Source: Halobacterium hubeiense (GTDB lineage Archaea; Halobacteriota; Halobacteria; Halobacteriales; Halobacteriaceae). Taken from it: DNA of 64,000 nucleotides. Shown one piece after another: positions 1 through 64,000 of the stretch. The stretch covers positions 2,170,001 to 2,234,000 of the forward strand of contig NZ_LN831302.1 of NCBI RefSeq assembly GCF_001488575.1, given 5' to 3'. The notes under the pieces are model-generated. The model did no database searches. It was not told where the DNA came from and was given only the letters and a program-made list of their open reading frames with translations. The first letter of the stretch is position 1. Each line of letters opens with the position of its first letter. The position numbers and the translations under genes are program-made.

Positions 1-448
1 CGCCGACGGCGGCGAGCGCGCCGACGACGCCGCGGCCGTTCTCCCACTGTGCGGTCTCGTAGCCGTGTGCGGCCGCCAGCGACTTCGCCTCGCCGGGGTC
101 GAGGTGCGCTCGCATCGCGCGCTCGGCGAACTCCGTGATTGGCTCGGGCGCGTCGGCTTCGGGCGCGACCACGACGCCCGGGTTCGTCCGGGGGTCGTCA
201 GTCTCCGCGACCTCGCCGACGACCTCCTCCGCGACGGCCAACCCCACTCCGGGGTCGACGTCGGCGTGGACGGCGAGCGCGGCGTTCCCGCGGGTCTTGT
301 ACTCGACGGCAGGGTTCAGGCGCACGAGCAGCACGCGCTCGACGCTCGCCCCGCGCTCGCGCAGCCGCTCGGCGACGAGGTGAGCGGCGTACGTCGTACA
401 CATCCCGCGGTCGCGGGAGTCCGTGTCGTCGAGGGCGACGACCGTCAT
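1..448 (-). CDS. tiaS: tRNA(Ile2) 2-agmatinylcytidine synthetase TiaS, N-terminal part
   Basis: Only the first 149 codons lie in the window; the gene runs off the left edge. The conceptual protein opens MTVVALDDTDSRDRGMCTTY, the conserved TiaS start, in which the DDTDS stretch belongs to the nucleotide-binding region. The enzyme attaches agmatine to C34 of the tRNA(Ile) CAU anticodon so that it reads AUA, an archaeal equivalent of bacterial lysidine formation. The ATG at 446-448 fits the family start. It is divergent from the HTH regulator gene at 590. Confidence 0.9.
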   Translation of the reverse strand, partial: MTVVALDDTDSRDRGMCTTYAAHLVAERLRERGASVERVLLVRLNPAVEYKTRGNAALAVHADVDPGVGLAVAEEVVGEVAETDDPRTNPGVVVAPEADAPEPITEFAERAMRAHLDPGEAKSLAAAHGYETAQWENGRGVVGALAAVG

Positions 449-558
449 TCGGCGCGCCCGTAGGACCCGCGCACCTTTCGCGCTTCCGGTCCCCGAGCGG
501 GGATAGTGACCGACGAATGACCGAAACCGCGGGGAAGCGCCGCCGTATCGGCACAACG

Positions 559-566
559 CATATATG
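559..566 (+). promoter_or_regulatory. TATA box (box A) of the HTH regulator gene
   Basis: The sequence catatatg is centred 28 nt upstream of the ATG at 590. That is the spacing expected for an archaeal TATA box and a leaderless transcript, and it supports 590 as the start over the in-frame GTG at 566, which would lie inside the promoter. Confidence 0.6.
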
Positions 567-589
567 TGGCCGACGGCTTACCCTCGTGT

Positions 590-1552
590 ATGTCACGGTC
601 GGTACTCATCGAGAACGTCACCGCCATGCTCGCGGACGCGGGGTTCACGGTGAGCGACCGGTGTGCGACGCGGCCCAAGAGCTTCGACGTGGCCGCCCGC
701 CGCGACGAGGACGTCATCCTCGTGAAGATTCTGGGCAACATCGACGCCTTCGACGCGCCGACCGGCGCGGAGATGCGGCGGCTCGGCACCTACCTCGACG
801 CCACCCCGATGGTCATCGGCCTGCGAACCCGTGACGAGGAACTCAAACCGGGCGTCGTCTACTTCCGCCACGGCGTCCCCGTGCTCAGCCCCGACACCGC
901 GATGGACTTCTTCGTGGAGGGCGTCCCGCCGCTCATCTACGCGGCGCCGGGCGGCCTCTACGTGAACATCGACGGCGACGTGCTCGCGGACCGCCGGCAG
1001 AACGAGGACTTGAGCCTCGGCCAGCTCGCCAACCAGCTCGGCGTCTCCCGGCGCACCGTCTCGAAGTACGAGGACGGCATGAACGCCAGCATCGAGGTCG
1101 CGATGGAGCTGGAGGAGCTGTTCGGCGGCGACCTCACCTCGCCGGTGTCGGTGATGGACGGCGCGGAGGAAGTCCGGGACGCCGAACCCACCCCTGACGA
1201 CCCCGAAGCCGACCCCGAGGACGTGCCCGTGCTCTCCGTGCTGGCGCGCGTCGGCTTCGAGGTCCACCCGACGGATCGCGCGCCGTTCAAAGCCGTCAGC
1301 GAGGACGCCTCCGGCGCGGACCGCGTGCTGACGGGGCACTCGTCGTTCACGGACGCCGCGGTCAAGCGCGCCCGCATCATGAGTTCGCTCGGCTCGATTA
1401 CGCACACCCGCGCCGTCTACGTCGTCGACGAGGCCTCCCGGGACTCCGTGGACGACACCGCCATCGTCGAGCGCGAGGAACTCGAAGACGTCGAGGACTC
1501 CGACGAGTTCCGCGACCTGCTCGCCGACCGCGGCGCGCAGTCGGAAGCCTGA
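590..1552 (+). CDS. Putative HTH-type transcriptional regulator (conserved archaeal family)
   Basis: A 320-residue protein with an N-terminal nuclease- or receiver-like alpha/beta region ([19 protein letters not shown]), then an XRE/Cro-type helix-turn-helix around residues 140-165 ([20 protein letters not shown]), and an acidic C-terminal region. This arrangement is that of the archaeal family annotated as putative HTH-type transcriptional regulatory proteins, whose targets are mostly unknown. The start at 590 was chosen over the GTG at 566 because of family alignment and the TATA box at 559-566. It stands alone, divergent from tiaS, so no operon hints at its regulon. Confidence 0.8.
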
Positions 1553-1582
1553 CCACAGATTCTCTCAGCGGCAAAAACGCCG

Positions 1583-1828
1583 TTACGCGCCGTACGTCTC
1601 TTCGAGGTATTCGACGATGTCGTCGCTCTCGGGCATCCCCTCGATGCCGTGGTCGGTGTCTACGAGGACGGGGACGCCGGTCTGACCGCTGACCTCCTCG
1701 ACTTCGCCGCGCTCGCTGTGCGAGCTCGGGACCTCGTGTTCGACGTAGTCGAGGCCGAGTTCGTCGAGCTTCGTCTCGACTTTCGCGCAGTACGGGCAGC
1801 CCGGGAGCTTGTAGAGTTCGAGTGTCAC
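1583..1828 (-). CDS. Glutaredoxin-like thiol-disulfide protein
   Basis: An 81-residue thioredoxin-fold protein with a classical glutaredoxin active site, CPYC, at about residues 10-13, the cis-proline loop TGVPVLVD, and a C-terminal helix ending EYLEETYGA. Haloarchaea lack glutathione and use gamma-glutamylcysteine, so the reductant partner cannot be assumed. The GTG at 1826-1828 gives VTLELYKLPGCPYC, the normal family length; the longer reading from 1855 adds only an arginine-rich tail without similarity. Its neighbour is a convergent regulator gene on one side and a permease gene on the other. Confidence 0.82.
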   Translation of the reverse strand: MTLELYKLPGCPYCAKVETKLDELGLDYVEHEVPSSHSERGEVEEVSGQTGVPVLVDTDHGIEGMPESDDIVEYLEETYGA

Positions 1829-1882
1829 GCCCGCACGTACGCGGCGACGACGCAAAGAAGCCGGGGATGCGGCGGACGGCGC

Positions 1883-3271
1883 TCAGACCGCGGCAGCGAG
1901 CGTGCCGCTGGTGCGGACGTAGAAGTAGACGACGAATGCGAGCGCGAGCAGCCACTGGCCGGCGGAGACCTCGTCGTACTCGCCGACGGCGACCTTCACG
2001 ACGGGGTAGGAGACGATGCCGGCGGCGATGCCGTAGCCGATGTTGTACGTGAACGGCATCACGAAGACGGTGAGGCCGGCGGGAATCGCGTACGTCATGT
2101 CGTCCCACGCGACGTCGGTGACGTTCGCGAGCATGATGACGCCGACGACGACCAGCGCGATGTGGCTGGCGTACAGCGGGACGATGGCCGCCAGCGGGAC
2201 GACCACGAGGCTCGCGAGGAACAGCAGCGCAACGACGAGCGCGGTGAGGCCGGTGCGGCCGCCCTCTTCGACGCCGGTCGCGGACTCGATGTACGTGGTG
2301 ACCGTCGAGGTCCCGAGCATGCTGCCGACCGTGGTGCCGATTGCGTCGGCCATCAGCGGCTTGTCGATGTCCGGGAAGTTGCCGTCCTCGTCGAGGAAGC
2401 CCGCGACCTGTCCGACGCCGACGAGCGTGCCGGCGGTGTCGAAGAAGTCCACGAAGAAGAACGTGAACACGATGAGCGCGAACGCGAACACGTCGATGCC
2501 CTCCGCGGGCGCGCCGACGAGCCCGTCCACGAACGCGCCCGCCAGCGGCGTGATGTCGTACTGGGCGCCCGTGATGGACGTCGTGAGCGTGCCCGGCGCG
2601 ACGACGCCGGCCCACTCGATGACGTAGGCGGCGACCGTCGTGCCGAGGATGCCGACGACGATGGAGCCGGGGACGCCGCGGGCGTACAGCGCGAGCGTGA
2701 AGAACAGCCCGGCGACGGCCAGCGTCGCGGCGGGGTCGGTGGCGATTTGGCCGAGCGTGACCATCGTCGCCTGGTCGGCGGCGACGACGCCCATCTCCTG
2801 GAGGCCGATGAGCGCGAGGAAGCCGCCGATGCCCGCGCCGACCGCGAGCTTGACGGGTTCGGGGAACGCGCGGATGATGGCCTTGCGGGCGCCGGCGGCG
2901 GTCAGCAGGATGAAGATGATGCCTTCGACGAACACCGCGGCGAGCGCGACCTGCCACGGGATGCCGAGCCCGATGACGACGGTGTACGCGAAGAAGGCGT
3001 TGAGCCCGAGGCCGGGCGCTTGCGCGAACGGGCGGTTGGCGTACAGCGCCATCACCGTGGTCGCGACGAACGCCGAGAGGATGGTGACGACCGCCAGCAT
3101 CTGCTGGACTTGGTCGCCGGTGTACCCGGGGATGGAGATTGCCTGCCCGAGCGTCGCTGGGTTGACGAGGACGATGTACGACATCGCGAAGAACGTCGTC
3201 ACGCCCGCGAGCGTCTCGGTCCGGACGTCGGTGTCGTGGTCGTCGAGTGCGAAGTAGTCAGCGAGCCCCAT
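1883..3271 (-). CDS. NCS2-family purine (adenine/guanine-type) permease
   Basis: A 462-residue polytopic membrane protein resembling AzgA/PbuG nucleobase permeases: N-terminal TETLAGVTTFFAMSYIVLVNP, the region around GLGLNAFFAY, and the motif FVDFFDTAGTLVGV, all typical of the family. It should import adenine, guanine or hypoxanthine with protons or sodium. About 13 membrane segments are evident from hydrophobic stretches. gfcR and pyrE follow upstream on the same strand, so the neighbourhood handles phosphoribosyl and base metabolism. Substrate specificity cannot be read from sequence alone. A repeat-rich candidate operator lies directly in front (3277-3327). Confidence 0.85.
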   Translation of the reverse strand: MGLADYFALDDHDTDVRTETLAGVTTFFAMSYIVLVNPATLGQAISIPGYTGDQVQQMLAVVTILSAFVATTVMALYANRPFAQAPGLGLNAFFAYTVVIGLGIPWQVALAAVFVEGIIFILLTAAGARKAIIRAFPEPVKLAVGAGIGGFLALIGLQEMGVVAADQATMVTLGQIATDPAATLAVAGLFFTLALYARGVPGSIVVGILGTTVAAYVIEWAGVVAPGTLTTSITGAQYDITPLAGAFVDGLVGAPAEGIDVFAFALIVFTFFFVDFFDTAGTLVGVGQVAGFLDEDGNFPDIDKPLMADAIGTTVGSMLGTSTVTTYIESATGVEEGGRTGLTALVVALLFLASLVVVPLAAIVPLYASHIALVVVGVIMLANVTDVAWDDMTYAIPAGLTVFVMPFTYNIGYGIAAGIVSYPVVKVAVGEYDEVSAGQWLLALAFVVYFYVRTSGTLAAAV

Positions 3272-3276
3272 TATGA

Positions 3277-3327
3277 TGCACGTTCGGGCATAACTACACC
3301 TCCCGCTTAAGCGTTGTTATGCACGTT
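3277..3327 (-). promoter_or_regulatory. Candidate operator and promoter of the NCS2 permease gene
   Basis: A box-A-like palindrome gcttaagc (3305-3312) is flanked by the perfect inverted pair gcataac (3288-3294) and gttatgc (3316-3322). The octamer tgcacgtt occurs directly repeated at 3277-3284 and 3320-3327. The arrangement straddles the expected promoter of the permease gene, whose ATG is at 3271, and would suit a dimeric regulator. The regulator is unknown. Confidence 0.45.
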
Positions 3328-3403
3328 GGTAGTCCGTGCCCGCTGCGGATGAAGAACCGTCCAGAATATCCACGCGCGTGCCCAGAATCGGGCGTCGCGA
3401 CCG

Positions 3404-4117
3404 TTATTCGAGGTTCGCGAGCGCGCCGACGGGGGCGTCGGTGAGCTCGCGGGCGCGCTCGACGCCGTCGTCGCCGACCGCGATGAGCGTGAACACGCCG
3501 GTGACGTCGGCGTCCGCGGCGTCGGCGATGTCCAGCAGAATCTCCTGGGTCTCGCCCGACCGGATGAGGTCGTCGACGACGAGCACGGTCTCGCCGGCGT
3601 CGATGGCCGATGCAGGGAGGTAGTAGGTCAGTTCGATGCCCGACGCGAAGCGCTTGCGGGCCTCGATGAACTCCTCAACGGCAGTCTCCTTGGACTTCTT
3701 GGCGTACGCGCACCGAGCGCCGTAGTAGGAGGCCAGCGACGCCGCGAGCGTGATGCCGTCGGTGGCCGCGGTGAGGACGACGTCCGGCCGCTCGAAGTCG
3801 AACGTCTCGGCGGCGACGGGCGCCACCAAGTCGAGGAACGACTGGTCGAAGACGACGCCGGAGTTGTCGACGTAGCCCTCGTCGTCGAGGCGGACGCGCG
3901 CCTCCAGCTCCTCGCGCAGGAGGTCGGCACCGGCGTCCTCGACGACTTCGCGGGCGCGCTCGGCGCTCGGGAGGACGTGGCCGTTCACGTAGCGGTTGAG
4001 GTCGCCGGCGGGGAGGCCGGTCTCCGCGGAGAGTTCGTCGTACGTCCGGGTCTCCTTGAGCGTGCGCAGCACGTCGACCGCTCGCAACTGGAGGGCGGCC
4101 TTCTCTGCTCGGTTCAT
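3404..4117 (-). CDS. gfcR: GfcR, PRTase-like transcriptional regulator of sugar catabolism
   Basis: A 237-residue protein with an N-terminal winged-helix/HTH region (residues about 1-60, YDELSAETGLPAGDLNRYV) fused to a phosphoribosyltransferase fold. The PRPP-loop equivalent reads VLVVDDLIRSGETQ near residues 185-198. This is the GfcR family (earlier annotated PyrE-like), shown in Haloferax volcanii to activate glucose and fructose catabolic genes. The ATG at 4115-4117 gives the standard start MNRAEKAALQLR. It lies 91 bp downstream of pyrE on the same strand; both share the PRTase fold, consistent with ancient duplication. Confidence 0.9.
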   Translation of the reverse strand: MNRAEKAALQLRAVDVLRTLKETRTYDELSAETGLPAGDLNRYVNGHVLPSAERAREVVEDAGADLLREELEARVRLDDEGYVDNSGVVFDQSFLDLVAPVAAETFDFERPDVVLTAATDGITLAASLASYYGARCAYAKKSKETAVEEFIEARKRFASGIELTYYLPASAIDAGETVLVVDDLIRSGETQEILLDIADAADADVTGVFTLIAVGDDGVERARELTDAPVGALANLE

Positions 4118-4208
4118 ACAGGTACCCACGTTTCCACAAACTTGAATATCCCGGAACTGTCGGCGTGCGAAGAAATCACAAACGCGCCCATTCCGGGCGG
4201 CACCCCGA

Positions 4209-4730
4209 TTACTCGGCGTCCAGCAGGTCGCTGGCCGTCACGAGCGCCTCCATCTCGACGCCGTGCTCGGCGAGCAGTTCTCGGCCGCCCTCCTCGCGGT
4301 CCACCACGAGCAGCGCGCGGTTCACTTCCGCACCCGCGTCCCGAAGTGCCTCCACGGCGTCCACCGCGGACTGGCCGGTCGTCGCGATGTCCTCCACGAC
4401 GACGACCTCCTCGCCGTCTTCGAGGCGGCCCTCGATGCGGTTCCCGGTCCCGTACTCCTTGGCTTGCTTGCGCGCGATGACGTACGGCACGTCGGCCTCA
4501 ACCGAAGTCGCGGCGGCCAGCGGCACGCCCCCGAGCGCGACGCCGCCGAGTTTCGCGTCCGCGTCGAGGCGCTCGGCGAACGCCTCGGCGATGGCGCGCA
4601 GGCAGTCCGGGTCCGTCTCGAAGAGGTACTTGTCGACGTAGTACTCGGAGGTGCCGCCGTGGGAGAGCTCGAACTCCCCGAATTTGACGGCGTCCGCGTC
4701 GCGGAGCAGCTGAACGAGGTCGTCGGTCAT
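4209..4730 (-). CDS. pyrE: Orotate phosphoribosyltransferase
   Basis: A 173-residue type I PRTase that converts orotate and PRPP to OMP in pyrimidine synthesis. The PRPP-binding motif [13 protein letters not shown] is present at about residues 108-120, preceded by the [12 protein letters not shown] flexible loop that carries the catalytic lysine region. Length and start ([20 protein letters not shown]) match haloarchaeal PyrE, the gene widely used as a uracil selection marker. It is followed on the same strand by gfcR and preceded by a repeat element and carS. Confidence 0.95.
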
Positions 4731-4795
4731 TACCAGAGTTGGCGGGCCACCCGACCAAAAGGGGTGCGATTACCGAGCCGAGACGAATGTGGTGG

Positions 4796-4949
4796 AGCAT
4801 CCGCGAGCGAGCGGTCTGAAAGACCCGAGCGAAGCGGTTCACTCGCGGCGAAGCCGCGAGGCCGACGAGCGACCGGAGGGAGCGAGGAGTGCTTTTAGTG
4901 CAGGTTTTGCCGAGGGCGGCCGCAGGCCGCCCGCAGCGCAAAACGTGCG
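4796..4949 (-). repeat. Intergenic repeat element copy A (nested hairpin at the 3' end of carS)
   Basis: Read on the minus strand the element begins directly at the carS stop codon. It has an outer pair gttttgc/gcaaaac (4938-4944 and 4904-4910) enclosing a perfect 8-bp GC stem with a 3-nt loop (4914-4921 with 4925-4932). It continues with aaaagcactcctc and a GC-rich tail ending at gcggatgctc. Copy B at 18439-18692 has the same order of motifs and the same orientation relative to its upstream gene. Confidence 0.75.
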
Positions 4950-5495
4950 TTAGTATGGCTCGTTCTTCAGTCCCAGCAGGTACGCAATACCGTTGGTGAC
5001 GACGTGCAGCAGCGGGGTGAGCACGAGGATGGCGACGACGAGGTCGAGGGTGAAGGTGTCGGCGAACCAGCCGCTGGCGGCGACGGCGGCGAGCGCGAGC
5101 GCGACGACGACGAAGTCGAGTTGGTCGAGGAGGGGGAAGGCGGCGCCGCGTTCGCGGCCGGTGCGGCGCTTGAGGAAGGAGGCGAGGATGTCGCCGAGCA
5201 TCGCGCCGGCGGGGAGCGCGACCATGGCGGCGGGCGGGAACGTCGGGAGTGCGACGCCGAGCGCGTCGCTGGCGGTCGGTTCGACGGCGTTCAGGACGGC
5301 GGCGAGGGCGACGCCGGCGAGGACGCCGACGGCGGTGCCGCGCCACGTCTTCCCGTCGCCGAGCACGCGCTTGCCGCCCAACGTGGCGCCGCCGTCGATG
5401 GGGCGGCCGCCGCCCGCCAGCACGGCGGCGTTGTTCGGCACGTACGCGGGCAGCATCACCCAGACTGCAGTCGCGACCGTCGCTGCGAGACCCAT
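4950..5495 (-). CDS. carS: CDP-archaeol synthase (CDP-2,3-bis-O-geranylgeranyl-sn-glycerol synthase)
   Basis: A 181-residue integral membrane enzyme with about five hydrophobic segments that transfers CMP from CTP to digeranylgeranylglyceryl phosphate, giving the activated precursor of archaeal phospholipids. Recognisable features are [17 protein letters not shown] near the N-terminus, [13 protein letters not shown], and the cytosolic stretch [23 protein letters not shown], all conserved in CarS. The ATG at 5493-5495 gives the family start [12 protein letters not shown]; a much longer reading in this frame is an artefact of overlap with the next gene. The stop codon abuts repeat element A. 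Confidence 0.92.
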
Positions 5496-5585
5496 GCGTG
5501 GGGGTGGACGCGGCCGGCGGAAAAACCCGCGGGTTCGACCGGGGGAGGCGCGTCGTTTAAGGGACGCGGCGCCGGAGATTTTCGT

Positions 5586-6425
5586 ATGATACCGCCCATC
5601 GCGAGCAACTTCGTCGCGGGGGAGACGCCCGCGGAGGCCGTCGAGCACGCCGAGTCGCTGAACGCTCGCGGCGTCGCCGCCATCCTGAATCTGCTGGGCG
5701 AGCACTACGAGCAGCGGCCGCCCGCCGACGAGGACGCCGCGGCGTACGAGGCCCTCGTGCGGGACATCGCCAAGAGCGGCGTGGACGCCTGCATCTCGGT
5801 GAAGCCCTCCCAAATCGGGCTGGACGTCGGCGAGGACGTGTTCGCCGAGAATCTCGCGGACATCGTGGAGGTGGCCGACGACCACGGCGTGTTCACGTGG
5901 GTGGACATGGAGGACCACGAGACGACCGACGCCACGCTGGACGCCTACGAGGACCTCACCACGGAGTACGGTGGCGGCGTCGGCGTCTGCATTCAGGCGA
6001 ACCTCAAGCGCACGGAGGAGGACCTCGAACGGCTCGCGGCCCTCCCCGGGAAAGTCCGGCTCGTGAAGGGTGCCTACGACGAACCGTCGTCGATAGCGTA
6101 CACGCGCAAGGAGCGCGTGAACGAGGCGTACCGCGACTACCTGGAGTTCATGTTCCGGGAGTTCGAGGGCGGCGTCGCGGTGGGGAGCCACGACCCGGAG
6201 ATGATCGCGTACGCCCGCGACCTCCACGACGAGTACGGCACCGACTACGAGGTCCAGATGCTGATGGGCGTCCGCGACGACGCGCAGTTCGACCTCGCGG
6301 CCGACGACGTCGACGTCTACCAGTACGTGCCGTACGGCGGGAGGTGGTTCTCGTACTTCTACCGGCGCGCGATGGAGCGCAAGGAGAACCTGTTGTTCGC
6401 GCTGCGGGCGGTTCTGGGCCGGTAG
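5586..6425 (+). CDS. Proline dehydrogenase family protein
   Basis: A 279-residue TIM-barrel protein of the PRODH family, which oxidises proline to pyrroline-5-carboxylate with FAD. The C-terminal hallmark [19 protein letters not shown] is intact, as are [13 protein letters not shown] and the barrel strands [11 protein letters not shown] and [11 protein letters not shown]. It corresponds to stand-alone monofunctional PRODH rather than fused PutA; no pyrroline-5-carboxylate dehydrogenase lies nearby. The ATG at 5586 is preferred over readings that extend into carS on the other strand. It is divergent from carS with 90 bp between them. Confidence 0.88.
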
Positions 6426-6473
6426 GGCGGTCGTCTCGAAATCCCTATACGTCGCCGCTCAGTGGACTCCCGT

Positions 6474-7079
6474 ATGACCTCGTGGAAGCGGGACTTCGCG
6501 AGCGGGCTCATCGTGCTCGCGCCGATTCTGGTCACGCTGTACGTCCTCTACTGGCTGTTCTCGCTCATCGCGCGGTTCTCGCTGCTGGCGACGAACGTCG
6601 ACGACCCCGTGGTGGCGGTCAGCATGACCGTCGTCATCTTCGTGCTGCTGGTGTTCTCCGTGGGCTACCTGATGCGGACCGCGCTCGGCACGTTCGCCGA
6701 GGAGGTCTTGGACGACCTCATCAACCGGCTGCCGGGGCTGCGCATCGTCTACAACGCCTCGAAGATGGCCGTCGAGACGGTGCTGTCCGGCGGCGCCGAC
6801 GAGTTCCAGAAGCCCGTGAAAGTCGAGCCGTGGGAGGGGATGCGGCTGACCGCGTTCAAGACGGGGAAGACGACCGACGACGGCCGCGAGGTGGTGTTCA
6901 TGCCGACCGCGCCGAACATCACCTCCGGGTTCGTGATGGAGCTGGAGCCCGAGGACGTCATCGAAGTCGACGAGTCCACGGAGGACGCGCTGACGCGCGT
7001 TCTCAGTGCGGGGTTCGGGGAGAACGAGCGGGACGTCCCGGAGCCGTTCGTCGACGACGAGGACGAGCCCGAACAGTGA
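6474..7079 (+). CDS. DUF502 family membrane protein
   Basis: A 201-residue protein with two N-terminal transmembrane helices (about residues 8-32 and 45-70) and a soluble C-terminal domain, matching the DUF502 family found in bacteria and archaea, whose role is unknown. Typical family segments are SGLIVLAPILVTLYVLYWLF, PGLRIVYNASKMAVETV and VVFMPTAPNITSGFV. The ATG at 6474 is preferred over the GTG at 6462 because a TATA-like atccctatac at 6441-6450 fits a leaderless transcript from there. The C-terminus is highly acidic (DDEDEPEQ). Confidence 0.82.
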   Translation: MTSWKRDFASGLIVLAPILVTLYVLYWLFSLIARFSLLATNVDDPVVAVSMTVVIFVLLVFSVGYLMRTALGTFAEEVLDDLINRLPGLRIVYNASKMAVETVLSGGADEFQKPVKVEPWEGMRLTAFKTGKTTDDGREVVFMPTAPNITSGFVMELEPEDVIEVDESTEDALTRVLSAGFGENERDVPEPFVDDEDEPEQ

Positions 7080-7100
7080 GCCGGCGCGGCGTCGCGCGGG

Positions 7101-7295
7101 TCAGTCGTCCGCCGCCTGCGTCCGGTGGTTCACCCACTCGATGTCGAGAATGTCGGCCGCGCAGGGCTCGCAGAGCGAGAGGGTGACGCGCCGGCGCTCG
7201 CCGTCGGCGCGGTCGAGCCGGAGCGCGTGCGGCGTCGCGGCGCGGTCACCGTCGTTGCAGTTACTACAGATGGACCGACTGGCCGCGCTGTTCAC
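7101..7295 (-). CDS. Small putative zinc-finger protein
   Basis: A 64-residue basic-acidic protein with two CxxC pairs (CSNCNDG near residues 10-13 and CEPC near 42-45), the spacing of a single zinc ribbon. Such short zinc-binding proteins are numerous in haloarchaea and are generally uncharacterised; some affect biofilm or motility. The only start in range is GTG at 7293-7295. It is convergent with the DUF502 gene, whose stop is 21 bp away. Function not recognised. Confidence 0.6.
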   Translation of the reverse strand: MNSAASRSICSNCNDGDRAATPHALRLDRADGERRRVTLSLCEPCAADILDIEWVNHRTQAADD

Positions 7296-7384
7296 ACGTC
7301 ACCGAGGTGCCACGCGGTTATAGGAGGGGGTGGTTTTGACGCCGGTGGTCTTTTCGAGGAAGTGAGTGACAGTCCCGTTCGGGT

Positions 7385-8311
7385 TCAGACGTAGTGGAAC
7401 CACTCCTCGCGCTCACCGGACTCCACGACGTCGAAGAACGCCTGCTGGAGCTCCTCGGTGACCGGGCCGCGGGTGCCGGACCCGATTTCGACGTTGTCCA
7501 CCTGCCGGATGGGCGTGACCTCGGCGGCGGAGCCGGTGAAGAACAGCTCGTCGGCGGTGTGGAGTTCGCCCCGCGAGATGGAGACGTCGTCGTGGACGGT
7601 GTAGCCGCGCTCCTCGACGAGCGTGATGACGGTGTCGCGGGTGATGCCGTCGAGGATGCTCTCGGAGAGCCCGGGCGTGAAGATTTCGCCGTCGCGCACG
7701 AGGAAGAGGTTCTCGCCGGGGCCTTCCGCGACGTTGCCCTCCTTGTTGAGGACGATGGCTTCCGTGAAGCCGTTGCGGCGGGCTTCCTCGCCGGCGAGCA
7801 TGGAGTTGACGTAGAGGCCGGTGGTCTTGGCGTTGGTCGGAATCTGACTGGAGGCGTGCTTGCGCCACGACGAAACCATCACTTCGACGCCCTCTTCGAG
7901 CGCTTCCTCGCCGAGGTAGGTGCCCCACGGCCACGCGGCGATGGTGACGTCCGTCGGGCAGTCCTTCGGGGAGACGCCCAGCGAGTCGTAGCCGTAGTAG
8001 GCGATGGGGCGGACGTAACAGGACGCGAGGTCCTGCCGGTCGAGCAGCTCGACGGTCGCCTCGGTGAGCTCCTCGCGCGTGTAGTCGATGTCGAGGTCGT
8101 AGGGCTTCGCGGACGCGAACAGGCGGTCTAAGTGTTCCTCCCAGCGGAACAGCGCGGGACCCTCGTCGGTGTCGTACGCGCGGACGCCCTCGAAGACGCC
8201 GCTGCCGTAGTGCAGCGCGTGCGTGAGCACGTGGGTCGTGGCGTCCTCCCAGTCCACGAAGTCGCCGTTCATCCAGATGGTGTCGACGTCCATGTCGTCG
8301 AATCCGCTCAT
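7385..8311 (-). CDS. ilvE: Branched-chain amino acid aminotransferase
   Basis: A 308-residue class IV PLP-dependent transaminase that interconverts leucine, isoleucine and valine with their 2-oxo acids. The PLP lysine is expected at K162 in TNAKTTGLYVNS. ALHYGSGVFEGVRAY, YVRPIAYYGYDSLG and GPGENLFLVRDG are family signatures. The ATG at 8309-8311 is the conserved start; a second ATG (MDVDTIW) lies six codons further in. It is divergent from the NhaC gene with a 142-bp AT-richer intergenic region. Confidence 0.93.
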   Translation of the reverse strand: MSGFDDMDVDTIWMNGDFVDWEDATTHVLTHALHYGSGVFEGVRAYDTDEGPALFRWEEHLDRLFASAKPYDLDIDYTREELTEATVELLDRQDLASCYVRPIAYYGYDSLGVSPKDCPTDVTIAAWPWGTYLGEEALEEGVEVMVSSWRKHASSQIPTNAKTTGLYVNSMLAGEEARRNGFTEAIVLNKEGNVAEGPGENLFLVRDGEIFTPGLSESILDGITRDTVITLVEERGYTVHDDVSISRGELHTADELFFTGSAAEVTPIRQVDNVEIGSGTRGPVTEELQQAFFDVVESGEREEWFHYV

Positions 8312-8453
8312 ACTCGCGGGAAGGGCGGGCCGTCTCATAAAACCACGAGTGCCGGCTACGGGCGAGGGTTGCCGCCAGTCCGAGAAACCGTGTGAATGCT
8401 CAACAATAATTCAACCGAGAGGCTTAATTACTGGAGAGAATTACAAGCGGCCG

Positions 8454-9908
8454 ATGAGCGACCACGCACCGCTCGTGTACGAGGACATCGACGAGGCGCT
8501 CCGGCCGAGCCTCGGCGAGGCGCTCGTGCCGATTCTCGCCGTCGTCGTCTCGCTCGGCGTCGGCTCGGGCTACCTCGGCCTCGCACCGCACGCACCGCTG
8601 CTCTGGAGTATCGCATTCACCGGGCTGTTCGCGCGCTACCGGCTCGGCTACGACTGGGACGGCGTCTACGACGCCGCCGCCTCCGGCCTCAAGATGGGGC
8701 TGCAGGCGATTCTCATCCTGTTCGTCATCTACGGGCTCATCGCCACGTGGATTAGCGCCGGCACCATCCCCGGCCTGATGTACTACGGGCTCGGCACCCT
8801 GACGCCCGTGGTCTTCCTGCCCGTGACCGCCGTGCTCGCCGCCATCGTCGCGTTCGCCATCGGCTCCTCGTGGACGACCGTGGGGACGCTCGGTGTCGCG
8901 TTCGTCGGCATCGGCGAGGGACTCGGCGTCCCGCTGGCGATGACCGCGGGCGCCATCGTCTCCGGCGCGTACGCCGGCGACAAGCAGAGCCCGCTGTCGG
9001 ACACCACGAACCTCGCGGCCGCCGTCACCAACGCCGACCTCTACGACCACATCAAGGCGATGCGCAACGGCACCGCCATCGCGTTCGGCCTCGCCGTGGT
9101 CGCGTACGCCGTCCTCGGCGTCTACTTCATCGAAGGGGGTAACCCCGACGTCAGCGCCATCACCGGCCCGCTCGCCGACTCGTACGCGCTCGGCCCGCTG
9201 GTGTTCCTGCCGCTCGTGGTGACCTTCGGGCTCGCGGTTCGCGGCTACCCGCCGCTGCCCTCGCTGATTGCGGGCATCTTCGCGGGCGCGCTCACCACGG
9301 TATTCGCGCAGGGCGCGAGCTTCACGTCCGCGTGGAACATCTTCCTCAACGGCACCGACCCCGCCACCGGTAGCGAAACCGTCAACGGCCTCCTGACCGC
9401 GGGCGGCATCTCGGGGTCGGCGTGGACCATCGCCGTCGTCGTCGCCGCGCTCGCGCTCGGCGGGCTGCTCGAACGCACGGGCGTGCTCGCGACGCTCGCC
9501 CACAACCTCACGCAGGCCGTCTGGTCGCCGGGGTCGCTGGTCGCCGGCACCGGCCTCGCGGCCATCGTGACCAACGCCTTCTCCGCCCAGCAGTACATGA
9601 GCATCGTCGTCCCCGGAATGAGCCTCCGGAACCTCTACGAGGAGTACGACCTGCCCGAGACGGACCTCTCGCGGGCCGTCGAGGCCGCCGGCACGCCGAC
9701 GGGGCCGTTCTTCCCGTGGCACGCCGGCGCCGTCTTCATGACGAGCCAGCTCTACCCGAACACCCCGGGCGCCATCTCGTGGCTGTGGGTGCCGTTCTAC
9801 TTCTTCGGCATCCTCTCGCCGGTCGTGCTGTTCGCGATGGCGCTGACCGGTCACGGCTACACGCAACAGTCCGACCCCGCGGAAGCCGCGCCAGCCACGG
9901 ACGACTGA
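8454..9908 (+). CDS. nhaC: Na+/H+ antiporter, NhaC family (1)
   Basis: A 484-residue transporter with about 11-12 hydrophobic helices. The NhaC signature GAIVSGAYAGDKQSPLSDTTNLAAAV (residues about 165-190, carrying the acidic transport residues) and the second repeat ending EAAGTPTGPFFPWHAGAVF are intact. It should extrude Na+ in exchange for protons. The start at 8454 (MSDHAPLVYEDIDEAL) follows a TATA-like ggcttaatta at 8421-8430. It is convergent with a second NhaC gene 18 bp away, but the two are clearly different subgroups. Confidence 0.9.
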   Translation: MSDHAPLVYEDIDEALRPSLGEALVPILAVVVSLGVGSGYLGLAPHAPLLWSIAFTGLFARYRLGYDWDGVYDAAASGLKMGLQAILILFVIYGLIATWISAGTIPGLMYYGLGTLTPVVFLPVTAVLAAIVAFAIGSSWTTVGTLGVAFVGIGEGLGVPLAMTAGAIVSGAYAGDKQSPLSDTTNLAAAVTNADLYDHIKAMRNGTAIAFGLAVVAYAVLGVYFIEGGNPDVSAITGPLADSYALGPLVFLPLVVTFGLAVRGYPPLPSLIAGIFAGALTTVFAQGASFTSAWNIFLNGTDPATGSETVNGLLTAGGISGSAWTIAVVVAALALGGLLERTGVLATLAHNLTQAVWSPGSLVAGTGLAAIVTNAFSAQQYMSIVVPGMSLRNLYEEYDLPETDLSRAVEAAGTPTGPFFPWHAGAVFMTSQLYPNTPGAISWLWVPFYFFGILSPVVLFAMALTGHGYTQQSDPAEAAPATDD

Positions 9909-9926
9909 CGCCGCGCCCGCTCGCTT

Positions 9927-11669
9927 TTACGCGCCCAGCGTCGCGAACGCGAACACCAACAGTAGGTACGCCGCGACGACGACGACCGCGACCAGCGGCA
10001 CCAGCGAGAGGTAGTCGTGGTCGCCGCGCACGCCCGCGGACTCGCCGTTCTCGACGCGCTCGACGGCGGCCTCGTCGACTTCGGACGCCGACGGCATCAC
10101 CTCCGGCAGCCCCTTCCGGCGCGCGTCGAGCTTGTTCAGCGCCAGCACCGCACCGACCGTGAGCACGGCCGCCAGCGGGAGCGCGACGTACGCCGACTGC
10201 ACGCCGAACCCGTACAGCACGAGGACGACGATGGTCGCCCCCGCGGCGGTCGCGGCGAACGGAATCTGGGTGCTCACGTGGTCGACGTGGTCCGAGCCCG
10301 CGAAGATAGAGGACATCACCGTCGTGTCGCTGATGGGCGAGGAGTGGTCGCCCCAGATGGCGCCGCCGAACAGCACGCCGACCAGCACGGGCAGCACCGA
10401 CGGGCCCGCGAGCTGGTAGCCGAGCGGAATCGACAGCGGCGTCAGAATCGCCATCGTCCCCCACGAGGTGCCAGTGGTGAACGCGACGAGCATCGCGGCG
10501 ACGAAGACGATGAGCGGGAGGAAACTCCCGGGCACGCCGCTGCCGACCATCGTGTCCACGATGAACTGCGCGGTGCCGACGCGCTCGGCGGCGAGCCCGA
10601 TGGCCCACGCCAGCACGATGATGGCGAGCGCGATGTTCATCGTCTTGAAGCCGTCCACGATGGTGTCGCTGGCTTCCTCTAAGTCCATCGTGCCGTACGC
10701 CAGCGACCCGACGAACCCGGTGAGCATGAACGCGAACGCGCCGAACAGCAGCCCCATCGCGACGTCGGTCTCCTGGAACGCGGTGGCGACGTCGACGCCG
10801 GACTGGTGGCCGCCGCCGAGGTACCACATCGAGACGAGGCCGACCGCCAGCAGCGCGAGGATGGGCACGAAGAAGTTCACCAGCGAGGGATTCTTCTCGC
10901 TGGGTTCGCCGACGTCGTTGGAGACGTCGGACAGCGGCGTGGCGTCCTCCCGAATCGTCGCGCCGGTGGCGCGGGCGCGCCACTCGGCGTCCAGCATCGG
11001 CCCGTAGAACCGCTGGGTGAGCGCGATGAACCCCACCATGAAGAACGCCATGAAGCAGTAGACGTTCCACGGAATCGACTGGAGGAACAGGCCGAACGGC
11101 GTCAGCCCCAGCTGTTCGGCGGAGACACGCGCGGCCTCGAAGCCAGCGATGATCATCGACACCTGGTAGCCGATCCAGTTCGACACCGGGCCGAAGGTGG
11201 TCACGGGCGAGGTCGTGGAGTCGAGGACGTAGGCGTGCATCTCCCGCGAGGACTTGTTCTCCTGGGAGAGCTCGCGGGTGGCGTTGCCCGTGACGACGGT
11301 GCTGGTGTACGAGTCGAAGAAGATGAACACGCCGACCAGCCACGTCAGCACCTGTGACTCGCGGGCGGTGCTGACGCGGTCGCCGATCCAGCGTTCGAGC
11401 GCGAGAATCCCGCCCGAGCGGTAGATGAACGCGGCGCCCGCGCCCATGAACAGGATGAGGATGATGAACTTCGCGTCGAACGGCGACCGCACGACCTCCA
11501 CGAACCACTCCATCGTGAGCGCGGTCGCCGCGATTGGATTCCACGATTCGACGATGAGCGCGCCCGCCCAGACGCCGGCGAACAGCGACACCAGCACCTG
11601 ACGGGTGACCATCGCGAGCGCGATGGCCAGCAGCGGCGGCGCCAGCGCGAGGAGTCCGTACTCTGCCAT
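9927..11669 (-). CDS. nhaC: Na+/H+ antiporter, NhaC family (2, long form)
   Basis: A 580-residue NhaC-family protein, longer than the neighbouring antiporter because of a cytoplasmic insert around residues 225-260 and a charged loop before a last C-terminal helix (residues about 505-550). The motif GVLFGGAIWGDHSSPISDTTVMSS is the family hallmark. The start MAEYGLLALAPP at 11667-11669 lies about 27 nt downstream of an AT-rich box (ttttatca on the minus strand, 11694-11701). Bacterial relatives include tetracycline-resistance-like and malate/lactate antiporters, so the substrate could differ from simple Na+/H+. Confidence 0.85.
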   Translation of the reverse strand: MAEYGLLALAPPLLAIALAMVTRQVLVSLFAGVWAGALIVESWNPIAATALTMEWFVEVVRSPFDAKFIILILFMGAGAAFIYRSGGILALERWIGDRVSTARESQVLTWLVGVFIFFDSYTSTVVTGNATRELSQENKSSREMHAYVLDSTTSPVTTFGPVSNWIGYQVSMIIAGFEAARVSAEQLGLTPFGLFLQSIPWNVYCFMAFFMVGFIALTQRFYGPMLDAEWRARATGATIREDATPLSDVSNDVGEPSEKNPSLVNFFVPILALLAVGLVSMWYLGGGHQSGVDVATAFQETDVAMGLLFGAFAFMLTGFVGSLAYGTMDLEEASDTIVDGFKTMNIALAIIVLAWAIGLAAERVGTAQFIVDTMVGSGVPGSFLPLIVFVAAMLVAFTTGTSWGTMAILTPLSIPLGYQLAGPSVLPVLVGVLFGGAIWGDHSSPISDTTVMSSIFAGSDHVDHVSTQIPFAATAAGATIVVLVLYGFGVQSAYVALPLAAVLTVGAVLALNKLDARRKGLPEVMPSASEVDEAAVERVENGESAGVRGDHDYLSLVPLVAVVVVAAYLLLVFAFATLGA

Positions 11670-11780
11670 CCTCCGCTACTACAGAATAACTAGTGATAAA
11701 ACTACGGACGTGGCGTTACGCCGGCAGAACGACGACGAACATCCACGGGGGCGGAGAACCGGCCGTTGAGAACCGAGCGG

Positions 11781-12443
11781 TTACTCGCCGAACGCCGCCA
11801 GCAGGTCGCTGCCCTCGACGTAAACGAGGCCCTCGCGGTCGGCGTACGCCTTCGCGTCGGCGACCGAGAGCGCTTCGCCGGTCTCGTCGTCGAGCATCTC
11901 GCAGACGACCGCCGCTGGCGCGACGCCGGCTTCCGCGGCGAGCGCGACCGCGAGCTCGGTGTGGCCCTTCCGGTGGGACAGCGACGGCGCCGCGCGCAGC
12001 ACGTGGACGTGGCCGGGCGCGCGGAACTCGTCGGCGAAGTCCACGCTCGCGGGGTCGCTGGCCGCCTTTCCGAGTTCGGTGATGGTGAGTGCGCGGTCCT
12101 CGTCCGTGATGCCCGTGTACGTGTCGCGGTGGTTCACGGGGAGCGAGAACGACGAGCGGTCGTCGTACCCGAGGTGGCCGTGGTCGGCGGCGGGGTGGTC
12201 GATGACGTCCCCGAGGAACGGGAGGTCGAAGGCGTCGGCGGCGTCCTCGCCGACGGCGACGCAGATGAGGCCGCCGGCGTCGTTGCGGAGGCGCGCGACG
12301 TCGTCGGGCGTCACCGACTCGGCGGGGTAGACGAGGTCGACTTCGCCCTCGCGGTCGGCGGCGTCGTGGACGAGCACGGGGTCGCCGGCGCGGAACGCCG
12401 CGACCGCCTGCTCGACGCGGGTCACGTTACTGCTCTTCGACAC
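11781..12443 (-). CDS. ribB: 3,4-dihydroxy-2-butanone 4-phosphate synthase
   Basis: A 220-residue enzyme that turns ribulose 5-phosphate into the four-carbon unit of riboflavin. [17 protein letters not shown] near residues 25-41 holds the acidic metal ligands and [13 protein letters not shown]-like [15 protein letters not shown] is the second family block. It overlaps the upstream rbkR gene by 17 nt if the GTG at 12443 is the start; the GTG at 12425 (VTRVEQAV) is an alternative just after the rbkR stop. Family length favours 12443. The two genes form a riboflavin operon. Confidence 0.92.
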
Positions 12444-13131
12444 GGACAGTCACCTCGTCGCCGTCGAGGAGGCCGAGTTCCTCGCGGAGCTTCTCGGGCG
12501 CGATGAGTTCGACCTGCGTCTCGTCGTGGTGGGTGCGGTCCGGCACGATGACGTGCGCCGGGGAGAACGTGCCGTCGTCGCTCTCGACGGTGGCGTGGTA
12601 GCACGTCGCCGGGCCGTAGGTGCGCTCCTCGTCCTCCCAGCCCTCGATGCGGACGCCGTCCATCGCTTCGAGCGCGGAGCGGGCGCGCTGGCTCTCCGCG
12701 CTGAGGTCGACGTTGAGCGTGCCGAGGTACGGCTCGTAGCCGAGCTTCTCCTCGAACTGGCGCATGTAGCCGGGGAGGCTGATGTAGTGGCGGCCCTCGC
12801 CCATCCCGCTGGTGACGGTGCCGTCGAGGGCGAGCTCGCCGGAATCCTCGAAGATGCGGCGGTAGTCCTCGTACTCGCGTTCGAGCGTGCGCTCGCCGTC
12901 CTCGGTGATGGCGACCCACTGGCCGTCGTTGACGAGGTCCCGCTGGACGAGCCCCGCGTCCTCCAGCGCCTGGAGGCGCCGGGAGGCGGTCTGGTTGGAG
13001 GCGTCGAGGCGGCCCGCGAGGTCCCCGCAGGAGACCTTGACTTCGCCGCGGCGCGCGCCGTCGAGCGCGAGCAGCTTCAGCACGGCGAGCTCGTCGAAGC
13101 CGACCTCGCCCGTGCCCGTTGCTTGCGACAT
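12427..13131 (-). CDS. rbkR: RbkR: HTH regulator fused to CTP-dependent riboflavin kinase
   Basis: A 234-residue protein with an N-terminal winged helix-turn-helix (residues about 10-85, including [25 protein letters not shown]) and a C-terminal DUF120 domain, the archaeal CTP-dependent riboflavin kinase that makes FMN ([32 protein letters not shown]). This fused arrangement is known as RbkR, reported as a bifunctional enzyme and regulator of riboflavin genes in archaea. Operon linkage with ribB fits autoregulation. The ATG at 13129-13131 is preferred; the nine codons upstream lack similarity. Confidence 0.9.
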
Positions 13132-13200
13132 ACCCGCAAATTCGGGCGCGCGCCGCATAAGAATACCGGAAGTGGAACGCGTCCCGAAAGTGAGAGCGCG

Positions 13201-14157
13201 TCAGTCGGCCGCCGAGCCCGCCCAGAACTCCGAGTCCGGCCGGAGCTTCGGCACCCACGTGTCCTCGTCGCGGGCGAGCAGCGCCACCCGCGAGACCTCC
13301 TGGTCGCGCAACACCGTGTGCTCGGGCATGTGCGCTTGGACCTCGCGGGCGAACTCCAAGACGTCCTCGTGGTTCGGCATCGTCTCCCGGTCGAGGCGGT
13401 CCCGCGAGTCGCCGACGTGCATGTACGCCTTCAGCTCCACGAAGTCCGGGTCCGCGCGGTCGAAGAAGCCCGCGTACCAGTCCGGGTTCGCCATGTTCTC
13501 GCCGCCCACCAGCGTCGTCCGCAGGACGGTCCGGGTGTGGTCCTTGTCGTGGAGGACGTCCATCGTGTCCACGAGCTTCTCCCACGCGTCGTCCTCCTGT
13601 GCGCCCACCACGTCGTCGAACGTCGCGCGCTCGGGGGCGTCCACGGAGACGTACAACTGCGTCGGGTCGCACTCCGCCAACACGTCGGGCCGCGTCCCGT
13701 TCGACACGAGGAACGTCGTCAGGCCGCGGTCGTGGAACTCCTCCAGTAGCTCCGGGAGGTAGGGGTAGAGGGTGGGCTCGCCGTCCAGCGAGATGGCGAC
13801 GTGGCGCGGGTCCATCGCCTCCTCGAAGCGCTCCCTCGGGACCTCGTCGTTGCCGCCGAACCCAGAGAGCAGTTTCTTCTGGAGTTCGATGGAGGCGTCC
13901 ACCACCGCCTCCGGGTCGTCCCACTCCACGCCGTCCAGCTCGTACGTGTGGCCGGCGTGGTCCCGCCAGCAGAACACGCAGCGCTCGTTGCACCGCACCA
14001 CGGGCGTCATCTGGATGCAGCGGTGCGAGCGGATGCCGTAGAAGGCGTGCTTGTAACAGGTGCCCTCGCCGCGCAGGGAGTTCGCCGTCCAGCCGCAGGT
14101 CTGGGCGGCGGTGTGGTTGTCGTGGTGGTAGTCCGGGTCGTCCACCTGCTTGGGCAT
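13201..14157 (-). CDS. taw1: 4-demethylwyosine synthase TYW1 (radical SAM)
   Basis: A 318-residue radical SAM enzyme that condenses N1-methylguanosine-37 of tRNA(Phe) with a two-carbon unit from pyruvate to form imG-14. The radical SAM cluster motif CNERCVFC is at about residues 57-64, and upstream cysteines (TCGW, TCYKH) fit the second iron-sulfur cluster of archaeal Taw1. Further landmarks are [12 protein letters not shown] and [12 protein letters not shown]. The start [12 protein letters not shown] at 14155-14157 was chosen because longer readings run through the argS promoter region. It is divergent from argS. Confidence 0.93.
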
Positions 14158-14298
14158 ACCCGTGGTTCGGCCAGCGCGTGGAAAAACGTGGCGTTCGGCG
14201 GCCAGTCCCGGCGTCCACGTCCCCGACGGCCGCCGGCCTGCGTCCGCCCGCTCGCCCGCTTCGGAAATCCCTTTAGCCGTCGCGTCGAACGGGCGAGC

Positions 14299-16053
14299 AT
14301 GTTCATCGCTTTCCGCCGGGAAGTCGAGGCGGCCGTCGAGGCCGCGCTCGACGACCTCGGCTACCCGACCGAGGACCTCGGCATCGAGGAACCGCCCGCG
14401 GACGTGCCCGCCGTGCTCGCGTCCAGCGTGGCGTTCCGACTCGCCGGCGAGGCGCAGGCGCCGCCGCCGGAGGTCGCCGCCGAAATCGCCGACGCCGTGG
14501 ACCTTGCCGACGCCGAGTACGTCGCCGACGCGTCCCCGCAGGGGCCGTACGTGAACTTCACGCCCAGCAAGGCGTACTTCGACGGGGCGCTCGAAGACGC
14601 CCAGGAGACCGACTGGGGGCGGCTCCCCGACGCAGACACGTCGGTCGTCGTCGAGCACACGAGCGCGAACCCGACGGGGCCGGTCCACGTCGGCCGCGCT
14701 CGCAACCCGATTCTCGGCGACGCGCTCGCGCGCGTCTTCGACTACGCCGGCTACGACGTCACCCGCGAGTACTACGTCAACGACGCCGGCCGGCAGATGG
14801 CCGTGTTCACGTGGGCGTACGAGACCTTCGACGAGAGCGACCTCCCCGAGCCCGGGCGCGAGAAAGACGACTACGAGCTCGTGCGCTACTACCGGAAGGG
14901 CAACGAGTTCTTAGAGGATGGCGACCCCGAGGCCGTCGAGGAGGCCGAAGCCGAAATCGCGGCCATCATCGAGGGGCTTGACGCCGGCGACGAGGCCACC
15001 TACGAGCGCGTCGAGGAGGTCGTCGACCAGGTGCTGGGCGGGATGACCGAGACCCTGGAGCGGCTGCCCGCGGAGTTCGACGAGTTCGTCAAGGAGACGC
15101 GGTTCCTCCGCGACGACTCCACCCACGAGGTCGTCGAGCGCCTCCAGGACTCCGAGTACGCCTACGAGGAGGAGGACGCGTGGCAACTCGACCTCGAGGA
15201 GTGGGACATCGAGCAGTCGTTCGTCTTCCTGCGCTCGGACGACACCACGCTGTACACGACGCGGGACCTCGCCCACCACGAGTGGAAGTTCGACACCTTC
15301 GACTACGCCATCACCGTGCTCGGCGAGGATCAGGAACTCCACGCGAACAAGCTCAACGCCGCCTTGGACATCCTCGGCAACGACACCGACCAGCTCGAAG
15401 AGGTGTTCTACGCGTGGGTGAACCTCCCGGGCGGCGAGTCGATGAGCACGCGGCAGGGGACGGGCGTGGACATGGACGACCTGCTCGACGAGGCCGTCTC
15501 GCGCGCCGAGGACGCCGTCCGCTCCCGTCTGGACGACCGCATCCGCGGCGACGACCTCACCGAGGACGACGTCGAACGCATCGCCCGGCAGGTCGGCATC
15601 GGCGCGGTGCGCTACGACATCGTCTCCAAGCAGCCCACGAAGGCGATTACGTTCGACTGGGAGGACGCTCTCGACTTCGAGGGGCAGAGCGCGCCCTACG
15701 TCCAGTACGCTCACGCCCGCGCCTGCGGCATCGCGGCTGAAGCCGACGGGCTCGACCCCGAACTCGACGCCGGCCTGCTGGACACGCCCGAGGAACGGGA
15801 CCTCCTGGAAGCAATCGCGCGGTTCCCGGGCGTCGTCGAAGAAGCGGCCGAGGACCGCGAACCCCACCAGGTCGCGACGTTCGCCCGCGAGTTCGTGGAC
15901 ACGTTTAACGCGTTCTACCGCTCCCGGCACGTCCTCGGCGAGGACGTCGACGACGACGTGGCGGCCGCGCGCCTCGCGCTCGTGAACGCCGCACAGCACA
16001 CGCTGGCGAACGCGCTGGACGTGCTCGGCATCGAAGCGCCCGAGTCGATGTAG
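14299..16053 (+). CDS. argS: Arginyl-tRNA synthetase
   Basis: A 584-residue class I aminoacyl-tRNA synthetase. An N-terminal additional domain (residues 1-110) is followed by [15 protein letters not shown], where HVGR (130-133) is the HIGH-type ATP-binding motif. The MSTRQGTG stretch near residue 377 is the degenerate KMSKS loop seen in many ArgRS. The C-terminal DALR anticodon-binding domain (from about residue 460) ends [13 protein letters not shown]. The ATG at 14299 follows a gap from the divergent taw1; the longer in-frame reading has no family support. Confidence 0.96.
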
Positions 16054-16059
16054 AAGGGG

Positions 16060-16161
16060 TTACAGCGCGCCGACGAACGTCAGCGAGCCGTAGACGATGA
16101 GCAGTGCGACCACGACGTAGACCAGCAGCCAGCCGGTCGAGACGGAGTTCTCGTTTGCCAT
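16060..16161 (-). CDS. 33-residue single-pass membrane peptide
   Basis: A complete small reading frame (ATG at 16159-16161, stop TAA) encodes MANENSVSTGWLLVYVVVAL followed by LIVYGSLTFVGAL: a short polar N-terminus and one hydrophobic helix. The stop lies 6 bp past the argS stop, convergent, with no wasted sequence, and codon use is normal for the genome. Single-helix peptides of this size accompany respiratory or transport complexes in archaea, but no partner is obvious here. Role unknown; I consider it a real gene because of its clean membrane-segment composition. Confidence 0.6.
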   Translation of the reverse strand: MANENSVSTGWLLVYVVVALLIVYGSLTFVGAL

Positions 16162-16201
16162 ACCCGACACTCGGCGGCCGTGTTCGCTTAATTGTTCCCG
16201 T

Positions 16202-17041
16202 TCAGCCGAGGCGGCCGCCCGTCAGCCGCGACAGCAGCGATTGCCGCTCGGGTTCATCCTCGTCGGCGACCTCCGCGAACGCCGCTCCGGCCGAGACCTC
16301 GCCCTCCGCCTCACCGTCGCGGAACGAGACCGGCGGCGACTCACCCAGTAGCTCGTAGCCGAGTTCGCGGTACGACTGCGCGGCCGGGTTCTCGGGCGCG
16401 TAGACGACCAGCGGCTCGCCGGCCTCCTCGCTGTCCGCGACCGCGCCGTCCTCGGGAATCGTCCCGAGCAGCGGCGCGTCGATGCGCTCGACGGCCGCCT
16501 CGACGTCCACGGCGGAGCCGCCGACGCGCGTCAGAATCAGGCCCGTGACGTCGCCGCCGACGCGCTCCGCGAGGTCGAGGGTCTTCGCGGTGTTCTCCAG
16601 CGCGGCGACCTGCGGCGTGGAGACGAGCAACACGTCGTCGGCGAGCCCGAGCGGCACGGTCGTGTCGTGGCTGAGGCCGCCGCCCGTGTCCACAATGGTG
16701 ACGTCGTACTCCGCGCGGAGGTCCTCGGCGACCTCGCGGAGCTTCGAGGGGTCCGCGCGCCCGAAGTCCTCGATGTGCGTGCCGCCGACCATCGCGTCGA
16801 ACTCTCCGCGCGCCTCCGCGACGGCGTCCAGCGCGTCCGCCTCGCCGGCGAGCACGTCGTGGAGCGTCGCCTCCGCGGGCTCCACGTCGAGGACGGCGCC
16901 GACGTTCGACATCCCGAGGTCGTAGTCCACGAGCACGACCGAGCGGTCGGCCTCCGCCATCACCGCCGCGAGGTTCACGGCGGTCGTCGTCTTCCCGACG
17001 CCGCCCTTCCCGGAGGCGACGGCGAACACGCGTCCAGTCAT
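16202..17041 (-). CDS. minD: MinD/ParA-family ATPase
   Basis: A 279-residue deviant-Walker ATPase: KGGVGKTTTAVNLAAVMAE (residues about 11-29) carries the signature first lysine of the MinD/ParA group, VVLVDYDLGMSNVGAVLD is switch I, and DVTIVDTGGGLSHD is the Walker B region. Haloarchaea have several MinD paralogues, some of which position the archaellum and chemosensory arrays rather than the division site, so the exact role is open. The C-terminal 40 residues are acidic and end in QSLLSRLTGGRLG, which could be an amphipathic membrane-targeting tail. The ATG at 17041 is the family start. Confidence 0.85.
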   Translation of the reverse strand: MTGRVFAVASGKGGVGKTTTAVNLAAVMAEADRSVVLVDYDLGMSNVGAVLDVEPAEATLHDVLAGEADALDAVAEARGEFDAMVGGTHIEDFGRADPSKLREVAEDLRAEYDVTIVDTGGGLSHDTTVPLGLADDVLLVSTPQVAALENTAKTLDLAERVGGDVTGLILTRVGGSAVDVEAAVERIDAPLLGTIPEDGAVADSEEAGEPLVVYAPENPAAQSYRELGYELLGESPPVSFRDGEAEGEVSAGAAFAEVADEDEPERQSLLSRLTGGRLG

Positions 17042-17187
17042 TACTATCGCGTACGCAGAGCGGCACTTAAAGCGTTGGGCGGGTTTCGGGGCTCCCACGC
17101 CTCGACGGCCGGCCAGCGAGCCGACGGACGCCCCGGCGACCCCCGAGGTCAAAGGTTACTTACGCGCACGTCGGCTATCTTCGGGTA

Positions 17188-18438
17188 ATGAGCGAGCAGG
17201 AGGGCGCACCGTCCGAGGACCGCCGAAAGTACGAGTTCCAGAAGGTCATCGAGGACCTCAAGGACTACACCGGGAGCGGCACCCAGCTGGTGACCATCTA
17301 CATCCCCCCGGACAAGCAGATTTCGGACGTCGTCGCCCACGTCACGCAGGAACACTCCGAAGCCTCCAACATCAAGTCCAAGCAGACCCGGACGAACGTC
17401 CAGGACGCGCTGAAGTCCATCAAGGACCGACTGCGGTACTACGACACGTTCCCGCCGGAGAACGGCCTCGTCGTCTTCTCCGGCGCCGTCGACTCCGGCG
17501 GCGGCCGCACGGACATGGTGACGGAGGTTCTGGAGTCGCCGCCCCAGCCCATCGAGTCGTTCCGCTACCACTGCGACGACGAGTTCCTCACCGAGCCCCT
17601 CGAGGAGATGCTCGGAGACAAGGGCCTCTACGGCCTCATCGTCCTCGACCGCCGCGAGGCCAACGTCGGCTGGCTGAAGGGCAAACGCATCGAGGCCGTC
17701 AAGTCCGCGTCCAGCCTCGTCCCCGGCAAACAGCGCAAGGGCGGCCAGTCCGCACAGCGGTTCGCCCGCCTCCGGCTGGAAGCCATCGACAACTTCTACC
17801 AGGAGGTCGCCGGGATGGCCGACGACCTCTTCGTCCCGAAGCGCCACGAACTCGACGGCATCCTCGTCGGCGGCCCCTCCCCGACCAAGGACGAGTTCCT
17901 CGACGGCGACTACCTCCACCACGAGCTTCAGGACTCCGTGCTCGGGAAGTTCGACGTCTCCTACACCGACGAGTCCGGCCTGAAGGAACTGGTCGACCGC
18001 GCGCAGGACACGCTCGCGGAAGCCGACCTGATGGACGACAAGTCCGACATGGAGGAGTTCTTCAAGGAGCTCAACGGCGGCAACCTCGCCACCTACGGCT
18101 TCGAACCCACCCGGAAGAACCTCGTCATGGGCTCGGTGGAGACACTGCTCATCTCCGAGGACCTCCGCAAGGACATCGTCACCTACGAGTGCCCGAACGG
18201 CCACGAAGAACGCGAACTCGTCGGCCAGCGCGCCGACACCCCCGACCACACGTGCTCGGAGTGCGGCGAGGACGCGGAAGCCGCCGAACGCGACGACGCC
18301 ATCGACCACCTCATGGAAATCGCCGACCAGCGCGGCACCGACACCCACTTCATCTCCACCGACTTCGAGAAAGGCGAACAACTGCTCACCGCCTTCGGCG
18401 GGATTGCCGGGCTGCTGCGGTACGGCACGGGCGTCTAA
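17188..18438 (+). CDS. prf1: Peptide chain release factor aRF1
   Basis: A 416-residue aRF1/eRF1 family protein that reads all three stop codons. The NIKS codon-recognition motif is at residues 61-64, and the catalytic GGQ motif at 185-187 (KGGQSAQRF) triggers peptidyl-tRNA hydrolysis. A four-cysteine zinc-ribbon-like segment near residues 335-355 (CPNGHEE, CSECGED) is normal for archaeal forms. The start MSEQEGAPSEDRRKYEFQKV lies about 30 nt after a TATA-like ggttactta (17152-17160). The 3' end runs straight into repeat element B. Confidence 0.96.
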   Translation: MSEQEGAPSEDRRKYEFQKVIEDLKDYTGSGTQLVTIYIPPDKQISDVVAHVTQEHSEASNIKSKQTRTNVQDALKSIKDRLRYYDTFPPENGLVVFSGAVDSGGGRTDMVTEVLESPPQPIESFRYHCDDEFLTEPLEEMLGDKGLYGLIVLDRREANVGWLKGKRIEAVKSASSLVPGKQRKGGQSAQRFARLRLEAIDNFYQEVAGMADDLFVPKRHELDGILVGGPSPTKDEFLDGDYLHHELQDSVLGKFDVSYTDESGLKELVDRAQDTLAEADLMDDKSDMEEFFKELNGGNLATYGFEPTRKNLVMGSVETLLISEDLRKDIVTYECPNGHEERELVGQRADTPDHTCSECGEDAEAAERDDAIDHLMEIADQRGTDTHFISTDFEKGEQLLTAFGGIAGLLRYGTGV

Positions 18439-18692
18439 AAGCACTTTTTGCTGTGGGAGGGCGCCGAAGGCGCCCTCCCGGGCAAAAACTTGCGGAAAAA
18501 GCACTCCTCCTTCCCGCCGCTCGCTTCGCTCGCTTTGGTCAGTCGTCGGCCTGCGCTCACTCGCTTCGCTCGTTCGCGCAGTGAACCGCTCGCCTCGGGC
18601 TCTCCGAGCCGCTCACGGGTCGCCACGCTCCCCGTTCGCGCAGACCGAGGCGCTCGTTCCTCGCGCCTCGCGCCACTCGGCTCGCGGATGCT
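18439..18692 (+). repeat. Intergenic repeat element copy B (nested hairpin at the 3' end of prf1)
   Basis: The element starts at the base after the prf1 stop. An outer pair ctttttgc (18444-18451) and gcaaaaa (18482-18488) encloses a perfect 11-bp GC stem with a gaa loop (18455-18465 with 18469-18479). Then follow aaaagcactcctcc and a tail of gctcgcttcgctcgc-like repeats ending ctcgcggatgct. Short open frames in the tail ending in EECF/KKCF are by-products of the repeat. The rest of this 347-bp gene-free stretch (18693-18785) holds only the promoter of the next gene, with a gtgac-gcg-gtcac palindrome at 18753-18765. Confidence 0.75.
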
Positions 18693-18785
18693 GATTTTGC
18701 TTGTGGAGATGTTCGTCGACAGTCGCCATTTCGCCGGCAGGGACAGGTACTTGTGACGCGGTCACATGGACCAAGACGCATCGCT

Positions 18786-19055
18786 ATGAAACCGTGCCAA
18801 AACTGTCAGACGGTCATCGACGAGTACGTCTTGGACAAAAAACTCGAACCCCTGCGCGATTTGACAGTCGACGACTTCAACGTCTGCGCGAACTGTGCGA
18901 CCGTCGTCGACGACGCGTGCGTGGAGTGTGGCGGCGCGGTGTACGTTCCCCGAGGTGACTCGAACGTCCCCGACTTCTGCCCGGCCTGCCGCTCCGAGCG
19001 CATCGAGCAGACGGGCCACGACCCCGGCTGGCACCGCGACCCGATCTCGACCTGA
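18786..19055 (+). CDS. Small multi-zinc-ribbon protein
   Basis: An 89-residue protein with four CxxC pairs (CQNC, CANC, CVEC, CPAC), enough to bind two zinc ions as double zinc ribbons. The tail HDPGWHRDPIST adds two histidines. No enzymatic motif is present; such proteins may bind nucleic acid or act as metal-dependent adaptors. The ATG at 18786 (MKPCQNCQTVIDEYVLD) is the first sensible start. It is convergent with the radical SAM gene. Function not recognised. Confidence 0.65.
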   Translation: MKPCQNCQTVIDEYVLDKKLEPLRDLTVDDFNVCANCATVVDDACVECGGAVYVPRGDSNVPDFCPACRSERIEQTGHDPGWHRDPIST

Positions 19056-19120
19056 AGCGCCGGCCGGCGCTACCGCTTTTCGACCACTTCTGCTCGACGC
19101 CCAGAAGAGAACGACCCGAG

Positions 19121-20116
19121 CTACGCCAGCGGCGTCCGCTCGACTACCTGCCCGTCGTACGTCGGGTACTGTTCGACGATTTCGCCGCTGTCCACGTCGC
19201 CGTCCTCGACCATCTCTTCGAGCAGCCACCACGCCACCTCGACGTGGTTGGACTTCACCGTGTAGAACTCCTCGGGAACGCCGAGTTCCTCGATGCGCTC
19301 GGGGCTGACCGTCGTCTTCCCGTAGACGAGCGTACCGTCCTCGGTGACGTCGTCGAACTCCCGGCGGACGTTCCGGGCCATACGCTTGAGCCGCGAGCGG
19401 TGCTGGGCGGCGTCCTTGAAGACGCTCGTGCAGAAATACACCTTCTCGTGGTCGGCCATCTCCTCGAGGATGGCGTCCTTCGACCCGTCCACGGCGCTCA
19501 TGTGGTCCTCCTGCAGCTCGAAGCCCTCGTCCTGCATGCGCTCGTAGTTGCCGTCGCTCATCTCGAACTCGTTGACGTTGCAGAACTCGGCGGCGCCCTC
19601 GTCGAGGAAGTCGAGGAATTCCGTCTCGGCGCGGATGCCGGGAATCTCGAACGCGGGCGTCAGGCCCTCCTCGCGGGCGATGTAGAGGATGTCCTCCCAC
19701 TCGGTGCCGTGGAGGTCGCCCCACTGTTCGACCGGCGGGTGGAACCGAATCTCGTCGAGGCCCGCCTCGCTCAGGCGGCGCATGTTCTCGCGGCCGCCCG
19801 TGATGCCCGTGTAGAGGTGCGTGTGGTGGTCCTCGCCGAACTCGTCCTTGAGCAGGCGGAGGTACCGGCACGTGCGGTCCAGCACTTCCTGCGGCTCGCC
19901 GCCCGTAATCGAGGTGCCGAGCGCGTCCATCAGCTTCGCCTCGTTGATGATGTCCTCGTCGTCCTCGACGGGGCGCTCGTTGGCGTACACCTGCTGGACG
20001 TTCTTCCGGTTCTCGCCCAGTGGGCAGTAGAAGCAGTCGCGCTGGTCGCAGTACCCGTAGACGAAGAGCACCATCTTCCCGCCCTTCGCGCACTGCTCGC
20101 AGCCCTTCGAAATCAT
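19121..20116 (-). CDS. Radical SAM protein with CX4CX2C cluster motif
   Basis: A 331-residue radical SAM domain protein of a conserved archaeal family without assigned reaction. The cluster motif reads GYCDQRDCFYCPLGE with cysteines at 23, 28 and 31, so the first spacing is four residues rather than the canonical three. An additional CEQC pair (6 and 9) precedes it. The SAM-binding GGEP motif (SITGGEPQEVLD) and a YTGITGG strand follow. The C-terminal third (KTTVSPERIEELGVPEEF) is a separate domain. The start at 20116 (MISKGCEQC) is preferred over GTG 20128. It is divergent from the DUF373 gene. Confidence 0.8.
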   Translation of the reverse strand: MISKGCEQCAKGGKMVLFVYGYCDQRDCFYCPLGENRKNVQQVYANERPVEDDEDIINEAKLMDALGTSITGGEPQEVLDRTCRYLRLLKDEFGEDHHTHLYTGITGGRENMRRLSEAGLDEIRFHPPVEQWGDLHGTEWEDILYIAREEGLTPAFEIPGIRAETEFLDFLDEGAAEFCNVNEFEMSDGNYERMQDEGFELQEDHMSAVDGSKDAILEEMADHEKVYFCTSVFKDAAQHRSRLKRMARNVRREFDDVTEDGTLVYGKTTVSPERIEELGVPEEFYTVKSNHVEVAWWLLEEMVEDGDVDSGEIVEQYPTYDGQVVERTPLA

Positions 20117-20235
20117 TCGTTGGAACACGTCTACTCCCCGAAGGCTGAAAAACCGTGCGAATCGGGGTGGACGAACGTCCGCCTCGGTGTGGGCTCCCGA
20201 AAGCAGTTATACCGCCCACTCGTACCTTCCAGCGA

Positions 20236-21333
20236 ATGCTGCTCGTGCTGTGCGTGGACCTCGACGACGACCTCGGCCGGAAGACCGGCGTGCCGACGCC
20301 GGTGGTCGGCCGCAACGAGGTCGAACACGCCGCGGTGTCGCTGGCGGAGGCCGACCCCGAGGACAGCGACGTGAACGTCCTCTTCGAGGGCGTCCACCTC
20401 CACGACCAGTACAGCACCGACGAGGAGGTGGAGGTCGCCGCCGTCACCGGCCTCGAACGCGGCGACGTCGCCGCCAACCGGAAAGTCGGCCGCGAAGTCG
20501 ACGAGGTGCTGGCGAGCATCCAGAGCGACGACCCCGTTCGCGCGGTGGTCGTCACGGACGGCGCGCAGGACGAGTCCGTCGTCCCCGTCATCCGCTCTCG
20601 GGTGCCTATCGACGCCGTCAAGCGCGTCGTCGTGCGGCAAGCCCAGGACCTCGAGTCGATGTACTACACGCTCAAGCAGGTGATGAACGACCCCGAGACC
20701 CGCGGGACGCTGTTGGTGCCGCTGGGCATCCTGTTGCTCATCTACCCGCTGGCGGTGCTCGCGGACGTGCTCGGGCTCCCGGGCGCAGTCCTCGGGGTCT
20801 CCTCGGCAGCGGTCGGACTGTACGCGCTGTTCCGCGGGCTCGGCCTCGAATCCACCGTGGACGCCGCCGTCGAGCGCGTTCGCTCGGGCCTGTACACGGG
20901 CCGCGTGACGCTCATCACGTACGTCGTCGCGGCCGCCCTGCTGGTCATCGGCGGCGTCGAGGGAATGAACCAACTCGCGGCCGTCCGCGAGAACACGTCC
21001 GGGTCGCTGGCACCCCCGACGGTCGTCGCGGCGCTCACGTACGGCGCCGTCCGGTGGTTCGCGGCGGCGGGACTCACCACGAGCCTCGGCCAGGTCACCG
21101 ACGAGTACCTCGCCGAGCGGTTCCGCTGGCGGTACCTGAACGCGCCGTTCTACGTGCTCTCCATCGCCGCGGTCCTGCACATGCTGTCGGCGTTCTTCCT
21201 CGGGTACGTCACGCTCACCGAACTCGCCGCGGTGCTGACGGCGGGCACACTGGTGAGCGTGCTCTCGACGCTGACGTTCGCCGTCGTCGAGTCGTGGCGC
21301 GCCGACCGGAAGGGCGGCCCGGACGCCGCCTAG
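20236..21333 (+). CDS. DUF373 family membrane protein
   Basis: A 365-residue protein typical of archaeal DUF373: a soluble N-terminal alpha/beta half (residues 1-150, beginning MLLVLCVDLDDDLGRKTGVPTPVVGR, with VVTDGAQDESVVPVI) and a C-terminal half with about seven transmembrane helices. The aspartate-rich start suggests metal or nucleotide binding, but no function has been assigned to the family. A gttatacc box lies 27-30 nt upstream of the ATG, consistent with a leaderless transcript. The stop codon overlaps that of the convergent prenyl synthase gene (21330-21333). Confidence 0.85.
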   Translation: MLLVLCVDLDDDLGRKTGVPTPVVGRNEVEHAAVSLAEADPEDSDVNVLFEGVHLHDQYSTDEEVEVAAVTGLERGDVAANRKVGREVDEVLASIQSDDPVRAVVVTDGAQDESVVPVIRSRVPIDAVKRVVVRQAQDLESMYYTLKQVMNDPETRGTLLVPLGILLLIYPLAVLADVLGLPGAVLGVSSAAVGLYALFRGLGLESTVDAAVERVRSGLYTGRVTLITYVVAAALLVIGGVEGMNQLAAVRENTSGSLAPPTVVAALTYGAVRWFAAAGLTTSLGQVTDEYLAERFRWRYLNAPFYVLSIAAVLHMLSAFFLGYVTLTELAAVLTAGTLVSVLSTLTFAVVESWRADRKGGPDAA

Positions 21334-22172
21334 GCTTCCCGCGAGACAACGAACTCCGCGAGGTACTCCAAGTAGTCGTAGGCTTCGCCGGCCGGCAGGT
21401 CGAGGCTGTCGAGGGCCTCCATCGCGCGCTCGCTCTCGCGCTCGGCGAGCGCGTTCAACTCCGCGGGCGACCGGTCGGTGACCCGGACGATGCTCGGCCG
21501 GTCCAGCTCCTCGTCGATGCCCGCGGGCTTCCCGAGGTCCTCGCTGGCCGCGGTGGCGTCGAGGACGTCGTCCCGAATCTGGAACGCGACGCCGACGCGC
21601 TCGGCGTACTCTCCGAGCGCCTCCACCGAGCGGCCGTCGGCGTCCGCCGCGACCGCGCCGAGTTCCGCGGCCGCGCGGAACAGCGCGCCCGTCTTCCGGC
21701 GCGCCAACTCCATGTACTCCTCCTCGGTCTCCGGGCGGTCCACGAGTTCGATGGCTTCGCCCTCGCCGAGTTCCACGAGCGCGTCGGTCACGCACTCCAT
21801 CGCGCGGGGGTCCCGGGAGAACAGCGCGAACGCCTCCCCGAGCAGGCCGTTCGACGCGACGAGCGCGGGGCCGTGGTCGAACGCCGCCCACGCGCTGGCC
21901 TTCCCGCGGCGGAGCGCGGACTGGTCGATGATGTCGTCGACGACCAGCGAGGCGTTGTGGACGAGTTCGATGCCGACCGCGAACCCCATCGCGTCCTCGC
22001 TGTCCCCGCCCGCGGCCTCGCAGACGAGCACGGTGAGCGTCGGGCGCACGCGCTTGCCGCCCGCGAGCACGACGTGTTCGAGTTCGTCGCTGAGCTCCGA
22101 CGGCTCCACGGCCGCGACGGTCTCCGCGAGCCGCTGCTCGATGGCGGCGCGGTGCGCCTCCACGTACTCCAT
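21330..22172 (-). CDS. Polyprenyl (geranylgeranyl-type) diphosphate synthase
   Basis: A 280-residue all-helical trans-prenyltransferase. The first aspartate-rich motif is DDIID in NASLVVDDIIDQSALRRGKAS and the second is DDVLD in VAFQIRDDVLDATAASEDLGKP; GGKRVRP supplies the diphosphate-binding arginines. At 280 residues it is shorter than the main haloarchaeal geranylgeranyl diphosphate synthase (about 350 residues), so chain length and role (GGPP, GFPP or another product) are uncertain. The ATG at 22170-22172 (MEYVEAHRAAIEQRL) gives the family length. A leaderless start fits. Confidence 0.85.
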   Translation of the reverse strand: MEYVEAHRAAIEQRLAETVAAVEPSELSDELEHVVLAGGKRVRPTLTVLVCEAAGGDSEDAMGFAVGIELVHNASLVVDDIIDQSALRRGKASAWAAFDHGPALVASNGLLGEAFALFSRDPRAMECVTDALVELGEGEAIELVDRPETEEEYMELARRKTGALFRAAAELGAVAADADGRSVEALGEYAERVGVAFQIRDDVLDATAASEDLGKPAGIDEELDRPSIVRVTDRSPAELNALAERESERAMEALDSLDLPAGEAYDYLEYLAEFVVSREA

Positions 22173-22289
22173 TACTCGTCTCTCGGGGATTCGCGCGGAA
22201 ATATATGACGGGATTCGGCAGTCCACGCCGGCTACGCGTCGCTCGTCGGCCGACAGAACTGGAGGGAAGAGCGCTCAGGTGGGGCGCTA

Positions 22290-22342
22290 CCTCAGACGCT
22301 CGCCGCAAAAATCTATGCTAAAAAGACCGCCTCAGACGCTCG
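22290..22342. repeat. 13-bp direct repeat duplicating the 3' end of etfA
   Basis: cctcagacgctcg occurs at 22290-22302 and again at 22330-22342, where it covers the etfA stop and last codons. The copies are 40 bp apart. It probably marks a small local duplication behind the gene; it may also be chance in this GC-rich sequence. Confidence 0.4.
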
Positions 22343-23309
22343 GCGGCTCCCCGCCGAACTCCTCGATGAGCGCGGGCACGACGTCGAAGAGGTCGCCGAC
22401 GACGCCGTAGTCCGCGATGTCGAAGATGGGCGCGTTCGGGTCCGTGTTCACCGCGATGATGGTGTCCGCGCCCTTCATCCCGGCGACGTGCTGGACGGCG
22501 CCGGAGATGCCGATGGCGAGGTAGACGTCCGGGGTGACCTGCTTGCCGGACTGGCCGACCTGCCGGTTCTTCGGGAGCCAGCCGTTGTCCACGATGGGGC
22601 GCGACGAGGACAGCGTCGCACCGGTCACCTCGGCGAGTTCCTCGACGAGTTCGAGATTCTCCTCCTCCTCGATGCCGCGGCCGATGGAGACGAGGAAGTC
22701 CGCGTCGGCGATGTCGACGTCGCCGCCGCCGACCTCCTCGAAGCCCTTCACCTTCGACCGGACGGCGTCCTCGTCGACCTCGAAGTCGAATTCGCTGACT
22801 TCGGCGTCGCCGACGCCCTCGGCGGGCGGCCACTCGCCGCCGCGAATCGAGACCACGAACGGTCCCTCCGCGACGTCGACGGTGGTCTCGACCTTCGAGC
22901 CGTACATCTCGCGGGTGACTTCCAGCGTGCCCTCGCTGTAGTCGAGGCCGACGGCGTCGGAGACGTACGGCCGGTCGAGCCGCGTGGCGACCGCGGGCGC
23001 GTAGTCGAGGCCGTTGACGCTGTTCGGCGCCACGACGAACTCGGGGGCGAGGTCCTCGGCGATCGCGGTGAGCGCCTGCGCGTAGACGTCGTGGTTGAAC
23101 TCCTCGCCGTGGGCGACCGTGTGAATCCGGTCGACGCCCTCGCGGTCGAGGTCCTCGGCGAACGACTCGACGTTCCCCGAAATCACGGCCGCGTGGAGGT
23201 CGCCGCCCGCGGCGTCCGCGAGCTCGCGGCCCGCCGAGAGCAGTTCGAGGCTGACGTCGCGCAGGTCGCCGCGGCGGTGGTCGGCGACGACGAGCACGTC
23301 CGAGGTCAT
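22332..23309 (-). CDS. etfA: Electron transfer flavoprotein, alpha subunit
   Basis: A 325-residue ETF alpha subunit. The C-terminal FAD domain carries the family signature around residues 265-305 (YLAIGISGAVQHVAGMKGAD, then IIAVNTDPNAPIFDIADYG), and SSRPIVDNGWLPKNRQVGQSG precedes it. Together with EtfB it shuttles electrons from acyl-CoA or other dehydrogenases to the quinone pool. Its start overlaps the end of etfB by 4 nt (ATGA), so the two are translationally coupled. No fixC/fixX-like or acyl-CoA dehydrogenase genes are adjacent. Confidence 0.95.
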   Translation of the reverse strand: MTSDVLVVADHRRGDLRDVSLELLSAGRELADAAGGDLHAAVISGNVESFAEDLDREGVDRIHTVAHGEEFNHDVYAQALTAIAEDLAPEFVVAPNSVNGLDYAPAVATRLDRPYVSDAVGLDYSEGTLEVTREMYGSKVETTVDVAEGPFVVSIRGGEWPPAEGVGDAEVSEFDFEVDEDAVRSKVKGFEEVGGGDVDIADADFLVSIGRGIEEEENLELVEELAEVTGATLSSSRPIVDNGWLPKNRQVGQSGKQVTPDVYLAIGISGAVQHVAGMKGADTIIAVNTDPNAPIFDIADYGVVGDLFDVVPALIEEFGGEPPSV

Positions 23310-24106
23310 TCGCCGACCACCCCCTTCTCGCGGAGGACGTCAGCGAGCTTCGCGGCCTGCTCGCCGGCGTCGCCGTCGAGGTACTGGGCGTCGCTCTCGG
23401 TCTCGGGCTCGTACATCGCGGTCACGTCGAGGCTGCTGGCGACGTCCTCGGCGCCGAGCCCGACGTCGTCGAGGGTCTGCACGTCGATTTCCTTCGACTG
23501 GGCCTGCCGGATGCCCCGGAGGCTGGCGTAGCGGGGCTCGTTGATGCCCGTCTGGATGGCCAGCACCGCCGGGAGTTCGACGTCGGTGAGTTCCTCGACG
23601 CCGCCCTCCAGTTCGCGGCGGACCGCGGCGACGCCCTCCTCCAGCACGTTCTCGGTGTCGAGGGCGTTCACGACGGCCGCCCACTCGAAGCCGAGTGTTT
23701 CGGCGAGCGCGACGCCGGTCGCGCCGAAGCTGTCGTCGTTGGCCTGCACCCCCGAGAGCACGAGGTCGGGGTCCTCGTCCTCGACGACGGCGGCGAGCAG
23801 TTCGGCCTTCGTCTCGACGTCGAGCAGTTCGACGTCCTCGATGGCGTCGTCCCAGACGCGGACCGCGCGGTCGGCGCCCTTCGCCAGCGCCATCCGAATC
23901 GTCTCCTCGCTTCGCTCCGGGCCGATGGTGACCGCGACGACTTCGACGTCGTCGCCGGCCTCCGCGAGCTGGACGGCCTCCTCGACGGCGTAGTCGTCCC
24001 ACTCGTTGAGGTCGTAGTCGAGGTACGTCTCCTCGATTTCCGTGCCGGAAATCTCGAAGTCGTCCTCGACAGTAGCGACCTCCTTGACGGTGACGAGAAC
24101 CTTCAT
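23306..24106 (-). CDS. etfB: Electron transfer flavoprotein, beta subunit
   Basis: A 266-residue ETF beta subunit. Conserved blocks are MKVLVTVKEVATVEDDFEI at the N-terminus, DYDLNEWDDYAVEEAVQLAE, VLSGVQANDDSFGATGVALAE and the signature region GVAAVRRELEGGVEELTDVELPAVLAIQTGINEPRYASL (split here over residues about 150-190). It binds AMP and forms the heterodimer with EtfA. The promoter has a minus-strand gtttac box about 28-30 nt upstream of the ATG (24132-24138). First gene of a two-gene operon. Confidence 0.95.
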   Translation of the reverse strand: MKVLVTVKEVATVEDDFEISGTEIEETYLDYDLNEWDDYAVEEAVQLAEAGDDVEVVAVTIGPERSEETIRMALAKGADRAVRVWDDAIEDVELLDVETKAELLAAVVEDEDPDLVLSGVQANDDSFGATGVALAETLGFEWAAVVNALDTENVLEEGVAAVRRELEGGVEELTDVELPAVLAIQTGINEPRYASLRGIRQAQSKEIDVQTLDDVGLGAEDVASSLDVTAMYEPETESDAQYLDGDAGEQAAKLADVLREKGVVGE

Positions 24107-24190
24107 CGTCCGTGAGTGCTCCGGGACGCAGGTAAACGTTTTCGGAACCGCGAGGAGCGCGCGAACAGTTTCTCCGGCGGCCGCCGGGGG

Positions 24191-25345
24191 CTACTCCTCG
24201 TCGATGCCGTTGTCGACGCCCTCGCCGGGCAGCGAGATGAGGTTCTCGCGGCCGATGCGGAGCTTCTCGACGCGGCCATCCTCGGCCATCGAGGACAACA
24301 GCTGGGAGACCTTCGCGGTCGACCAGCGCGTCTCCTCGACGATTTCGGACTGCTTCATCCGGCCGCCGTGCTCGCGCAGCAGACGCTCGACGCGCTCCTC
24401 GTCGCTCAACAGCTCGGGGTCGGTCGGCTCGGAGTCGGCGTCGTCGGACGCACCGGACGCGGCCGGCTCGGCCGCGGCGCTACCGGCTGCTGCGTCCGCG
24501 TCGGCCGCCGACTCCTCGGCTTCCGACTCGGACTCCGCAGAGAGTGCCTCCCGTACACGACTGGCGACGGCGCGCCGGACGTCGCGTAGCCACGGAACCG
24601 GCCGCTCGTCGCCGTCGCGGTAGTACGCCCACACCGTCGCGGCGCCCGCGAACAGCGCGAGCACGCCGACCGCGACGAGCACGACCATCGAGACGCCGAC
24701 GACGCTGTCGTTCTCCGTGAACACCGCGAACGGCCTGTCGGCGTCGAACGTGTGCGGGCCCGACCAGCGGTAGCCGTTTTCGACGATGCTCGTCGGCGGC
24801 AACACGTTCTCCGTGTCGTAGCCCTCCGGCGAGCGGAGCGTCAGCGTCTGGTTCGGCGCGAGGTCCCCGAACCACTGCGTGGAGAACGAGTCCACGACCA
24901 CTCGGTCCTCCTCGACGCGCGAGAAGTTCGTCCACGTGAACCGGAGCGAGAGCACGCCCGTGGTGTTGTTCCCGGCTTCGACGACGCGCGAACTCCGGCT
25001 GGCGTTCCGGATTTCCATCTGCCGACCGACGCGGTCGCTGACCGACGGGACGACCGCGCGGAACACGTCCACGGAGAACTCGGTGTCCGCCGCGCCAGCC
25101 TCGAACCGGCCGCGGAGCTGTTCGAACGCCGCGGTGGCGTTGTCGTCCTCGAGGGAGTACTTCGAGGAGACGGTCCAGCGAGCCGCGCCGTCGGACTGAA
25201 TCTGGACGGTGATGTCGACGCCCGACGGCGACGACGCGGCGTCTTCTTGGAGGGCGGCCGACTGCGGAGCGGGCGCTCCGACTGCACCGGCCACGGGCAC
25301 GGCGAGGAGACAGACGACGGCGACGAGGAGGGCGGCCTGCCGCAT
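24191..25345 (-). CDS. Exported membrane-anchored protein with cytoplasmic HTH domain
   Basis: A 384-residue protein with a signal peptide (residues 1-25), an extracytoplasmic beta-rich domain (about 42-212) with several N-glycosylation sequons, one transmembrane helix (217-241), an acidic Ala/Glu/Ser linker (265-312) and a C-terminal MarR-like winged helix (about 314-372, EIVEETRWSTAKVSQLLSSM). This places a DNA-binding domain inside and a sensor-like domain outside, an arrangement recurrent in haloarchaea. It could be a one-component transmembrane regulator; ligand and targets are unknown. ATG at 25345. Confidence 0.78.
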   Translation of the reverse strand: MRQAALLVAVVCLLAVPVAGAVGAPAPQSAALQEDAASSPSGVDITVQIQSDGAARWTVSSKYSLEDDNATAAFEQLRGRFEAGAADTEFSVDVFRAVVPSVSDRVGRQMEIRNASRSSRVVEAGNNTTGVLSLRFTWTNFSRVEEDRVVVDSFSTQWFGDLAPNQTLTLRSPEGYDTENVLPPTSIVENGYRWSGPHTFDADRPFAVFTENDSVVGVSMVVLVAVGVLALFAGAATVWAYYRDGDERPVPWLRDVRRAVASRVREALSAESESEAEESAADADAAAGSAAAEPAASGASDDADSEPTDPELLSDEERVERLLREHGGRMKQSEIVEETRWSTAKVSQLLSSMAEDGRVEKLRIGRENLISLPGEGVDNGIDEE

Positions 25346-25553
25346 ACCAGTTCCGTCCACCCCGCTCGTGCAAAGTATTTTCTATCCGGCGGAATCCGCC
25401 AGTTCACCGACCGCACGGCCCAGCCCTCGCTCCCGACAGTCGTTACGGCGGGCTGACAGGTGATACCGGCCAGCGGTGACGACGCTTCGCCGGGACTCGG
25501 CCGCGTTCGTCGTCTCCGCATCGTTTTTGTCGGGTGCGGCCGAACGCGTTCCC

Positions 25554-26762
25554 ATGTCCCGCGTTCGCCCCGCCCTCGCTGCCGTCCTCCTCGTGGTCGC
25601 GACGACGGCCACGCTCGCCGCCAGCGGCGGCGTCGCCGCGCCCGTCGAACCCGGCGACGAACCCGTCGTCGGCACGTCAGAGCAGTCCGCGCACGTCCTC
25701 CTACTCACCGAAGCGAACACGGCGGCGTACAACGAGCCGCGCGCGTCCGTCACGAGCACGCTCGAATCCGGGCACGCGACCCTCGGCACCGACCTCCGGC
25801 TCGCGACGGTCGAACAGCGCCTCGACGCGGCCGACAATCGGTCCGCCCGGCGCGAGATTCTCCGGAACGCCACCGACGAGGCCGCCGAGCGCGTCGCGGC
25901 GCTCCGAGAGCGCGCGACCGCCGCTCACGACGCGTACCGGAACGGGGAGCTGTCCACCGGCTCGTACGTCCGCACGCTCGGCACGATTCACGCGGAGGCC
26001 AGCAGCCTCTCGACGACGCTCGGGCGGACAGCCAGCGGGGGGTCGCTGTACAACCACGCCATCAGCGATAGCTTCTCCGAAATCGGCACGCGGGTGTACC
26101 GCCTCCGCGCACAGCTGGCGACCGTGCAGGGGCCGGTCCGGGAGCACGTCGCCGACGTCGTCCACGGCAACCGCGAGCAGGTTCGCGTCCACGTGACCGC
26201 CGGCAACGGCGTGATGCTCTCGACCATCGACGACGGCACGTACGTCCGCGAGACCGTCCGCCCCGACAACGTCGAGGAGACGCTCGGCGGCGACTTCGCC
26301 GACGCGTCGACGGTCATCCAGTCGAAGTACCCGTGGCTGTCGAACAACTCGCGGTCGCCGAGCATCATCGAGACCCGGGGCGGGTACGCCTTCTACTACC
26401 GCGCGAACTACGGCCACGGCCAGATTACGGCGTACATCGACACGACGACCGAGAAGGTCTACGCCGAGCGCCACCAGCAGACGCTCGCCCAGCTCCCCGC
26501 CGACGTCGAACAGCGGGACACGGCGAACAACGTGACGCTGTCCACGTCCCGGACGTACGCCGGCGGCCCGCTGCTCGTGCGGGCGGAGAACGAAGCCGGC
26601 GAGCCCATCGACACGACCGTCTCGCTGAACGGGACGTCGGTCGGTGACACCGGCGACGACGGCCGGCTCTGGGTGTTGAGTCCCGCGGGCGAGTACAACG
26701 TCGCGACGGTACACGACGGTGCGGCGCTGGAAGTCAACGTGACCGCGCGGCCGGCGCCGTAG
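25554..26762 (+). CDS. Secreted haloarchaeal protein of unknown function
   Basis: A 402-residue protein with a Sec-type signal peptide (residues 1-30, ALAAVLLVVATTATLAASGG), a helical middle part (about 55-210) rich in charged residues, and a beta-rich C-terminal part that ends in an Ig-like or carboxypeptidase-regulatory-like fold (PLLVRAENEAGEPIDTTVSL, DDGRLWVLSPAGEYNVAT). No transmembrane anchor is seen after the signal. Similar two-part exported proteins are common in haloarchaea, but I do not recognise a function. The ATG at 25554 places the signal peptide at the N-terminus. It is divergent from the membrane-anchored HTH gene. Confidence 0.7.
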   Translation: MSRVRPALAAVLLVVATTATLAASGGVAAPVEPGDEPVVGTSEQSAHVLLLTEANTAAYNEPRASVTSTLESGHATLGTDLRLATVEQRLDAADNRSARREILRNATDEAAERVAALRERATAAHDAYRNGELSTGSYVRTLGTIHAEASSLSTTLGRTASGGSLYNHAISDSFSEIGTRVYRLRAQLATVQGPVREHVADVVHGNREQVRVHVTAGNGVMLSTIDDGTYVRETVRPDNVEETLGGDFADASTVIQSKYPWLSNNSRSPSIIETRGGYAFYYRANYGHGQITAYIDTTTEKVYAERHQQTLAQLPADVEQRDTANNVTLSTSRTYAGGPLLVRAENEAGEPIDTTVSLNGTSVGDTGDDGRLWVLSPAGEYNVATVHDGAALEVNVTARPAP

Positions 26763-26808
26763 CGACCTGTCCGAGTGTTCTTGTAGGAGGACGGGACCAC
26801 TGGAGCGC

Positions 26809-27270
26809 GTGCCTCGCGGCTACGCGCCCGTCGCAGTCGTGCTCCTGCTCGCGGTGACGGTCGTTGCCGCGGCAGCCGTCGCGACCGCGGTTCCTGCGCT
26901 CCCCGGCGACCCACCGCCACAGCGCGGCGTCGCCGCCGACGCGACCAGCGACGGCCGCGTCCAGGTGACGCTACACGCCGGAGAGTCGATAGACATCGAG
27001 AGTGCGACCGTCCGCATCGCGGTCGACGGCGAGCCGCTGGCCCACCAGCCGCCCGTGCCGTTCTTCGCGGCGCGCGGATTCCACGGCGGGCCGACCGGCC
27101 CGTTCAACGTCGCCGCCGACCAGTCGTGGGCCGTCGGCGAAACCGCGTCGCTGCAGGTCACGGGAACCAACAGCCCCGCGTTACGAGTGGGCGCGACGCT
27201 CACCGTGCGCGTGCTCGTGGACGGGCGAGTCGTCGCCGTCGGCGAGACGACGGTCGAGAAGACGTCGTAG
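26809..27270 (+). CDS. Type IV pilin-like or exported small protein
   Basis: A 153-residue protein starting at GTG. The N-terminus MPRGYAPVAVVLLLAVTVVAAAAVATAV has the layout of archaeal pilin N-domains: a short basic head, then a long hydrophobic helix starting after RGYAP, resembling the RAVSPVIGVILMV class. The rest is a single beta-sandwich-like domain (residues 45-153). If processed by prepilin peptidase it would be a pilin-like subunit; a plain signal anchor is the alternative. It lies 46 bp after the secreted protein gene on the same strand and may be cotranscribed. Confidence 0.65.
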   Translation: MPRGYAPVAVVLLLAVTVVAAAAVATAVPALPGDPPPQRGVAADATSDGRVQVTLHAGESIDIESATVRIAVDGEPLAHQPPVPFFAARGFHGGPTGPFNVAADQSWAVGETASLQVTGTNSPALRVGATLTVRVLVDGRVVAVGETTVEKTS

Positions 27271-27273
27271 GCG

Positions 27274-27909
27274 TCAGTCCGAAGCGTGCTCGTCGGGGGC
27301 TCGCGCGAGCGTGACGATGGCGCGCGGACTCCCGGGCTTGGCCTGCATCACGTGGTGTTCGACGTCCACGAAGCCGGCTTCCGCGAACATCCGGTCAGCC
27401 TCGTCCTCGTCGTAGAACAGCATGATGGCGTCCGCGACCTTCTGGAACACCGTCGAGTTCGGGTAGTCCGGGCCAACCACGACGGTCCACTCCCCGGGCT
27501 CGAGCACGCGCCGAATCTCGCGCAGGCCCTCGACAGGGTTGGGCCAGTACTCGATGGAGCCCGACGACCACACCGCGTCGAACGTGTTGTCCTTGAACGG
27601 CAGGCGCTCGGCGTCCCCGTAGTGGAACGCCACGGGGTCGTGCTTGCCGAACTTCTCGCGCGCCTTCGCGAGCTGGTGGCGGCTCTGGTCGAGGCCGTAG
27701 ACGTCGTCGGTGTACTGGAGGATCCCCTCCGTGCCGAACCCGGTGCCACAGCCGACGTCGAGCACGCGGTCGTCGGCGTCGAGATCGAGCATCGCCAGCG
27801 CCTCGTCGCGCATCTCCTCGTTCCACACGAACGGGTTGACGCGGTCGTACACCTTCGAGAGGTACTTGTAGAAGGTGCGGGCGCGCGCCTTGTCTTCGAG
27901 GACTCCCAT
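27274..27909 (-). CDS. UbiE/MenG-like SAM-dependent methyltransferase
   Basis: A 211-residue class I methyltransferase. Motif I is VLDVGCGTGFGTEG (residues about 49-62), followed by VYGLDQSRHQLAKARE and the motif around DAERLPFKDNTFDAVWSSGSIEYW. Similarity in layout to quinone methyltransferases (UbiE/MenG and plant-type 2-methyl-6-phytylquinol methyltransferase) suggests a role in menaquinone methylation, but other small substrates are possible. The ATG at 27907-27909 gives MGVLEDKARARTFYKYLSKVYDRVNP, a typical start. It is divergent from the ATP synthase operon and could share its 104-bp promoter region. Confidence 0.75.
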   Translation of the reverse strand: MGVLEDKARARTFYKYLSKVYDRVNPFVWNEEMRDEALAMLDLDADDRVLDVGCGTGFGTEGILQYTDDVYGLDQSRHQLAKAREKFGKHDPVAFHYGDAERLPFKDNTFDAVWSSGSIEYWPNPVEGLREIRRVLEPGEWTVVVGPDYPNSTVFQKVADAIMLFYDEDEADRMFAEAGFVDVEHHVMQAKPGSPRAIVTLARAPDEHASD

Positions 27910-27974
27910 TACCCCGGAATTGCGCCCGAAGACGCATAATAGCTTGCGTTAGCGCCCGCGAACTTCGCAACTAC

Positions 27975-27980
27975 CATATA
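27975..27980 (+). promoter_or_regulatory. TATA box of the A-ATPase operon
   Basis: catata in ctaccatataggcc is centred 36 nt before the atpH ATG, predicting a leader of about 10 nt. No other comparable box precedes the downstream genes until atpD, so the eight-gene run atpH to atpB probably starts here. Confidence 0.5.
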
Positions 27981-28013
27981 GGCCGTGGCCAAAGGTCCGC
28001 CCGGTAAGAGTGT

Positions 28014-28346
28014 ATGCCAAGGCCAGAGGTTCTTGAAGACATCAAATCGGCTGAATCGGACGCCGACGACATCGTGGCCGAGGCGGAGGAGGACCGCGAG
28101 CAGCGGTTGTCCGAAGCCCGGAAGCGGGCCGATGAAATCCGCAGCGAAGCGGAAGAGGAGGCCCGCGAGCTGAAAGAACAGCGACTCGAAGAGGCACGCG
28201 AAGACATCGAGGCGGAACGCAACCGCATCCTCGAGGAAGGCGAGGCCGACCGCGAGCAGCTCGAAGCCCTCGCCGAGGAGAACGAGGAGGACGCGGTCGC
28301 GTACGCCGTCGAACAGTTCGAGGAGGCGGTACATGCTCAGACCTGA
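28014..28346 (+). CDS. atpH: A-type ATP synthase subunit H (peripheral stalk)
   Basis: A 110-residue, almost entirely helical, highly charged protein (long runs of Glu, Arg and Ala such as EAEEDREQRLSEARKRADEI) forming a coiled coil. Subunit H pairs with subunit E as the peripheral stalk of archaeal A-ATPases. It is the first gene of the operon and overlaps atpI by 14 nt. Identification rests on composition plus position in front of atpI; primary sequence of stalk subunits is weakly conserved. Confidence 0.85.
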   Translation: MPRPEVLEDIKSAESDADDIVAEAEEDREQRLSEARKRADEIRSEAEEEARELKEQRLEEAREDIEAERNRILEEGEADREQLEALAEENEEDAVAYAVEQFEEAVHAQT

Positions 28347-30531
28347 GCGCATGAGCAAGGTGTCGGTGACGGGCTCGAAGCGCGTCATCGACGACGTCAT
28401 CGAGACGATTCACGACCTCAACCTCGTCCACCTCTCGGACTACGACGGCAAAATCGAGGGGTTCGACAACGGCAACCCGATGGAGGGCGCCGACGACGCC
28501 TCCGAGAAGCTCGTCACGGTGCGGTCCCTTCAATCGACGCTCGACGTCGACGAGGCCGACGCCGGCCCGACCCGCATCGTCACCGACGAAGCCCTCGAGA
28601 CGGAACTCGAGGAGATTCGCGTCGAAGTCAACGAGCTCGACGACCGCTACGGCGAGCTCGAGGACGAGCTGCGCGACGTCGAGGAGCGCATCGACGCCGT
28701 CGAGCCGTTCGCGGACCTCGGCATCGACCTCGACCTGCTCGGCGGCTACGACAGCCTGCAGGTCGCGGTCGGTGAGGGGAACGCCGACGCCGTCCGCGAC
28801 GAACTCCGGACCGCGGAAGCCATCGAGGCGTTCGAGGTCTTCGAGGGCGACGACACGCTGGCGGTGTTCGCGTACCCGCGCGGCGACGACCCGGACGCGC
28901 TCGACGACGCGCTCGTCGGCGTGGAGTTCGGGCGACTGGAGGTCCCGGACGCCGAGGGCAGCCCCGAGGCGTACGTCGAGGACCTCCGCCACGAGCGCGA
29001 CACCGTCGAGTCGAAGCTCGACAGCGTGGAGAGCGAGCTCGACGACCTCCGCGTGGAGCACGCGGGCTTCCTGCTGGCCACCGAGGAGAAGCTCTCCATC
29101 GACGTCCAGAAGGCCGAAGTCCCGCTGCAGTTCGCGACAACCGAGCGCGCGTTCGTCGCCGAAGGGTGGATTCCCAGCGACGAGTACGCGACGTTCGTCG
29201 AAGCGATTCAAGACGCGGTCGGCGAGCACGCCGCCGTCGAGGAGCTCGAACAGGCGGACTACGAGGCGTCCGGCCACGGCCACCACGGCCCCAGCGACGA
29301 GCCGGAGCCCGTCACCGACGACGCGGACGCCGAGACCGCCACGGACGGCGGGACGGCCGCCGACTTCGACGAGGACGACAGCCCGCCGGTCATCCAGGAC
29401 AACCCCAGCGTCGCGCGGCCGTTCGAGGCGCTGACGGAGGTCATCAACCGACCGAAGTACACGGAACTGGACCCGACAGTCGTGCTGTTCCTGACGTTCC
29501 CGGCGTTCTACGGGTTCATGATCGGCGACCTCGGGTACGGCATCCTGTACGCCGCCATCGGCTTCTGGCTGTACCGCAGCTTCGACAGCGAAATCCTCTC
29601 GAAGCTCGGCGGCGTCGCGATGTGGGCAGGTGGATTCACGGCCCTGTTCGGCGTGCTGTACGGCGAAATATTCGGCCTCCACCTGATCACTGAGTACGTG
29701 TGGCACGGCGCGCTCGGCCTCCCCGACGCGCCCCTGAAGAAGGGGCTGCACGTCGGCGCGTTCGCCCAGCTCTGGCTCGCGGCGAGCCTCGTGTTCGGTA
29801 TCGTCCACCTGGGCATCGGCTACCTGTTCGGCTTCGTCAACGACCTGAAGTCCCACGGCGCCCGCGACGCGATTACGGAGAGCGGCGGCCCGATGCTGCT
29901 GATGGTCGGGTTCGGCGTCTGGCTGTTCAGCAGCCACCTGCAGGGCGAGAGCGGGCCCCGTCCCGAACTGCTGTACCGCGTCGTCGAACTGCCGGCGTCG
30001 GTCGGCATGGCGGCGCTGGCCGTCGCGCTGCTCGGCCTCGTGCTGGTCGTCATCGGCGAGGGCGTGGAAGGGCTCCTCGAGAGTCCGACGTACGCGCTCG
30101 TCAACACGGTCTCGTACACGCGGATTGCGGCGGTCTTGCTCGCGAAGGCGGGCATGGCGTACGTCGTGAATCTGCTCGTGTTCGGCGCCTACGAGGTCGA
30201 GACGCACGGCGGCGGCACGGTCGAATACATGTTCGGCCTGTTCGAAATCGCGCAACCCGCCCACGAAACACACTTCATGTTGTTCAGCACCGCCACGCAC
30301 GGCGGCGAGGTGCTGTTCCCCGGGCTGATTCACTCCGGTGCGGCAGGAATGGTCGCCGGCGCCCTCGTGATGGTCGTCGGCCACCTCCTCGTGCTCGCGC
30401 TCGGCGTCACATCGGCCGGCTTACAGACGCTACGCCTCGAATACGTGGAGTTCTTTAACAAGTTTTATGAGGGCGGTGGCGAGAAGTATCACCCGTTCGG
30501 CTACCAGCGAAACTACACCACTGAGGACTAA
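28333..30531 (+). CDS. atpI: A-type ATP synthase subunit I (membrane stator)
   Basis: A 732-residue protein: an N-terminal cytosolic half with coiled coils (residues 90-125 and 205-235), a His- and Asp-rich insert near 320-350, and a C-terminal half with about seven or eight transmembrane helices. Landmarks are FLTFPAFYGFMIGDLGYGIL, LFGVLYGEIFG and the C-terminal block TLRLEYVEFFNKFYEGGGEK, all characteristic of the V/A-ATPase a/I subunit that forms the proton half-channels. The start MLRPERMSKVSV overlaps the end of atpH. Confidence 0.95.
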   Translation: MLRPERMSKVSVTGSKRVIDDVIETIHDLNLVHLSDYDGKIEGFDNGNPMEGADDASEKLVTVRSLQSTLDVDEADAGPTRIVTDEALETELEEIRVEVNELDDRYGELEDELRDVEERIDAVEPFADLGIDLDLLGGYDSLQVAVGEGNADAVRDELRTAEAIEAFEVFEGDDTLAVFAYPRGDDPDALDDALVGVEFGRLEVPDAEGSPEAYVEDLRHERDTVESKLDSVESELDDLRVEHAGFLLATEEKLSIDVQKAEVPLQFATTERAFVAEGWIPSDEYATFVEAIQDAVGEHAAVEELEQADYEASGHGHHGPSDEPEPVTDDADAETATDGGTAADFDEDDSPPVIQDNPSVARPFEALTEVINRPKYTELDPTVVLFLTFPAFYGFMIGDLGYGILYAAIGFWLYRSFDSEILSKLGGVAMWAGGFTALFGVLYGEIFGLHLITEYVWHGALGLPDAPLKKGLHVGAFAQLWLAASLVFGIVHLGIGYLFGFVNDLKSHGARDAITESGGPMLLMVGFGVWLFSSHLQGESGPRPELLYRVVELPASVGMAALAVALLGLVLVVIGEGVEGLLESPTYALVNTVSYTRIAAVLLAKAGMAYVVNLLVFGAYEVETHGGGTVEYMFGLFEIAQPAHETHFMLFSTATHGGEVLFPGLIHSGAAGMVAGALVMVVGHLLVLALGVTSAGLQTLRLEYVEFFNKFYEGGGEKYHPFGYQRNYTTED

Positions 30532-30536
30532 TTGAC

Positions 30537-30806
30537 ATGATCGAGACACTCCCCGAATTCGCCACGATTGCACAGGAAACGGCTGGCAGCAGCCCCGTCA
30601 TCACCCCGCAGTCCGCGGCCGCACTCGCAGTCGGCCTCGCCGCTCTCGCCGCAGGGTACGCGGAGCGCGGCATCGGTAGCGCCGCCGTCGGCGCCATCGC
30701 GGAAGACCAGGACCTCTTCGGCTCCGGCCTGATTCTGACCGTCCTCCCGGAGACGCTGGTCATCCTCGCGCTGGTCGTCGTCTTCGTCGTGCCGTCCGCG
30801 TACTAA
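30537..30806 (+). CDS. atpK: A-type ATP synthase subunit K (proteolipid, c-ring)
   Basis: An 89-residue proteolipid with two transmembrane helices (about 27-47 and 63-87). The proton-carrying carboxylate is E72 in TVLPETLVILAL, within helix 2. An N-terminal stretch rich in Thr, Ser and Pro (residues 1-26) precedes helix 1, and may be cleaved or exposed outside. The small glycine-rich loop AERGIGSAAVGAIAED connects the helices. One hairpin per subunit means a ring of standard type, unlike the multi-hairpin K subunits of some methanogens. Confidence 0.93.
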   Translation: MIETLPEFATIAQETAGSSPVITPQSAAALAVGLAALAAGYAERGIGSAAVGAIAEDQDLFGSGLILTVLPETLVILALVVVFVVPSAY

Positions 30807-30827
30807 CACCGCGCCCTCTCTCCATCT

Positions 30828-31415
30828 ATGAGCTTGGAAACAGTAGTTGAGGACATTCGAGACGAGGCCCGCGAGCGCGCGAAGGAAATTCGGTCGGATG
30901 CCGAATCGCGCGCCGACGAGATCGTCGCGGACGCCGAAGCCGACGCCGAGGAGATTCGCTCTGACGCCGAGGCCGAAGCCGAGCGCGAGATCGAGCGGGA
31001 GCGCGAGCAGCGCCTCTCCAGCGCGAAGCTCGAGGCCAAGCAGATGCGCCTCGAAGCGCGCCGCGACGCCCTCGAAGACGTCCGCGAGACCGTCGAAGAG
31101 GAGATCGCCGCCATCGACGGCGACGACCGCGAGGAACTCACTCGCGCCCTCATCGACGCCGCGGCCGACGAGTTCGACGCCGACAGCGACGTCAGCGTCT
31201 ACGGCCGCGCGGACGACGAGGCCCTCATCTCGGACATCCTCGACGACTACGACGGTTACGAGTACGCCGGCGAGCGCGACTGCCTCGGCGGCGTCGTCGT
31301 CGAAAGCGAGACGTCCCGGGTCCGCGTGAACAACACGTTCGACTCGGTCATCGACGACGCCTGGGAGAACAACCTGAAGGAAATCAGCGCACGCCTCTTC
31401 GACGAGGAGCAATGA
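30828..31415 (+). CDS. atpE: A-type ATP synthase subunit E (peripheral stalk)
   Basis: A 195-residue protein with a long N-terminal coiled coil (residues 1-100, repeats of ADAEADAEEIRSDAEAEAER) and a globular C-terminal domain (GGVVVESETSRVRVNNTFDSVI) that caps the catalytic head. The conserved ending NTFDSVIDDAWENNLKEISARLF is the family signature, given here as its key residues. The stop overlaps the atpC start (ATGA at 31412-31415), indicating coupled translation. Confidence 0.95.
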   Translation: MSLETVVEDIRDEARERAKEIRSDAESRADEIVADAEADAEEIRSDAEAEAEREIEREREQRLSSAKLEAKQMRLEARRDALEDVRETVEEEIAAIDGDDREELTRALIDAAADEFDADSDVSVYGRADDEALISDILDDYDGYEYAGERDCLGGVVVESETSRVRVNNTFDSVIDDAWENNLKEISARLFDEEQ

Positions 31416-32461
31416 GCGTGTACGGGTCGGCAAACTACGAGTACGTGGTCGCCCGCGTCCGCCACCGCCGAGCCAGCCTGTTCAGCGACGACGAGTACCG
31501 GAAACTGCTCCGCATGGGCACGGGCGAAATCGCCCGGTTCATGGAGGAAACCCAGTACGAGGACGCGGTGAACGCGCTGGGCTCGCGGTTCAGCGGCGTC
31601 GATCTCGTCGAGCACGCGCTCAACGAGACGCTCGCCAGCGACTTCCAGGACTTGCTGCGGTACAGCGAGGGCCGGCTCTACGAGCAGGTCGTCCGCTACC
31701 TCCGCAAGTTCGACGCGTGGAACGTCAAGACCGTGCTGCGCGGGCTCTACTCGGACGCCTCCGAGGCGGAGGTCCGCGAGGACCTCATCGACGCCGGCGA
31801 GTTCGAGGACGAGTTCCTCGACCGGCTGGTCGCCGCCGAATCCATCGAGTCCGTCGTCGAGCTGCTCGACGACACGCTGTTCGAGACGTACCTCGAGGGC
31901 GCGTTCGAGGCCTACGAGGAGTCCGGGACGCTGGTCCCGCTGGAGAACGCGGTCGACCGCGCGTACTACGAGAACCTCGTGCCCGACGCGTCCGCGCGCG
32001 GCGAGGCCGCGCAGCTCTACCGGGAGTTCCTCGAAGCCGAGATCGACTTCCGGAACGTCCGGAACGCGCTGCGGCTGGCGCGCTCGGGCGCCGACGTCGA
32101 CCCCGCCGAGTACTTCATCGACGGCGGCGCGCTGTTCGACCGGAAGGAGGTCGGGCAGCTCGTCGCGGACCGCTCGACGCTGGTCAGCCGCATCCGCGAG
32201 AGCAAGTACGGCGACGAGCTCTCGCGGGCGCTCGACGAGCTGGAGGACGCCGAGAGCCTCATCGGCTTCGAGCACGCCCTCGACCGGGCGCTGCTGGAGT
32301 ACTCCGACCACCTCTCGTACGTCTACCCGCTGTCGGTGTGCCCGGTGCTGGCGTACATCCTCGCGAAGGAGCGCGAAGTGGACAACATCCGCGCCATCGC
32401 TCGCGGCCGCGAGGCCGGCCTGAGCGAGGCGGAAATCGAGGAGGAGCTGATCATCCTATGA
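31412..32461 (+). CDS. atpC: A-type ATP synthase subunit C (central stalk/rotor socket)
   Basis: A 349-residue, nearly all-helical protein homologous to V-ATPase subunit d, which docks the central stalk on the K ring. Recognisable stretches are [26 protein letters not shown] at the start, [19 protein letters not shown] and the terminal block [28 protein letters not shown]. It overlaps atpE and atpF by 4 nt each (ATGA in both cases). Confidence 0.95.
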
Positions 32462-32802
32462 GCCAGGAGATTGCCGTCGTCGGCAGCCCGGACTTCACCA
32501 CCGGGTTCCGGCTCGCGGGCGTTCGGAAGTTCGAGAACGTCCCGCAGGACGAGAAAGACGAGGCGCTCGACGACGCTGTCGAGTCGGTGCTCGAGGACGA
32601 GGACGTCGGCATCGCAGTGATGCACGACGACGACCTCGACGCGCTCTCGCGGCAGGTCCGCGAACAAGTCGAGACGAGCGTAGAGCCGACGTTCGTGACC
32701 ATCGGCGGCGGCGCCGCCGGCGGGAGCGGACTGCGCGACCAGATCAAGCGAGCCATCGGCATCGACCTGATGGCCGAAGAAGACGAAGAATCCAACGAAT
32801 GA
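32458..32802 (+). CDS. atpF: A-type ATP synthase subunit F (central stalk)
   Basis: A 114-residue alpha/beta protein with the CheY-like fold of subunit [23 protein letters not shown] begins it and [30 protein letters not shown] closes the core. It binds the D subunit in the rotor shaft. The start at 32458 is fixed by the 4-nt overlap with atpC, and its stop overlaps atpA by 4 nt. A longer reading in this frame is only the shadow of atpC. Confidence 0.94.
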
Positions 32803-34550
32803 GTCAAGCAGAAGAAATCACTGACTCCGGCGTAATCGAGAGCGTGAGCGGTCCGGTCGTGACCGCCACGGACCTCGACGCCCAGATGAACGACGTCGTC
32901 TACGTGGGCGACGAAGGCCTGATGGGCGAGGTCATCGAAATCGAAGGCGAAGTAACAACCATCCAGGTCTACGAGGAGACCTCGGGCATCAGCCCGGGTG
33001 GCCCCGTGGACAACACGGGCGAGCCGCTCACCGTCGACCTGGGCCCCGGGATGCTGGACTCCATCTACGACGGCGTCCAGCGCCCGCTGGACGTCCTGCA
33101 GGGCGAGATGGGCGCGTTCCTCGACCGCGGTGTCGACGCGCCCGGCATCGACCTGGAGAAGGAGTGGGACTTCGAGCCCGCCGTCGAGGAGGGCGACCAC
33201 GTCGAGGCCGGTGACGTCCTCGGCACCGTCGACGAGACGGTCAGCATCGAGCACAAGGTGCTCGTGCCGCCGCGCAGCGACGGCGGCGAGGTCACCGAAA
33301 TCGAGTCCGGCGAGCACACGGTCGACGAGCCCGTCGCCGTCCTCGACAGCGGCGAGGAAATCGCGATGCGCCAGGAGTGGCCGGTTCGGCGTGCGCGTCC
33401 CTCGAAGGACAAGCACACGCCGCGGACGCCGCTCGTCACGGGCCAGCGGATTCAGGACGGCCTGTTCCCGCTCGCGAAGGGCGGGACGGCCGCGATTCCG
33501 GGGCCGTTCGGTTCCGGGAAGACGGTCACCCAGCAGCAGCTCGCGAAGTGGTCCGACGCGGACATCGTCGTCTACATCGGGTGCGGCGAGCGCGGCAACG
33601 AGATGACGGAAGTCATCGAGGACTTCCCGGAGCTGGAGGACCCCCAGACCGGGAACCCGCTGATGGCGCGGACGTGCCTCATCGCGAACACGTCGAACAT
33701 GCCGGTGGCGGCCCGCGAGTCCTGCATCTACACGGGCATCACCATCGCGGAGTACTACCGCGACATGGGCTACGACGTGGCGCTGATGGCCGACTCCACC
33801 TCGCGGTGGGCCGAGGCCATGCGCGAAATCTCCTCGCGGCTGGAGGAGATGCCGGGCGAGGAGGGGTACCCCGCGTACCTCGCCGCTCGCCTCGCACAGT
33901 TCTACGAGCGCGCGGGCCTCTACACCACCCTCAACGACGACGAGGGGTCGGTGTCCGTGGTCGGCGCGGTCAGCCCGCCGGGCGGGGACTTCTCCGAGCC
34001 GGTCACCCAGAACACGCTGCGCATCGTGAAGACATTCTGGGCGCTGGACGCGGACCTCGCCGAGCGCCGGCACTTCCCCGCCATCAACTGGAACGAGTCG
34101 TACTCGCTGTACAAGGACCAGCTCGACGACTGGTGGCGCGAGAACGTCTCCGAGGACTTCCCAGAGGTCCGGCAGTGGGCCGTCGACGTCCTCGACGAGG
34201 AGACCGAACTGCAGGAGATCGTCCAGCTCGTCGGCAAGGACGCGCTGCCGGACGACCAGCAGCTCACCCTCGAGGTGGCCCGCTACCTCCGCGAGGCGTG
34301 GCTCCAGCAGAACGCGCTCCACGACGTCGACACCAACTGTGAGCCCGCGAAGACGTACAAGATGCTCACGGCCATCAAGACGTTCAACGACGAGGCCTTC
34401 GACGCGCTCGAAGCCGGCGTCCCGGTCGACGAGATTCAGAACGTCGACGCGGCGCCGCGGCTCAACCGCATGGGCGTCCAGGAAGACTGGGACGAGTACA
34501 TCGAGGAGCTGAAAGACGACCTCAGCGAGCAACTACGGGACCTCTACTAA
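32799..34550 (+). CDS. atpA: A-type ATP synthase subunit A (catalytic)
   Basis: A 583-residue catalytic subunit. The Walker A motif GPFGSGKT lies at about residues 234-241 and the Walker B/arginine region follows in [34 protein letters not shown]. The non-homologous A-subunit insert (about residues 110-200, including [21 protein letters not shown]) is present. No intein interrupts it, although archaeal atpA genes are known insertion sites. Start ATGA overlap with atpF; stop TAATG overlap with atpB. Confidence 0.97.
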
Positions 34551-35968
34551 TGAAAGAGTACAAGACAATCTCGGAAGTCAGCGGCCCGCTGGTGTACGTC
34601 GACATCGACGAGCCGGTGGCCTACGACGAGATGGTGGAAATCGAGACGCCCGACGGCGAAGTCAAGCGCGGTCAGGTGCTCGAGTCCAGCGACGAGTTCG
34701 TCGCGATTCAGGTCTTCGAGGGCACCGAGGGCATCGGGCAGGACGCCTCGGTGCGGTTCCTCGGCGAGACCCTGAAGATGCCCGTGACCGAGGACCTCCT
34801 CGGTCGCGTCCTCGACGGCTCCGGCCAGCCCATCGACGGCGGCCCGGACATCGTGCCCGACGAGCGCCGCGACATCGTCGGCGAAGCGATCAACCCCCAC
34901 GCCCGGGAGTACCCCGAGGAGTTCATCCAGACGGGCGTCTCGGCCATCGACGGCATGAACACGCTCGTGCGCGGGCAGAAGCTCCCCATCTTCTCGGCGT
35001 CCGGCCTGCCTCACAGCGACCTCGCGCTCCAGATTGCGCGACAGGCCTCCGTCCCGGAGGAAGACGAGGGCGACGACGAGGACAGCGAGTTCGCGGTCGT
35101 CTTCGGCGCGATGGGCATCACGGCCGAGGAGGCCAACGAGTTCATGGACGACTTCGAGCGCACCGGCGCGCTCGAACGCAGCGTCGTCTTCATGAACCTC
35201 GCGGACGACCCCGCCGTCGAGCGGACGGTCACGCCGCGGATGGCGCTGACCACGGCGGAGTACCTCGCCTTCGAGAAGGACTACCACGTCCTCGTCATCC
35301 TGACGGACATGACCAACTACTGCGAGGCGCTCCGCGAAATCGGCGCGGCCCGCGAGGAGGTCCCCGGCCGCCGTGGCTACCCCGGGTACATGTACACGGA
35401 CCTGGCGCAGCTCTACGAGCGCGCCGGCCGCATCGAGGGTCAGGACGGGTCTATCACCCAGATCCCCATCCTCACGATGCCGGGCGACGACGACACCCAC
35501 CCGATTCCGGACCTCACGGGGTACATCACCGAGGGACAGATCATGATGGACCGCGACTTGGACAGTCAGGGCGTGACGCCGCCCGTGAACGTCCTCCCGA
35601 GCCTCTCGCGGCTGATGGACGACGGCATCGGTGAGGGCTTCACGCGCGAGGACCACGGCGACGTCTCCGACCAGCTGTACGCGGCGTACGCGGAGGGTGA
35701 GGACCTCCGCGACCTCGTGAACATCGTCGGCCGCGAAGCGCTGTCCGAGCGCGACAACCTCTACCTGGACTTCGCGGACCGCTTCGAGGACGAGTTCGTC
35801 GACCAGGGCTTCGACACGAACCGCAGCGTCGAGGAGACGCTGGACATCGGCTGGGAACTGCTCAGCCTCTTCCCGAAGGAGGAGCTCAACCGCGTCGACG
35901 AAGAGCTCATCGAGCAGTACTACGTCGAGGACGAGGCCGAGGCCGAAGAGGCCGCGGCCGCCGACTAA
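34550..35968 (+). CDS. atpB: A-type ATP synthase subunit B (regulatory, non-catalytic)
   Basis: A 472-residue B subunit. There is no functional P-loop ([22 protein letters not shown] replaces it), as expected for the non-catalytic nucleotide-binding subunit. [25 protein letters not shown] and [30 protein letters not shown] are family blocks. The C-terminus ends in an acidic Glu/Ala tail typical of haloarchaea. It is the last gene of the overlapping run; crtY follows 90 bp later. Confidence 0.97.
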
Positions 35969-36058
35969 CCGCCGCGCTCGCGGCGTGCCGTCCACGAATC
36001 TTTTGGAACCGCGCGCGAACGACCAGCCGTGCGTGTGCACGGACGAGAGGGCGCCCTG

Positions 36059-36769
36059 ATGGCGACGTACCTCCAGTTCCTCGCCGCGTTCGTCGCGCCG
36101 CCACTGGCCGCGCTCGCCGTGCTTCGCTGGCGTGACCGCCGCGACGAGTGGTGGTCGCTTGTCGGCGTCGGCATCCTCCTCGTGCTCGCGCTGGCGTACA
36201 CGACGCCGTGGGATAACTACCTGATTCGCCGCGGCGTCTGGACGTACGGCGCCGACGCGGTGGTGGCGACGCTGTGGCTCGCGCCAATCGAGGAGTACGC
36301 GTTCGTGGCGATGCAGACCATCGTCGCGGGGCTGTGGGTGCAACGCGTCGCCGACTCGCCGGACCCGGAGTTCACGCCCGCAAGGCGGGACGCCGCAGCC
36401 GGCGCGCTCGCCGGCCTCGCCGTCACGGCCGCCGGCATCGCGTTCCTCGGGACGGCGAGCACGTTCTACCTCGGCGCGATTCTCGCGTGGGCCGGCCCCG
36501 TCCTCGCACTCCAGTGGGGCGTGGGCTGGCGGTACCTGCTCGCGCGCTCCCGCACCGTCGCCGTCGGCGTCGGCGCGCCGACGCTGTACTTCGCCACCGC
36601 GGACCGCGTCGCGCTCGCGGACGGCATCTGGACGATTTCGACGGAGTACGCCACGGGGGTCGCCGTCGCGGGTCTCCCAATCGAGGAGGGCGCGTTCTTC
36701 CTCGTGACGAACCTCTTCGTCGTGCAGGGGCTGGTGTTGTTCGACTGGGTGGTCGCTCGATGGGCGTGA
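36059..36769 (+). CDS. crtY: Lycopene beta-cyclase
   Basis: A 236-residue membrane protein with about seven hydrophobic helices, built from two homologous halves like the fused CrtYc-CrtYd archaeal cyclases. The two PxEE motifs, LAPIEEYAF (76-79) and GLPIEEGAF (207-210), are the catalytic carboxylate-bearing elements of this cyclase type. It converts lycopene to beta-carotene. The ATG at 36059 (MATYLQFLAAFVAPP) sits at the first membrane helix. It overlaps blh by 10 nt, so both steps toward retinal are coupled, and it lies between atpB and atpD. Confidence 0.88.
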   Translation: MATYLQFLAAFVAPPLAALAVLRWRDRRDEWWSLVGVGILLVLALAYTTPWDNYLIRRGVWTYGADAVVATLWLAPIEEYAFVAMQTIVAGLWVQRVADSPDPEFTPARRDAAAGALAGLAVTAAGIAFLGTASTFYLGAILAWAGPVLALQWGVGWRYLLARSRTVAVGVGAPTLYFATADRVALADGIWTISTEYATGVAVAGLPIEEGAFFLVTNLFVVQGLVLFDWVVARWA

Positions 36770-37788
36770 CCCGACTCGACGAGCGCGTTCGCCGCACGCT
36801 CGCGCGGCCGGCGCTCGCGGTCGGCTGGGTCGGCGTCGCGGTCGCGGCGCTCCCGACGCTCGCCGGCGTGGAGCTGTCCACGACCGCGCGGTACGCGCCG
36901 CTGGTCGCCAGCGTCGTGCTGTTCGGCCTGCCCCACGGCGCCATCGACTACGTCGCGCTCCCGCGCGCGGTCACGGGCCGCGTCACCGGGCGCTGGCTCG
37001 CCGTGGTGGGCCTTCTCTACCTCGTGCTCGGCGGCGCGTACGCGGCGGCGTGGTTCGCGTGGCCGGTCGCGTCGGCGCTAGCGTTCGTCGCGCTGACGTG
37101 GCTCCACTGGGGGCAGGGCGACGTCTACCCGCTGGCCGTGCTACTGAACGAGGATTACCTCGATTCGCGCGCGCGACGCGTAGCGACCGGCGTCGTCCGC
37201 GGCGGCCTCCCGATGCTCGTGCCGCTGCTGGGCCACCCCGAGACGTACCGCGACGTGGTCGGGGCGTTCGCCGCGCCGTTCGGCGGGAACGTGGGCGACC
37301 TGTGGCTGTTCGCGCCCGACGCACGACTCGCGCTCGGCGCCGCGTTCGCGGTCGTGACCGTCGCGACGCTGGCCGCGAACCGGCTCGCCACCGCCGAGTC
37401 GCCGCCGACCACGTGGCGCATCGACGCCGCCGAAACCGTCGGCCTCTGTGCGTTCTTCCTCGTCGTCCCGCCCGTGTTCGCGGTGGGCGTCTACTTCTGC
37501 CTGTGGCACGCCGTCCGCCACGTCGCCCGCGCGGTCGCCGTCGACGACGGCTCGCGGCGCGCGCTCGCGTCCGGCGACCTCCGTGGGCCGCTCGGCCGGT
37601 TCGCGCGCGAGGCCGCGCCGCTGACGGTCGCCGCGCTCGCGTTACTCGCGGGCTTCTGGGTCGCCGTCCCGAACCCACCCACGACCCTCGAAGGCGCGAC
37701 CGGACTGTACCTGGCGTTCGTCGCGGTGTTGACCCTCCCCCACGTCGCCGTGGTGACGTGGATGGACCGCGCGGCAGGGCTGCTGTAG
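36760..37788 (+). CDS. blh: Brp/Blh-type beta-carotene 15,15'-dioxygenase
   Basis: A 342-residue polytopic membrane enzyme that cleaves beta-carotene into two retinals. The four-histidine iron site expected for Brp/Blh is visible: H59 in [11 protein letters not shown]116 in TWLHWGQGD, and H250/H254 in [12 protein letters not shown]; a further LPHVAVVTW (H328) is near the C-terminus. The family also contains Brp proper, so the paralogue name is uncertain. Its ATG lies inside the end of crtY. Retinal made here would serve rhodopsins encoded elsewhere, since none is in the window. Confidence 0.88.
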
Positions 37789-37808
37789 CGGCGGCAGCGA
37801 CAGGAAAC

Positions 37809-37815
37809 GTTTACC
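37809..37815 (+). promoter_or_regulatory. Putative separate promoter of atpD
   Basis: gtttacc is centred 38 nt before the atpD ATG, in the 61-bp gap after blh. It suggests that atpD, cut off from the main operon by the carotenoid genes, can be transcribed on its own. Confidence 0.45.
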
Positions 37816-37849
37816 TCCCTCCGTCCAGAAGTCCCCGCCAAGAGAACAG

Positions 37850-38530
37850 ATGGCCCAGGACATCAAACCCACCCGGAAGAACCTCATGGAGATCGAGGAC
37901 CGCATCGAACTCTCCGAGCGGGGCCACGACACGCTCGAACAGAAGCGCGACGGCCTCATCATGGAGTTCATGGACATCCTCGACCAGGCGCAGGACGTCC
38001 GCGAGGACCTCGAAGCCAACTACGAGACCGCCCAGAAGAAGATCAATATGGCGCGCGCGATGGAGGGCGACATGTCGGTCCGCGGCGCGGCGGCCGCCCT
38101 CGAAGAACACCCCGAGATTACGGTCGAATCCCGGAACATCATGGGCGTCGTCGTCCCGCAGATCGAGTCCTCGAAGGTCCGCAAGAGCCTCGACGAGCGC
38201 GGCTACGGCATCCTCGGCACGAGCGCGCGCATCGACGAGGCCGCGGAAGCCTACGAGGAGCTCCTCGAATCTATCGTGCTCGCGGCGGAGGTCGAGACCG
38301 CGATGAAGAAGATGCTCACCGAAATCGAGACCACCAAGCGCCGCGTGAACGCCCTGGAGTTCAAGCTCCTCCCCGAACTGTACGAGGGCCAGGAGTACAT
38401 CGAGCAGAAGCTCGAGGAGCAGGAGCGCGAGGAAATCTTCCGCATGAAGAAGGTCAAGGCGAAGAAAGAGGAAGACGAGGAGGAGGAAGAGGAAGCCGCG
38501 CAGGCCGCCGAGGAAGCGCTGGCTGACTGA
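37850..38530 (+). CDS. atpD: A-type ATP synthase subunit D (central rotor shaft)
   Basis: A 226-residue coiled-coil protein. The conserved start [36 protein letters not shown] and the C-terminal helix [33 protein letters not shown] mark subunit D, which transmits rotation between the A3B3 head and the membrane ring. A long Glu/Lys tail (residues about 200-226) is present. In many archaea atpD follows atpB directly; here crtY and blh lie between. Confidence 0.95.
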
Positions 38531-38577
38531 CCGGCCTCGTCCACGCCGGCTAAGTGGTGGCCGCGCCTCGTCCGGGT

Positions 38578-38967
38578 ATGAGCTGTTCGAACTGCGGCGG
38601 CGACGAACTCTCCTTCCACGTGCCCGACGCCGTCAGTGACTACCTCCCCGACGACAGGCCGGCGGCCGCGCTGTGCACGAACTGCTTGCGGGTGTCGCCC
38701 GCCGACGACGCGCCCGCGGAGTACCCCGAGTTCGCGCGCGTCAGCGACGCGTTCCCGGCCGGCGAGAGCGGCGCCGTCGTCGCGTGCCTGCTCGCGCTGC
38801 TCGACCGGCTGGTCGTCCACCGCGGCGACGCCGAGCGGGTCGCCACCGAGGCCGAGCGCCGCGGCGTCGACGTGTTGCTCGTGCTCGACCGCCTCGCCGC
38901 CGACGACGGCCTCGACCCGCATCTCGACCTCGCGAAGCGCCGCCGCCAGCTCGAACAGCTCATCTAG
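38578..38967 (+). CDS. DUF6276 family protein
   Basis: A 129-residue protein with an N-terminal zinc ribbon (CSNCGGD at residues 3-6 and CTNC near 36-39) and a helical C-terminal part (residues 55-129) with leucine-rich spacing. Corresponds to a haloarchaeal family of unknown function annotated as DUF6276. The ATG at 38578 begins MSCSNCGGDELSF. It follows atpD by 47 bp on the same strand; a link to the ATPase is possible but not shown by sequence. Confidence 0.7.
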   Translation: MSCSNCGGDELSFHVPDAVSDYLPDDRPAAALCTNCLRVSPADDAPAEYPEFARVSDAFPAGESGAVVACLLALLDRLVVHRGDAERVATEAERRGVDVLLVLDRLAADDGLDPHLDLAKRRRQLEQLI

Positions 38968-39020
38968 GGGCGGCGACGGCGTGCCGCAAGGGTTTAGCCG
39001 ACCGGCCAGTAACGGCCTGT

Positions 39021-39485
39021 ATGGCAGACTGTCCACTCGCCGACGAATGCCCCAGTTTTCAGGAGCAGATTGAAGGGATGGGGTGTCAACACTACGGCGA
39101 CCGCGGCGGGATGGAGTGGTGCAACCACTACAGCCAGCCCATCGAGGACCTGAAGACCGCGCCCGTGGTGCCCGGCGAGGAGGTCGTACTGGAGGTCGAC
39201 GACATGCACGAGAGCGGTGCCGGCGTCGGCCGGCAGGAGGAGAGCGGCTTCATCGTGATGGTCGACGGCGTGCTGCCGCCGGCCCGCGTGAAAGCCGAGA
39301 TTACGAAAGTGAAGCCGAACTACGCGCGCGCCGATCTCATCGAGAAGCTCCCTGACGAGCCCGACGATGAGAAGGGCGAAGAAGCCGAAGAAAGCGAGGG
39401 AGTAGACGAAGAAGCCGAGGAAAGCGAGGAAGCGGAAGCTGAGAGCGAGCGTCTCGGCAGCCGCGAGAACTTCTGGGGTAACTAG
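39021..39485 (+). CDS. TRAM-domain protein with N-terminal cysteine cluster
   Basis: A 154-residue protein. The N-terminus has cysteines at 4, 10, 22 and 34 (MADCPLADECPSF, GCQHYG, WCNHYSQPI), a likely zinc site. A TRAM beta-barrel RNA-binding domain occupies about residues 47-110 (GEEVVLEVDDMHESGAGVGR, VDGVLPPARVKAEITKVKPNYARADLIE). The last 45 residues are an acidic Glu/Ala tail. TRAM proteins bind tRNA or act as RNA chaperones in archaea. A gtttagcc box lies 27 nt upstream. The stop overlaps the convergent CHAT gene by 4 nt. Confidence 0.8.
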   Translation: MADCPLADECPSFQEQIEGMGCQHYGDRGGMEWCNHYSQPIEDLKTAPVVPGEEVVLEVDDMHESGAGVGRQEESGFIVMVDGVLPPARVKAEITKVKPNYARADLIEKLPDEPDDEKGEEAEESEGVDEEAEESEEAEAESERLGSRENFWGN

Positions 39486-41551
39486 CGGAACTGCTCGACC
39501 GAGAGGTCGTCGGTGAGGTGGACTTCGCCGTCGATGAGCACCGGGATACCCGAGTCCGCGAAGAACGCCTCTAGTGCTGACTGCGGGAGCGTCGTTTCTC
39601 GTACCGACGCGTCGTAGATGGCCGAGGGCGTGTCCGTGTGCGAGTACGCCGACATCCCACCGATGCCGCTCTTCGCGTGCGGGTAGTGGTGGATGGACAC
39701 TGGCCACGCTCCGGACGTCGCCTGGACAGCGTCGGTGTCGAATACGTGGAGAACGGAGATATTGGAGTGGCTCTGTCGAATGTGGCTCTGCCCGTCGCCG
39801 AGGATGGTGTACCGATCGGCCGGCGTGCCGGCGAGTTCGAGCGCGTCGAGAATCCCGTACAGCGGGAACCCCACGCCGAGGAGGGCGGCTGCCATCTCGC
39901 CGACCGACCGCGCGTCGTCGTCGGCGACGTCGTCGACCGTGACGAAGCCGCCGGCAGCGCCGGCAGTCAACAGTGCGCGGCCTTGCTCGTAGGATCGGCA
40001 GCCGTTCAGGAAGAACGCCTTCACGCCCGTCCGCGCCAGCGTTCTGGTGTCCAACGCCCCGTCCGGGCACATCATCCCCGAGTCCGTGACGTGGCCCACA
40101 AAGTGGAAGTAGTCCACGTCCTCGTACAGCGCCTCCCGTAGCTCCGCCGACGACAGGTCGTGGGACACCCGCACGTCCGTCTCCCGGTACGGGTGAGAGT
40201 CGAACAGGGAGACGTCGCCCTGCTGGAGGCGGGCGTCGTTGAACACGACGTGGACGTCGAGCGCGCCGTCGTCAGCCGACGCCGAGAGATCCCGGCGGAA
40301 CGACCCCACCGTCGGGTTCGACGCCCGGACCGCGTTCCCGGGGGCGACCCACGAGTGGCCGGGCGTCTCGGCGTCCGCCGGCACGACCAGAGAGCGCTGC
40401 GTCAGCGTTGTCGCGCTCGCGGACCGTGCGAGCGCGCCGTCCGTGGACTGGAGCGCGTTCGGGGACGGCGTGAGGTCGACCTCCGAGTCCCGGCGCGGCG
40501 GGCTCCGAACCAGCGCCAAGTTGTCGAGCAAGTGAGGGAGCGCCGGTGCGTACGCCGGGTCTGCTGCGACGTCCGCCGTGTAGTGCCAGTCGAGCAATCC
40601 TTCGGTCGCCGACCGCGACACGTCGAGGTACTCGGCCGTCCGCTCGTCCAGCGACAACTCGAACAGCCGCTCGTAATTCAGGTCCACGCGCGCCTCCAGT
40701 TCCGAGACGACGGTCGTCTGGAACGGGAAGACGCCAGCTGTCCGCACCGCGCAGTCGAGGGTGAACACGTGCTCCAGTACCGAGCGCACGCTTTCGGCGA
40801 GGGCGTCGACGCAGAGGTCGCGGCTGCGGCCGGCCGCGACGATTCGTGGCCGCGTCCCCGGCTCGATGGTGGCACCGAGGTAGTACGCCAGCGGCGCCAC
40901 CGTGTAGACGGCGCCGTACTCCGGCGGCACCTCGATTCGCACCCCGGTGTCCGGTGTCTCGACCTCGGGTGGGATATTCAGCGTATCACCTCGCTCGATG
41001 GCCGGCGGGTGCCCCCGTAGCGTCGGCCACGACCTATCTGGCGAGTGTGTCTTCAGCGCCGACCCGAACGTCGACACCGCCTGCATCAAGTCTCGTGGGT
41101 CGTCCGTCGTCGTCACTGTCCCCGCCGGCGTCTCGTGGTGCGACCGAATCCCGACGACCATCCGCGTCGCGGCCTCTATCACGAGAACTGACCGATCGCT
41201 GTCGAGGCGAGCAGTCGGCTCGGCGTCCTCGACGCGCACGTACAGCTTCGCATCGGGTGGCGAGAAGTCGACCTCGTAGGTGCCCCGCGGCAGTCGCTCG
41301 GAGGTTTCCCCGGACTCGGTGCGGTGGACGGCTTCACCGTCGCGCCAGAAAATCACGTCAGCGAACGTCGGCATCCGTAACTCGCGCGCTTCGACGGCGA
41401 CCGCCGCGTCCACGGGCATCGTGAAGCCCTCCGTCGATGCCGGCGTCGGGTCGACGGCCCGGTCCGTGTACAGTGGGAACTGCTCGCCTTCGGAGGTATC
41501 CCGTACGCGCAACCCATCTTCGTCGTCGAGCGCGTCGACGTGGACCGTCAC
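39482..41551 (-). CDS. CHAT (caspase-like) domain protein, paralogue 1
   Basis: A 689-residue protein. Residues 1-110 form a beta-rich region (RLPRGTYEVDFSPPDAKLYV), 110-330 a well-conserved central region (PPEYGAVYTVAPLAYYLGA), and the C-terminal 220 residues resemble a CHAT peptidase. A histidine (H487) in FHFVGHVTDSG and a cysteine (C518) in FFLNGCRSYEQG are spaced as in clan CD cysteine proteases. No signal peptide or membrane helix is seen. The start is GTG at 41549-41551; a TATA-like box lies 64 nt upstream. It is 86 bp behind paralogue 2 on the same strand. Cleavage activity is inferred, substrate unknown. Confidence 0.78.
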   Translation of the reverse strand: MTVHVDALDDEDGLRVRDTSEGEQFPLYTDRAVDPTPASTEGFTMPVDAAVAVEARELRMPTFADVIFWRDGEAVHRTESGETSERLPRGTYEVDFSPPDAKLYVRVEDAEPTARLDSDRSVLVIEAATRMVVGIRSHHETPAGTVTTTDDPRDLMQAVSTFGSALKTHSPDRSWPTLRGHPPAIERGDTLNIPPEVETPDTGVRIEVPPEYGAVYTVAPLAYYLGATIEPGTRPRIVAAGRSRDLCVDALAESVRSVLEHVFTLDCAVRTAGVFPFQTTVVSELEARVDLNYERLFELSLDERTAEYLDVSRSATEGLLDWHYTADVAADPAYAPALPHLLDNLALVRSPPRRDSEVDLTPSPNALQSTDGALARSASATTLTQRSLVVPADAETPGHSWVAPGNAVRASNPTVGSFRRDLSASADDGALDVHVVFNDARLQQGDVSLFDSHPYRETDVRVSHDLSSAELREALYEDVDYFHFVGHVTDSGMMCPDGALDTRTLARTGVKAFFLNGCRSYEQGRALLTAGAAGGFVTVDDVADDDARSVGEMAAALLGVGFPLYGILDALELAGTPADRYTILGDGQSHIRQSHSNISVLHVFDTDAVQATSGAWPVSIHHYPHAKSGIGGMSAYSHTDTPSAIYDASVRETTLPQSALEAFFADSGIPVLIDGEVHLTDDLSVEQFR

Positions 41552-41610
41552 GCTTCGCGGCCCCGGCCCACAGTCGCTCCCCAGACCATACTGGACTGTT
41601 GGGTGTTTCG

Positions 41611-41619
41611 ATTAAAAAC
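41611..41619 (-). promoter_or_regulatory. TATA box in front of CHAT paralogue 1
   Basis: Minus-strand gtttttaat lies in the 86-bp gap between the two CHAT genes, centred 64 nt before the GTG start. It indicates that paralogue 1 has its own promoter, with a leader of about 37 nt, rather than relying only on read-through from paralogue 2. Confidence 0.5.
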
Positions 41620-41637
41620 ATTCGGTCCGCGTGCGCC

Positions 41638-43704
41638 TCACTCGAAGTCCGCCATCGTCAAATTCGGTGTGTATCGGAGCTCGCCGTCGAGCAGTACGGG
41701 TGCCGGAGAGGCGTCGAGCAGCCGTTCGAGCTCCGAGTACGAGATTGGGTCGCGACGAACACTGCCGTCGGCGATGACTCCATCGACAGCGGTGTACGAA
41801 GGAGCGACGAACGTACCCATCCCGTTCTCGTCGTAGGGATACTGTTGGACGCTCACCGAGGCAGTGTCGGAATCAGTGTCGAAGTCGTCCGTGTCGAAGT
41901 CGTACATCGACGGAGTCCCACCTGGGTCACGACGGAAGGCGAGCGTCCCACTCCCGAGAATCGAGTAGCGCTCTGCAGGCATCCCCGCTCGGTCGAGCAC
42001 GTCCAGCACCGCGTACAGCGGGAAGCCGCTGTCCAACAGCAGCGAGATGTCGTGCCCGACCCGCCCCGCCACGTCGTCCGCCACGTCGTCGACCGTGACG
42101 ATACCCCCGACACTCCCCGCCGTCAACAACGCCCGCCCCTGCTCGTAGGACCGACACCCGTTCAAGAAGAACGCGCTTACTCCGGTCTTCGCCAGCGTCC
42201 GTGTGTCCAACGTCCCGTCCGGACACACCATCCCATCGTCGGTGACGTGCCCCACGAAGTGCAGGAAGTCCGTCTCCTCGTACAGCGCTTCCCGCAATTC
42301 CGCGGCCGTCAGCGAGTGGGACACCCGAACGTCCGTCCGGGCGATTTGGTGGGTGTCGTAGGCCGTCTCGTCACTGGCGTCCAGCCGCGCGTCGTTGTAC
42401 ACCACGTGTACGTCCAGCGGGTCGTCGCCCTGTGGCCACTCGAACCCACGCCGGAACGACCCAACCGTAGGATTTGCCGCACTCGGCGAGAACTCGTCGG
42501 CGACCCACGAACGGCCAGGAGTTTCGGTGTCCGACGGAACGACACCCGAGAGCTGCGCCAACGTGGTGTCGGCGGCCGAACGAGCGACCGCACCGTCACT
42601 CTCTCGAAGCGCATTCAGGGAGGGCGTCAGGTCGACCTGTCCGGACTGCTGTGGCGGACTCCGCACGAGCGCGAGTTCGTCCACCAAGTACGGCAACGCC
42701 GGCGCGTACGCCGAGTCTGCTGCCACGTCCGCCGTGTAGTGCCACTCCAGAATTCCCGCCGTCGCCGACCGCGCCACGTCCATGTACGCCGCCGTTCGCT
42801 CGGCGAGGGGCAGCTCGAACAGCGTCTCGTAATCCAGCGTAACTCGGTCCTCCAACTCGTCGACGGCAGTCGTTCGAAACGGGTAGACGCCTGCCATTCT
42901 GACGACGCAGTCCAACGTGAACACGTGCTCCAGAACCGACCGCACGCTCCCCGCCAAGTCGTCCGCGTCCAAGTCTACGCTCTGCCCACCCATAATCAGT
43001 CGCGGCCGATTCCCCGGTTCGACAGTGGCACCGAGATAGTACGCCAGCGGCGCCACCGTGTAGATGGCGCCGTACTCCGGCGGCACCTCGATGTGCACTC
43101 CTGTATCTGGAGGCGCAACCTGGTCGGGAATGTCGAGTTCGCTACCGTGCTCGATGGCTGGCGGGTGCCCCCGTAGCGTCGGCCACGACCTATCCGGGGA
43201 GTGCGTCTTCAGCGCCGACCCGAACGTCGACACCGCCGCCATCAAATCCCGCGGGTCGTCCGTCGTCGTCACCGTCGCTACTGGCGTCTCGTGATGGGAG
43301 CGAACGCCGACGACGACGCGACTTGCGTCGCCGAAATCCAGATAGACGTGGTCGTCGACGAACTCCGCGGTCGGCTCGGCGTCCTCCACGCGTACATAGA
43401 GTTTCGCCGCGGGCGGCGAGAAGTCGATTTCGTACGTTCCGCGCGGGAGGCGTGGTGCGTCGTTCGGTGTTGCGCGGTGAGAAACCTCGCCGTCTTGCCA
43501 GAAGACGACGACCTCGAATGACGGCGAGTGGAGTTCGCGGGCGTCGATTTCGACCGCAGTGTCGACGGGCATCGTGAACCCGTCCGTACTCGCGGGTTCG
43601 GGATTCGGTTCGCAGTCGGTACGCAGCGCTACCGCTTCACCCTCCGAGGTGTCGCGAATTCGGACTCCCGGGCCGTCGTCGAGCGCGTCGACGAGGACCG
43701 TCAC
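41638..43704 (-). CDS. CHAT (caspase-like) domain protein, paralogue 2
   Basis: A 688-residue tandem paralogue of the protein encoded just downstream, alignable over its whole length with almost no gaps. The putative dyad is H486 in LHFVGHVTDDG and C517 in FFLNGCRSYEQG. The central segment and the His-Cys region are nearly identical between the two, while residues 520-688 after the GGIVTVDDVADD block and parts of the N-terminus have diverged. GTG 43704 matches the paralogue start; GTG 43719 or 43734 are in-frame alternatives closer to the promoter. It is divergent from the Tfx regulator gene with 121 bp between. Confidence 0.78.
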   Translation of the reverse strand: MTVLVDALDDGPGVRIRDTSEGEAVALRTDCEPNPEPASTDGFTMPVDTAVEIDARELHSPSFEVVVFWQDGEVSHRATPNDAPRLPRGTYEIDFSPPAAKLYVRVEDAEPTAEFVDDHVYLDFGDASRVVVGVRSHHETPVATVTTTDDPRDLMAAVSTFGSALKTHSPDRSWPTLRGHPPAIEHGSELDIPDQVAPPDTGVHIEVPPEYGAIYTVAPLAYYLGATVEPGNRPRLIMGGQSVDLDADDLAGSVRSVLEHVFTLDCVVRMAGVYPFRTTAVDELEDRVTLDYETLFELPLAERTAAYMDVARSATAGILEWHYTADVAADSAYAPALPYLVDELALVRSPPQQSGQVDLTPSLNALRESDGAVARSAADTTLAQLSGVVPSDTETPGRSWVADEFSPSAANPTVGSFRRGFEWPQGDDPLDVHVVYNDARLDASDETAYDTHQIARTDVRVSHSLTAAELREALYEETDFLHFVGHVTDDGMVCPDGTLDTRTLAKTGVSAFFLNGCRSYEQGRALLTAGSVGGIVTVDDVADDVAGRVGHDISLLLDSGFPLYAVLDVLDRAGMPAERYSILGSGTLAFRRDPGGTPSMYDFDTDDFDTDSDTASVSVQQYPYDENGMGTFVAPSYTAVDGVIADGSVRRDPISYSELERLLDASPAPVLLDGELRYTPNLTMADFE

Positions 43705-43763
43705 AGCCTGCGACCCCACCCAGAAGCAGGCCACTCGTTCATGGTGGAGGAAGGCCGCGTTCG

Positions 43764-43803
43764 CGTAAAAGGATTCTGGGGCGCCGTCCACGGGGTTTTT
43801 GCG
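43764..43803. promoter_or_regulatory. Divergent promoter region of CHAT paralogue 2 and tfx
   Basis: Two TATA-like boxes face away from each other: cgtaaaagg (43764-43772; cctttta on the minus strand, 64 nt before GTG 43704) for the CHAT gene, and gtttttgcg (43795-43803; 28 nt before ATG 43826) for the Tfx gene. They are about 25 bp apart, close enough for one bound regulator to affect both. Confidence 0.5.
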
Positions 43804-43825
43804 TTCCGGCGGCGTCCGCGTACAC

Positions 43826-44296
43826 ATGGACGAGGGGGTTCCGGACGCCGACGAGGTGTTGGCCAGCGCCGGCTTCGACGCCACGGAGAGCGTGCTGACG
43901 CGCCGGCAGGCGGAGGTACTGGCGTTGCGCGAGCGCGGCGCCTCGCAGGCCGCCATCGCCGAGCAGCTCGGGACCTCGCGCGCGAACATCTCGAAGGTGG
44001 AGGCGAGCGCGCGGGACAACGTCGCGAAGTCCCGGGAGACGGTGGCGTTCGCGGAGGCGCTGCAGGCGCCGGTTCGCGTGGAAATCGACGCCGACACCGA
44101 CCTCTACGACGTCCCCGAGATGGTGTACGCGGCCTGCGACGAGGCGAACGTGAAGGTGTCGCTGTCCGCGCCCGAGGTGATGAAGCGCGTCAGCGACGCC
44201 GCCGGGTCGGCCGTCCGCGGCCGCGGCGTGCACGCGCCGCTGCTGGTGTCGGTGACCAGCGACGGTGACATCCAAGTGCGAGAGGGCGACGAGTAG
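43826..44296 (+). CDS. Tfx family DNA-binding protein
   Basis: A 156-residue protein with an N-terminal sigma-70 region-4-like helix-turn-helix (residues about 16-60, LTRRQAEVLALRERGASQAAIAEQLGTSRANISKVEASARDN shown here by its key pattern) and the Tfx C-terminal domain (about 75-150). Tfx was described in Methanothermobacter as a protein binding near the molybdenum formylmethanofuran dehydrogenase promoter. In haloarchaea its targets are unknown. The divergent placement next to two CHAT genes makes local control of those genes the simplest guess. ATG at 43826. Confidence 0.82.
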   Translation: MDEGVPDADEVLASAGFDATESVLTRRQAEVLALRERGASQAAIAEQLGTSRANISKVEASARDNVAKSRETVAFAEALQAPVRVEIDADTDLYDVPEMVYAACDEANVKVSLSAPEVMKRVSDAAGSAVRGRGVHAPLLVSVTSDGDIQVREGDE

Positions 44297-44297
44297 C

Positions 44298-45290
44298 TCA
44301 GAACCGGTCGTCCTCGCGGAGTTCCGCGACGACCTCGCGGACGCGCTGGGCGTCGTCGGTCGGTACGACGAGCACGCGGTCGTCGAACGCCGCCACGACG
44401 AGGTCGTCGGCGCCCACGACGGAGACGTGTTTGTCGTCGCTGGCGAGGACGTTCCCCGAGGCGTCGATGGCGAGCGCGTCGCCGAGCGTCGCGTTCTTCT
44501 CGTCGGCGAGGCGCAACAGCGCGTCCCACGCGCCGACGTCGTCCCACGCGAAGTCCGCGGGGACGACGCGGACATCCTCGGCGCGCTCCAAGACCGCGTA
44601 GTCCACGCTCACCGGCTCGATTGCGTCGAACGCGTCCTCGACGCCGCTCCCGGCTTCGAGCGCGTCCACGACCGCGTCGAGCGGGCCGTCGCGGGCGGCG
44701 TCGAGGAAGGCGTCGGGCGTCCACGCGAACATCCCCGCGTTCCAGTAGCAGCCAGCGTCAAGGAGTTCCTGAGCCGTTTGCTCGTCGGGTTTCTCGCGGA
44801 ACTGCTCGACGGCGTAGTGGTCGCCGTGGTCGGCGCCCGGCTGAATGTAGCCGTAGCCGGTGGCGGGGCGGTCGGGCTCGACGCCGAGCGTGACGAGTGC
44901 GTCGGTGCGCGCCGCCACGTCCACGGCTGTTTCGGCCGTGGACCGGAAGCCGTCGCCGACGACATGGTCGCTGGGCAGGCAGAGCATGACGGCGTCGGAG
45001 TGGCGCTGGCGGACTTCGCTGGCGGCGTACGCGAGCGCCGGGCCGGTGTCCCGGCCCGCAGGTTCGACGAGGACAGTCGCTTCGGGAACGAGGTCGCGGA
45101 CGCGGTCGGCGTACGACTCCCGGGTGACGACGAACAGCTCGTCGGCGAAGCCGGCGCGGTCGGCGGTCCGGCGGAGGAGACTGCGGTCGTCGTCGCCGAG
45201 CGCGAGGAACTGCTTGGGGCGGTGGCTGCGGCTCGCGGGGTAGAGCCGCGTCCCGGTGCCGCCGGCGAGCAGGACGGCGGCCGTGGTCAC
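44298..45290 (-). CDS. Mannose-1-phosphate guanylyltransferase
   Basis: A 330-residue nucleotidyltransferase that makes GDP-mannose (or a related NDP-sugar) for glycosylation. AAVLLAGGTGTRLYPASRSHRPKQFL (residues about 3-28) contains the pyrophosphorylase signature GGxGxRLxPxxxxxxPKQ, and VEPAGRDTGPALAYAA, LPSDHVV and FREKPDEQTAQELL are further ManC-type blocks. It lacks the C-terminal isomerase domain of bifunctional forms. GTG at 45288-45290 is preferred; no ATG is in frame upstream, and a minus-strand ctataa box sits at about 45378-45383. It is convergent with tfx, whose stop is 1 bp away. Confidence 0.87.
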   Translation of the reverse strand: MTTAAVLLAGGTGTRLYPASRSHRPKQFLALGDDDRSLLRRTADRAGFADELFVVTRESYADRVRDLVPEATVLVEPAGRDTGPALAYAASEVRQRHSDAVMLCLPSDHVVGDGFRSTAETAVDVAARTDALVTLGVEPDRPATGYGYIQPGADHGDHYAVEQFREKPDEQTAQELLDAGCYWNAGMFAWTPDAFLDAARDGPLDAVVDALEAGSGVEDAFDAIEPVSVDYAVLERAEDVRVVPADFAWDDVGAWDALLRLADEKNATLGDALAIDASGNVLASDDKHVSVVGADDLVVAAFDDRVLVVPTDDAQRVREVVAELREDDRF

Positions 45291-45427
45291 CACGCGGGAC
45301 CACCGCGGTTCGCGGGCGGCGTCTCGTCGCAGACCTCGGGCGAGCAGTGCATCGAATCGAGGTTGTCGCCCTCGCGTTATAGGCCTGTCCGCGGCGCCGC
45401 GCACCACTTTCACCCCGGTTACGACAA

Positions 45428-45435
45428 TTTAAATA
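45428..45435 (+). promoter_or_regulatory. TATA box of the rpa3 operon
   Basis: tttaaata, a strong archaeal box A, is centred about 63 nt before the rpa3 ATG. The spacing implies a 5' leader of roughly 35-40 nt, unlike most genes in this window. Confidence 0.55.
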
Positions 45436-45494
45436 CGGTAGCGCACCAACCCCGATACGTCTCCCACCGAAAACACGCGGAGACGAATACGACC

Positions 45495-46427
45495 ATGAGC
45501 GACCTTTCAGACACCGCTGCGGAGATACACGACGAGTTCTCCGAGCACGTCGACGCCACCGTCGACGACGTAGAAGCACGGCTACAGAAACTGGTTTCCG
45601 AGTACAAAGTCCCGCTCGACGAGGCGCGGCGCTCCGTCGAGAACCACTACCTCGACGAGGCCGGCCTCGACCGCGACGACCTCGCGGGCGGCGGCGGCAA
45701 CGAGACCGTCCAAGTGGAGGACGTGGACGAACCCGAGCAGTGGGTCGACCTCACTGCGAAGGTCGTCGAACTCTGGGAGCCCCGCTCGGACTCGGTCGGG
45801 CAGGTCGGCCTGCTCGGCGACCCGACGGGCACCATCAAGTTCACGAAGTGGGCGAAATCCGACCTCCAGGACCTCCAGGAGGGCCAGACTTACCGCCTCG
45901 GCAACGTCGTCACCGACGAGTACCAGGGCCGGTACTCCGTGAAGCTCAACCGCACGACCTCCATCCAGGAGGTCGACGAGGAGTTCGACGTCGGCGACAA
46001 CGAGGACGAGGTCGAGGGCGCGCTCGTGGATATCCAGTCCGGGAGCGGCCTCATCAAGCGCTGCCCCGAGGAGGACTGCACGCGCGTCCTCCAGAACGGC
46101 CGCTGCAACGAGCACGGCGAAGTGGAGGGCGAATTCGACCTCCGCATCAAGGGCGTGCTCGACGACGGCCGCGACGTCCACGAGGTCATCTTCGACGAGG
46201 AAGCGACCGAGGCGCTGACCGGCATCGGCCTCGAAGAAGCCAAGCAGATGGCCAAGGACGCCCTCGACACCACCGTCGTCGCCGACGAGATGCGCGAGAC
46301 GGTGCTCGGGCGCTACTACCGCGTGACCGGCCCGACGTTCGGCCGGTACGTGCTCGCCAACGACACCGAACAGCTGGGCGGGCCGACGGACCCGGAAGCC
46401 GTCCTCATCGAAGCGAGGTCGATATAA
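45495..46427 (+). CDS. rpa3: Replication protein A, Rpa3-type single-stranded DNA-binding protein
   Basis: A 310-residue ssDNA-binding protein with a helical N-terminal segment (1-65), one OB-fold (about 80-160, WVDLTAKVVELWEPRSDSVGQVG) and a zinc finger (about 190-206, RCPEEDCTRVLQNGRCNEHGE by its C-x4-C...C-x2-H pattern), then a C-terminal domain. This single-OB plus zinc-finger form of about 310 residues corresponds to haloarchaeal Rpa3, not the longer Rpa1. The next gene is its known partner, Rpap3, 1 bp away, as in Haloferax. Confidence 0.9.
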   Translation: MSDLSDTAAEIHDEFSEHVDATVDDVEARLQKLVSEYKVPLDEARRSVENHYLDEAGLDRDDLAGGGGNETVQVEDVDEPEQWVDLTAKVVELWEPRSDSVGQVGLLGDPTGTIKFTKWAKSDLQDLQEGQTYRLGNVVTDEYQGRYSVKLNRTTSIQEVDEEFDVGDNEDEVEGALVDIQSGSGLIKRCPEEDCTRVLQNGRCNEHGEVEGEFDLRIKGVLDDGRDVHEVIFDEEATEALTGIGLEEAKQMAKDALDTTVVADEMRETVLGRYYRVTGPTFGRYVLANDTEQLGGPTDPEAVLIEARSI

Positions 46428-46428
46428 C

Positions 46429-47019
46429 ATGAGCAACGCACCCACTCGCGAGGTCGCACGCCGCGCCTTCGCCGCCGAGTTCAACGACGCCGAGTTCACG
46501 TTCAAGGAGTCCGACGACGAGCGCGCGCCGCTGTACGCGCTGTTGCCGACCGGGGAGCGCGCGAACCGCGTGTTCGTCGTCGGCACGCTCACCGAGACCG
46601 AGGACATCGGCGAGGACTCCGAATACTGGCGGGGCCGCGTCGTGGACCCGACCGGGACGTTCTTCGTGTACGCGGGCCAGTACCAGCCGGAAGCGGCGTC
46701 CGCGCTCCGCGACGCCGACACGCCGCAGTACGTCGCCGTGGTCGGGAAGCCGCGGACCTTCGAGACCGACGACGGGTCCGTGAACGTCTCCCTGCGACCG
46801 GAATCCATCACGCCGGTCGACGAGGCGACCCGGGACCGCTGGGTCGTCGAGACCGCCGAGCGCACGCTCGAACGCCTCGACGCGTTCGACGACGAGGGCA
46901 ACGAGTACGCCGAGCGCGCCCGCGCCGAGTACGGCGAGGACGTCTCCCCGTACCGCCGCGCGCTCCTCGAAGCGCTCGAAGACTTCGACACGGAAGCCGA
47001 CGTGCCGGCCGACGCGTGA
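46429..47019 (+). CDS. rpap3: RPA-associated protein Rpap3
   Basis: A 196-residue OB-fold protein (COG3390 type) encoded directly after rpa3. The block VVDPTGTFFVYAGQYQPEAASAL and the strand NVSLRPESITPVDEATRDRWVVETAERTL are family features. In Haloferax Rpap3 binds Rpa3 specifically and is needed for the essential Rpa3 function or an alternative to it. The ATG at 46429 follows the rpa3 stop after a single base. Confidence 0.9.
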   Translation: MSNAPTREVARRAFAAEFNDAEFTFKESDDERAPLYALLPTGERANRVFVVGTLTETEDIGEDSEYWRGRVVDPTGTFFVYAGQYQPEAASALRDADTPQYVAVVGKPRTFETDDGSVNVSLRPESITPVDEATRDRWVVETAERTLERLDAFDDEGNEYAERARAEYGEDVSPYRRALLEALEDFDTEADVPADA

Positions 47020-47065
47020 CCGTCTGACAAACGCTTATAGGGCTCGTTTCCTTATCCTCCCCCGA

Positions 47066-47470
47066 ATGGGGAACAAGAACAAGACCATCTCGTTCCGCGT
47101 GAACGAGGACACGTTCGACGCGCTCCGGGACATCGCCGAGGAGCGCGACCTCTCGCTGTCCGCCGTGTTCCGGGACTACGTCGACTCGCTGGTCGCCCAC
47201 GACGGCCAGGTCCGGGTCGTCCCCGAGAACCAGCCCGAGTCCGTGGACGGCGAGGAGTTCCCGCCGAAAGTCGAGGTTCCGAAGAGCTTCGTGCGCGAGC
47301 ACGAGCGCCTCGAACTCGAAGCCGAACACCTCCGCGACCAGCTCGAGGAGCACAAGAAGTACATCGACCACCTCCGCGAGCAGGTCGAATCGGAGGGCGA
47401 CGTCGAGGAGGTCATCCACCTCGAAGAGCTGGACGGCGACGACGACGAAGAGCCCTACCAGCTCGGGTAG
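47066..47470 (+). CDS. Ribbon-helix-helix protein with C-terminal coiled coil
   Basis: A 134-residue protein. Residues 1-45 (KTISFRVNEDTFDALRDIAEERDLSLSAVFRDYVDSLV, by pattern) form a CopG/Arc-type ribbon-helix-helix DNA-binding unit. A linker leads to a coiled coil (about 75-115, ERLELEAEHLRDQLEEHKKYIDHLREQVE) and an acidic end. It could be a dimeric repressor or a chromatin-associated protein. It has its own ttatagg box 27 nt upstream (47034-47041), though it is close behind rpap3. No toxin gene neighbours it. Confidence 0.78.
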   Translation: MGNKNKTISFRVNEDTFDALRDIAEERDLSLSAVFRDYVDSLVAHDGQVRVVPENQPESVDGEEFPPKVEVPKSFVREHERLELEAEHLRDQLEEHKKYIDHLREQVESEGDVEEVIHLEELDGDDDEEPYQLG

Positions 47471-47923
47471 CTACCGCGACAGCTCGCGTTTCTCTCTGGT
47501 CGCGCGCTCGGCCTGCTCCTGGCGGCCGTCCACCTCGGCGAGGTCCTCGACGGCTTCCAGCGTGCGGACCGCGTCGTCGAGGAACGAGTAGAGGTCGCCC
47601 GGATACGCGTACACCATGTAGTCTTGGGTCATCACGTCGACCATCGATTCGGGGTCCAGGCCCTGCGCGCGCAGGTCCAGCAGGTACTTGACGAACTTCC
47701 GCTCGGGGTGCCCGCAGTACGGATTGGAGTCACAGCCGCAGTCGAGGAAGTCCTCCGAGAAGTCCAGGACTTTGTCGCGGGTGGCTTCGTCCAACTCGGA
47801 GAGGTCGCCCGTGAAGAGGATGTCCAGGGTCGCGCCGCTGAACGCGCTCTTCGGGAAGCGCGTGTCTATCTGGGACGCTATCTGCCGGTGGTTCTTCACG
47901 TAGATTTTGTCCGTGACGGCCAC
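47471..47923 (-). CDS. Conserved haloarchaeal protein with a Cys-His cluster
   Basis: A 150-residue protein beginning VAVTDKIYVKNHRQIASQID. The middle contains DFLDCGCDSNPYCGHPERKFVKYLLDLR, a C-x-C-x5-C-x2-H group that probably binds zinc or an iron-sulfur cluster. The C-terminal part is helical and charged. I recognise it only as a conserved haloarchaeal protein, perhaps the free form of a domain also seen next to helicases. GTG at 47923 or 47929 are possible starts. It is convergent with the ribbon-helix-helix gene, with the stops abutting. Confidence 0.65.
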   Translation of the reverse strand: MAVTDKIYVKNHRQIASQIDTRFPKSAFSGATLDILFTGDLSELDEATRDKVLDFSEDFLDCGCDSNPYCGHPERKFVKYLLDLRAQGLDPESMVDVMTQDYMVYAYPGDLYSFLDDAVRTLEAVEDLAEVDGRQEQAERATREKRELSR

Positions 47924-47967
47924 AGTCACCCCACGATAGGCGGCAGCCGTGGAAAAGCGTATCGTCG

Positions 47968-48387
47968 TCAGTCGCCGCCGAGTTCGTCGAAGAGGGCGGC
48001 GACTCGCTCCCGAATCTCGTCCCGAATCCGTGTGACCGCCTCGGGCGAGCGGCCGTCGGGGTCGTCTAAGTCCCAGTCGCGGTTCTCGCCCGCCCAGCCC
48101 GCCGGACAGACGTCCTCGGCGGAGCAGCCCATCGTAATCACGTAGTCCGCGTCCCGGACTTCCTCGAACGTGACTTCCCGGGGCGTGCGGTCCGAGAGGT
48201 CGAAGCCGGCGTCGGCCATCGCGGCAACGACCTCTTCGTGCACGTGGTCGGCGGGGTCGGTGCCGCCGGTCACGAGGTCGATTTCGGCTTCGAGGCCACG
48301 GGCGACGCGTTCGCGCTCGGCGAACGCGTACGCCATCTGGGAGCGGCCAGCGTTCTGCACGCAGACAAAGGCGAGGGTGGTCGTCAC
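47968..48387 (-). CDS. arsC: Arsenate reductase, low-molecular-weight phosphatase type
   Basis: A 139-residue protein with the CX5R phosphate-binding loop at C9-R15 (FVCVQNAGRSQMAYAFAE) and further cysteines in MGCSAEDVCPAG, which fit the redox relay of thioredoxin-dependent ArsC. It reduces arsenate to arsenite for export by Acr3. The start is GTG at 48385-48387, overlapping by 4 nt the stop of a small arsC-like fragment. It is the last gene of the arsR-acr3-arsC operon. Confidence 0.9.
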   Translation of the reverse strand: MTTTLAFVCVQNAGRSQMAYAFAERERVARGLEAEIDLVTGGTDPADHVHEEVVAAMADAGFDLSDRTPREVTFEEVRDADYVITMGCSAEDVCPAGWAGENRDWDLDDPDGRSPEAVTRIRDEIRERVAALFDELGGD

Positions 48388-48482
48388 GCGACCACCTCTC
48401 GCCGAGCGTGCAGAGCACGTCGCACCGCAGGTGAGACGGCGTTCTGCACGCAGACGAACGAGAGTGTAGTTGTTTCAGTCAT
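48384..48482 (-). pseudogene. arsC N-terminal fragment (degenerate duplicate)
   Basis: A 32-codon frame starting ATG at 48480-48482 encodes MTETTTLSFVCVQNA, which is the arsC start up to the phosphate loop. It then diverges (VSPAVRRALHARREVVA) and ends in a TGA that overlaps the arsC start codon. The 17-bp string gcgttctgcacgcagac is present in both the fragment (48439-48455) and arsC (48350-48366). The fragment ATG overlaps the acr3 stop by 8 nt. It lacks R15 and all later catalytic residues, so it cannot be a working reductase; it may still keep translation coupled between acr3 and arsC. Confidence 0.75.
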
Positions 48483-49620
48483 CGGTGAGTGGGGCGTCGA
48501 GGCTGCCGGTAGTGTGGTCGGTCCAGTCGTAGCGGCGCTGGAAGTACAGCGCGACGTTCACGAGCGCCAGCAGGACCGGCACCTCGATGAGCGGGCCGAC
48601 GACGGTGGCGAACGCGACGCCGGAGCCGACGCCGAAGACGGCGACGGAGACGGCGATAGCGAGTTCGAAGTTGTTCGAGGCGGCGGTGAAGCCGATGGCG
48701 GTGGTCGTGGAGTAGTCCGCGCCGATGCCCTTCCCCATCCCGAAGCTCACGAGGAACATCACGACGAAGTAGACAGTGAGCGGAACGGCGACGAGCAGGA
48801 CGTCGCCGGGCGCGGCGACGATGTTGTTCCCCTGCGTGGCGAACATCACGACGACGGTGAACAGGAGCGCGACGAGCGTCAGCGGGTCGATTTTCGGGAC
48901 GAACTCGTTCTCGTACCAGTCCTCGCTGCGGAGCCGCGTGCCCGCGAAGCGGGTGAGAAAGCCCGCGGCGAACGGCACGCCGAGGAAGACGACGATTGCC
49001 TCGAAGACTTGTCCGGGAGTGACGTCGAAGCTCGTGACGCCGGCGGCGAGGGCATCCAGCCCGAACGCCGACGGGAGCACGAGCGCGAACAGCCAGACGT
49101 AGACGCCGTACGTGAGAATCTGGAAGAGGCTGTTGAACGCCACGAGCCCGGTGACGTACTCCGTGGAGCCCTCCGCGAGTTCGTTCCAGACGAGCACCAT
49201 CGCGATGCAGCGCGCCATCCCGATGAACACGAGCCCGAGGAAGTACTCGGGGCGCGCGGGCAGCCCGGGGACGACGCCGCCGAAGAAGACGACCGCGAGC
49301 GCGAACATCAGCGTCGGGCCGATGAGCCAGTTCTGGACGAGGCTCAGTCCGAGGATGCGCCAGTTGCTGAACACGGCGCGCAGCTGCGAGTAGTCGGCTT
49401 TCGCCAGCGGCGGGTACATCATCAGAACGAGGCCGATTTCCACGAGGTGGAGGTCCTGGATGGGCGCGGTCACCGACGGCGCGGCGTAGCCGAGGCCGAC
49501 GCCGGCGGCCATCGCGGCGAAGATCCAGACGGTGAGGTACTTGTCGAGGACGTCCATCGAGCGCGGGTCGCCGCAGGCCTCGCAGCCGCAGTTCGGGCCG
49601 TGCTCGTGGGCGTTACTCAT
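48475..49620 (-). CDS. acr3: Arsenite efflux transporter, ACR3 family
   Basis: A 381-residue transporter with about ten transmembrane helices. GMARCIAMVLVWNELAEG contains the conserved cysteine essential in ACR3 transporters, and IGFTAASNNFELAIAVSVAVFG is the second signature. The first 20 residues (HEHGPNCGCEACGDPRS) form a His/Cys-rich extension that may bind metalloid or metal. It exports arsenite produced by ArsC. It overlaps arsR by 8 nt. Confidence 0.92.
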   Translation of the reverse strand: MSNAHEHGPNCGCEACGDPRSMDVLDKYLTVWIFAAMAAGVGLGYAAPSVTAPIQDLHLVEIGLVLMMYPPLAKADYSQLRAVFSNWRILGLSLVQNWLIGPTLMFALAVVFFGGVVPGLPARPEYFLGLVFIGMARCIAMVLVWNELAEGSTEYVTGLVAFNSLFQILTYGVYVWLFALVLPSAFGLDALAAGVTSFDVTPGQVFEAIVVFLGVPFAAGFLTRFAGTRLRSEDWYENEFVPKIDPLTLVALLFTVVVMFATQGNNIVAAPGDVLLVAVPLTVYFVVMFLVSFGMGKGIGADYSTTTAIGFTAASNNFELAIAVSVAVFGVGSGVAFATVVGPLIEVPVLLALVNVALYFQRRYDWTDHTTGSLDAPLTDD

Positions 49621-50002
49621 TGCTCACCCCGCGGTCGGCGGCGGCGAAGAGGTCGTCGGCGAGCGCGGTGGCGTCGTAGTACCGCCAGTTGCCGTCCTTC
49701 CGGCGGGTGGCGAGTCCGGCGTCGACGAGGTCCGAGAGCGCGTGGCTGACCGCGCTGTCGGAGACGTCGACGAGCGGTTCGAGCTCGCAGACGCAGCGCT
49801 CGCCGTCGCTTTCGGCGAGCACGCGCGCGAGCCGGTAGCGGGTGTCGTTGCCGAGCACCGCGAACACGGACTGGGTGTCGTCGTCGAACGCGTCGTCGGC
49901 GAGCCCGTGGAGTTCGTCGAGACGCCGCTCGACGTCGCCGTCACAGCACTCCCCGAGTTCGTCGGCGAGCAACCGACGCAGCCGGTCGGAGCTCTGAGCC
50001 AT
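49613..50002 (-). CDS. arsR: ArsR-type metalloid-responsive repressor
   Basis: A 129-residue winged-helix repressor. ERCVCELEPLVDVSDSAVSHALSDLVDAGLA (about residues 68-98) holds the CxC metalloid-sensing pair in the recognition region, as in classical ArsR (CVCDL). An additional CC pair lies at 19-20. It should repress its own operon until arsenite or antimonite binds. The operator-like inverted repeat at 50008-50031 is centred 17 nt upstream of its ATG. Confidence 0.9.
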   Translation of the reverse strand: MAQSSDRLRRLLADELGECCDGDVERRLDELHGLADDAFDDDTQSVFAVLGNDTRYRLARVLAESDGERCVCELEPLVDVSDSAVSHALSDLVDAGLATRRKDGNWRYYDATALADDLFAAADRGVSNE

Positions 50003-50007
50003 ACAGC

Positions 50008-50061
50008 CTATCTGATTTCCCCTTCAGATAGTCGTTCCGATGTGAACTGGTATTCAGATAG
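50008..50061 (-). promoter_or_regulatory. ArsR operator with an extra half-site
   Basis: A perfect 8-bp inverted repeat ctatctga (50008-50015) and tcagatag (50024-50031) with an 8-bp spacer covers the expected promoter and start of arsR. A third half-site ttcagatag lies at 50053-50061, about 29 bp away from the second. Position and symmetry fit a dimeric ArsR-family repressor. Confidence 0.7.
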
Positions 50062-50123
50062 TGTGAGTGGCCGGCGCGTGTCGTAACGTATTTGAATTCC
50101 AGTCGGCTAGAGACGGATGCAGT

Positions 50124-50197
50124 GTCCGGGGTAGGGTAGTGGACTATCCTTCAGCCTTGTGGAGGCTGAGACGCGGGTTCAATTCTCGCCCCTGGAC
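50124..50197 (+). tRNA. tRNA-His (anticodon GTG)
   Basis: A complete cloverleaf can be drawn: a 7-bp acceptor stem (tccgggg with ccctgga, one G-U pair), an anticodon stem cagcc/ggctg with loop ttgtgga and anticodon GTG, and a T-arm gcggg-ttcaatt-ctcgc. The extra G at position -1 (50124), encoded in the DNA, faces C73 (50197), the identity pair of tRNA-His. CCA is not encoded. There is no intron. Confidence 0.93.
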
Positions 50198-50219
50198 CTC
50201 CATTTTCGAGTGACGATGC

Positions 50220-50249
50220 GACGAACGACCGCGTAGCGTGTCGTTCGTC
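50220..50249. other. Perfect 10-bp hairpin downstream of tRNA-His
   Basis: gacgaacgac (50220-50229) and gtcgttcgtc (50240-50249) are exact inverted copies with a 10-nt loop. It lies 23 bp past the tRNA. It might help end or process the tRNA transcript, or be part of the inserted relic. Confidence 0.5.
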
Positions 50250-50330
50250 CACGTCGCGAGCTACTGAGCGTCCAAGAGAATCGAACCCTGCGAGACGCAG
50301 CGCGAACGCAGTGAGCGACCGTCTCGCTCC

Positions 50331-50354
50331 GGTTCAATTCTCGCCCCTGGACCT
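50331..50354 (+). repeat. Duplicate of the tRNA-His 3' end (att-like scar)
   Basis: 24 bp here are identical to 50176-50199, the T-loop and acceptor 3' half of tRNA-His plus two following bases (ggttcaattctcgcccctgg and acct). Integrases of mobile elements use tRNA 3' ends as attachment sites and leave such direct repeats. The 131 bp between the copies carry no gene. Confidence 0.75.
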
Positions 50355-50451
50355 TTTCGTACACTCGAACCGCACAGCGACAGCTTTCCGACCAGCCGAA
50401 CGAGTGCCACACCACGGCAACGACTTTACCCGTTCGCCACGCGTCACCGGT

Positions 50452-51216
50452 ATGCGACGCAGAGCCCTCCTCGCCGGCGTCGCGGCCGGCGCGACGACCG
50501 CACTGGCCGGCTGCACGGACGCCGGGAGCCTGTTCGGCGACCCCGTCCAAGAGACCCGCGAGCAGTACTTCGACGTGCCCGACGGCACCCGGATTCGCGT
50601 CGAGAACGAGAGCGGCGACGTGTCCGTGAGCGGCCGCGACAGGCCGGACGCGAGCGTGGACGCGACGGTGATGGCACCGGGAGAGAGCCGTCTCGACGAC
50701 GTGACCGTGTCGGTGAACGAGGACGAGAACGGCGACCTCGCCGTGGACGTGGACGTCTCCGGTGACGCGAGCCGTGTGAGCGTAGACCTCGACCTGCGCG
50801 TCCCAGAGGACGCCGCGATGGCGCCGGTACAGACGGAGAACGGCGACGTCGAGGTCCGGGGCGTCGCCGGCGTGCCCGCGGCGCGCTCGGTGAACGGGGA
50901 CGTGACGGTGCGGGACGCCGGGCCGGTCGGCTCGGTGTCGAGCGCGAACGGCGACGTCGCCGCAGACGTGCCGGCGCCGCTCCCCGGCGACGTACTGGTG
51001 CGCACCGAGAACGGGGACGCCGAAGTAGCGCTGTCCACGGACGCCGACGCGACGCTGGACGCGCAGACGGAGAACGGCGACGTGGACGTCGAGGAACTAG
51101 GACTCCAGAACCGAAGCGGGAACGACGGGCGCGTCACCGGCACGCTCGGGGAGGGAACCCACGACGTGACGATAGCGACGCTGAACGGGAGCGTCGAGGT
51201 CCGGGCGCTCCAGTAG
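50452..51216 (+). CDS. Tat-exported lipoprotein with beta-solenoid repeats (DUF4097-like)
   Basis: A 254-residue protein. The N-terminus MRRRALLAGVAAGATTALAGC has a twin-arginine signal and a lipobox (LAGC, lipidated C21), typical of haloarchaeal lipoproteins. From about residue 45 on, short repeats with the core ENGDV, VNGDV or ANGDV recur about every 18-25 residues, the pattern of a beta-solenoid as in DUF4097 adhesin-like domains. It probably sits on the outer face of the membrane; function unknown. The ATG at 50452 is 27 nt behind a tttacc box. Confidence 0.78.
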   Translation: MRRRALLAGVAAGATTALAGCTDAGSLFGDPVQETREQYFDVPDGTRIRVENESGDVSVSGRDRPDASVDATVMAPGESRLDDVTVSVNEDENGDLAVDVDVSGDASRVSVDLDLRVPEDAAMAPVQTENGDVEVRGVAGVPAARSVNGDVTVRDAGPVGSVSSANGDVAADVPAPLPGDVLVRTENGDAEVALSTDADATLDAQTENGDVDVEELGLQNRSGNDGRVTGTLGEGTHDVTIATLNGSVEVRALQ

Positions 51217-52389
51217 TCAGGGCGTGGACTGGCCGCTCGCGGTGGAAAGCTTCGGTTCTTCGCCGACGCCCGTCGATTGGATGATGTCGAAGGCGGTCAT
51301 GAGGTCGGTACGGGAGACGAGGCCGACCATCTCGCCGTCCTCGTCGACGACCACGAGGCGGCCGACGCCCTGCTCCTGCATGGCGTCGAGGGCGTCCATC
51401 GCGTTGCTGGCCCGCGGAATCGTGTAGACGTCCTCGGACATCACGTCCTCGACGCGGATGGCGTCGCGCTCGACGGCGTTGACGTCGCGCGCGTCGTCGA
51501 GCGTGACCATGCCGGCGACGCTCCCCTGACGCATCACGGGGTAGCCGGTGTGGCGCTGTTCGAGCATGCGCTCCATGAGTTCGGCGACGGAGTCGTCGGC
51601 CTCGACGGTGTGGACGTCGTGGGTCATGATGTCCGCGACGCTGACGTCCTGGAAGGCGGCGTTCATGACGGTGCGCTGGGCTTCGCCCGAGGCGCCGACG
51701 TAGATGAAGAACGCGATGGCGATGAGGATGAGGTTGAACCCGAGCAGGCCGACGATGCCGAGCACGAGCGCGAACAGCTTCCCGACCTCGGCGGCAATCT
51801 GGGTGGCGCGGGCGAACGAGCGCTTGCGCGCGAGCAGCGCGCGGAGGACGCGCCCGCCGTCCATCGGGAAGCCGGGCAGGAGGTTGAACGCGGCGAGCGC
51901 GAAGTTCATCAGCGCGAGGTAGCCGAAGACGAACCGGACGGTGTCCAGCGACGCCGGCAGGAAGTGGAGCGCGCCCAACGACAGGACGCCGAGCGCGATG
52001 CTGACGACGGGGCCGGCGACGGCAATCCAGAACTCCTGGCTCCACTCCTCGGGCTGGTCGGAGAGGCTGGCGATGCCGCCGAGAATCCACAGCGTGATGG
52101 AGTCGATGGGGAACCCGAAGCGCATCGCGACGACGCTGTGCCCGAGCTCGTGGAGGACGACGCCCGCGAACAGACCGACTGCGCCGGCGACGCCGAGGTA
52201 CCACCGCATGTTGCCGTCGGTGAGCGCGGCGGGGTTGAGGTTCGCGTTGAACGGCACGCCGTTGAGCGTCTCCACCCAGATGTCGACCTGCATCCCGATG
52301 AGGTACGCGAACACCGGGAGAATCAGCAGGAACGTGACGTCGAGCTTTATCGGGATGCCGAACGCGCTCCCGATTTTGAAGCTTCGCAT
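51217..52389 (-). CDS. M50 family site-2-type metalloprotease with two CBS domains
   Basis: A 390-residue intramembrane zinc protease. HELGH (H80, E81, H84) in VVLHELGHSVVAM is the catalytic motif, and LLPGFPMDGGRVLRALL supplies the third ligand aspartate. About six membrane helices occupy residues 15-230. Two CBS domains (about 245-370, ADIMTHDVHTVEAD and EDVMSEDVYTIPRASNAMDAL) follow and may sense adenine nucleotides. It could release membrane-bound regulators. The ATG at 52389 has a ttttaag box about 27 nt upstream. It is convergent with the lipoprotein gene. Confidence 0.9.
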   Translation of the reverse strand: MRSFKIGSAFGIPIKLDVTFLLILPVFAYLIGMQVDIWVETLNGVPFNANLNPAALTDGNMRWYLGVAGAVGLFAGVVLHELGHSVVAMRFGFPIDSITLWILGGIASLSDQPEEWSQEFWIAVAGPVVSIALGVLSLGALHFLPASLDTVRFVFGYLALMNFALAAFNLLPGFPMDGGRVLRALLARKRSFARATQIAAEVGKLFALVLGIVGLLGFNLILIAIAFFIYVGASGEAQRTVMNAAFQDVSVADIMTHDVHTVEADDSVAELMERMLEQRHTGYPVMRQGSVAGMVTLDDARDVNAVERDAIRVEDVMSEDVYTIPRASNAMDALDAMQEQGVGRLVVVDEDGEMVGLVSRTDLMTAFDIIQSTGVGEEPKLSTASGQSTP

Positions 52390-52458
52390 ACCCACCGATA
52401 CCGGGGCGTCCCGCTTAAAAGCGGGGGCGGCGGCCGCGCACGAGCGCCGGGAGGCGAG

Positions 52459-53679
52459 TCAGTACGCCGCGCGGAGGACCGCTTCCACGTCGTCGGTCGT
52501 GAGGTCGAGGCCGCGGGGCGCGTTCGCCACGAACGAGTCCGCGACGACGGTCTCGGCGACCGCCGGGAACTCGCTCGGTTCGGGACCGGCGACGTCGGCC
52601 AGCGCGTCCGGGAGCCCGAGCGCGTCCCGAACGTCGGCGACCGTACGCACGACCGCTTCGGCGGGGTCGTCCGCGTCCGCGACGCCGAGCGCGTCCGCGA
52701 GCAGGTCGCGGCGGCCGTCCACTTCCGCGAAGAGGTGCCGGAGGACGTGGGGCGCGACGACGGCGTGCGCGACGCCCTGCTGGACGGCGTAGCCGTCCGT
52801 GAGGCCGTGACCGAACGCGTGAATGACTGAGAGCGTCGTCTCGCCCGGGCGCGAGATGCCGTACTGGACGAGTAACAGCCCCTCCAAGACGGGTTCGAGG
52901 GTGTCGGCGTCCACGCCGCCCTTCCCTAACTCCCGGAGGCCGTCGACGAGCAAGCCGAGGCCGCGGGCGGCCGTCGCGTCCGTGACGGGCGTGGCGTTGG
53001 CGGCGTACAGCGTCTCGATGCCCTTGTCGAAGCCGTTCATCGCGGAGCCGGCGAGCACGTCCCGGGGCGTGGTGGCGACCAGTTCGGGGTCGTAGCAGAC
53101 GGCGCGCGGCATCAGCCGGCGGTCCGAGAGCCCGCCGCTGACGACCTCCTCGACCGGTCCGCCGTCCGGGTGGGCGTTCAGGCCGGCGACCACGGAGAGC
53201 TCCGCGCCGGCGAGCGTCGTCGGCACGGCGACGATGGGTTCGAGGTCGCCCTCGGCAGCGAGCGTCCCGGTCTCGGCGAACTCGCGGTCGGCCGCCTCGT
53301 GGTCGTGGCCGCCCGCCGCGAGCACGCTGACGGCCTTCGCCACGTCGAGACTGCTCCCGCCGCCGAGCGCGACGAGGACGTCGGCGTCGTGCTCGCGGTA
53401 CGCGTCCCGCGCGTCGAGGGCGGTCGAGAGGCGCTTCTCCGGGGTCGTCTCGGCGAAGACGCCCGCGAGCTTGTCGCCCAGTCCGTCGCGAATCGGGTCC
53501 ATCACGGCGGGCGTGCTGCCGACGGTGGACCCGCAGACGACGAGCGCGCGCTCGAAGCCCTGTTCGTCGAGTTCGTCGGCGAGGTCCGCGACCGAGCCCG
53601 CGCCGTACCGGAGCACCGGCGAGTCGTAGTCGAAGCGGAACGGCTCGCCCACGCGGTCGCTCGCGAGCGGGTCAGTCAT
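52459..53679 (-). CDS. Iron-containing alcohol dehydrogenase family (possible maleylacetate reductase)
   Basis: A 406-residue group III dehydrogenase. ALGGGSSLDVAKAVSVLA is the NAD(P)-binding glycine motif and HAFGHGLTDGYAVQQGVAHAVVAPHV, given by its three histidines, is the metal-binding region. It overlaps the stop of the dioxygenase gene upstream by 8 nt, so they form an operon. Bacterial maleylacetate reductases are in this family and pair with ring-cleaving dioxygenases, so that function is inferred; a general alcohol dehydrogenase is the alternative. Confidence 0.8.
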   Translation of the reverse strand: MTDPLASDRVGEPFRFDYDSPVLRYGAGSVADLADELDEQGFERALVVCGSTVGSTPAVMDPIRDGLGDKLAGVFAETTPEKRLSTALDARDAYREHDADVLVALGGGSSLDVAKAVSVLAAGGHDHEAADREFAETGTLAAEGDLEPIVAVPTTLAGAELSVVAGLNAHPDGGPVEEVVSGGLSDRRLMPRAVCYDPELVATTPRDVLAGSAMNGFDKGIETLYAANATPVTDATAARGLGLLVDGLRELGKGGVDADTLEPVLEGLLLVQYGISRPGETTLSVIHAFGHGLTDGYAVQQGVAHAVVAPHVLRHLFAEVDGRRDLLADALGVADADDPAEAVVRTVADVRDALGLPDALADVAGPEPSEFPAVAETVVADSFVANAPRGLDLTTDDVEAVLRAAY

Positions 53680-54634
53680 CAGTCTCGGACCGGGGCGGCT
53701 CGAAGTCGGGGAGCGCGGCCTCGATTTCGGCGCGCTCGTCCTCCAGCCACTCCGGGAGGACGAGGCTGGAGCCGAGGTCTTCGACGGCCTCGTCGGCGTC
53801 GAAGCCGGGGCCGTCGGTCGCGATTTCGAACAGCACGCCGCCGGGCTCCCGGCAGTACAGCGACTGGAAGTACTTCCGGTCGATGGGGCCGCTGGCGCGG
53901 AGGCCGCGGTCGGCGTAGGCTTCCTTGTACGCCTCTAGCTCGTCGACGTCAGCGGCGGTGAACGCGACGTGGTGGACAGTACCGACGCCCATCATTCCGC
54001 GGCCGGCGTCCGTCTGCACGAGGTCCAGAATCGAGTGCGCGCCGCCGTCGGGCGTCTGGTAGCGCCGGCGGTCGCCGTCGTCGGCGACGTGCTCGTAACC
54101 CAGCACCTCGGTGAGAATCTCCTCGGTGGGGCCGAACTCGCGGACCGCGAGCGTGACGCTGTGGAACCCGCGCAGCTGGTGTTCCGCCGGCACGGGGCCG
54201 TCGGGCCACGGCACCGCGTTCGAGTCGCGGGCGTGGTCGCTGGCTATCAGTTCGAGGCCGATGCCGTCCGGGTCCGAGAACCGGACGACGGTGTCGCCGA
54301 AGCGCTCGTCGGTCTCGACGGCGACGCCCGCGTCGTCGAGGCGCTCGACCCAGTAGTCCGCGGAGTCGGGCGGAATCAGGTACGCCGTGTCGCGGGTCTG
54401 CCCGGCACCGAACTCGCCGTCGCGGCCGCGGTCGCCCCACGGGAAGAACGTGATATTCGTCCCCGGCGTCCCCTCGTGGTCGCCGAAGTAGAAGTGGTAC
54501 GTGTCCGTGTCGTCGTGGTTGACGGTGCGCTTGACGAACCGCAGGCCGAGCGTCTCGACGTAGAAGTCGGCGTTGTCCTGCGGGTCGCCCGCGATGGCCG
54601 TGACGTGGTGGAGTCCCGGCGTGGTCGGTGGCAT
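53672..54634 (-). CDS. VOC-family ring-cleaving dioxygenase
   Basis: A 320-residue protein with two tandem vicinal-oxygen-chelate domains (about 1-150 and 160-290). Metal ligands of extradiol enzymes are in place: H in PGLHHVTAIAGD, H in GTVHHVAFTAADV, E in GGVLFEIATDGPG. The layout is that of hydroquinone-type dioxygenases (LinE, PcpA, MhqA/MhqO). It is first in an operon with the iron-dependent dehydrogenase. ATG at 54634 with a tatag box (54661-54665) 28 nt upstream. Confidence 0.85.
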   Translation of the reverse strand: MPPTTPGLHHVTAIAGDPQDNADFYVETLGLRFVKRTVNHDDTDTYHFYFGDHEGTPGTNITFFPWGDRGRDGEFGAGQTRDTAYLIPPDSADYWVERLDDAGVAVETDERFGDTVVRFSDPDGIGLELIASDHARDSNAVPWPDGPVPAEHQLRGFHSVTLAVREFGPTEEILTEVLGYEHVADDGDRRRYQTPDGGAHSILDLVQTDAGRGMMGVGTVHHVAFTAADVDELEAYKEAYADRGLRASGPIDRKYFQSLYCREPGGVLFEIATDGPGFDADEAVEDLGSSLVLPEWLEDERAEIEAALPDFEPPRSETDD

Positions 54635-54689
54635 ACCCGACCGTAGGGCGTCCACACACGTATAGCCACGTTAGACGGCACTGCCACCG

Positions 54690-54707
54690 GGTGACGCGGC
54701 TGTCACC
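54690..54707. promoter_or_regulatory. Inverted repeat between divergent operons
   Basis: ggtgac and gtcacc are a perfect 6-bp inverted pair with a 6-bp spacer. They lie between the dioxygenase box (54661-54665) and the box of the next gene (ggttaacac, 54731-54739), a suitable place for a regulator of both directions. No adjacent regulator gene is seen. Confidence 0.35.
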
Positions 54708-54760
54708 ACCGGACGACGGGGGCAGCGAACGGTTAACACGCCGGCGGGCGAACGCGACGT

Positions 54761-54946
54761 ATGACCTGCCCGCACTTGGAGTACCGCGAGAACGGCGACG
54801 GCCGCGAGTTCGACACCGCGCGGGCGTACTGCACGGTTACCGAGGAGTTCGTCCAGCCGATGCGCGCGGACGTCTGCAACGACCGCTACGACCTCGACCA
54901 CGCCGCGCACTGCGAAATATTCCGCGAGCACGAGGGCGAGTCGTGA
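54761..54946 (+). CDS. Small conserved protein with four cysteines
   Basis: A 61-residue acidic protein, [20 protein letters not shown] at the start, with cysteines at 3, 24, 39 and 50. The CPHLEYR start and spaced cysteines recur in small haloarchaeal proteins and suggest a metal site. Its stop overlaps the start of the BKACE gene (GTGA at 54943-54946), so the two are translationally coupled. Function unknown. Confidence 0.65.
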
Positions 54947-55800
54947 GCTACGAACAGTTCCTCGCAGACGAGCCAGTCATCGTGACGGCGGCGCTCACCG
55001 GCGGCGTCCACGGGAAGGAAGCGAACCCGAACGTCCCCGAGACGCCCGAGGAAATCGGAGAGGCGGCCGCGGCGGCTGAGGAGGCCGGCGCGTCGGTCGT
55101 CCACGTCCACGCGCGGAAGCCCAACGGCGAGCGCTCGTTCGCCACCGAGGACTTCCAGGCCATCGACGACGAAATCCGGGCGCGAGCGGACGACGTCATC
55201 ATCCAGCACTCGACGGGCGGCACGGGCGCGCCCGACGACCTGCGCCACGAGCCGCTGCGGACCGACCCCGCGCCGGAGATGGCGAGCCTCGACATGGGGC
55301 CGCTGAACCGCTACGACCACCTCACCAGCGAGAACACCCGCGGGCTCGTGGACTCGCTGTACGACGAGATGGAATCCCGGGGCATCAAGCCCGAACTGGA
55401 GGTGTTCAACGACGGCCACCTCAACGAGGTCCACGGCCTGCTGGAGCGCCGCGACCTCGCCGACCCCGTCTACGCAACCCTGATTTTCGGGCCGGGCACA
55501 CTCACCCGGCCGCGCCCCCGGAACTTCCTGAATTTAATCTCAAATCTCCCCGAGGGCGCGACGTTCAACACGCTCGGGTTCGGCCCGCACCAGCTCCCGT
55601 TCGCCACGATGGGAATCATGTTCGGCGGGCACGTCCGCGTCGGCCTCGAAGACAACGTCTACTACGAGCGGGGCGAGCTCGCAGAGAGCAACGCCCAGCT
55701 CGTCGAGCGCGTGGTCGGCGTCGCGGAGACGCTCGGCCGCCCGGTCGCGTCGCCGGCCGAAGCCCGCGACATACTGGGACTCTCAGACGGCTACGCCTAA
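54943..55800 (+). CDS. BKACE-family enzyme (beta-keto acid cleavage, DUF849)
   Basis: A 285-residue TIM-barrel protein of the beta-keto acid cleavage family, which condenses beta-keto acids with acetyl-CoA, as in 3-keto-5-aminohexanoate cleavage in lysine fermentation. The metal-site motif [14 protein letters not shown] (HVH) is present at about residues 46-59, followed by IIQHSTGG and [11 protein letters not shown]. Family members act on many beta-keto acids, so the substrate cannot be given. Start is GTG at 54943. The family and its small Cys-rich neighbour form a two-gene unit. Confidence 0.85.
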
Positions 55801-55825
55801 GGCCCGGGACCGCCACGGTCCAGGT

Positions 55826-56206
55826 ATGACGACTTCCGAGACCGCGCGCCACGTCGTCCGCCGCGCGGGCGACGTCGAGTACGAGACCGTGGACGCCGCC
55901 GAGGGTATGCGGAAGGGCGTGCTGCTGGACGACTCAGACGGCGCGCCGCACTTCGCGATGCGGCGGTTCGTCCTCGAACCCGGCGCGAGCGTCCCCGAGC
56001 ACACCAACGAGGTCGAGCACGAGCAGTACGTGCTCGAAGGCGAGTACACGGTCGGCATCGACGGCGAGACCTACGAGGTGAGCGCCGGCGACAGTCTCCT
56101 CATCCCCGCGGGCGCCATCCACTGGTACGACAACCCCGGTGACAAGGAAGGCGCATTCGTCTGTGTCGTCCCGAACGGCGACGACACCATCGACCTCGTG
56201 GAGTAG
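55826..56206 (+). CDS. Cupin-domain protein
   Basis: A 126-residue single-domain cupin. The two motifs are visible: PGASVPEHTNEVEHEQYVLEGEY (H-x-E-x6-E-type ligands) and GDSLLIPAGAIHWYDNPG (H). A mononuclear metal site is likely; substrate unknown. It is on the same strand, 25 bp behind the BKACE gene, and may belong to the same transcript. Its stop is 3 bp from the convergent kinase-like gene. Confidence 0.82.
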   Translation: MTTSETARHVVRRAGDVEYETVDAAEGMRKGVLLDDSDGAPHFAMRRFVLEPGASVPEHTNEVEHEQYVLEGEYTVGIDGETYEVSAGDSLLIPAGAIHWYDNPGDKEGAFVCVVPNGDDTIDLVE

Positions 56207-56209
56207 CGC

Positions 56210-57295
56210 TCAGAGCGGGAAGTCGCCCGCTACGAGGCGGTCGACGAGTTCGGCAGTGTAATCGAGCAGTGGCTCCTGGGTGGTGTCGGCGCCGGCTTCG
56301 ACCTGCCTGCGGTGGATGTCCTCCCAGACCGTCGCGAGCAGCACGGCGGCGTGCGTCCGGTAGAAGCGGTCGTGGTCGAAGGCGAGCCCCGTTTTGGCCT
56401 CGTACCGCTCGACAATGTCGCGGCGCGTCGGGCTCCCGGGGCGGTTTGAGTACCGGTAGAAGCCGTGTTCGGTTGTGGCTTCGAGGTCGCGGACGACCTC
56501 GGTGTCGCCGTACTTCTCGCGGAGCGCGTCGACGGCCGGGGTCGGGTCGCCGTCGTCGCGCCAGTAGAACAGGAAGTAGCCGAGTTCAGTGAGCGGGTCG
56601 CCGAGCGTCGCCGTCTCCCAGTCGAAGACGCCGGTCACCTCAGGCAGGTCGCCTGCGAAGAAGACGTTCCCGGACTTGTAGTCGCCGTGCAGGAGCGCCC
56701 GAGGTCGGGGTTCGGGGGCGTGTTCGCGCAGCCAGTCGATAGCGTCCCAGAGTTCGGGGACGTCCCGGCCGGTGACGCTCGTCGCATAGTCGAGGCGGTT
56801 CGCGGCGTCCTCGACCTGCTCCAGCGGCGTCGCGGACTCGCAGGCGTCCTCGAAGCGCGCGGCGTCAACGCTGTGAAGCTCGGCGAGCGCGTCAACCATC
56901 GACTCTCCGACGCGCTCGCGGGCGGTTTCGGTCCGGTAGCGCTCGGGGAGGCGTTCGCCGACCGGCACTGTCTCCCCGTCGAGATACGTGGTGACGACGA
57001 ACGGACCGCCGAGCGGCCCGTCGTCCCCGCAGTACAGTACCGGCTCCGGCGCTGGGACGGGAGTGTCCACGAGTTCTGCCAGCACGCGGTACTCGGTTTC
57101 GAGGTCGGTGAACAGCGCGGACTCGCGCATCTCGGTGGGCTTCCGTGCGACGTACTTGTCCTCGGTAGACGCGGTGGAGACGGCGACCATCGTGTTGAGC
57201 GCACCGTCCAGCGGCTCGGTTCCCGTGACGCGCTCGCCAAGTTCCGCGGCGAGGAAGGCTTCGAGGTCGTCCAGCGGCAGGTCGGGGGCGCTCAT
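56210..57295 (-). CDS. Phosphotransferase (APH/choline-kinase fold) family protein
   Basis: A 361-residue kinase-fold protein. The catalytic loop ALLHGDYKSGNVFF (about 196-209) and the metal-binding DWE in VTGVFDWETATLGDPLTELGYFLFYW are intact. This subgroup resembles the aminoglycoside-phosphotransferase-like domain attached to acyl-CoA dehydrogenase ACAD10/11, for which 4-hydroxyacyl-CoA phosphorylation has been described. An antibiotic role is unlikely in a haloarchaeon. Substrate uncertain. Confidence 0.82.
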   Translation of the reverse strand: MSAPDLPLDDLEAFLAAELGERVTGTEPLDGALNTMVAVSTASTEDKYVARKPTEMRESALFTDLETEYRVLAELVDTPVPAPEPVLYCGDDGPLGGPFVVTTYLDGETVPVGERLPERYRTETARERVGESMVDALAELHSVDAARFEDACESATPLEQVEDAANRLDYATSVTGRDVPELWDAIDWLREHAPEPRPRALLHGDYKSGNVFFAGDLPEVTGVFDWETATLGDPLTELGYFLFYWRDDGDPTPAVDALREKYGDTEVVRDLEATTEHGFYRYSNRPGSPTRRDIVERYEAKTGLAFDHDRFYRTHAAVLLATVWEDIHRRQVEAGADTTQEPLLDYTAELVDRLVAGDFPL

Positions 57296-57421
57296 GGTTG
57301 TGGGAGCCTCCGGGCTGGCAAAAGCCTCCCGGGGGTATGCGACAGCACCTCACTGGCGGCCGGCGAGTTCGAGAGTCGCGCAAGCGAACCGCTGAAATAC
57401 CGTCCTCCCTTATCCGGATTT

Positions 57422-59476
57422 GTGTCTGAGCAGGTCCAGCGCGTGGATACGTTGTTCCTCCACGAGACCGGAGACGACTACTTGGCGGTCGCCCAGCGGG
57501 ACGGCGACCGGTTGTTCCGCGCGAAACTGGAGTTGACCCAGCGGGACGCGGGGCCGCGTCCCGGACGATTCCGCGTGAAGACGGGGAGCGGCGAGGAGCC
57601 GCGCAGTCCCGACCAGTTCGTGGACATCGCGCGGCGCGCGGACCGCATCCGCATCAGCGAGCAGACCTCCCGGCGCGGCCGCGAGGAGTTACAGGAGATG
57701 CTGGACGCCTACCAGCAGGACGCGAAGGTCGTGCGGACGTGTCGGTACTGCGCGGGGAAGGGACGGTACTCCCCGATTACGTCGGAGACAGCCATCGAGG
57801 CCGACGGCGAGTACATCTGTCAGGACTGCGCGATTCGCGAGCTGGAGCGCGAGCTCTCGTTCAACGGCGGCATGACGGGTGCGGCCCAAGACCGCCTCGA
57901 AGAACTCCTGCTGGAGGAGCAGGACCTCGACCGCATCACCGGCCTATTGGGCGGGAACCTCGACCCGGACCTGACGAAGTTCGACGAGGTGAGCGCGACG
58001 ACCGACGAAGTGGACCCGGTGCCGGTGGACAGCCTCGACCTCCACCCCGGCGTCAAGGAGCTGTTGACGTCTCGGTTCGACGAGCTGTTGCCCGTACAGA
58101 GCCTCTCCGTGGAGAACGGACTGCTCGACGGCGAGGACCAGCTCGTGGTGTCGGCGACTGCGACCGGGAAGACGCTCGTCGGCGAGATGGCGGGCCTGCA
58201 CCGCCACCTCTCCGGGAAGGGGAAGATGCTGTTCCTCGTGCCGCTCGTGGCCCTCGCGAACCAGAAGCACGAGGACTTCCAGGACGAGTACGGGGAGTTG
58301 GCGAACGTCACGATTCGCGTGGGGTCGTCGCGGATTCGGGACGACGGCCACGCGTTCGACCCCTCCGCGGACATCATCGTGGGGACGTACGAGGGCATCG
58401 ACCACGCGCTCCGCACGGGGAAGGACCTCGGCGACATCGGGACCGTGGTCATCGACGAGGTGCACACGCTCAAGGAGGACGAGCGCGGCCACCGCCTCGA
58501 CGGCCTCATCTCGCGGCTGAAGTACTACTGCGAGCAGCGCGAACAGCAGTACGACGACTACGGGGGCGCGCAGTGGATCTACCTCTCCGCGACCGTCGGC
58601 AACCCCGGCGAGCTCGCGCGGGGGATGCGCGCGAACCTCGTGGAGTTCGAGGAGCGCCCGATTCCCATCGAGCGCCACGTCACGTTCGCCGAAGGGTCGG
58701 AGAAGCCCGACATCGAGAACAAGCTGGTGCGCCGGGAGTTCGACAAGGAGTCCTCGAAGGGGTACAAGGGACAGACCATCATCTTCACGAACTCCCGGCG
58801 GCGCTGTCACGAGATTTCGCGGAAACTCGACTACCCCTCGGCGGCGTACCACGCGGGCTTGGATTACGGCGAGCGGAAGTCCGTCGAGCGCCGCTTCGGG
58901 AACCAAGACCTCTCGGCCGTGGTAACGACGGCGGCGCTGGCGGCGGGCGTGGACTTCCCGGCGTCGCAGGTCATCTTCGACACGCTCGCGATGGGCATCG
59001 AGTGGCTCTCCGTCCAGGAGTTCGAGCAGATGCTCGGGCGCGCGGGCCGCCCCGACTACCACGACCGCGGGAAGGTCTACATGCTCGTCGAACCCGACGC
59101 CTCCTACCACTCCTCGATGGAGGGCACCGAGGAGGAAATCGCGTTCAAGCTCCTCAAGGGCGAGATGGAGGACGTCGTCACGCACTACGACGAGACCGCC
59201 GCCGTCGAGGAGACGCTCGCGAACGTCACGGTCGGCGGGAAGGCCGCCAAGCGCCTCAACGACCGGATGCTCGGCGAGGTGCCGACCAAGCACGCGCTCG
59301 GGAAGCTCCTCGAATACGAGTTCATCGACGGCTTCGAGCCGACGCCGCTCGGCCGCGCGGTGACCACGCACTTCCTCGAACCCGGCGCGGCGTTCACGAT
59401 TCTGGACGGCGTCCGCAAGGAGAAACACCCCTACGACATCGTCGCGGACATCGAGTTGCGCGGCGAACAGCAGTAA
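57422..59476 (+). CDS. DEAD/DEAH-box helicase with N-terminal zinc domain
   Basis: A 684-residue superfamily 2 helicase. An N-terminal accessory region (1-170) includes two CxxC pairs (CRYCAGKGR and CQDCAIRE, about residues 107-140). Motif I is SATATGKTLVGE (about 243-254), motif II is DEVH in VIDEVHTLKEDERG, motif III is YLSATVGNPGE, and motif VI is QMLGRAGRPDY. The layout is near the Ski2/Hel308 group but the N-terminal zinc region is distinctive of haloarchaea. GTG at 57422 is the best start. Likely a DNA or RNA helicase; role unassigned. Confidence 0.85.
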   Translation: MSEQVQRVDTLFLHETGDDYLAVAQRDGDRLFRAKLELTQRDAGPRPGRFRVKTGSGEEPRSPDQFVDIARRADRIRISEQTSRRGREELQEMLDAYQQDAKVVRTCRYCAGKGRYSPITSETAIEADGEYICQDCAIRELERELSFNGGMTGAAQDRLEELLLEEQDLDRITGLLGGNLDPDLTKFDEVSATTDEVDPVPVDSLDLHPGVKELLTSRFDELLPVQSLSVENGLLDGEDQLVVSATATGKTLVGEMAGLHRHLSGKGKMLFLVPLVALANQKHEDFQDEYGELANVTIRVGSSRIRDDGHAFDPSADIIVGTYEGIDHALRTGKDLGDIGTVVIDEVHTLKEDERGHRLDGLISRLKYYCEQREQQYDDYGGAQWIYLSATVGNPGELARGMRANLVEFEERPIPIERHVTFAEGSEKPDIENKLVRREFDKESSKGYKGQTIIFTNSRRRCHEISRKLDYPSAAYHAGLDYGERKSVERRFGNQDLSAVVTTAALAAGVDFPASQVIFDTLAMGIEWLSVQEFEQMLGRAGRPDYHDRGKVYMLVEPDASYHSSMEGTEEEIAFKLLKGEMEDVVTHYDETAAVEETLANVTVGGKAAKRLNDRMLGEVPTKHALGKLLEYEFIDGFEPTPLGRAVTTHFLEPGAAFTILDGVRKEKHPYDIVADIELRGEQQ

Positions 59477-59545
59477 GTCGGCGAGCCCACGGGCGGGTCG
59501 GTTCCGCCGTTCGATTTTAACCGGAGGCGTGTGAACGGGTCGCAC

Positions 59546-61348
59546 ATGACGCTGGTCGCCGCGGCCGGACTGGCCGCGCTGTCGGTCGCCGCCGCCGCGC
59601 TCGTGCTCTACGCCGCGTGGCGCGCGGACGCCTCGCGCTCGGACCGCTCGCACGCCGGCGCCGCGCTCGCGGACGGCGGCGACCCCGCCGACGAACCGGA
59701 CGCTCCCGCCGAACCCGACGGTGGCGAGCCAACCGATTCGAGCTACCTCCTCGGGACGACCGCCGCCAACAAGCTCAGCGGCGTCACGCGCTGGCTCACC
59801 ACCGTCGACCACAAGGACATCGGGCTGCTGTACCTCGCGTTCGCCGCGACCGCGTTCCTCTGGGGCGGCACGGACGCGATGATGATGCGCACCGAGTTGT
59901 ACGACCCTGCCGTCTCGGTCTGGGACGAACACACGTACAACGCCCTGTTCACGATGCACGGGCTGACGATGCTGTTCCTGTTCGGGACGCCCGCGCTCGC
60001 CGGCCTCGGGAACTACCTCCTGCCGCTGTTCATCGGCGCCGACGACATGGCGTTCCCGCGCATCAACGCCATCGCCTTCTGGCTGCTCATCCCCGCACTC
60101 GTGCTCATGCGCGCCGGCCTGCTCTCGGACGTTCTCGGCCACGTCTTCGTTGCCGGCGGCCTCGGGGCCTTGGGCGAACAACTGCTCGCGCTCGCGCCGC
60201 CCGCCACGGGATGGACGTTCTACGCGCCGCTGTCCGTGCAACTGGAGCTCCCGACGGTGAGCGTCGTCCTGCTAGGCTTGCACCTCTCGGGAATCGCCAC
60301 CACGATGTCCGCCATCAACTTCATCGCGACCATCTTCACCGAGCGCGACGTGGCGTGGCGCGACCTCGACATCTTCTCGTGGACGATGCTCACCCAGTCG
60401 GGGCTCATCCTGTTCGCGTTCCCGTTACTGGGTAGCGCGCTCGTCATGCTCCTGTTGGACCGCACCGTCGGCACGACCTTCTTCGCCATTCAGGGCGGGA
60501 GCCCCATCCTCTGGCAGCACCTGTTCTGGTTCTTCGGCCACCCCGAAGTGTACATACTGGTGTTGCCGCCGATGGGCATCGTCAGCCTCCTGATTCCGAA
60601 GTTCTCGGGACGGAAGCTGTTCGGGTTCAAGTTCGTCGTCTACTCGACGCTCGCGATTGGCGTGCTGAGTTTCGGCGTGTGGGCTCACCACATGTTCACC
60701 ACGGGCATCGACCCGCGGCTCCGCGCGAGCTTCATGGCCGTCTCCATCGCCATCGCCGTGCCGTCGGCGGTGAAGGTGTTCAACTGGATCACCACGATGT
60801 GGAACGGCCACGTCCGCCTCACCGCGCCGATGCTGTTCTGCGTCGGCGGCGTCGCCACGTTCGTCGTCGGCGGCGTCACCGGCATCTTCCTCGCCGCCAT
60901 CCCCATCGACCTCCTGTTGCACGACACCTACTACGTCGTCGGCCACTTCCACTTCATCATCATGGGGCTGATTTCGTTCGCGTTCTTCGCGGGCGTCTAC
61001 TACTGGTACCCCCTCGTCGTCGGCAAGCACACCGACTACCGGCTCTCCGTCGCGCACTTCCTGCTCACTACTGTGGGTATCGTGCTCGCGTTCGGCCCAA
61101 TGATGATCATGGGCCAAGAGGGACTGCCGCGCCGGTACGCCTCCTACCCCGCGGAGTTCGCGGGCCTCCAGCAGGTCGCCACGCTCGGCGCAATCCTCAT
61201 CGCGCTCGGCACGGTCGTCTGGCTGTTCAACCTCGTGCAGTCCTACCGGATGGGCGACCCCGTCACGACTGACGACCCGTGGAACCTCCGCGAGCACGGC
61301 GACCGGCGCACCGCCGAGTGGGACGAACTCCCCTACGGGAGCGAGTAG
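59546..61348 (+). CDS. coxA: Cytochrome c oxidase-type terminal oxidase, subunit I
   Basis: A 600-residue heme-copper oxidase subunit I with an N-terminal extra helix (2-28) and an acidic linker before the usual 12 helices. MHGLTMLFLFG holds the low-spin heme histidine; WFFGHPEVYILVLPP holds CuB His, the D-channel glutamate and the cross-linked tyrosine of A1-type oxidases; HDTYYVVGHFHFIIMG holds the last heme ligands. Subunit II is not adjacent. A gattttaac box lies about 27 nt upstream of the ATG at 59546. It reduces oxygen and pumps protons. Confidence 0.95.
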   Translation: MTLVAAAGLAALSVAAAALVLYAAWRADASRSDRSHAGAALADGGDPADEPDAPAEPDGGEPTDSSYLLGTTAANKLSGVTRWLTTVDHKDIGLLYLAFAATAFLWGGTDAMMMRTELYDPAVSVWDEHTYNALFTMHGLTMLFLFGTPALAGLGNYLLPLFIGADDMAFPRINAIAFWLLIPALVLMRAGLLSDVLGHVFVAGGLGALGEQLLALAPPATGWTFYAPLSVQLELPTVSVVLLGLHLSGIATTMSAINFIATIFTERDVAWRDLDIFSWTMLTQSGLILFAFPLLGSALVMLLLDRTVGTTFFAIQGGSPILWQHLFWFFGHPEVYILVLPPMGIVSLLIPKFSGRKLFGFKFVVYSTLAIGVLSFGVWAHHMFTTGIDPRLRASFMAVSIAIAVPSAVKVFNWITTMWNGHVRLTAPMLFCVGGVATFVVGGVTGIFLAAIPIDLLLHDTYYVVGHFHFIIMGLISFAFFAGVYYWYPLVVGKHTDYRLSVAHFLLTTVGIVLAFGPMMIMGQEGLPRRYASYPAEFAGLQQVATLGAILIALGTVVWLFNLVQSYRMGDPVTTDDPWNLREHGDRRTAEWDELPYGSE

Positions 61349-61771
61349 TCAGACGTCTTCCAGCGAGTGGTAGACCGCGCCGAGCGTGAAGCCGTACAGC
61401 AAGTGCGCGAACAGCGTAAAGGAGAGGTGGAGCGCGCCCTCCAGCGACCCGAGGTCAGGCGATGCGACCGCGACGTACACCACCCACAGCGGGATGCTGA
61501 ACGCCATCCCCCGAATCGCGGGGTCGCCGCCGCCCGGCACCCGCGAGAGGACGGTCTCCAGGCGCACGAACACCAGCGGGAACACGACCATCCCCGCCAG
61601 CAGGAACACGAACAGCCCCAGTACGGGCTGGTCGGCGACGCCCGCGTACTGCGCGATTGCCGGGCCGACGCCCAGCTCGAAGCGCGCCTCCACCTCCGCG
61701 ATGACGAGCACCACGGACATCACGATCGTCCCCGCGACACCACCGCCGATTGCGCGTCGTATCGAGTCCAT
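61349..61771 (-). CDS. DUF6789 family membrane protein
   Basis: A 140-residue protein with four hydrophobic helices (about 10-28, 48-70, 88-105, 115-135) and the start MDSIRRAIGGGVAGTIVMSVV, typical of a haloarchaeal membrane family annotated as DUF6789. Its stop abuts that of the convergent coxA gene, and family members often lie near oxidase or respiratory genes, which may mean an accessory role. Function unknown. Confidence 0.75.
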   Translation of the reverse strand: MDSIRRAIGGGVAGTIVMSVVLVIAEVEARFELGVGPAIAQYAGVADQPVLGLFVFLLAGMVVFPLVFVRLETVLSRVPGGGDPAIRGMAFSIPLWVVYVAVASPDLGSLEGALHLSFTLFAHLLYGFTLGAVYHSLEDV

Positions 61772-61782
61772 GCGTGCTCACC

Positions 61783-62064
61783 TCACAGCAACAGCGGCAC
61801 CGCCAGCAGTCCCGGCACGAACGCCACCCCCAGCGTCGCCAGCAGGATGACCAGTATCGCGCCCGGCAGCCCGCCGATTGCCACCACGAGCAACGCCAAC
61901 GGCGTCACCGCCACCTGCGCCCCGAGGAACTCCGCGATGAGGATGACCACCAGCCCCACGACCGCGTTGACGATGAACGGCTTCACCGCGCGAATCACGC
62001 GGTACGCGCCGAACAACGCCACCAGTACGAGGACCGCCAGCCCGACCTCCAGCATCGTTGGCAT
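61783..62064 (-). CDS. BofA-like membrane protein
   Basis: A 93-residue protein with about three hydrophobic segments. The stretch VKPFIVNAVVGLVVILIAEFLG and the C-terminal GLPGAILVILLATLGVAFVP match the pro-sigmaK processing inhibitor BofA family, in which BofA blocks an M50 protease in Bacillus. Archaea have no sigmaK, so only the membrane-protein family is meant. An M50 protease gene lies 10 kb away but no link is shown. ATG at 62064 is preferred over an upstream in-frame start. Confidence 0.75.
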   Translation of the reverse strand: MPTMLEVGLAVLVLVALFGAYRVIRAVKPFIVNAVVGLVVILIAEFLGAQVAVTPLALLVVAIGGLPGAILVILLATLGVAFVPGLLAVPLLL

Positions 62065-62156
62065 ACCTCTCGCTGTGTCCCCCACCGCGAAAGTCGTTGT
62101 GGCGCCAGCCCGCCGAACGAAACCCTTACGCCGTCCCCGGCGGTACGTCTACATGC

Positions 62157-62229
62157 GGGACCGTGGGGTAGCTTGGTATCCTTTCGGCCTTGGGTGCCGA
62201 TAACCCCGATTCAAATTCGGGCGGTCCCA
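62157..62229 (+). tRNA. tRNA-Pro (anticodon TGG)
   Basis: Acceptor gggaccg/cggtccc with discriminator A, anticodon stem tcggc/gccga with loop cttgggt and anticodon TGG, and T-arm cccga-ttcaaat-tcggg fold without mismatch. CCA is not encoded and no intron is present. Sequence to its right changes character (more AT, orphan genes), which fits use of its 3' end as an integration site. Confidence 0.93.
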
Positions 62230-62312
62230 CTCCAACACTTTCCTAACGCGTAGCCGCGCCGCTGCTTTCATCCTCAATTAAGATTACGTCGGTTCGCGAC
62301 CTGATAGCAGTT

Positions 62313-63110
62313 ATGCAAAGCCACCGAAAAGGGGATTTAACGGAGGCGATCGCCATCGCGGAGGTGAAGCGCCGCGGGATACCGGTCTCAGTCCCGTTCG
62401 GAGACAACGAACGGTATGACCTAATTCTCGAATCCGAAGCCGGCCTCTATCGGGTGCAAGTGAAAACCGGAACGTTCGACGGGGAAACGGTGCGGTTCAA
62501 GGGCTACTCGATACACACGAATTCGGAGGGAAACGTCCACAATGCGTACGACGGGGACGTTGACTACTTCCTCGTGTACTGTCACGACTTGGAGACGATG
62601 TACCTTGTCGCGGAGGAGGCTGTGACGTCAAACATGCGCCTTCGCGTCGAGGACCCCGAAGTCGAGCAGCCGAGCATCAACTGGGCCGCCGACTACGAGT
62701 TCGACGAGCAATGGCCGCCCGAGAACGGCACTGACGACGCCACGGACGACCGCGAGGCCATCATCAAGACGCTGCGTGACCGCGGCGTGGACGTTATCGA
62801 CGCAATGGACAGCGACGCGCCCTACGACGTCATCCTGCGGACGCCCGCGGACGACCTCCTGCGAGCGGCGGTCCGCCGGGGCTCGGTGACGAACGGCCGG
62901 ATTCGATTCGACACGAGTCAGACCGTTCCCGGACCCGGCGATATCGAGTACGTGGTCGTGGACTGCGCGGAGCGCGGCGAGCAGTATCTCATCGAGCGCG
63001 CGAGCTACGAGCACACGATGAGTCTGCGAGTGAGCGAGCCCGAGCAGACGCAGCCGTCGATAAACTGGGCTGCCGACTACGAGTTCGACGAGCAGTGGCC
63101 GCCGAGATAG
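62313..63110 (+). CDS. Duplicated PD-(D/E)XK nuclease-fold protein
   Basis: A 265-residue protein made of two related halves. Half 1 (1-135) has the intact pattern KGDLTEAIAIAEVKRRG (E11), NERYDLILES (D36) and YRVQVKTG (Q49, K51), as in the group-I-intron-endonuclease-like PD-(D/E)XK family. Half 2 (145-265) keeps PYDVILRTP but has RAAVRRG where half 1 has RVQVKTG, so catalytic Gln and Lys are lost. Both halves end in PSINWAADYEFDEQWPP (DNA 62670-62720 and 63054-63104). It lies 83 bp past tRNA-Pro. Probably one active and one structural domain. Confidence 0.75.
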   Translation: MQSHRKGDLTEAIAIAEVKRRGIPVSVPFGDNERYDLILESEAGLYRVQVKTGTFDGETVRFKGYSIHTNSEGNVHNAYDGDVDYFLVYCHDLETMYLVAEEAVTSNMRLRVEDPEVEQPSINWAADYEFDEQWPPENGTDDATDDREAIIKTLRDRGVDVIDAMDSDAPYDVILRTPADDLLRAAVRRGSVTNGRIRFDTSQTVPGPGDIEYVVVDCAERGEQYLIERASYEHTMSLRVSEPEQTQPSINWAADYEFDEQWPPR

Positions 63111-63301
63111 ATGTTCCACAAGCGGGTCGAGGTCGTGGCCTCAACCCCGAGACTGTCGCTAACCGGCTTGACTTCTCGCTCTCGGAGGTCTACCACGCGC
63201 TGGCGTACTACCACGACCACCCCGAGGAGATGCGGGCGGTCGAGGAGGACCGCGAGCGCGTCCGTGAGATGGTAGTAGCGTTCTCAAATCCAATCCTCTA
63301 G
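63095..63301 (+). pseudogene. DUF433-type antitoxin remnant (C-terminal part only)
   Basis: The translated segment NPETVANRLDFSLSEVYHAL followed by AYYHDHPEEMRAVEED matches the C-terminal helix-turn-helix part of haloarchaeal DUF433 proteins, often antitoxins of VapC- or DUF5615-type toxins. The usual N-terminal half is missing and the reading frame begins inside the upstream nuclease gene. No toxin gene follows. It is most likely a truncated relic; a short functional HTH peptide is the less likely alternative. Confidence 0.6.
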
Positions 63302-63366
63302 TACATCCATGGTCCCAATTCCACCCGGGGAGAATACCTTTCCCACTACCCCACCAACACGTACGC

Positions 63367-63639
63367 ATGAGCGACCTGTCCCCGACTGACGTGGCACCGG
63401 CGTGGGTGTGGCTCTCGACGGCCGCGAGCGGCGTACTCGCGGCTGGCATACACGTCGCGGGCGGCGCGGCCTACGAGTCCGCTGTCGGCGTACTGACCGC
63501 CGGCGCGGTCGTCGGCGTGCTGTACCTGCTCTACCAGTGGGGACAGATTCGGGAGAAGCCGACCAGCGAGACGAGCGACCGCGAGAAGGAGATGCAAGCG
63601 GAGGCTGGCGGCTACGGCGGCAACAGCGGCGGTGGCTAG
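63367..63639 (+). CDS. Small two-helix membrane protein
   Basis: A 90-residue protein, MSDLSPTDVAPAWVWLSTAA at the start, with two hydrophobic helices (about 12-34 and 38-57) and a polar tail ending GGYGGNSGGG. The size and lack of cysteines suggest an accessory membrane protein such as those encoded by haloviral or plasmid regions. I do not recognise the family. ATG at 63367. Confidence 0.55.
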   Translation: MSDLSPTDVAPAWVWLSTAASGVLAAGIHVAGGAAYESAVGVLTAGAVVGVLYLLYQWGQIREKPTSETSDREKEMQAEAGGYGGNSGGG

Positions 63640-63644
63640 CCCAC

Positions 63645-63935
63645 CTACTCCACGCTAACCACGTCGTAGACCCCGACCATCTCCGTCTCCTCGACGCGCG
63701 CTGTGAACTCCTCACCCTCTGCGGGCGCGTCGTCGGCGACGAGCGTGATGGCTTCGATGGGGTCGCGCAGCAGGAACGACTTGATGCGTTCGGGCCACGA
63801 CGGCGCGCCGCCCTTCCGGCAGACGAGGACGTACCGCGAGTCCGCGAGGTCACGGAGGGCGGGCTGGAGGTCGTGGTCGTCGACGTCCTCCGGTGGGACG
63901 ACGGCGAGCACTTGCGTGTGGAGCGTTTCGGGCAC
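63645..63935 (-). CDS. Hypothetical small protein
   Basis: A 96-residue protein starting from an alternative codon near 63935. It appears to be a small alpha/beta protein (TQVLAVVPPEDVDDHDLQPA, YVLVCRKGGAPSWPERIKSF, MVGVYDVVSVE). No catalytic motif is seen. Codon choice is like a coding frame (few rare codons, acidic bias). It is convergent with the two-helix membrane protein gene, 6 bp away. The 65 bp from here to the window edge show no feature. Confidence 0.5.
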   Translation of the reverse strand: MPETLHTQVLAVVPPEDVDDHDLQPALRDLADSRYVLVCRKGGAPSWPERIKSFLLRDPIEAITLVADDAPAEGEEFTARVEETEMVGVYDVVSVE

Positions 63936-64000
63936 ACGCGACCCGAGGGGTTCGACCGGAATGAGTCTTGCTCGAACGCGACGTTTTTCCGGCGCACGCG

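Follow-up and report, generated by a model that had tools for sequence, protein, structure and literature searches.

Two tandem genes on the chromosome of a Halobacterium-genus genome (3.13 Mb; G000) encode proteins whose C-terminal third is, according to fold prediction and profile comparison, a CHAT domain, that is, a clan CD caspase-like fold with a His-Cys dyad. The genes lie in a stretch of 64,000 nucleotides, referred to here as the window. On balance, we read them as signal-gated CHAT endopeptidases of haloarchaeal regulation, linked to DUF7504 proteins in some family members and, in the window, to a short leader ORF, with the adjoining Tfx regulator as a bystander. Fold, family, dyad conservation, gene order and leader architecture were all established by computation.

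A tandem pair of CHAT-family genes

The genes, domains and predicted catalytic codons are located as follows, with positions counted from the first letter of the window.

39021..39485, plus strand: TRAM-domain gene, upstream of Tfx and apparently its older neighbour; converges on CHAT2, overlapping it by 4 bp
39482..41551, minus strand: CHAT2, 689 aa, GTG start; tandem paralogue of CHAT1
39998..40000, minus strand: Cys518 codon of CHAT2
40091..40093, minus strand: His487 codon of CHAT2
41638..43704, minus strand: CHAT1, 688 aa, GTG start; residues 1-420 form the N-terminal region and about 425-606 the CHAT domain, followed by a small C-terminal region
41887..42435, minus strand: CHAT domain of CHAT1, residues 424-606
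42154..42156, minus strand: Cys517 codon of CHAT1 (LNGC), predicted nucleophile
42247..42249, minus strand: His486 codon of CHAT1 (FVGH), predicted catalytic; aligned with the canonical CHAT His and invariant in alignments A1 and A2 (see below)
43826..44296, plus strand: Tfx-family regulator gene, a synteny neighbour judged to lie outside the CHAT unit

Gene calls bear out the layout described in an earlier note on this DNA: two paralogues of 689 and 688 residues on one strand, 64% identical end to end (689 columns), each with FVGH and LNGC motifs 31 residues apart (H486 and C517 in CHAT1, H487 and C518 in CHAT2), and a divergent Tfx gene separated from the CHAT1 start by 121 bp. A relative in the same place, 87% identical, is present in Halobacterium sp. 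KA-4 (L003/L032).

The note had assigned the pair to the CHAT group of clan CD, an assignment that a fold unlike caspases or CHATs would have contradicted. Structure prediction and profile comparison agree with it. The AlphaFold2 model (pLDDT 88.5, pTM 0.88), compared with the PDB by Foldseek, matched gingipain, SAVED-CHAT, separase, DdvA and Csx29 with E-values of 1e-6 to 1e-3. In hhalign, residues 424-606 matched 12 canonical methanogen CHATs at 97.8% (E=8.5e-13), with H486 and C517 placed on the invariant catalytic His and Cys columns; the N-terminal region, used as a control, reached a probability of 0.2%. Searches with existing models returned less: Pfam gave no PF12770 match for the window proteins (P0001, P0002) at E<=10, leaving the gathering score unreached, NCBIfam and PADLOC gave no useful match, and a PDB sequence search, with a single protein or an 85-row profile, gave no match. 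PF12770 was matched by 7 of the 23 relatives in alignment A1, and one further paralogue of the host genome scores above its cut-off (25.5, with 24 required).

Compared with known systems, the window proteins share with CHAT (PF12770, clan CD) the predicted fold, the FxGH and LNxC motifs, the profile match and the aligned dyad, but they lie below Pfam detection and carry an N-terminal region that is halobacterial and about 420 residues long in place of TPR, SAVED or other usual partners. The SAVED-CHAT filament (8tl0, E 1.5e-6) ranks with the best matches of the CHAT part to solved structures, and Csx29/TPR-CHAT of Craspase (8eey, 7y8t; E 4e-4 to 9e-4) has a similar caspase-like CHAT domain; Pfam and PADLOC, however, recognised neither a SAVED domain nor a TPR region in the window CHATs, and no CRISPR/CBASS, cyclic-nucleotide or Cas7-11 neighbour was seen. 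The catalytic domains of separase and gingipain have the clan CD fold in common with the pair (E 6.5e-6 and 9.1e-7), whereas no sequence similarity was detected and the accessory domains and biology differ. Metacaspases and other C14 peptidases resemble it in their predicted His-Cys caspase-like chemistry, but the window proteins have no Pfam match to peptidase C14 (PF00656); a metacaspase survey, giving 5 of 114 archaeal genomes, did not treat CHAT (PMC3501461).

The N-terminal region is conserved and halobacterial, and Foldseek of its separate fold (residues 1-398) returned no convincing solved relative. A relationship to glycosidases was considered for this part: the separate model is confident, but the beta-sandwich matches are poor, with high rmsd, and were not taken as homology. 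Profile comparison likewise gave no support for a second caspase fold. The N-terminal region probably holds the protease off and receives the signal. We take CHAT1 and CHAT2 to be haloarchaeal CHAT-family cysteine endopeptidases with the dyad in the C-terminal domain, and a gated cysteine endopeptidase of intracellular regulation appears the most likely mechanism. We infer proteolysis of a target, and a phenotype in stress response or signalling.

Distribution, conservation and possible roles

The occurrence of the pair is far beyond chance, since family members occur in 48 of the 59 related genomes (as many as 10 copies per genome), in 497 encoded stretches of the genome collection (80 of which were kept, every one haloarchaeal) and in 91 Halobacteriales genomes, and since the frames are under selection. 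The 91 come from a phylum sample of 392 genomes, represent nearly 90% of the Halobacteriales sampled, and are joined by four genomes of one other family. Both copies evolve under purifying selection, strongest in the CHAT domain: dN/dS among orthologues is 0.06-0.22 there and mostly 0.18-0.32 in residues 1-400. The host genome has four members, namely the window pair, C1:1702410 and C1:1525178. Some copies are carried by plasmids, where most of those listed are annotated as hypothetical proteins, with one named "caspase family protein" and one "CHAT domain-containing".

A necessary pair of proteases does not fit the variation seen across Halobacterium species. The TRAM site holds one copy (L135, L136, L254), two (the window and others) or three (L137), and one copy is broken in three species: CHAT2 has an in-frame TAG at residue 354 in G003 and a frame break near residues 514-566 in G009, and CHAT1 is fragmented in G008, each of which could be a draft-assembly error.

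The CHAT proteins might be executioners of abortive infection or programmed death, a role that we regard as unlikely. Their nearest solved folds are CHATs of known role, CRISPR Csx29 and SAVED-CHAT, and the variable copy number, the plasmid copies and the broken copies in sister species would suit such a function. Yet no PADLOC model was matched by the window CHATs, no relatives of the family were found in phage records and viral contigs, and the CHAT neighbours are housekeeping or signalling genes, with no CRISPR, SAVED, TPR or pore-former gene seen among them; the earlier note had already remarked that no pore-former or CRISPR gene was adjacent. Presence in so large a share of the Halobacteriales sampled is also more like core regulation. 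The phage-response setting suggested in that note finds no echo in these neighbours, in PADLOC or in viral sequences.

Conservation of the dyad bears on whether the proteins are proteases at all. All 23 rows of A1, a set picked by similarity only, carry H486 and C517, as do all 85 rows of A2, an alignment that is biased because the search patterns included the Cys motif or an RGH motif. Both residues are kept in 133 of 155 full-length members and are replaced together in most of the other 22, some of which align uncertainly and three of which come from one overlapping locus set. The lack of conservation among orthologues that would have spoken against the original assignment was thus not encountered. 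Dyad losses require at least 3-4 changes on a FastTree tree of the N-terminal part, and one paralogue clade without both residues retains the N-terminal motif, so that part of the function needs no dyad. This clade is what favours a non-proteolytic His-Cys site, with the CHAT proteins acting as signalling scaffolds or adaptors. We consider such a role unlikely for the family, given that most full-length members and all of A1 retain both residues and that these change jointly, as a catalytic pair would.

Tfx, TRAM and caspase-like activity in extracts

The regulator gene at 43826-44296 is, by its profile matches, a bona fide member of the Tfx family, with an HTH and a TFX_C domain (TFX_C 95.9 bits; NF003054 242 bits, cut-off 239). 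The earlier note had seen in Tfx and the two CHAT genes a candidate system, and had called for a survey of the Tfx-CHAT-CHAT order across genomes. In the loci compared, Tfx, which is single-copy in most haloarchaea, lies beside TRAM also where CHAT is missing. Among 11 sampled loci that have no CHAT neighbour, 10 (L121-L130; the exception is L120) show TRAM followed by a contiguous, co-oriented Tfx after a short gap, indicating that Tfx was there first; the CHAT-free relative G020 has the same order (L139). CHAT genes sit exactly between TRAM and Tfx in Halobacterium (L135, L136 and the window) and in Halospeciosus (L038), and adjoin TRAM with no close Tfx found in four Halarchaeum-type genomes and in two Halobacterium genomes (G002, G004). 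The simplest reading of these arrangements is that a CHAT gene was inserted between the old neighbours TRAM and Tfx, with tandem duplication afterwards. The proposed system is not supported by this comparison: the TRAM-Tfx pair appears older, the CHAT genes lie inside it, and they persist where Tfx is absent. Judged from gene order, Tfx is a bystander by location, and a neighbour through genome history.

Control of the divergent CHAT pair by Tfx, making a regulated two-protease system for stress or phage response, is accordingly a very unlikely alternative to the bystander reading, even though the divergent order and its spacing of about 115-121 bp are kept in nine Halobacterium species, Tfx stands beside CHAT in Halospeciosus too, and both CHAT copies are under purifying selection. 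Besides the prior association of Tfx with TRAM and the CHAT genes that remain beside TRAM without a close Tfx, sites with single and triple CHAT copies exist, and the intergenic alignment of the nine species contains core promoter boxes, the leader ATG and the gene starts, with no evident extra operator for Tfx.

The CHATs described so far are not known to cut after Asp, and caspase-like activity can also come from archaeal proteasomes. Such activity has been reported for extracts of Haloferax, and also of Pyrococcus, Sulfolobus and Methanosarcina, with no gene assigned, and haloarchaea are said to be without clear caspase homologues (PMC3615174). We give next to no credence to CHAT genes as the source of the haloarchaeal activity, despite the missing gene assignment and the CHAT members of two Haloferax species (L105, L107), because the activity is reported in archaea beyond the sampled range of the family.

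Leader ORFs and probable DUF7504 partners

Clustering of neighbouring genes picked out one that immediately precedes CHAT at many loci and is DUF7504 by Pfam, and the search for co-occurring genes that the earlier note had proposed thereby yielded a recurrent partner. Counted with a model that we derived from confirmed members, DUF7504 adjoins CHAT in 50 of 150 members (upstream and on one strand with it in 36, downstream in 11, placed otherwise in 3), against a chance expectation of about 1%, roughly estimated from the 13 copies in the host genome. The adjacency label requires 16 changes on the tree versus 42 for shuffles, which makes the association clade-structured but recurrent. Of 35 DUF7504-CHAT pairs, 16 have a stop-to-start distance between -4 and +30 nt, and on two Natrialbaceae plasmids a protein combining HalOD1 with DUF7504 lies directly upstream of CHAT, the genes overlapping by 4 bp in one case. 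Response regulators of the HalX or PAS kind are likewise seen repeatedly near CHAT loci.

DUF7504 appears to resemble KaiC (hhalign 73%, E 3e-5), with a P-loop that is degenerate by eye, and a single locus with DUF7504 scores above the cut-off of the Pfam KaiC model (PF06745). KaiC-like signalling proteins with HalOD1 have been described (Galperin 2018, PMC5847659), and the two HalOD1-fused CHAT operons are akin to them, whereas a CHAT protease as neighbour or output of such proteins was not found in the literature searched. DUF7504, putatively KaiC-like and sometimes fused to HalOD1, is the probable upstream switch of CHAT, presumably by contact, in about a third of the family. In the host genome none of the DUF7504 copies lies beside any CHAT gene, the window pair included, so that a DUF7504 switch could act there only in trans.

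Each CHAT gene of the window is instead preceded by a short leader ORF, a feature that, like the DUF7504 pairing, was absent from the earlier note.

41548..41589, minus strand: CHAT2 leader mini-ORF, 13 codons (MVWGATVGRGREA); its TGA overlaps the CHAT2 GTG
41613..41617, minus strand: CHAT2 TATA-like box, 28 nt before the leader ATG
43701..43742, minus strand: CHAT1 leader mini-ORF, 13 codons (MNEWPASGWGRRL); its TGA overlaps the CHAT1 GTG
43766..43770, minus strand: CHAT1 TATA-like TTTTA box, 28 nt before the leader ATG; TTTT conserved in 9 species

In the nine-species intergenic alignment, few blocks ahead of CHAT1 are conserved, the TTTT and the ATG being two of them. All 15 CHAT1/CHAT2-type copies examined share a leader of 12 or 13 codons whose ATG precedes the GTG by 35 or 38 nt, a TGA formed from GTG-A, and a TATA-like box 28-29 nt before the leader ATG; the leader ORF is absent from five CHAT copies in G002 and G004. 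With equal search freedom for CHATs and controls, the pattern was counted 28 times among 115 CHATs that lack DUF7504 upstream, not once among 38 that have it, and 5 times among 1125 other genes from these loci, kinship among the 28 reducing the number of independent cases. The leader label requires 8 changes on the tree versus 26 when shuffled. Leaders are 12-17 codons long, with one of 23, and their peptide sequence is poorly conserved; Shine-Dalgarno matches of 5 or more are found at 12 of the 28 leader-linked CHAT starts versus 13% of controls. The other 87 of 153 members lack both a strict leader and DUF7504 upstream.

Leaderless transcripts are common in haloarchaea, and the 5' end of the CHAT transcript is therefore probably at the leader ATG. 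Each window CHAT would thus be a second cistron behind a leader ORF of 12-13 codons starting probably at the transcript 5' end, a position from which translation of the leader probably couples or limits that of CHAT. A more specific scheme, in which DUF7504/HalOD1 KaiC-like proteins directly switch dedicated CHATs and the out-of-frame leader ORF replaces the missing partner as a translational control, is possible, but we advance it only tentatively.

CHAT proteases are already known; the halobacterial architecture, the DUF7504 pairing and the leader arrangement may be new, and no literature on haloarchaeal CHAT or DUF7504 was found in the papers searched, a set outside which most subscription papers fall. 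If active, these proteins would form a widespread caspase-like protease family in haloarchaea, large and almost unannotated. The recurrent DUF7504-CHAT pair provides a concrete partner and points to proteolysis as one way in which KaiC-like signalling in archaea may take effect, and the leader ORF, whose stop overlaps the CHAT start, would offer a clear archaeal example of control by an upstream ORF.

Flanks of the CHAT pair

Two short features lie at the outer edges of the tandem genes for the predicted caspase-like (CHAT) proteases:

43796-43800, TTTTT box, about 26-30 nt 5' of the ATG of the divergent regulator gene Tfx
39482-39485, stop codons of the TRAM-domain gene and CHAT2, convergent with a 4-bp overlap

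The box is kept in nine species and is probably the Tfx promoter. The convergent stop-codon overlap likewise occurs at L032, L033 and L034.

Other genes of the same genome

A diverged paralogue elsewhere in the genome (L132, 6095-9052) passes the Pfam cut-off for CHAT; a gene for a TbsP regulator lies directly downstream. Genes for DUF7504, the putatively KaiC-like family, number 13 and occupy 13 places on contig C1 (L141-L150). At L145 one of them overlaps a gene for a receiver-GAF type protein, an arrangement to be expected of signalling genes.

Other branches of the CHAT family

A leader ORF upstream of CHAT is also found in a separate CHAT clade (L049, L052, L056, L068, L071, L078, L089 and L091), which has conserved neighbours of its own: DUF5779, a gene of glyoxalase-like type and two others that match nothing in Pfam. 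Outside Halobacteriales, remote members occur at L164-L167 (family f25, from another group of the same phylum); three of the four have both His and Cys, which the fourth has lost. Both catalytic residues are absent, while the RSWPTxRGHPP region is kept, from full-length paralogues at L133 (4489-8693), L181, L193, L194-L203 and L207, among which tandem pairs are frequent. These dyad-less paralogues are probably pseudo-proteases of more than one origin.

Follow-up and report, generated by a model that had tools for sequence, protein, structure and literature searches.

The tRNA-His locus and its repeated tail

The window (the whole 64-kb stretch of DNA that was analysed) comes from a 3.13-Mb genome, here G000, and contains a tRNA-His gene whose 3' end is repeated a short distance downstream on the same strand. 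We call this 3' segment of the tRNA its tail, and the inverted copy of it that lies between the two direct copies the anti-tail. The features of the locus are as follows.

50125-50198, forward strand: tRNA-His (GTG), called by ARAGORN; Rfam RF00005 covers 50125-50197 with 48.4 bits
50176-50199, forward strand: tail 1, the functional copy, which spans the tRNA from its T-loop to its acceptor end; 24 bp, exact match to 50331-50354
50200-50354, forward strand: whole unit, 155 bp, consisting of a 131-bp spacer and one tail; present in G000, absent from the congener G003
50210-50257, forward strand: hairpin A, from the fold of 50199-50275
50270-50287, forward strand: inverted tail copy (anti-tail), GTCCAAGAGAATCGAACC, identified from sequence; core at 50276-50287
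50288-50330, forward strand: hairpin B core, CTGCGAGACGCAGCGCGAACGCAGTGAGCGACCGTCTCGCTCC, which recurs behind other tRNAs
50331-50354, forward strand: tail 2, identified as a sequence repeat; it matches the tRNA 3' end exactly, with TTTCG after it

Both tails read GGTTCAATTCTCGCCCCTGGACCT, a 24-bp exact repeat at 50176-50199 and 50331-50354 with 155 bp from start to start, and the sequence thus confirms the initial annotation in its report that the T-arm and acceptor segment recurs exactly at the second position. This repeat is not due to chance, because 100 second-order Markov resamples of the window contained no exact 20-mer pair at a spacing of 40-400 bp, compared with 10 such word pairs in the real window, of which the tRNA-His repeat supplies 5 (24-20+1) and a 20-bp repeat at 50830/51064 supplies 1. 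Between 50100 and 50460 the Rfam gathering score is reached by the tRNA alone; the second match at E up to 1, Tymo_tRNA-like, is sub-threshold (15 bits against 40, E 0.88) and overlies the tRNA itself. The open reading frames predicted across the spacer are probably the usual artefacts of GC-rich sequence, and no integrase gene can fit into the 131 bp between the tails. What does lie there, and is missing from the initial annotation, is the inverted tail copy (50270-50287) and two hairpins, giving the order tail 1, hairpin A, inverted tail copy, hairpin B, tail 2.

The core of the anti-tail (50276-50287) can pair with tail 1 or with tail 2, in either case with one A.C mismatch. Hairpin A, folded as 50199-50275, has a z score of -3.28 with RNA parameters and -3.42 with DNA parameters, and 0/200 shuffles were as good with each. 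The fold that joins tail 1, hairpin A and the anti-tail (50176-50291) reaches z -5.99 as RNA (0/200 shuffles) and z -3.90 as DNA (1/200), and the fold that joins the anti-tail, hairpin B and tail 2 reaches z -3.53 as RNA (1/200) and z -3.32 as DNA (0/200), with the reverse strand of the latter also folding (RNA z -2.49, DNA z -3.64). These two larger folds are mutually exclusive because both need the inverted copy. In hairpin B, arms of the form ..TYGAACC/GGTTCRA.. enclose an unpaired spacer, an inner stem and a variable tip. The inner stem is part of the minimum-energy fold under RNA parameters and not under DNA parameters, with which the outer arm-to-tail stem is retained and the inner stem gives way to two smaller stems.

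Occurrence and variation at tRNA-His

A strict pattern of two tRNA-His tails with 76-136 bases between them matches 74 of 292 genomes of the class Halobacteria, distributed over 36 of 77 genera, and its reversed control gives 0 matches; the count is a lower bound, G000 itself being missed by the gap rule. Tandem arrays are present at tRNA-His in G203 and in G239, the latter with five tails in a row. Across 54 distinct tRNA-His units matching the tail pattern, which leaves three positions free, the tails are identical in 53. Among named records, a pattern of two tRNA-His tails 100-130 bases apart retrieved 13 stretches, one from an uncultured archaeon and the other 12 from genera that we take to be Halobacteria (Haloferax, Halogeometricum, Natronorubrum, Halorussus and others), which suggests that G000 too is a haloarchaeon. 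At 28 tRNA loci, 26 of them outside the class and three with less than 600 bp downstream, there was no tail copy at 16/20 or better, and in two further genomes from the phylum, 60 tRNA genes gave four matches at 19-20/20, each inside an adjacent full tRNA. On these small samples, which are few and not isotype-matched (0/26 loci outside the class, and four matches that are all adjacent tRNAs), we reject conservation of the arrangement across archaea. When the tRNA-His unit was searched against plasmids, the one match, in Natrinema, covered query positions 23-98, which is the tRNA part; the search against phages gave no match.

Short-spaced tail copies are present at tRNA-His in 12 of 20 relatives, at +119 to +311 bp (in G015 only at 3 mismatches of 19), a further relative (G009) has a copy at 1036 bp, and seven have none. 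Over the 12-19 kb downstream of tRNA-His in these 20 relatives, no same-strand tail copy with up to 3 mismatches of 19 lies past 1036 bp; on the reverse strand, a single match in G002 lies 5.0 kb away and has 3 mismatches. In the congener G003, which has no unit, the flank of the tRNA aligns with the G000 flank that follows tail 2 (129/151 identical from base 0) and not with that following tail 1, an alignment indicating that the two genomes differ by exactly one unit. The flank of G004, also without a unit, continues as that of G002 does after its tail 1 (42/45), and the flank of G006 matches nothing well. The outer flank of G012 is like that of G003 (97/108), yet by eye G012 carries a different unit.

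G007 carries an orthologous unit (88% identity over tRNA and unit) with G in both tails at a position where G000 has A in both, and the anti-tail of G000 still implies G although both of its tails carry A. The two tails of the G000/G007 unit thus changed together, in a concerted manner. More broadly, the anti-tail base tracks the tail base in 29 of 32 tRNA-His units (G-C in 19 and A-T in 10, with G.T in 2 and A.C in 1), a count drawn from the 54 distinct units after leaving out 22 that have no clear inverted copy. In G009 a 973-bp insert (L026:1575-2548) separates the tRNA from hairpin B and the tail copy; it has 52% G+C, compared with 61% for the locus, and encodes a 280-aa ORF with an HNH domain (PF01844, E 1.8e-05). 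At this G009 locus neither hairpin A nor the inverted tail was seen.

These comparisons divide the initial annotation, which read the two tails as an att pair left by an integrated element and proposed that relatives be compared for an element between the copies. The repeat does behave as a recombination junction: G003 is short of exactly one unit. A scar left by a lost element at tRNA-His finds no such support, given that no far same-strand copy is present in the 20 relatives and that the same arrangement recurs at 52 of 133 tRNA genes (see below). The search for tail copies over 12-19 kb found no island in those relatives; the G009 insert is nevertheless there, so that it would not be strictly correct to say that no insertion is ever found.

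The same annotation pointed to the adjacent arsenic operon as a sign of an acquisition hotspot. The window does contain a small arsenic-type cluster at 47968-50002, composed of an LMWPc gene, an SBF-family transporter and an arsR-type regulator. However, arsR was found no farther than 1.5 kb from tRNA-His in 7 of the 12 genus members tested, the unit-less G003 among them (21 loci searched, 7 with arsR; more distant genes would be missed at this radius), and we therefore reject a hotspot made by the ars operon and regard the link as apparently incidental. Near the start of the arsC-like (LMWPc) gene itself, a 17-bp sequence recurs at a spacing of 89 bp (48350-48455), as if the gene start had been duplicated, and G005 has a 26-bp repeat with the same 89 bp spacing.

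Tail copies and a shared hairpin behind other tRNA genes

We compared the last 20 bases of each tRNA gene with the 400 bp downstream of the same gene in G000, G047 and G117, which represent three haloarchaeal families, taking tRNAs from Rfam hits (with tRNA-Pro(CGG) of G000 added from ARAGORN), counting 16/20 or better as a match and using as mismatched-pair control the tails of other tRNAs that differ at 6 or more of the 20 bases. A copy of the gene's own tail lies behind 11/44 tRNA genes in G000, 23/44 in G047 and 18/45 in G117, 52/133 in total, compared with 10/1648, 8/1602 and 0/1674 mismatched pairs, 18/4924 in total. In the three haloarchaea surveyed, the share of tRNA genes followed by a tRNA-linked unit thus ranges from a quarter to about one half. 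Summed over the three genomes, copies stand behind His (3/3), Gly (6/9), Val (6/9), Met (4/6), Arg (8/14), Ser (6/12), Leu (6/14) and Thr (1/9) genes, and there are none behind those for Ala (0/12), Asp (0/5), Ile, Asn and Cys (0/3 each). The tRNA-Ser(CGA) gene of G000 has two, at +147 and +289. The copies at Gly-CCC and Gly-TCC of G000 are broken by extra hairpins, fall below the threshold and are left out of the survey count. At these two loci (L047 and L051, respectively), as well as at L104 in G022 and L111 in G007, the tail copy is interrupted after GGTTCRAAT by two more hairpins, and the acceptor part then resumes.

The 52 copies were selected on a match to the last 20 bases, which makes their internal identity high by construction and leaves their edges as the finding. 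Upstream, identity ends 0-2 bases before the TTC of the T-loop in 40/52 and 3-5 bases before it in 12/52; downstream, it ends no more than 3 bases past the tRNA end in 46/52, with three copies extending for 30 bases or more. The copied segment therefore runs mostly from the T-loop to the tRNA 3' end. All lie at a spacing of 88-234 bp. The accompanying anti-tails fit the tail of their own tRNA at a mean of 11.1/14, compared with 9.3 for other tails; in 26 of the 52 cases no other tail fits as well as the own one, and in the other 26 this is not so.

Many tRNA genes are followed by hairpin B, usually next to their own tail. A strict hairpin-B pattern found 11 matches in the three genomes and none when reversed, and 10 of the 11 are behind a tRNA gene and on its strand, including two (L101 and L110) at which the tail copy has diverged. 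We also inspected 20 BLAST matches of the tRNA-His unit in relatives, chosen among those listed, mostly high-scoring and outside tRNA-His: 17 follow a tRNA for Ser, Met, Leu, Lys, Gly, Ala or Glu at a distance of 37-370 bp, one adjoins a truncated Lys tail, and two are at apparently the same protein gene as locus L003 of G000. The tRNA-His hairpin B of G000 is 92.5-93.4% identical to the tRNA-Ser hairpin B of G012 and G001. That such matches stand beside the own tails of different tRNAs shows that the hairpin B core is common to different tRNAs and that the flanking arms usually follow the local gene. A generic dispersed repeat or a REP/MITE-type palindrome is rejected as an identity for hairpin B, with 10/11 strict and 17/20 chosen matches behind tRNA genes.

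At the protein-gene locus (L003:1410-1560; G000 C1:524030), a 412-aa gene ends in GTTCGACGAAGCG and this end is repeated after hairpin B. The GTTCGA at the gene end resembles a T-loop. In G003 the corresponding gene end is GTTCGACGAGGCG, and the repeat seems to have changed in step; in G012 the copies have diverged. The other loci of this case are L282 and L283.

We scanned 455 kb, with a low-complexity filter and counting exact words only, for direct repeats of 14 bp or more at 50-260 bp, and found many away from tRNAs, up to 34 bp long and some with 8-11 bp of inverted match between the copies. Where the inverted match reached at least 12 bp, the site was always a tRNA, yet several tRNA-His repeats, including that of G000, scored 0-10 under exact-word counting; with this reservation the scan led us to set aside a general property of haloarchaeal gene ends. 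A 201-bp tandem repeat of another family, of the type CCTTTTT..AAAAATCT..AAAAA, lies behind tRNA-Pro in G014 (L093:8105-8470), and the same type is present in G000 at L070 (tRNA-Ser(GGA)) and L071 (tRNA-Leu(TAG)).

Possible readings: recombining repeat, functional RNA or attachment site

On balance we lean, if only slightly, towards a reading in which the tRNA-His locus holds one "tail-echo unit", a DNA-level repeat that is gained, lost and homogenised by recombination at a T-loop junction, and in which, as part of the same reading, this unit belongs to a family of repeats that are linked to tRNA 3' ends across the class Halobacteria. We infer that units would be gained and lost, and tails homogenised, through DNA recombination with its junction in the T-loop, at about G53/T54, so that the tRNA would retain an intact 3' end, and that the hairpins may be the conserved core of the recombining unit. 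The specificity of the copies for their own tail, their T-loop-to-end edges, the shared hairpin B, the tandem units and the clean presence or absence of a unit all support this reading. Several observations weigh against it: no recombinase is linked to the units, the integron integrase scoring below its cut-off in all 40 genomes searched, the clean difference between G000 and G003 is compatible with insertion or deletion alike, the similar units of G000, G007, G011 and G012 (compared by eye) could be what deletions have left of an ancestral array, and hairpin B could have spread by gene conversion among pre-existing units. The inner stem of hairpin B is also part of the best fold with RNA and not with DNA parameters, and selection at the RNA level could keep the pairing as well, the fold expected of a readthrough transcript being strong (RNA z -5.99).

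The last two points lead to a functional RNA, which we consider unlikely as the main explanation. The unit would be a structured 3' trailer or backstop terminator, in which the anti-tail traps the tail of a readthrough RNA and tail 2 releases it, with complementarity kept by selection. The fold of tail 1, hairpin A and the anti-tail is far better than its shuffles, the anti-tail base tracks the tail base in 29/32 tRNA-His units, and T/C-rich stretches follow many tail copies (by eye), as such a model would have it. The structures are moreover strand-specific and on the tRNA strand: the 101 spacers examined, which are partly related and many of them from tRNA-His, have 56 tandem-GA (GA/GA) hairpins on the tRNA strand and 3 on the opposite one, compared with 15 and 16 on the two strands of 1054 control pieces. 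This bias fits a transcript or one strand of folded DNA alike. Nor do wobble pairs decide the matter, as the stem ratios of G.T to A.C under four settings are 5:2, 11:10, 18:8 and 10:13, with 32:43 for anti-tail pairs, so that G.T is not clearly in excess within units; when control pieces (18:38 and 3:13) serve as the reference, the stems tilt towards G.T, in the direction expected under selection on RNA but without significance (Fisher p 0.12 and 0.17). A set of 46 hairpins has 311 Watson-Crick pairs, 0 G.T and 0 A.C, under a threshold that disfavours mismatches. A functional RNA also sits poorly with the absence of copies at many tRNAs (all those for Ala, Asp, Ile, Asn and Cys in the survey) and at the tRNA-His of several congeners, matches no Rfam family except tRNA, and leaves the T-loop-to-end boundary unexplained.

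Tail-echo units have a partial counterpart in the rtT repeats of E. coli tyrT (Rfam RtT), tandem units behind a tRNA gene, each beginning with the 3' end of that tRNA, in one bacterial operon. The tRNA-His arrays of G239 and G203 and the two copies at tRNA-Ser(CGA) of G000 likewise repeat the 3' end of the upstream tRNA in tandem. Unlike rtT, the haloarchaeal units stand behind many different tRNAs and contain an inverted copy of the tail as well as a hairpin core common to them, and the Rfam RtT model has no match at the tRNA-His locus. Integron attC sites offer a second comparison, being imperfect palindromes in which inverted arms with GTTRRRY enclose an unpaired spacer and an inner stem that carries a variable tip. 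The haloarchaeal unit resembles rtT in its tandem 3'-end repeats and attC in its shape, and on the tests applied it belongs to neither.

It is quite unlikely, in our estimation, that the likeness to attC reflects attachment-type recombination, with the unit as a minimal cassette, hairpin B and the T-loop arms as a folded-strand site and the tRNA tail as receiving site. Arms, spacer, inner stem and tip follow the attC order, with a junction near G^TT, the tandem-GA hairpins are strand-specific, tandem arrays form at one receiving site, and sister species carry different units at the same site. The arms have GTTC in place of GTTRRRY, however, and their sequence follows the local tRNA, so that a cassette could not reach another tRNA without a change of tail. 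The observed units carry no genes, the G009 insert perhaps excepted, and the hairpin B inner stem of the tRNA-His unit is not the best DNA fold. The integron integrase IntI (TIGR02249) scored above its cut-off in 0/40 genomes; matches below that cut-off occur somewhere in 30/40, and no recombinase was linked to the units.

Conventional integration scars, with tyrosine integrases of viruses or plasmids repeatedly leaving attR copies at the 3' ends of many tRNAs, strike us as very unlikely. Hairpin cores common to different tails, together with an inverted tail copy, are unusual for att scars. The units share with tyrosine-integrase att sites a direct repeat of the tRNA 3' end from the T-arm and clean occupied and empty sites (G000/G003), and tRNA 3' ends are preferred by archaeal integrases (PMC8371274). 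A tRNA-His island of 52 kb in Haloquadratum HBSQ001 ends in a 43-nt repeat of the tRNA 3' end (PMC3119063). The 973-bp G009 insert with its HNH gene between tRNA and hairpin B also speaks for such scars. Unlike att pairs, the copies described here bound no island over the 12-19 kb searched in 20 relatives, and they fall into one spacing class (88-234 bp) at 52/133 tRNA genes. A lone integration scar is rejected as the sole explanation because the arrangement is systematic (20 relatives, 74/292 genomes, 52/133 tRNA genes).

For the tail-echo unit, a process already described in haloarchaea may account for part of its turnover. In its section on repeat-mediated deletion in Haloquadratum and Halobacterium, PMC3119063 describes a core and one copy of a short direct repeat that are absent from one of two strains; G003 and G000 differ in the same way, by a core and one repeat copy, and unit loss would fit such deletions. 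This process accounts for the loss of a unit, not for its origin, and the same section does not mention hairpin units at tRNAs; the tRNA duplications that it describes are partial ones due to the integration of prophages. A literature search, which most subscription journals lay beyond, found no description of a tRNA-linked tail and hairpin unit. Tentatively, and as a possibility that we would hesitate to call probable, the unit may represent a new class of gene-end element: a conserved hairpin core that is flanked, wherever it settles, by direct and inverted copies of the local gene's 3' end and so is parked harmlessly behind tRNA genes, or rarely behind a protein gene with a T-loop-like GTTCGA end. 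A putative haloarchaeal enzyme would then move it at the T-loop junction, through either folded-strand recombination or templated copying.

The 3' ends of tRNA genes are described as favoured landing sites of archaeal mobile DNA in PMC8371274. A unit that supplies further copies of this landing segment, at as many as about half of the tRNA genes in a genome, would change the calling of att scars in haloarchaea, and one may speculate that it could serve as a decoy or spare 3' end during the integration of elements. The unit would also offer a directly testable system for recombination or RNA processing, and a dedicated enzyme, if real, would imply a new mechanism of site-specific or templated duplication.
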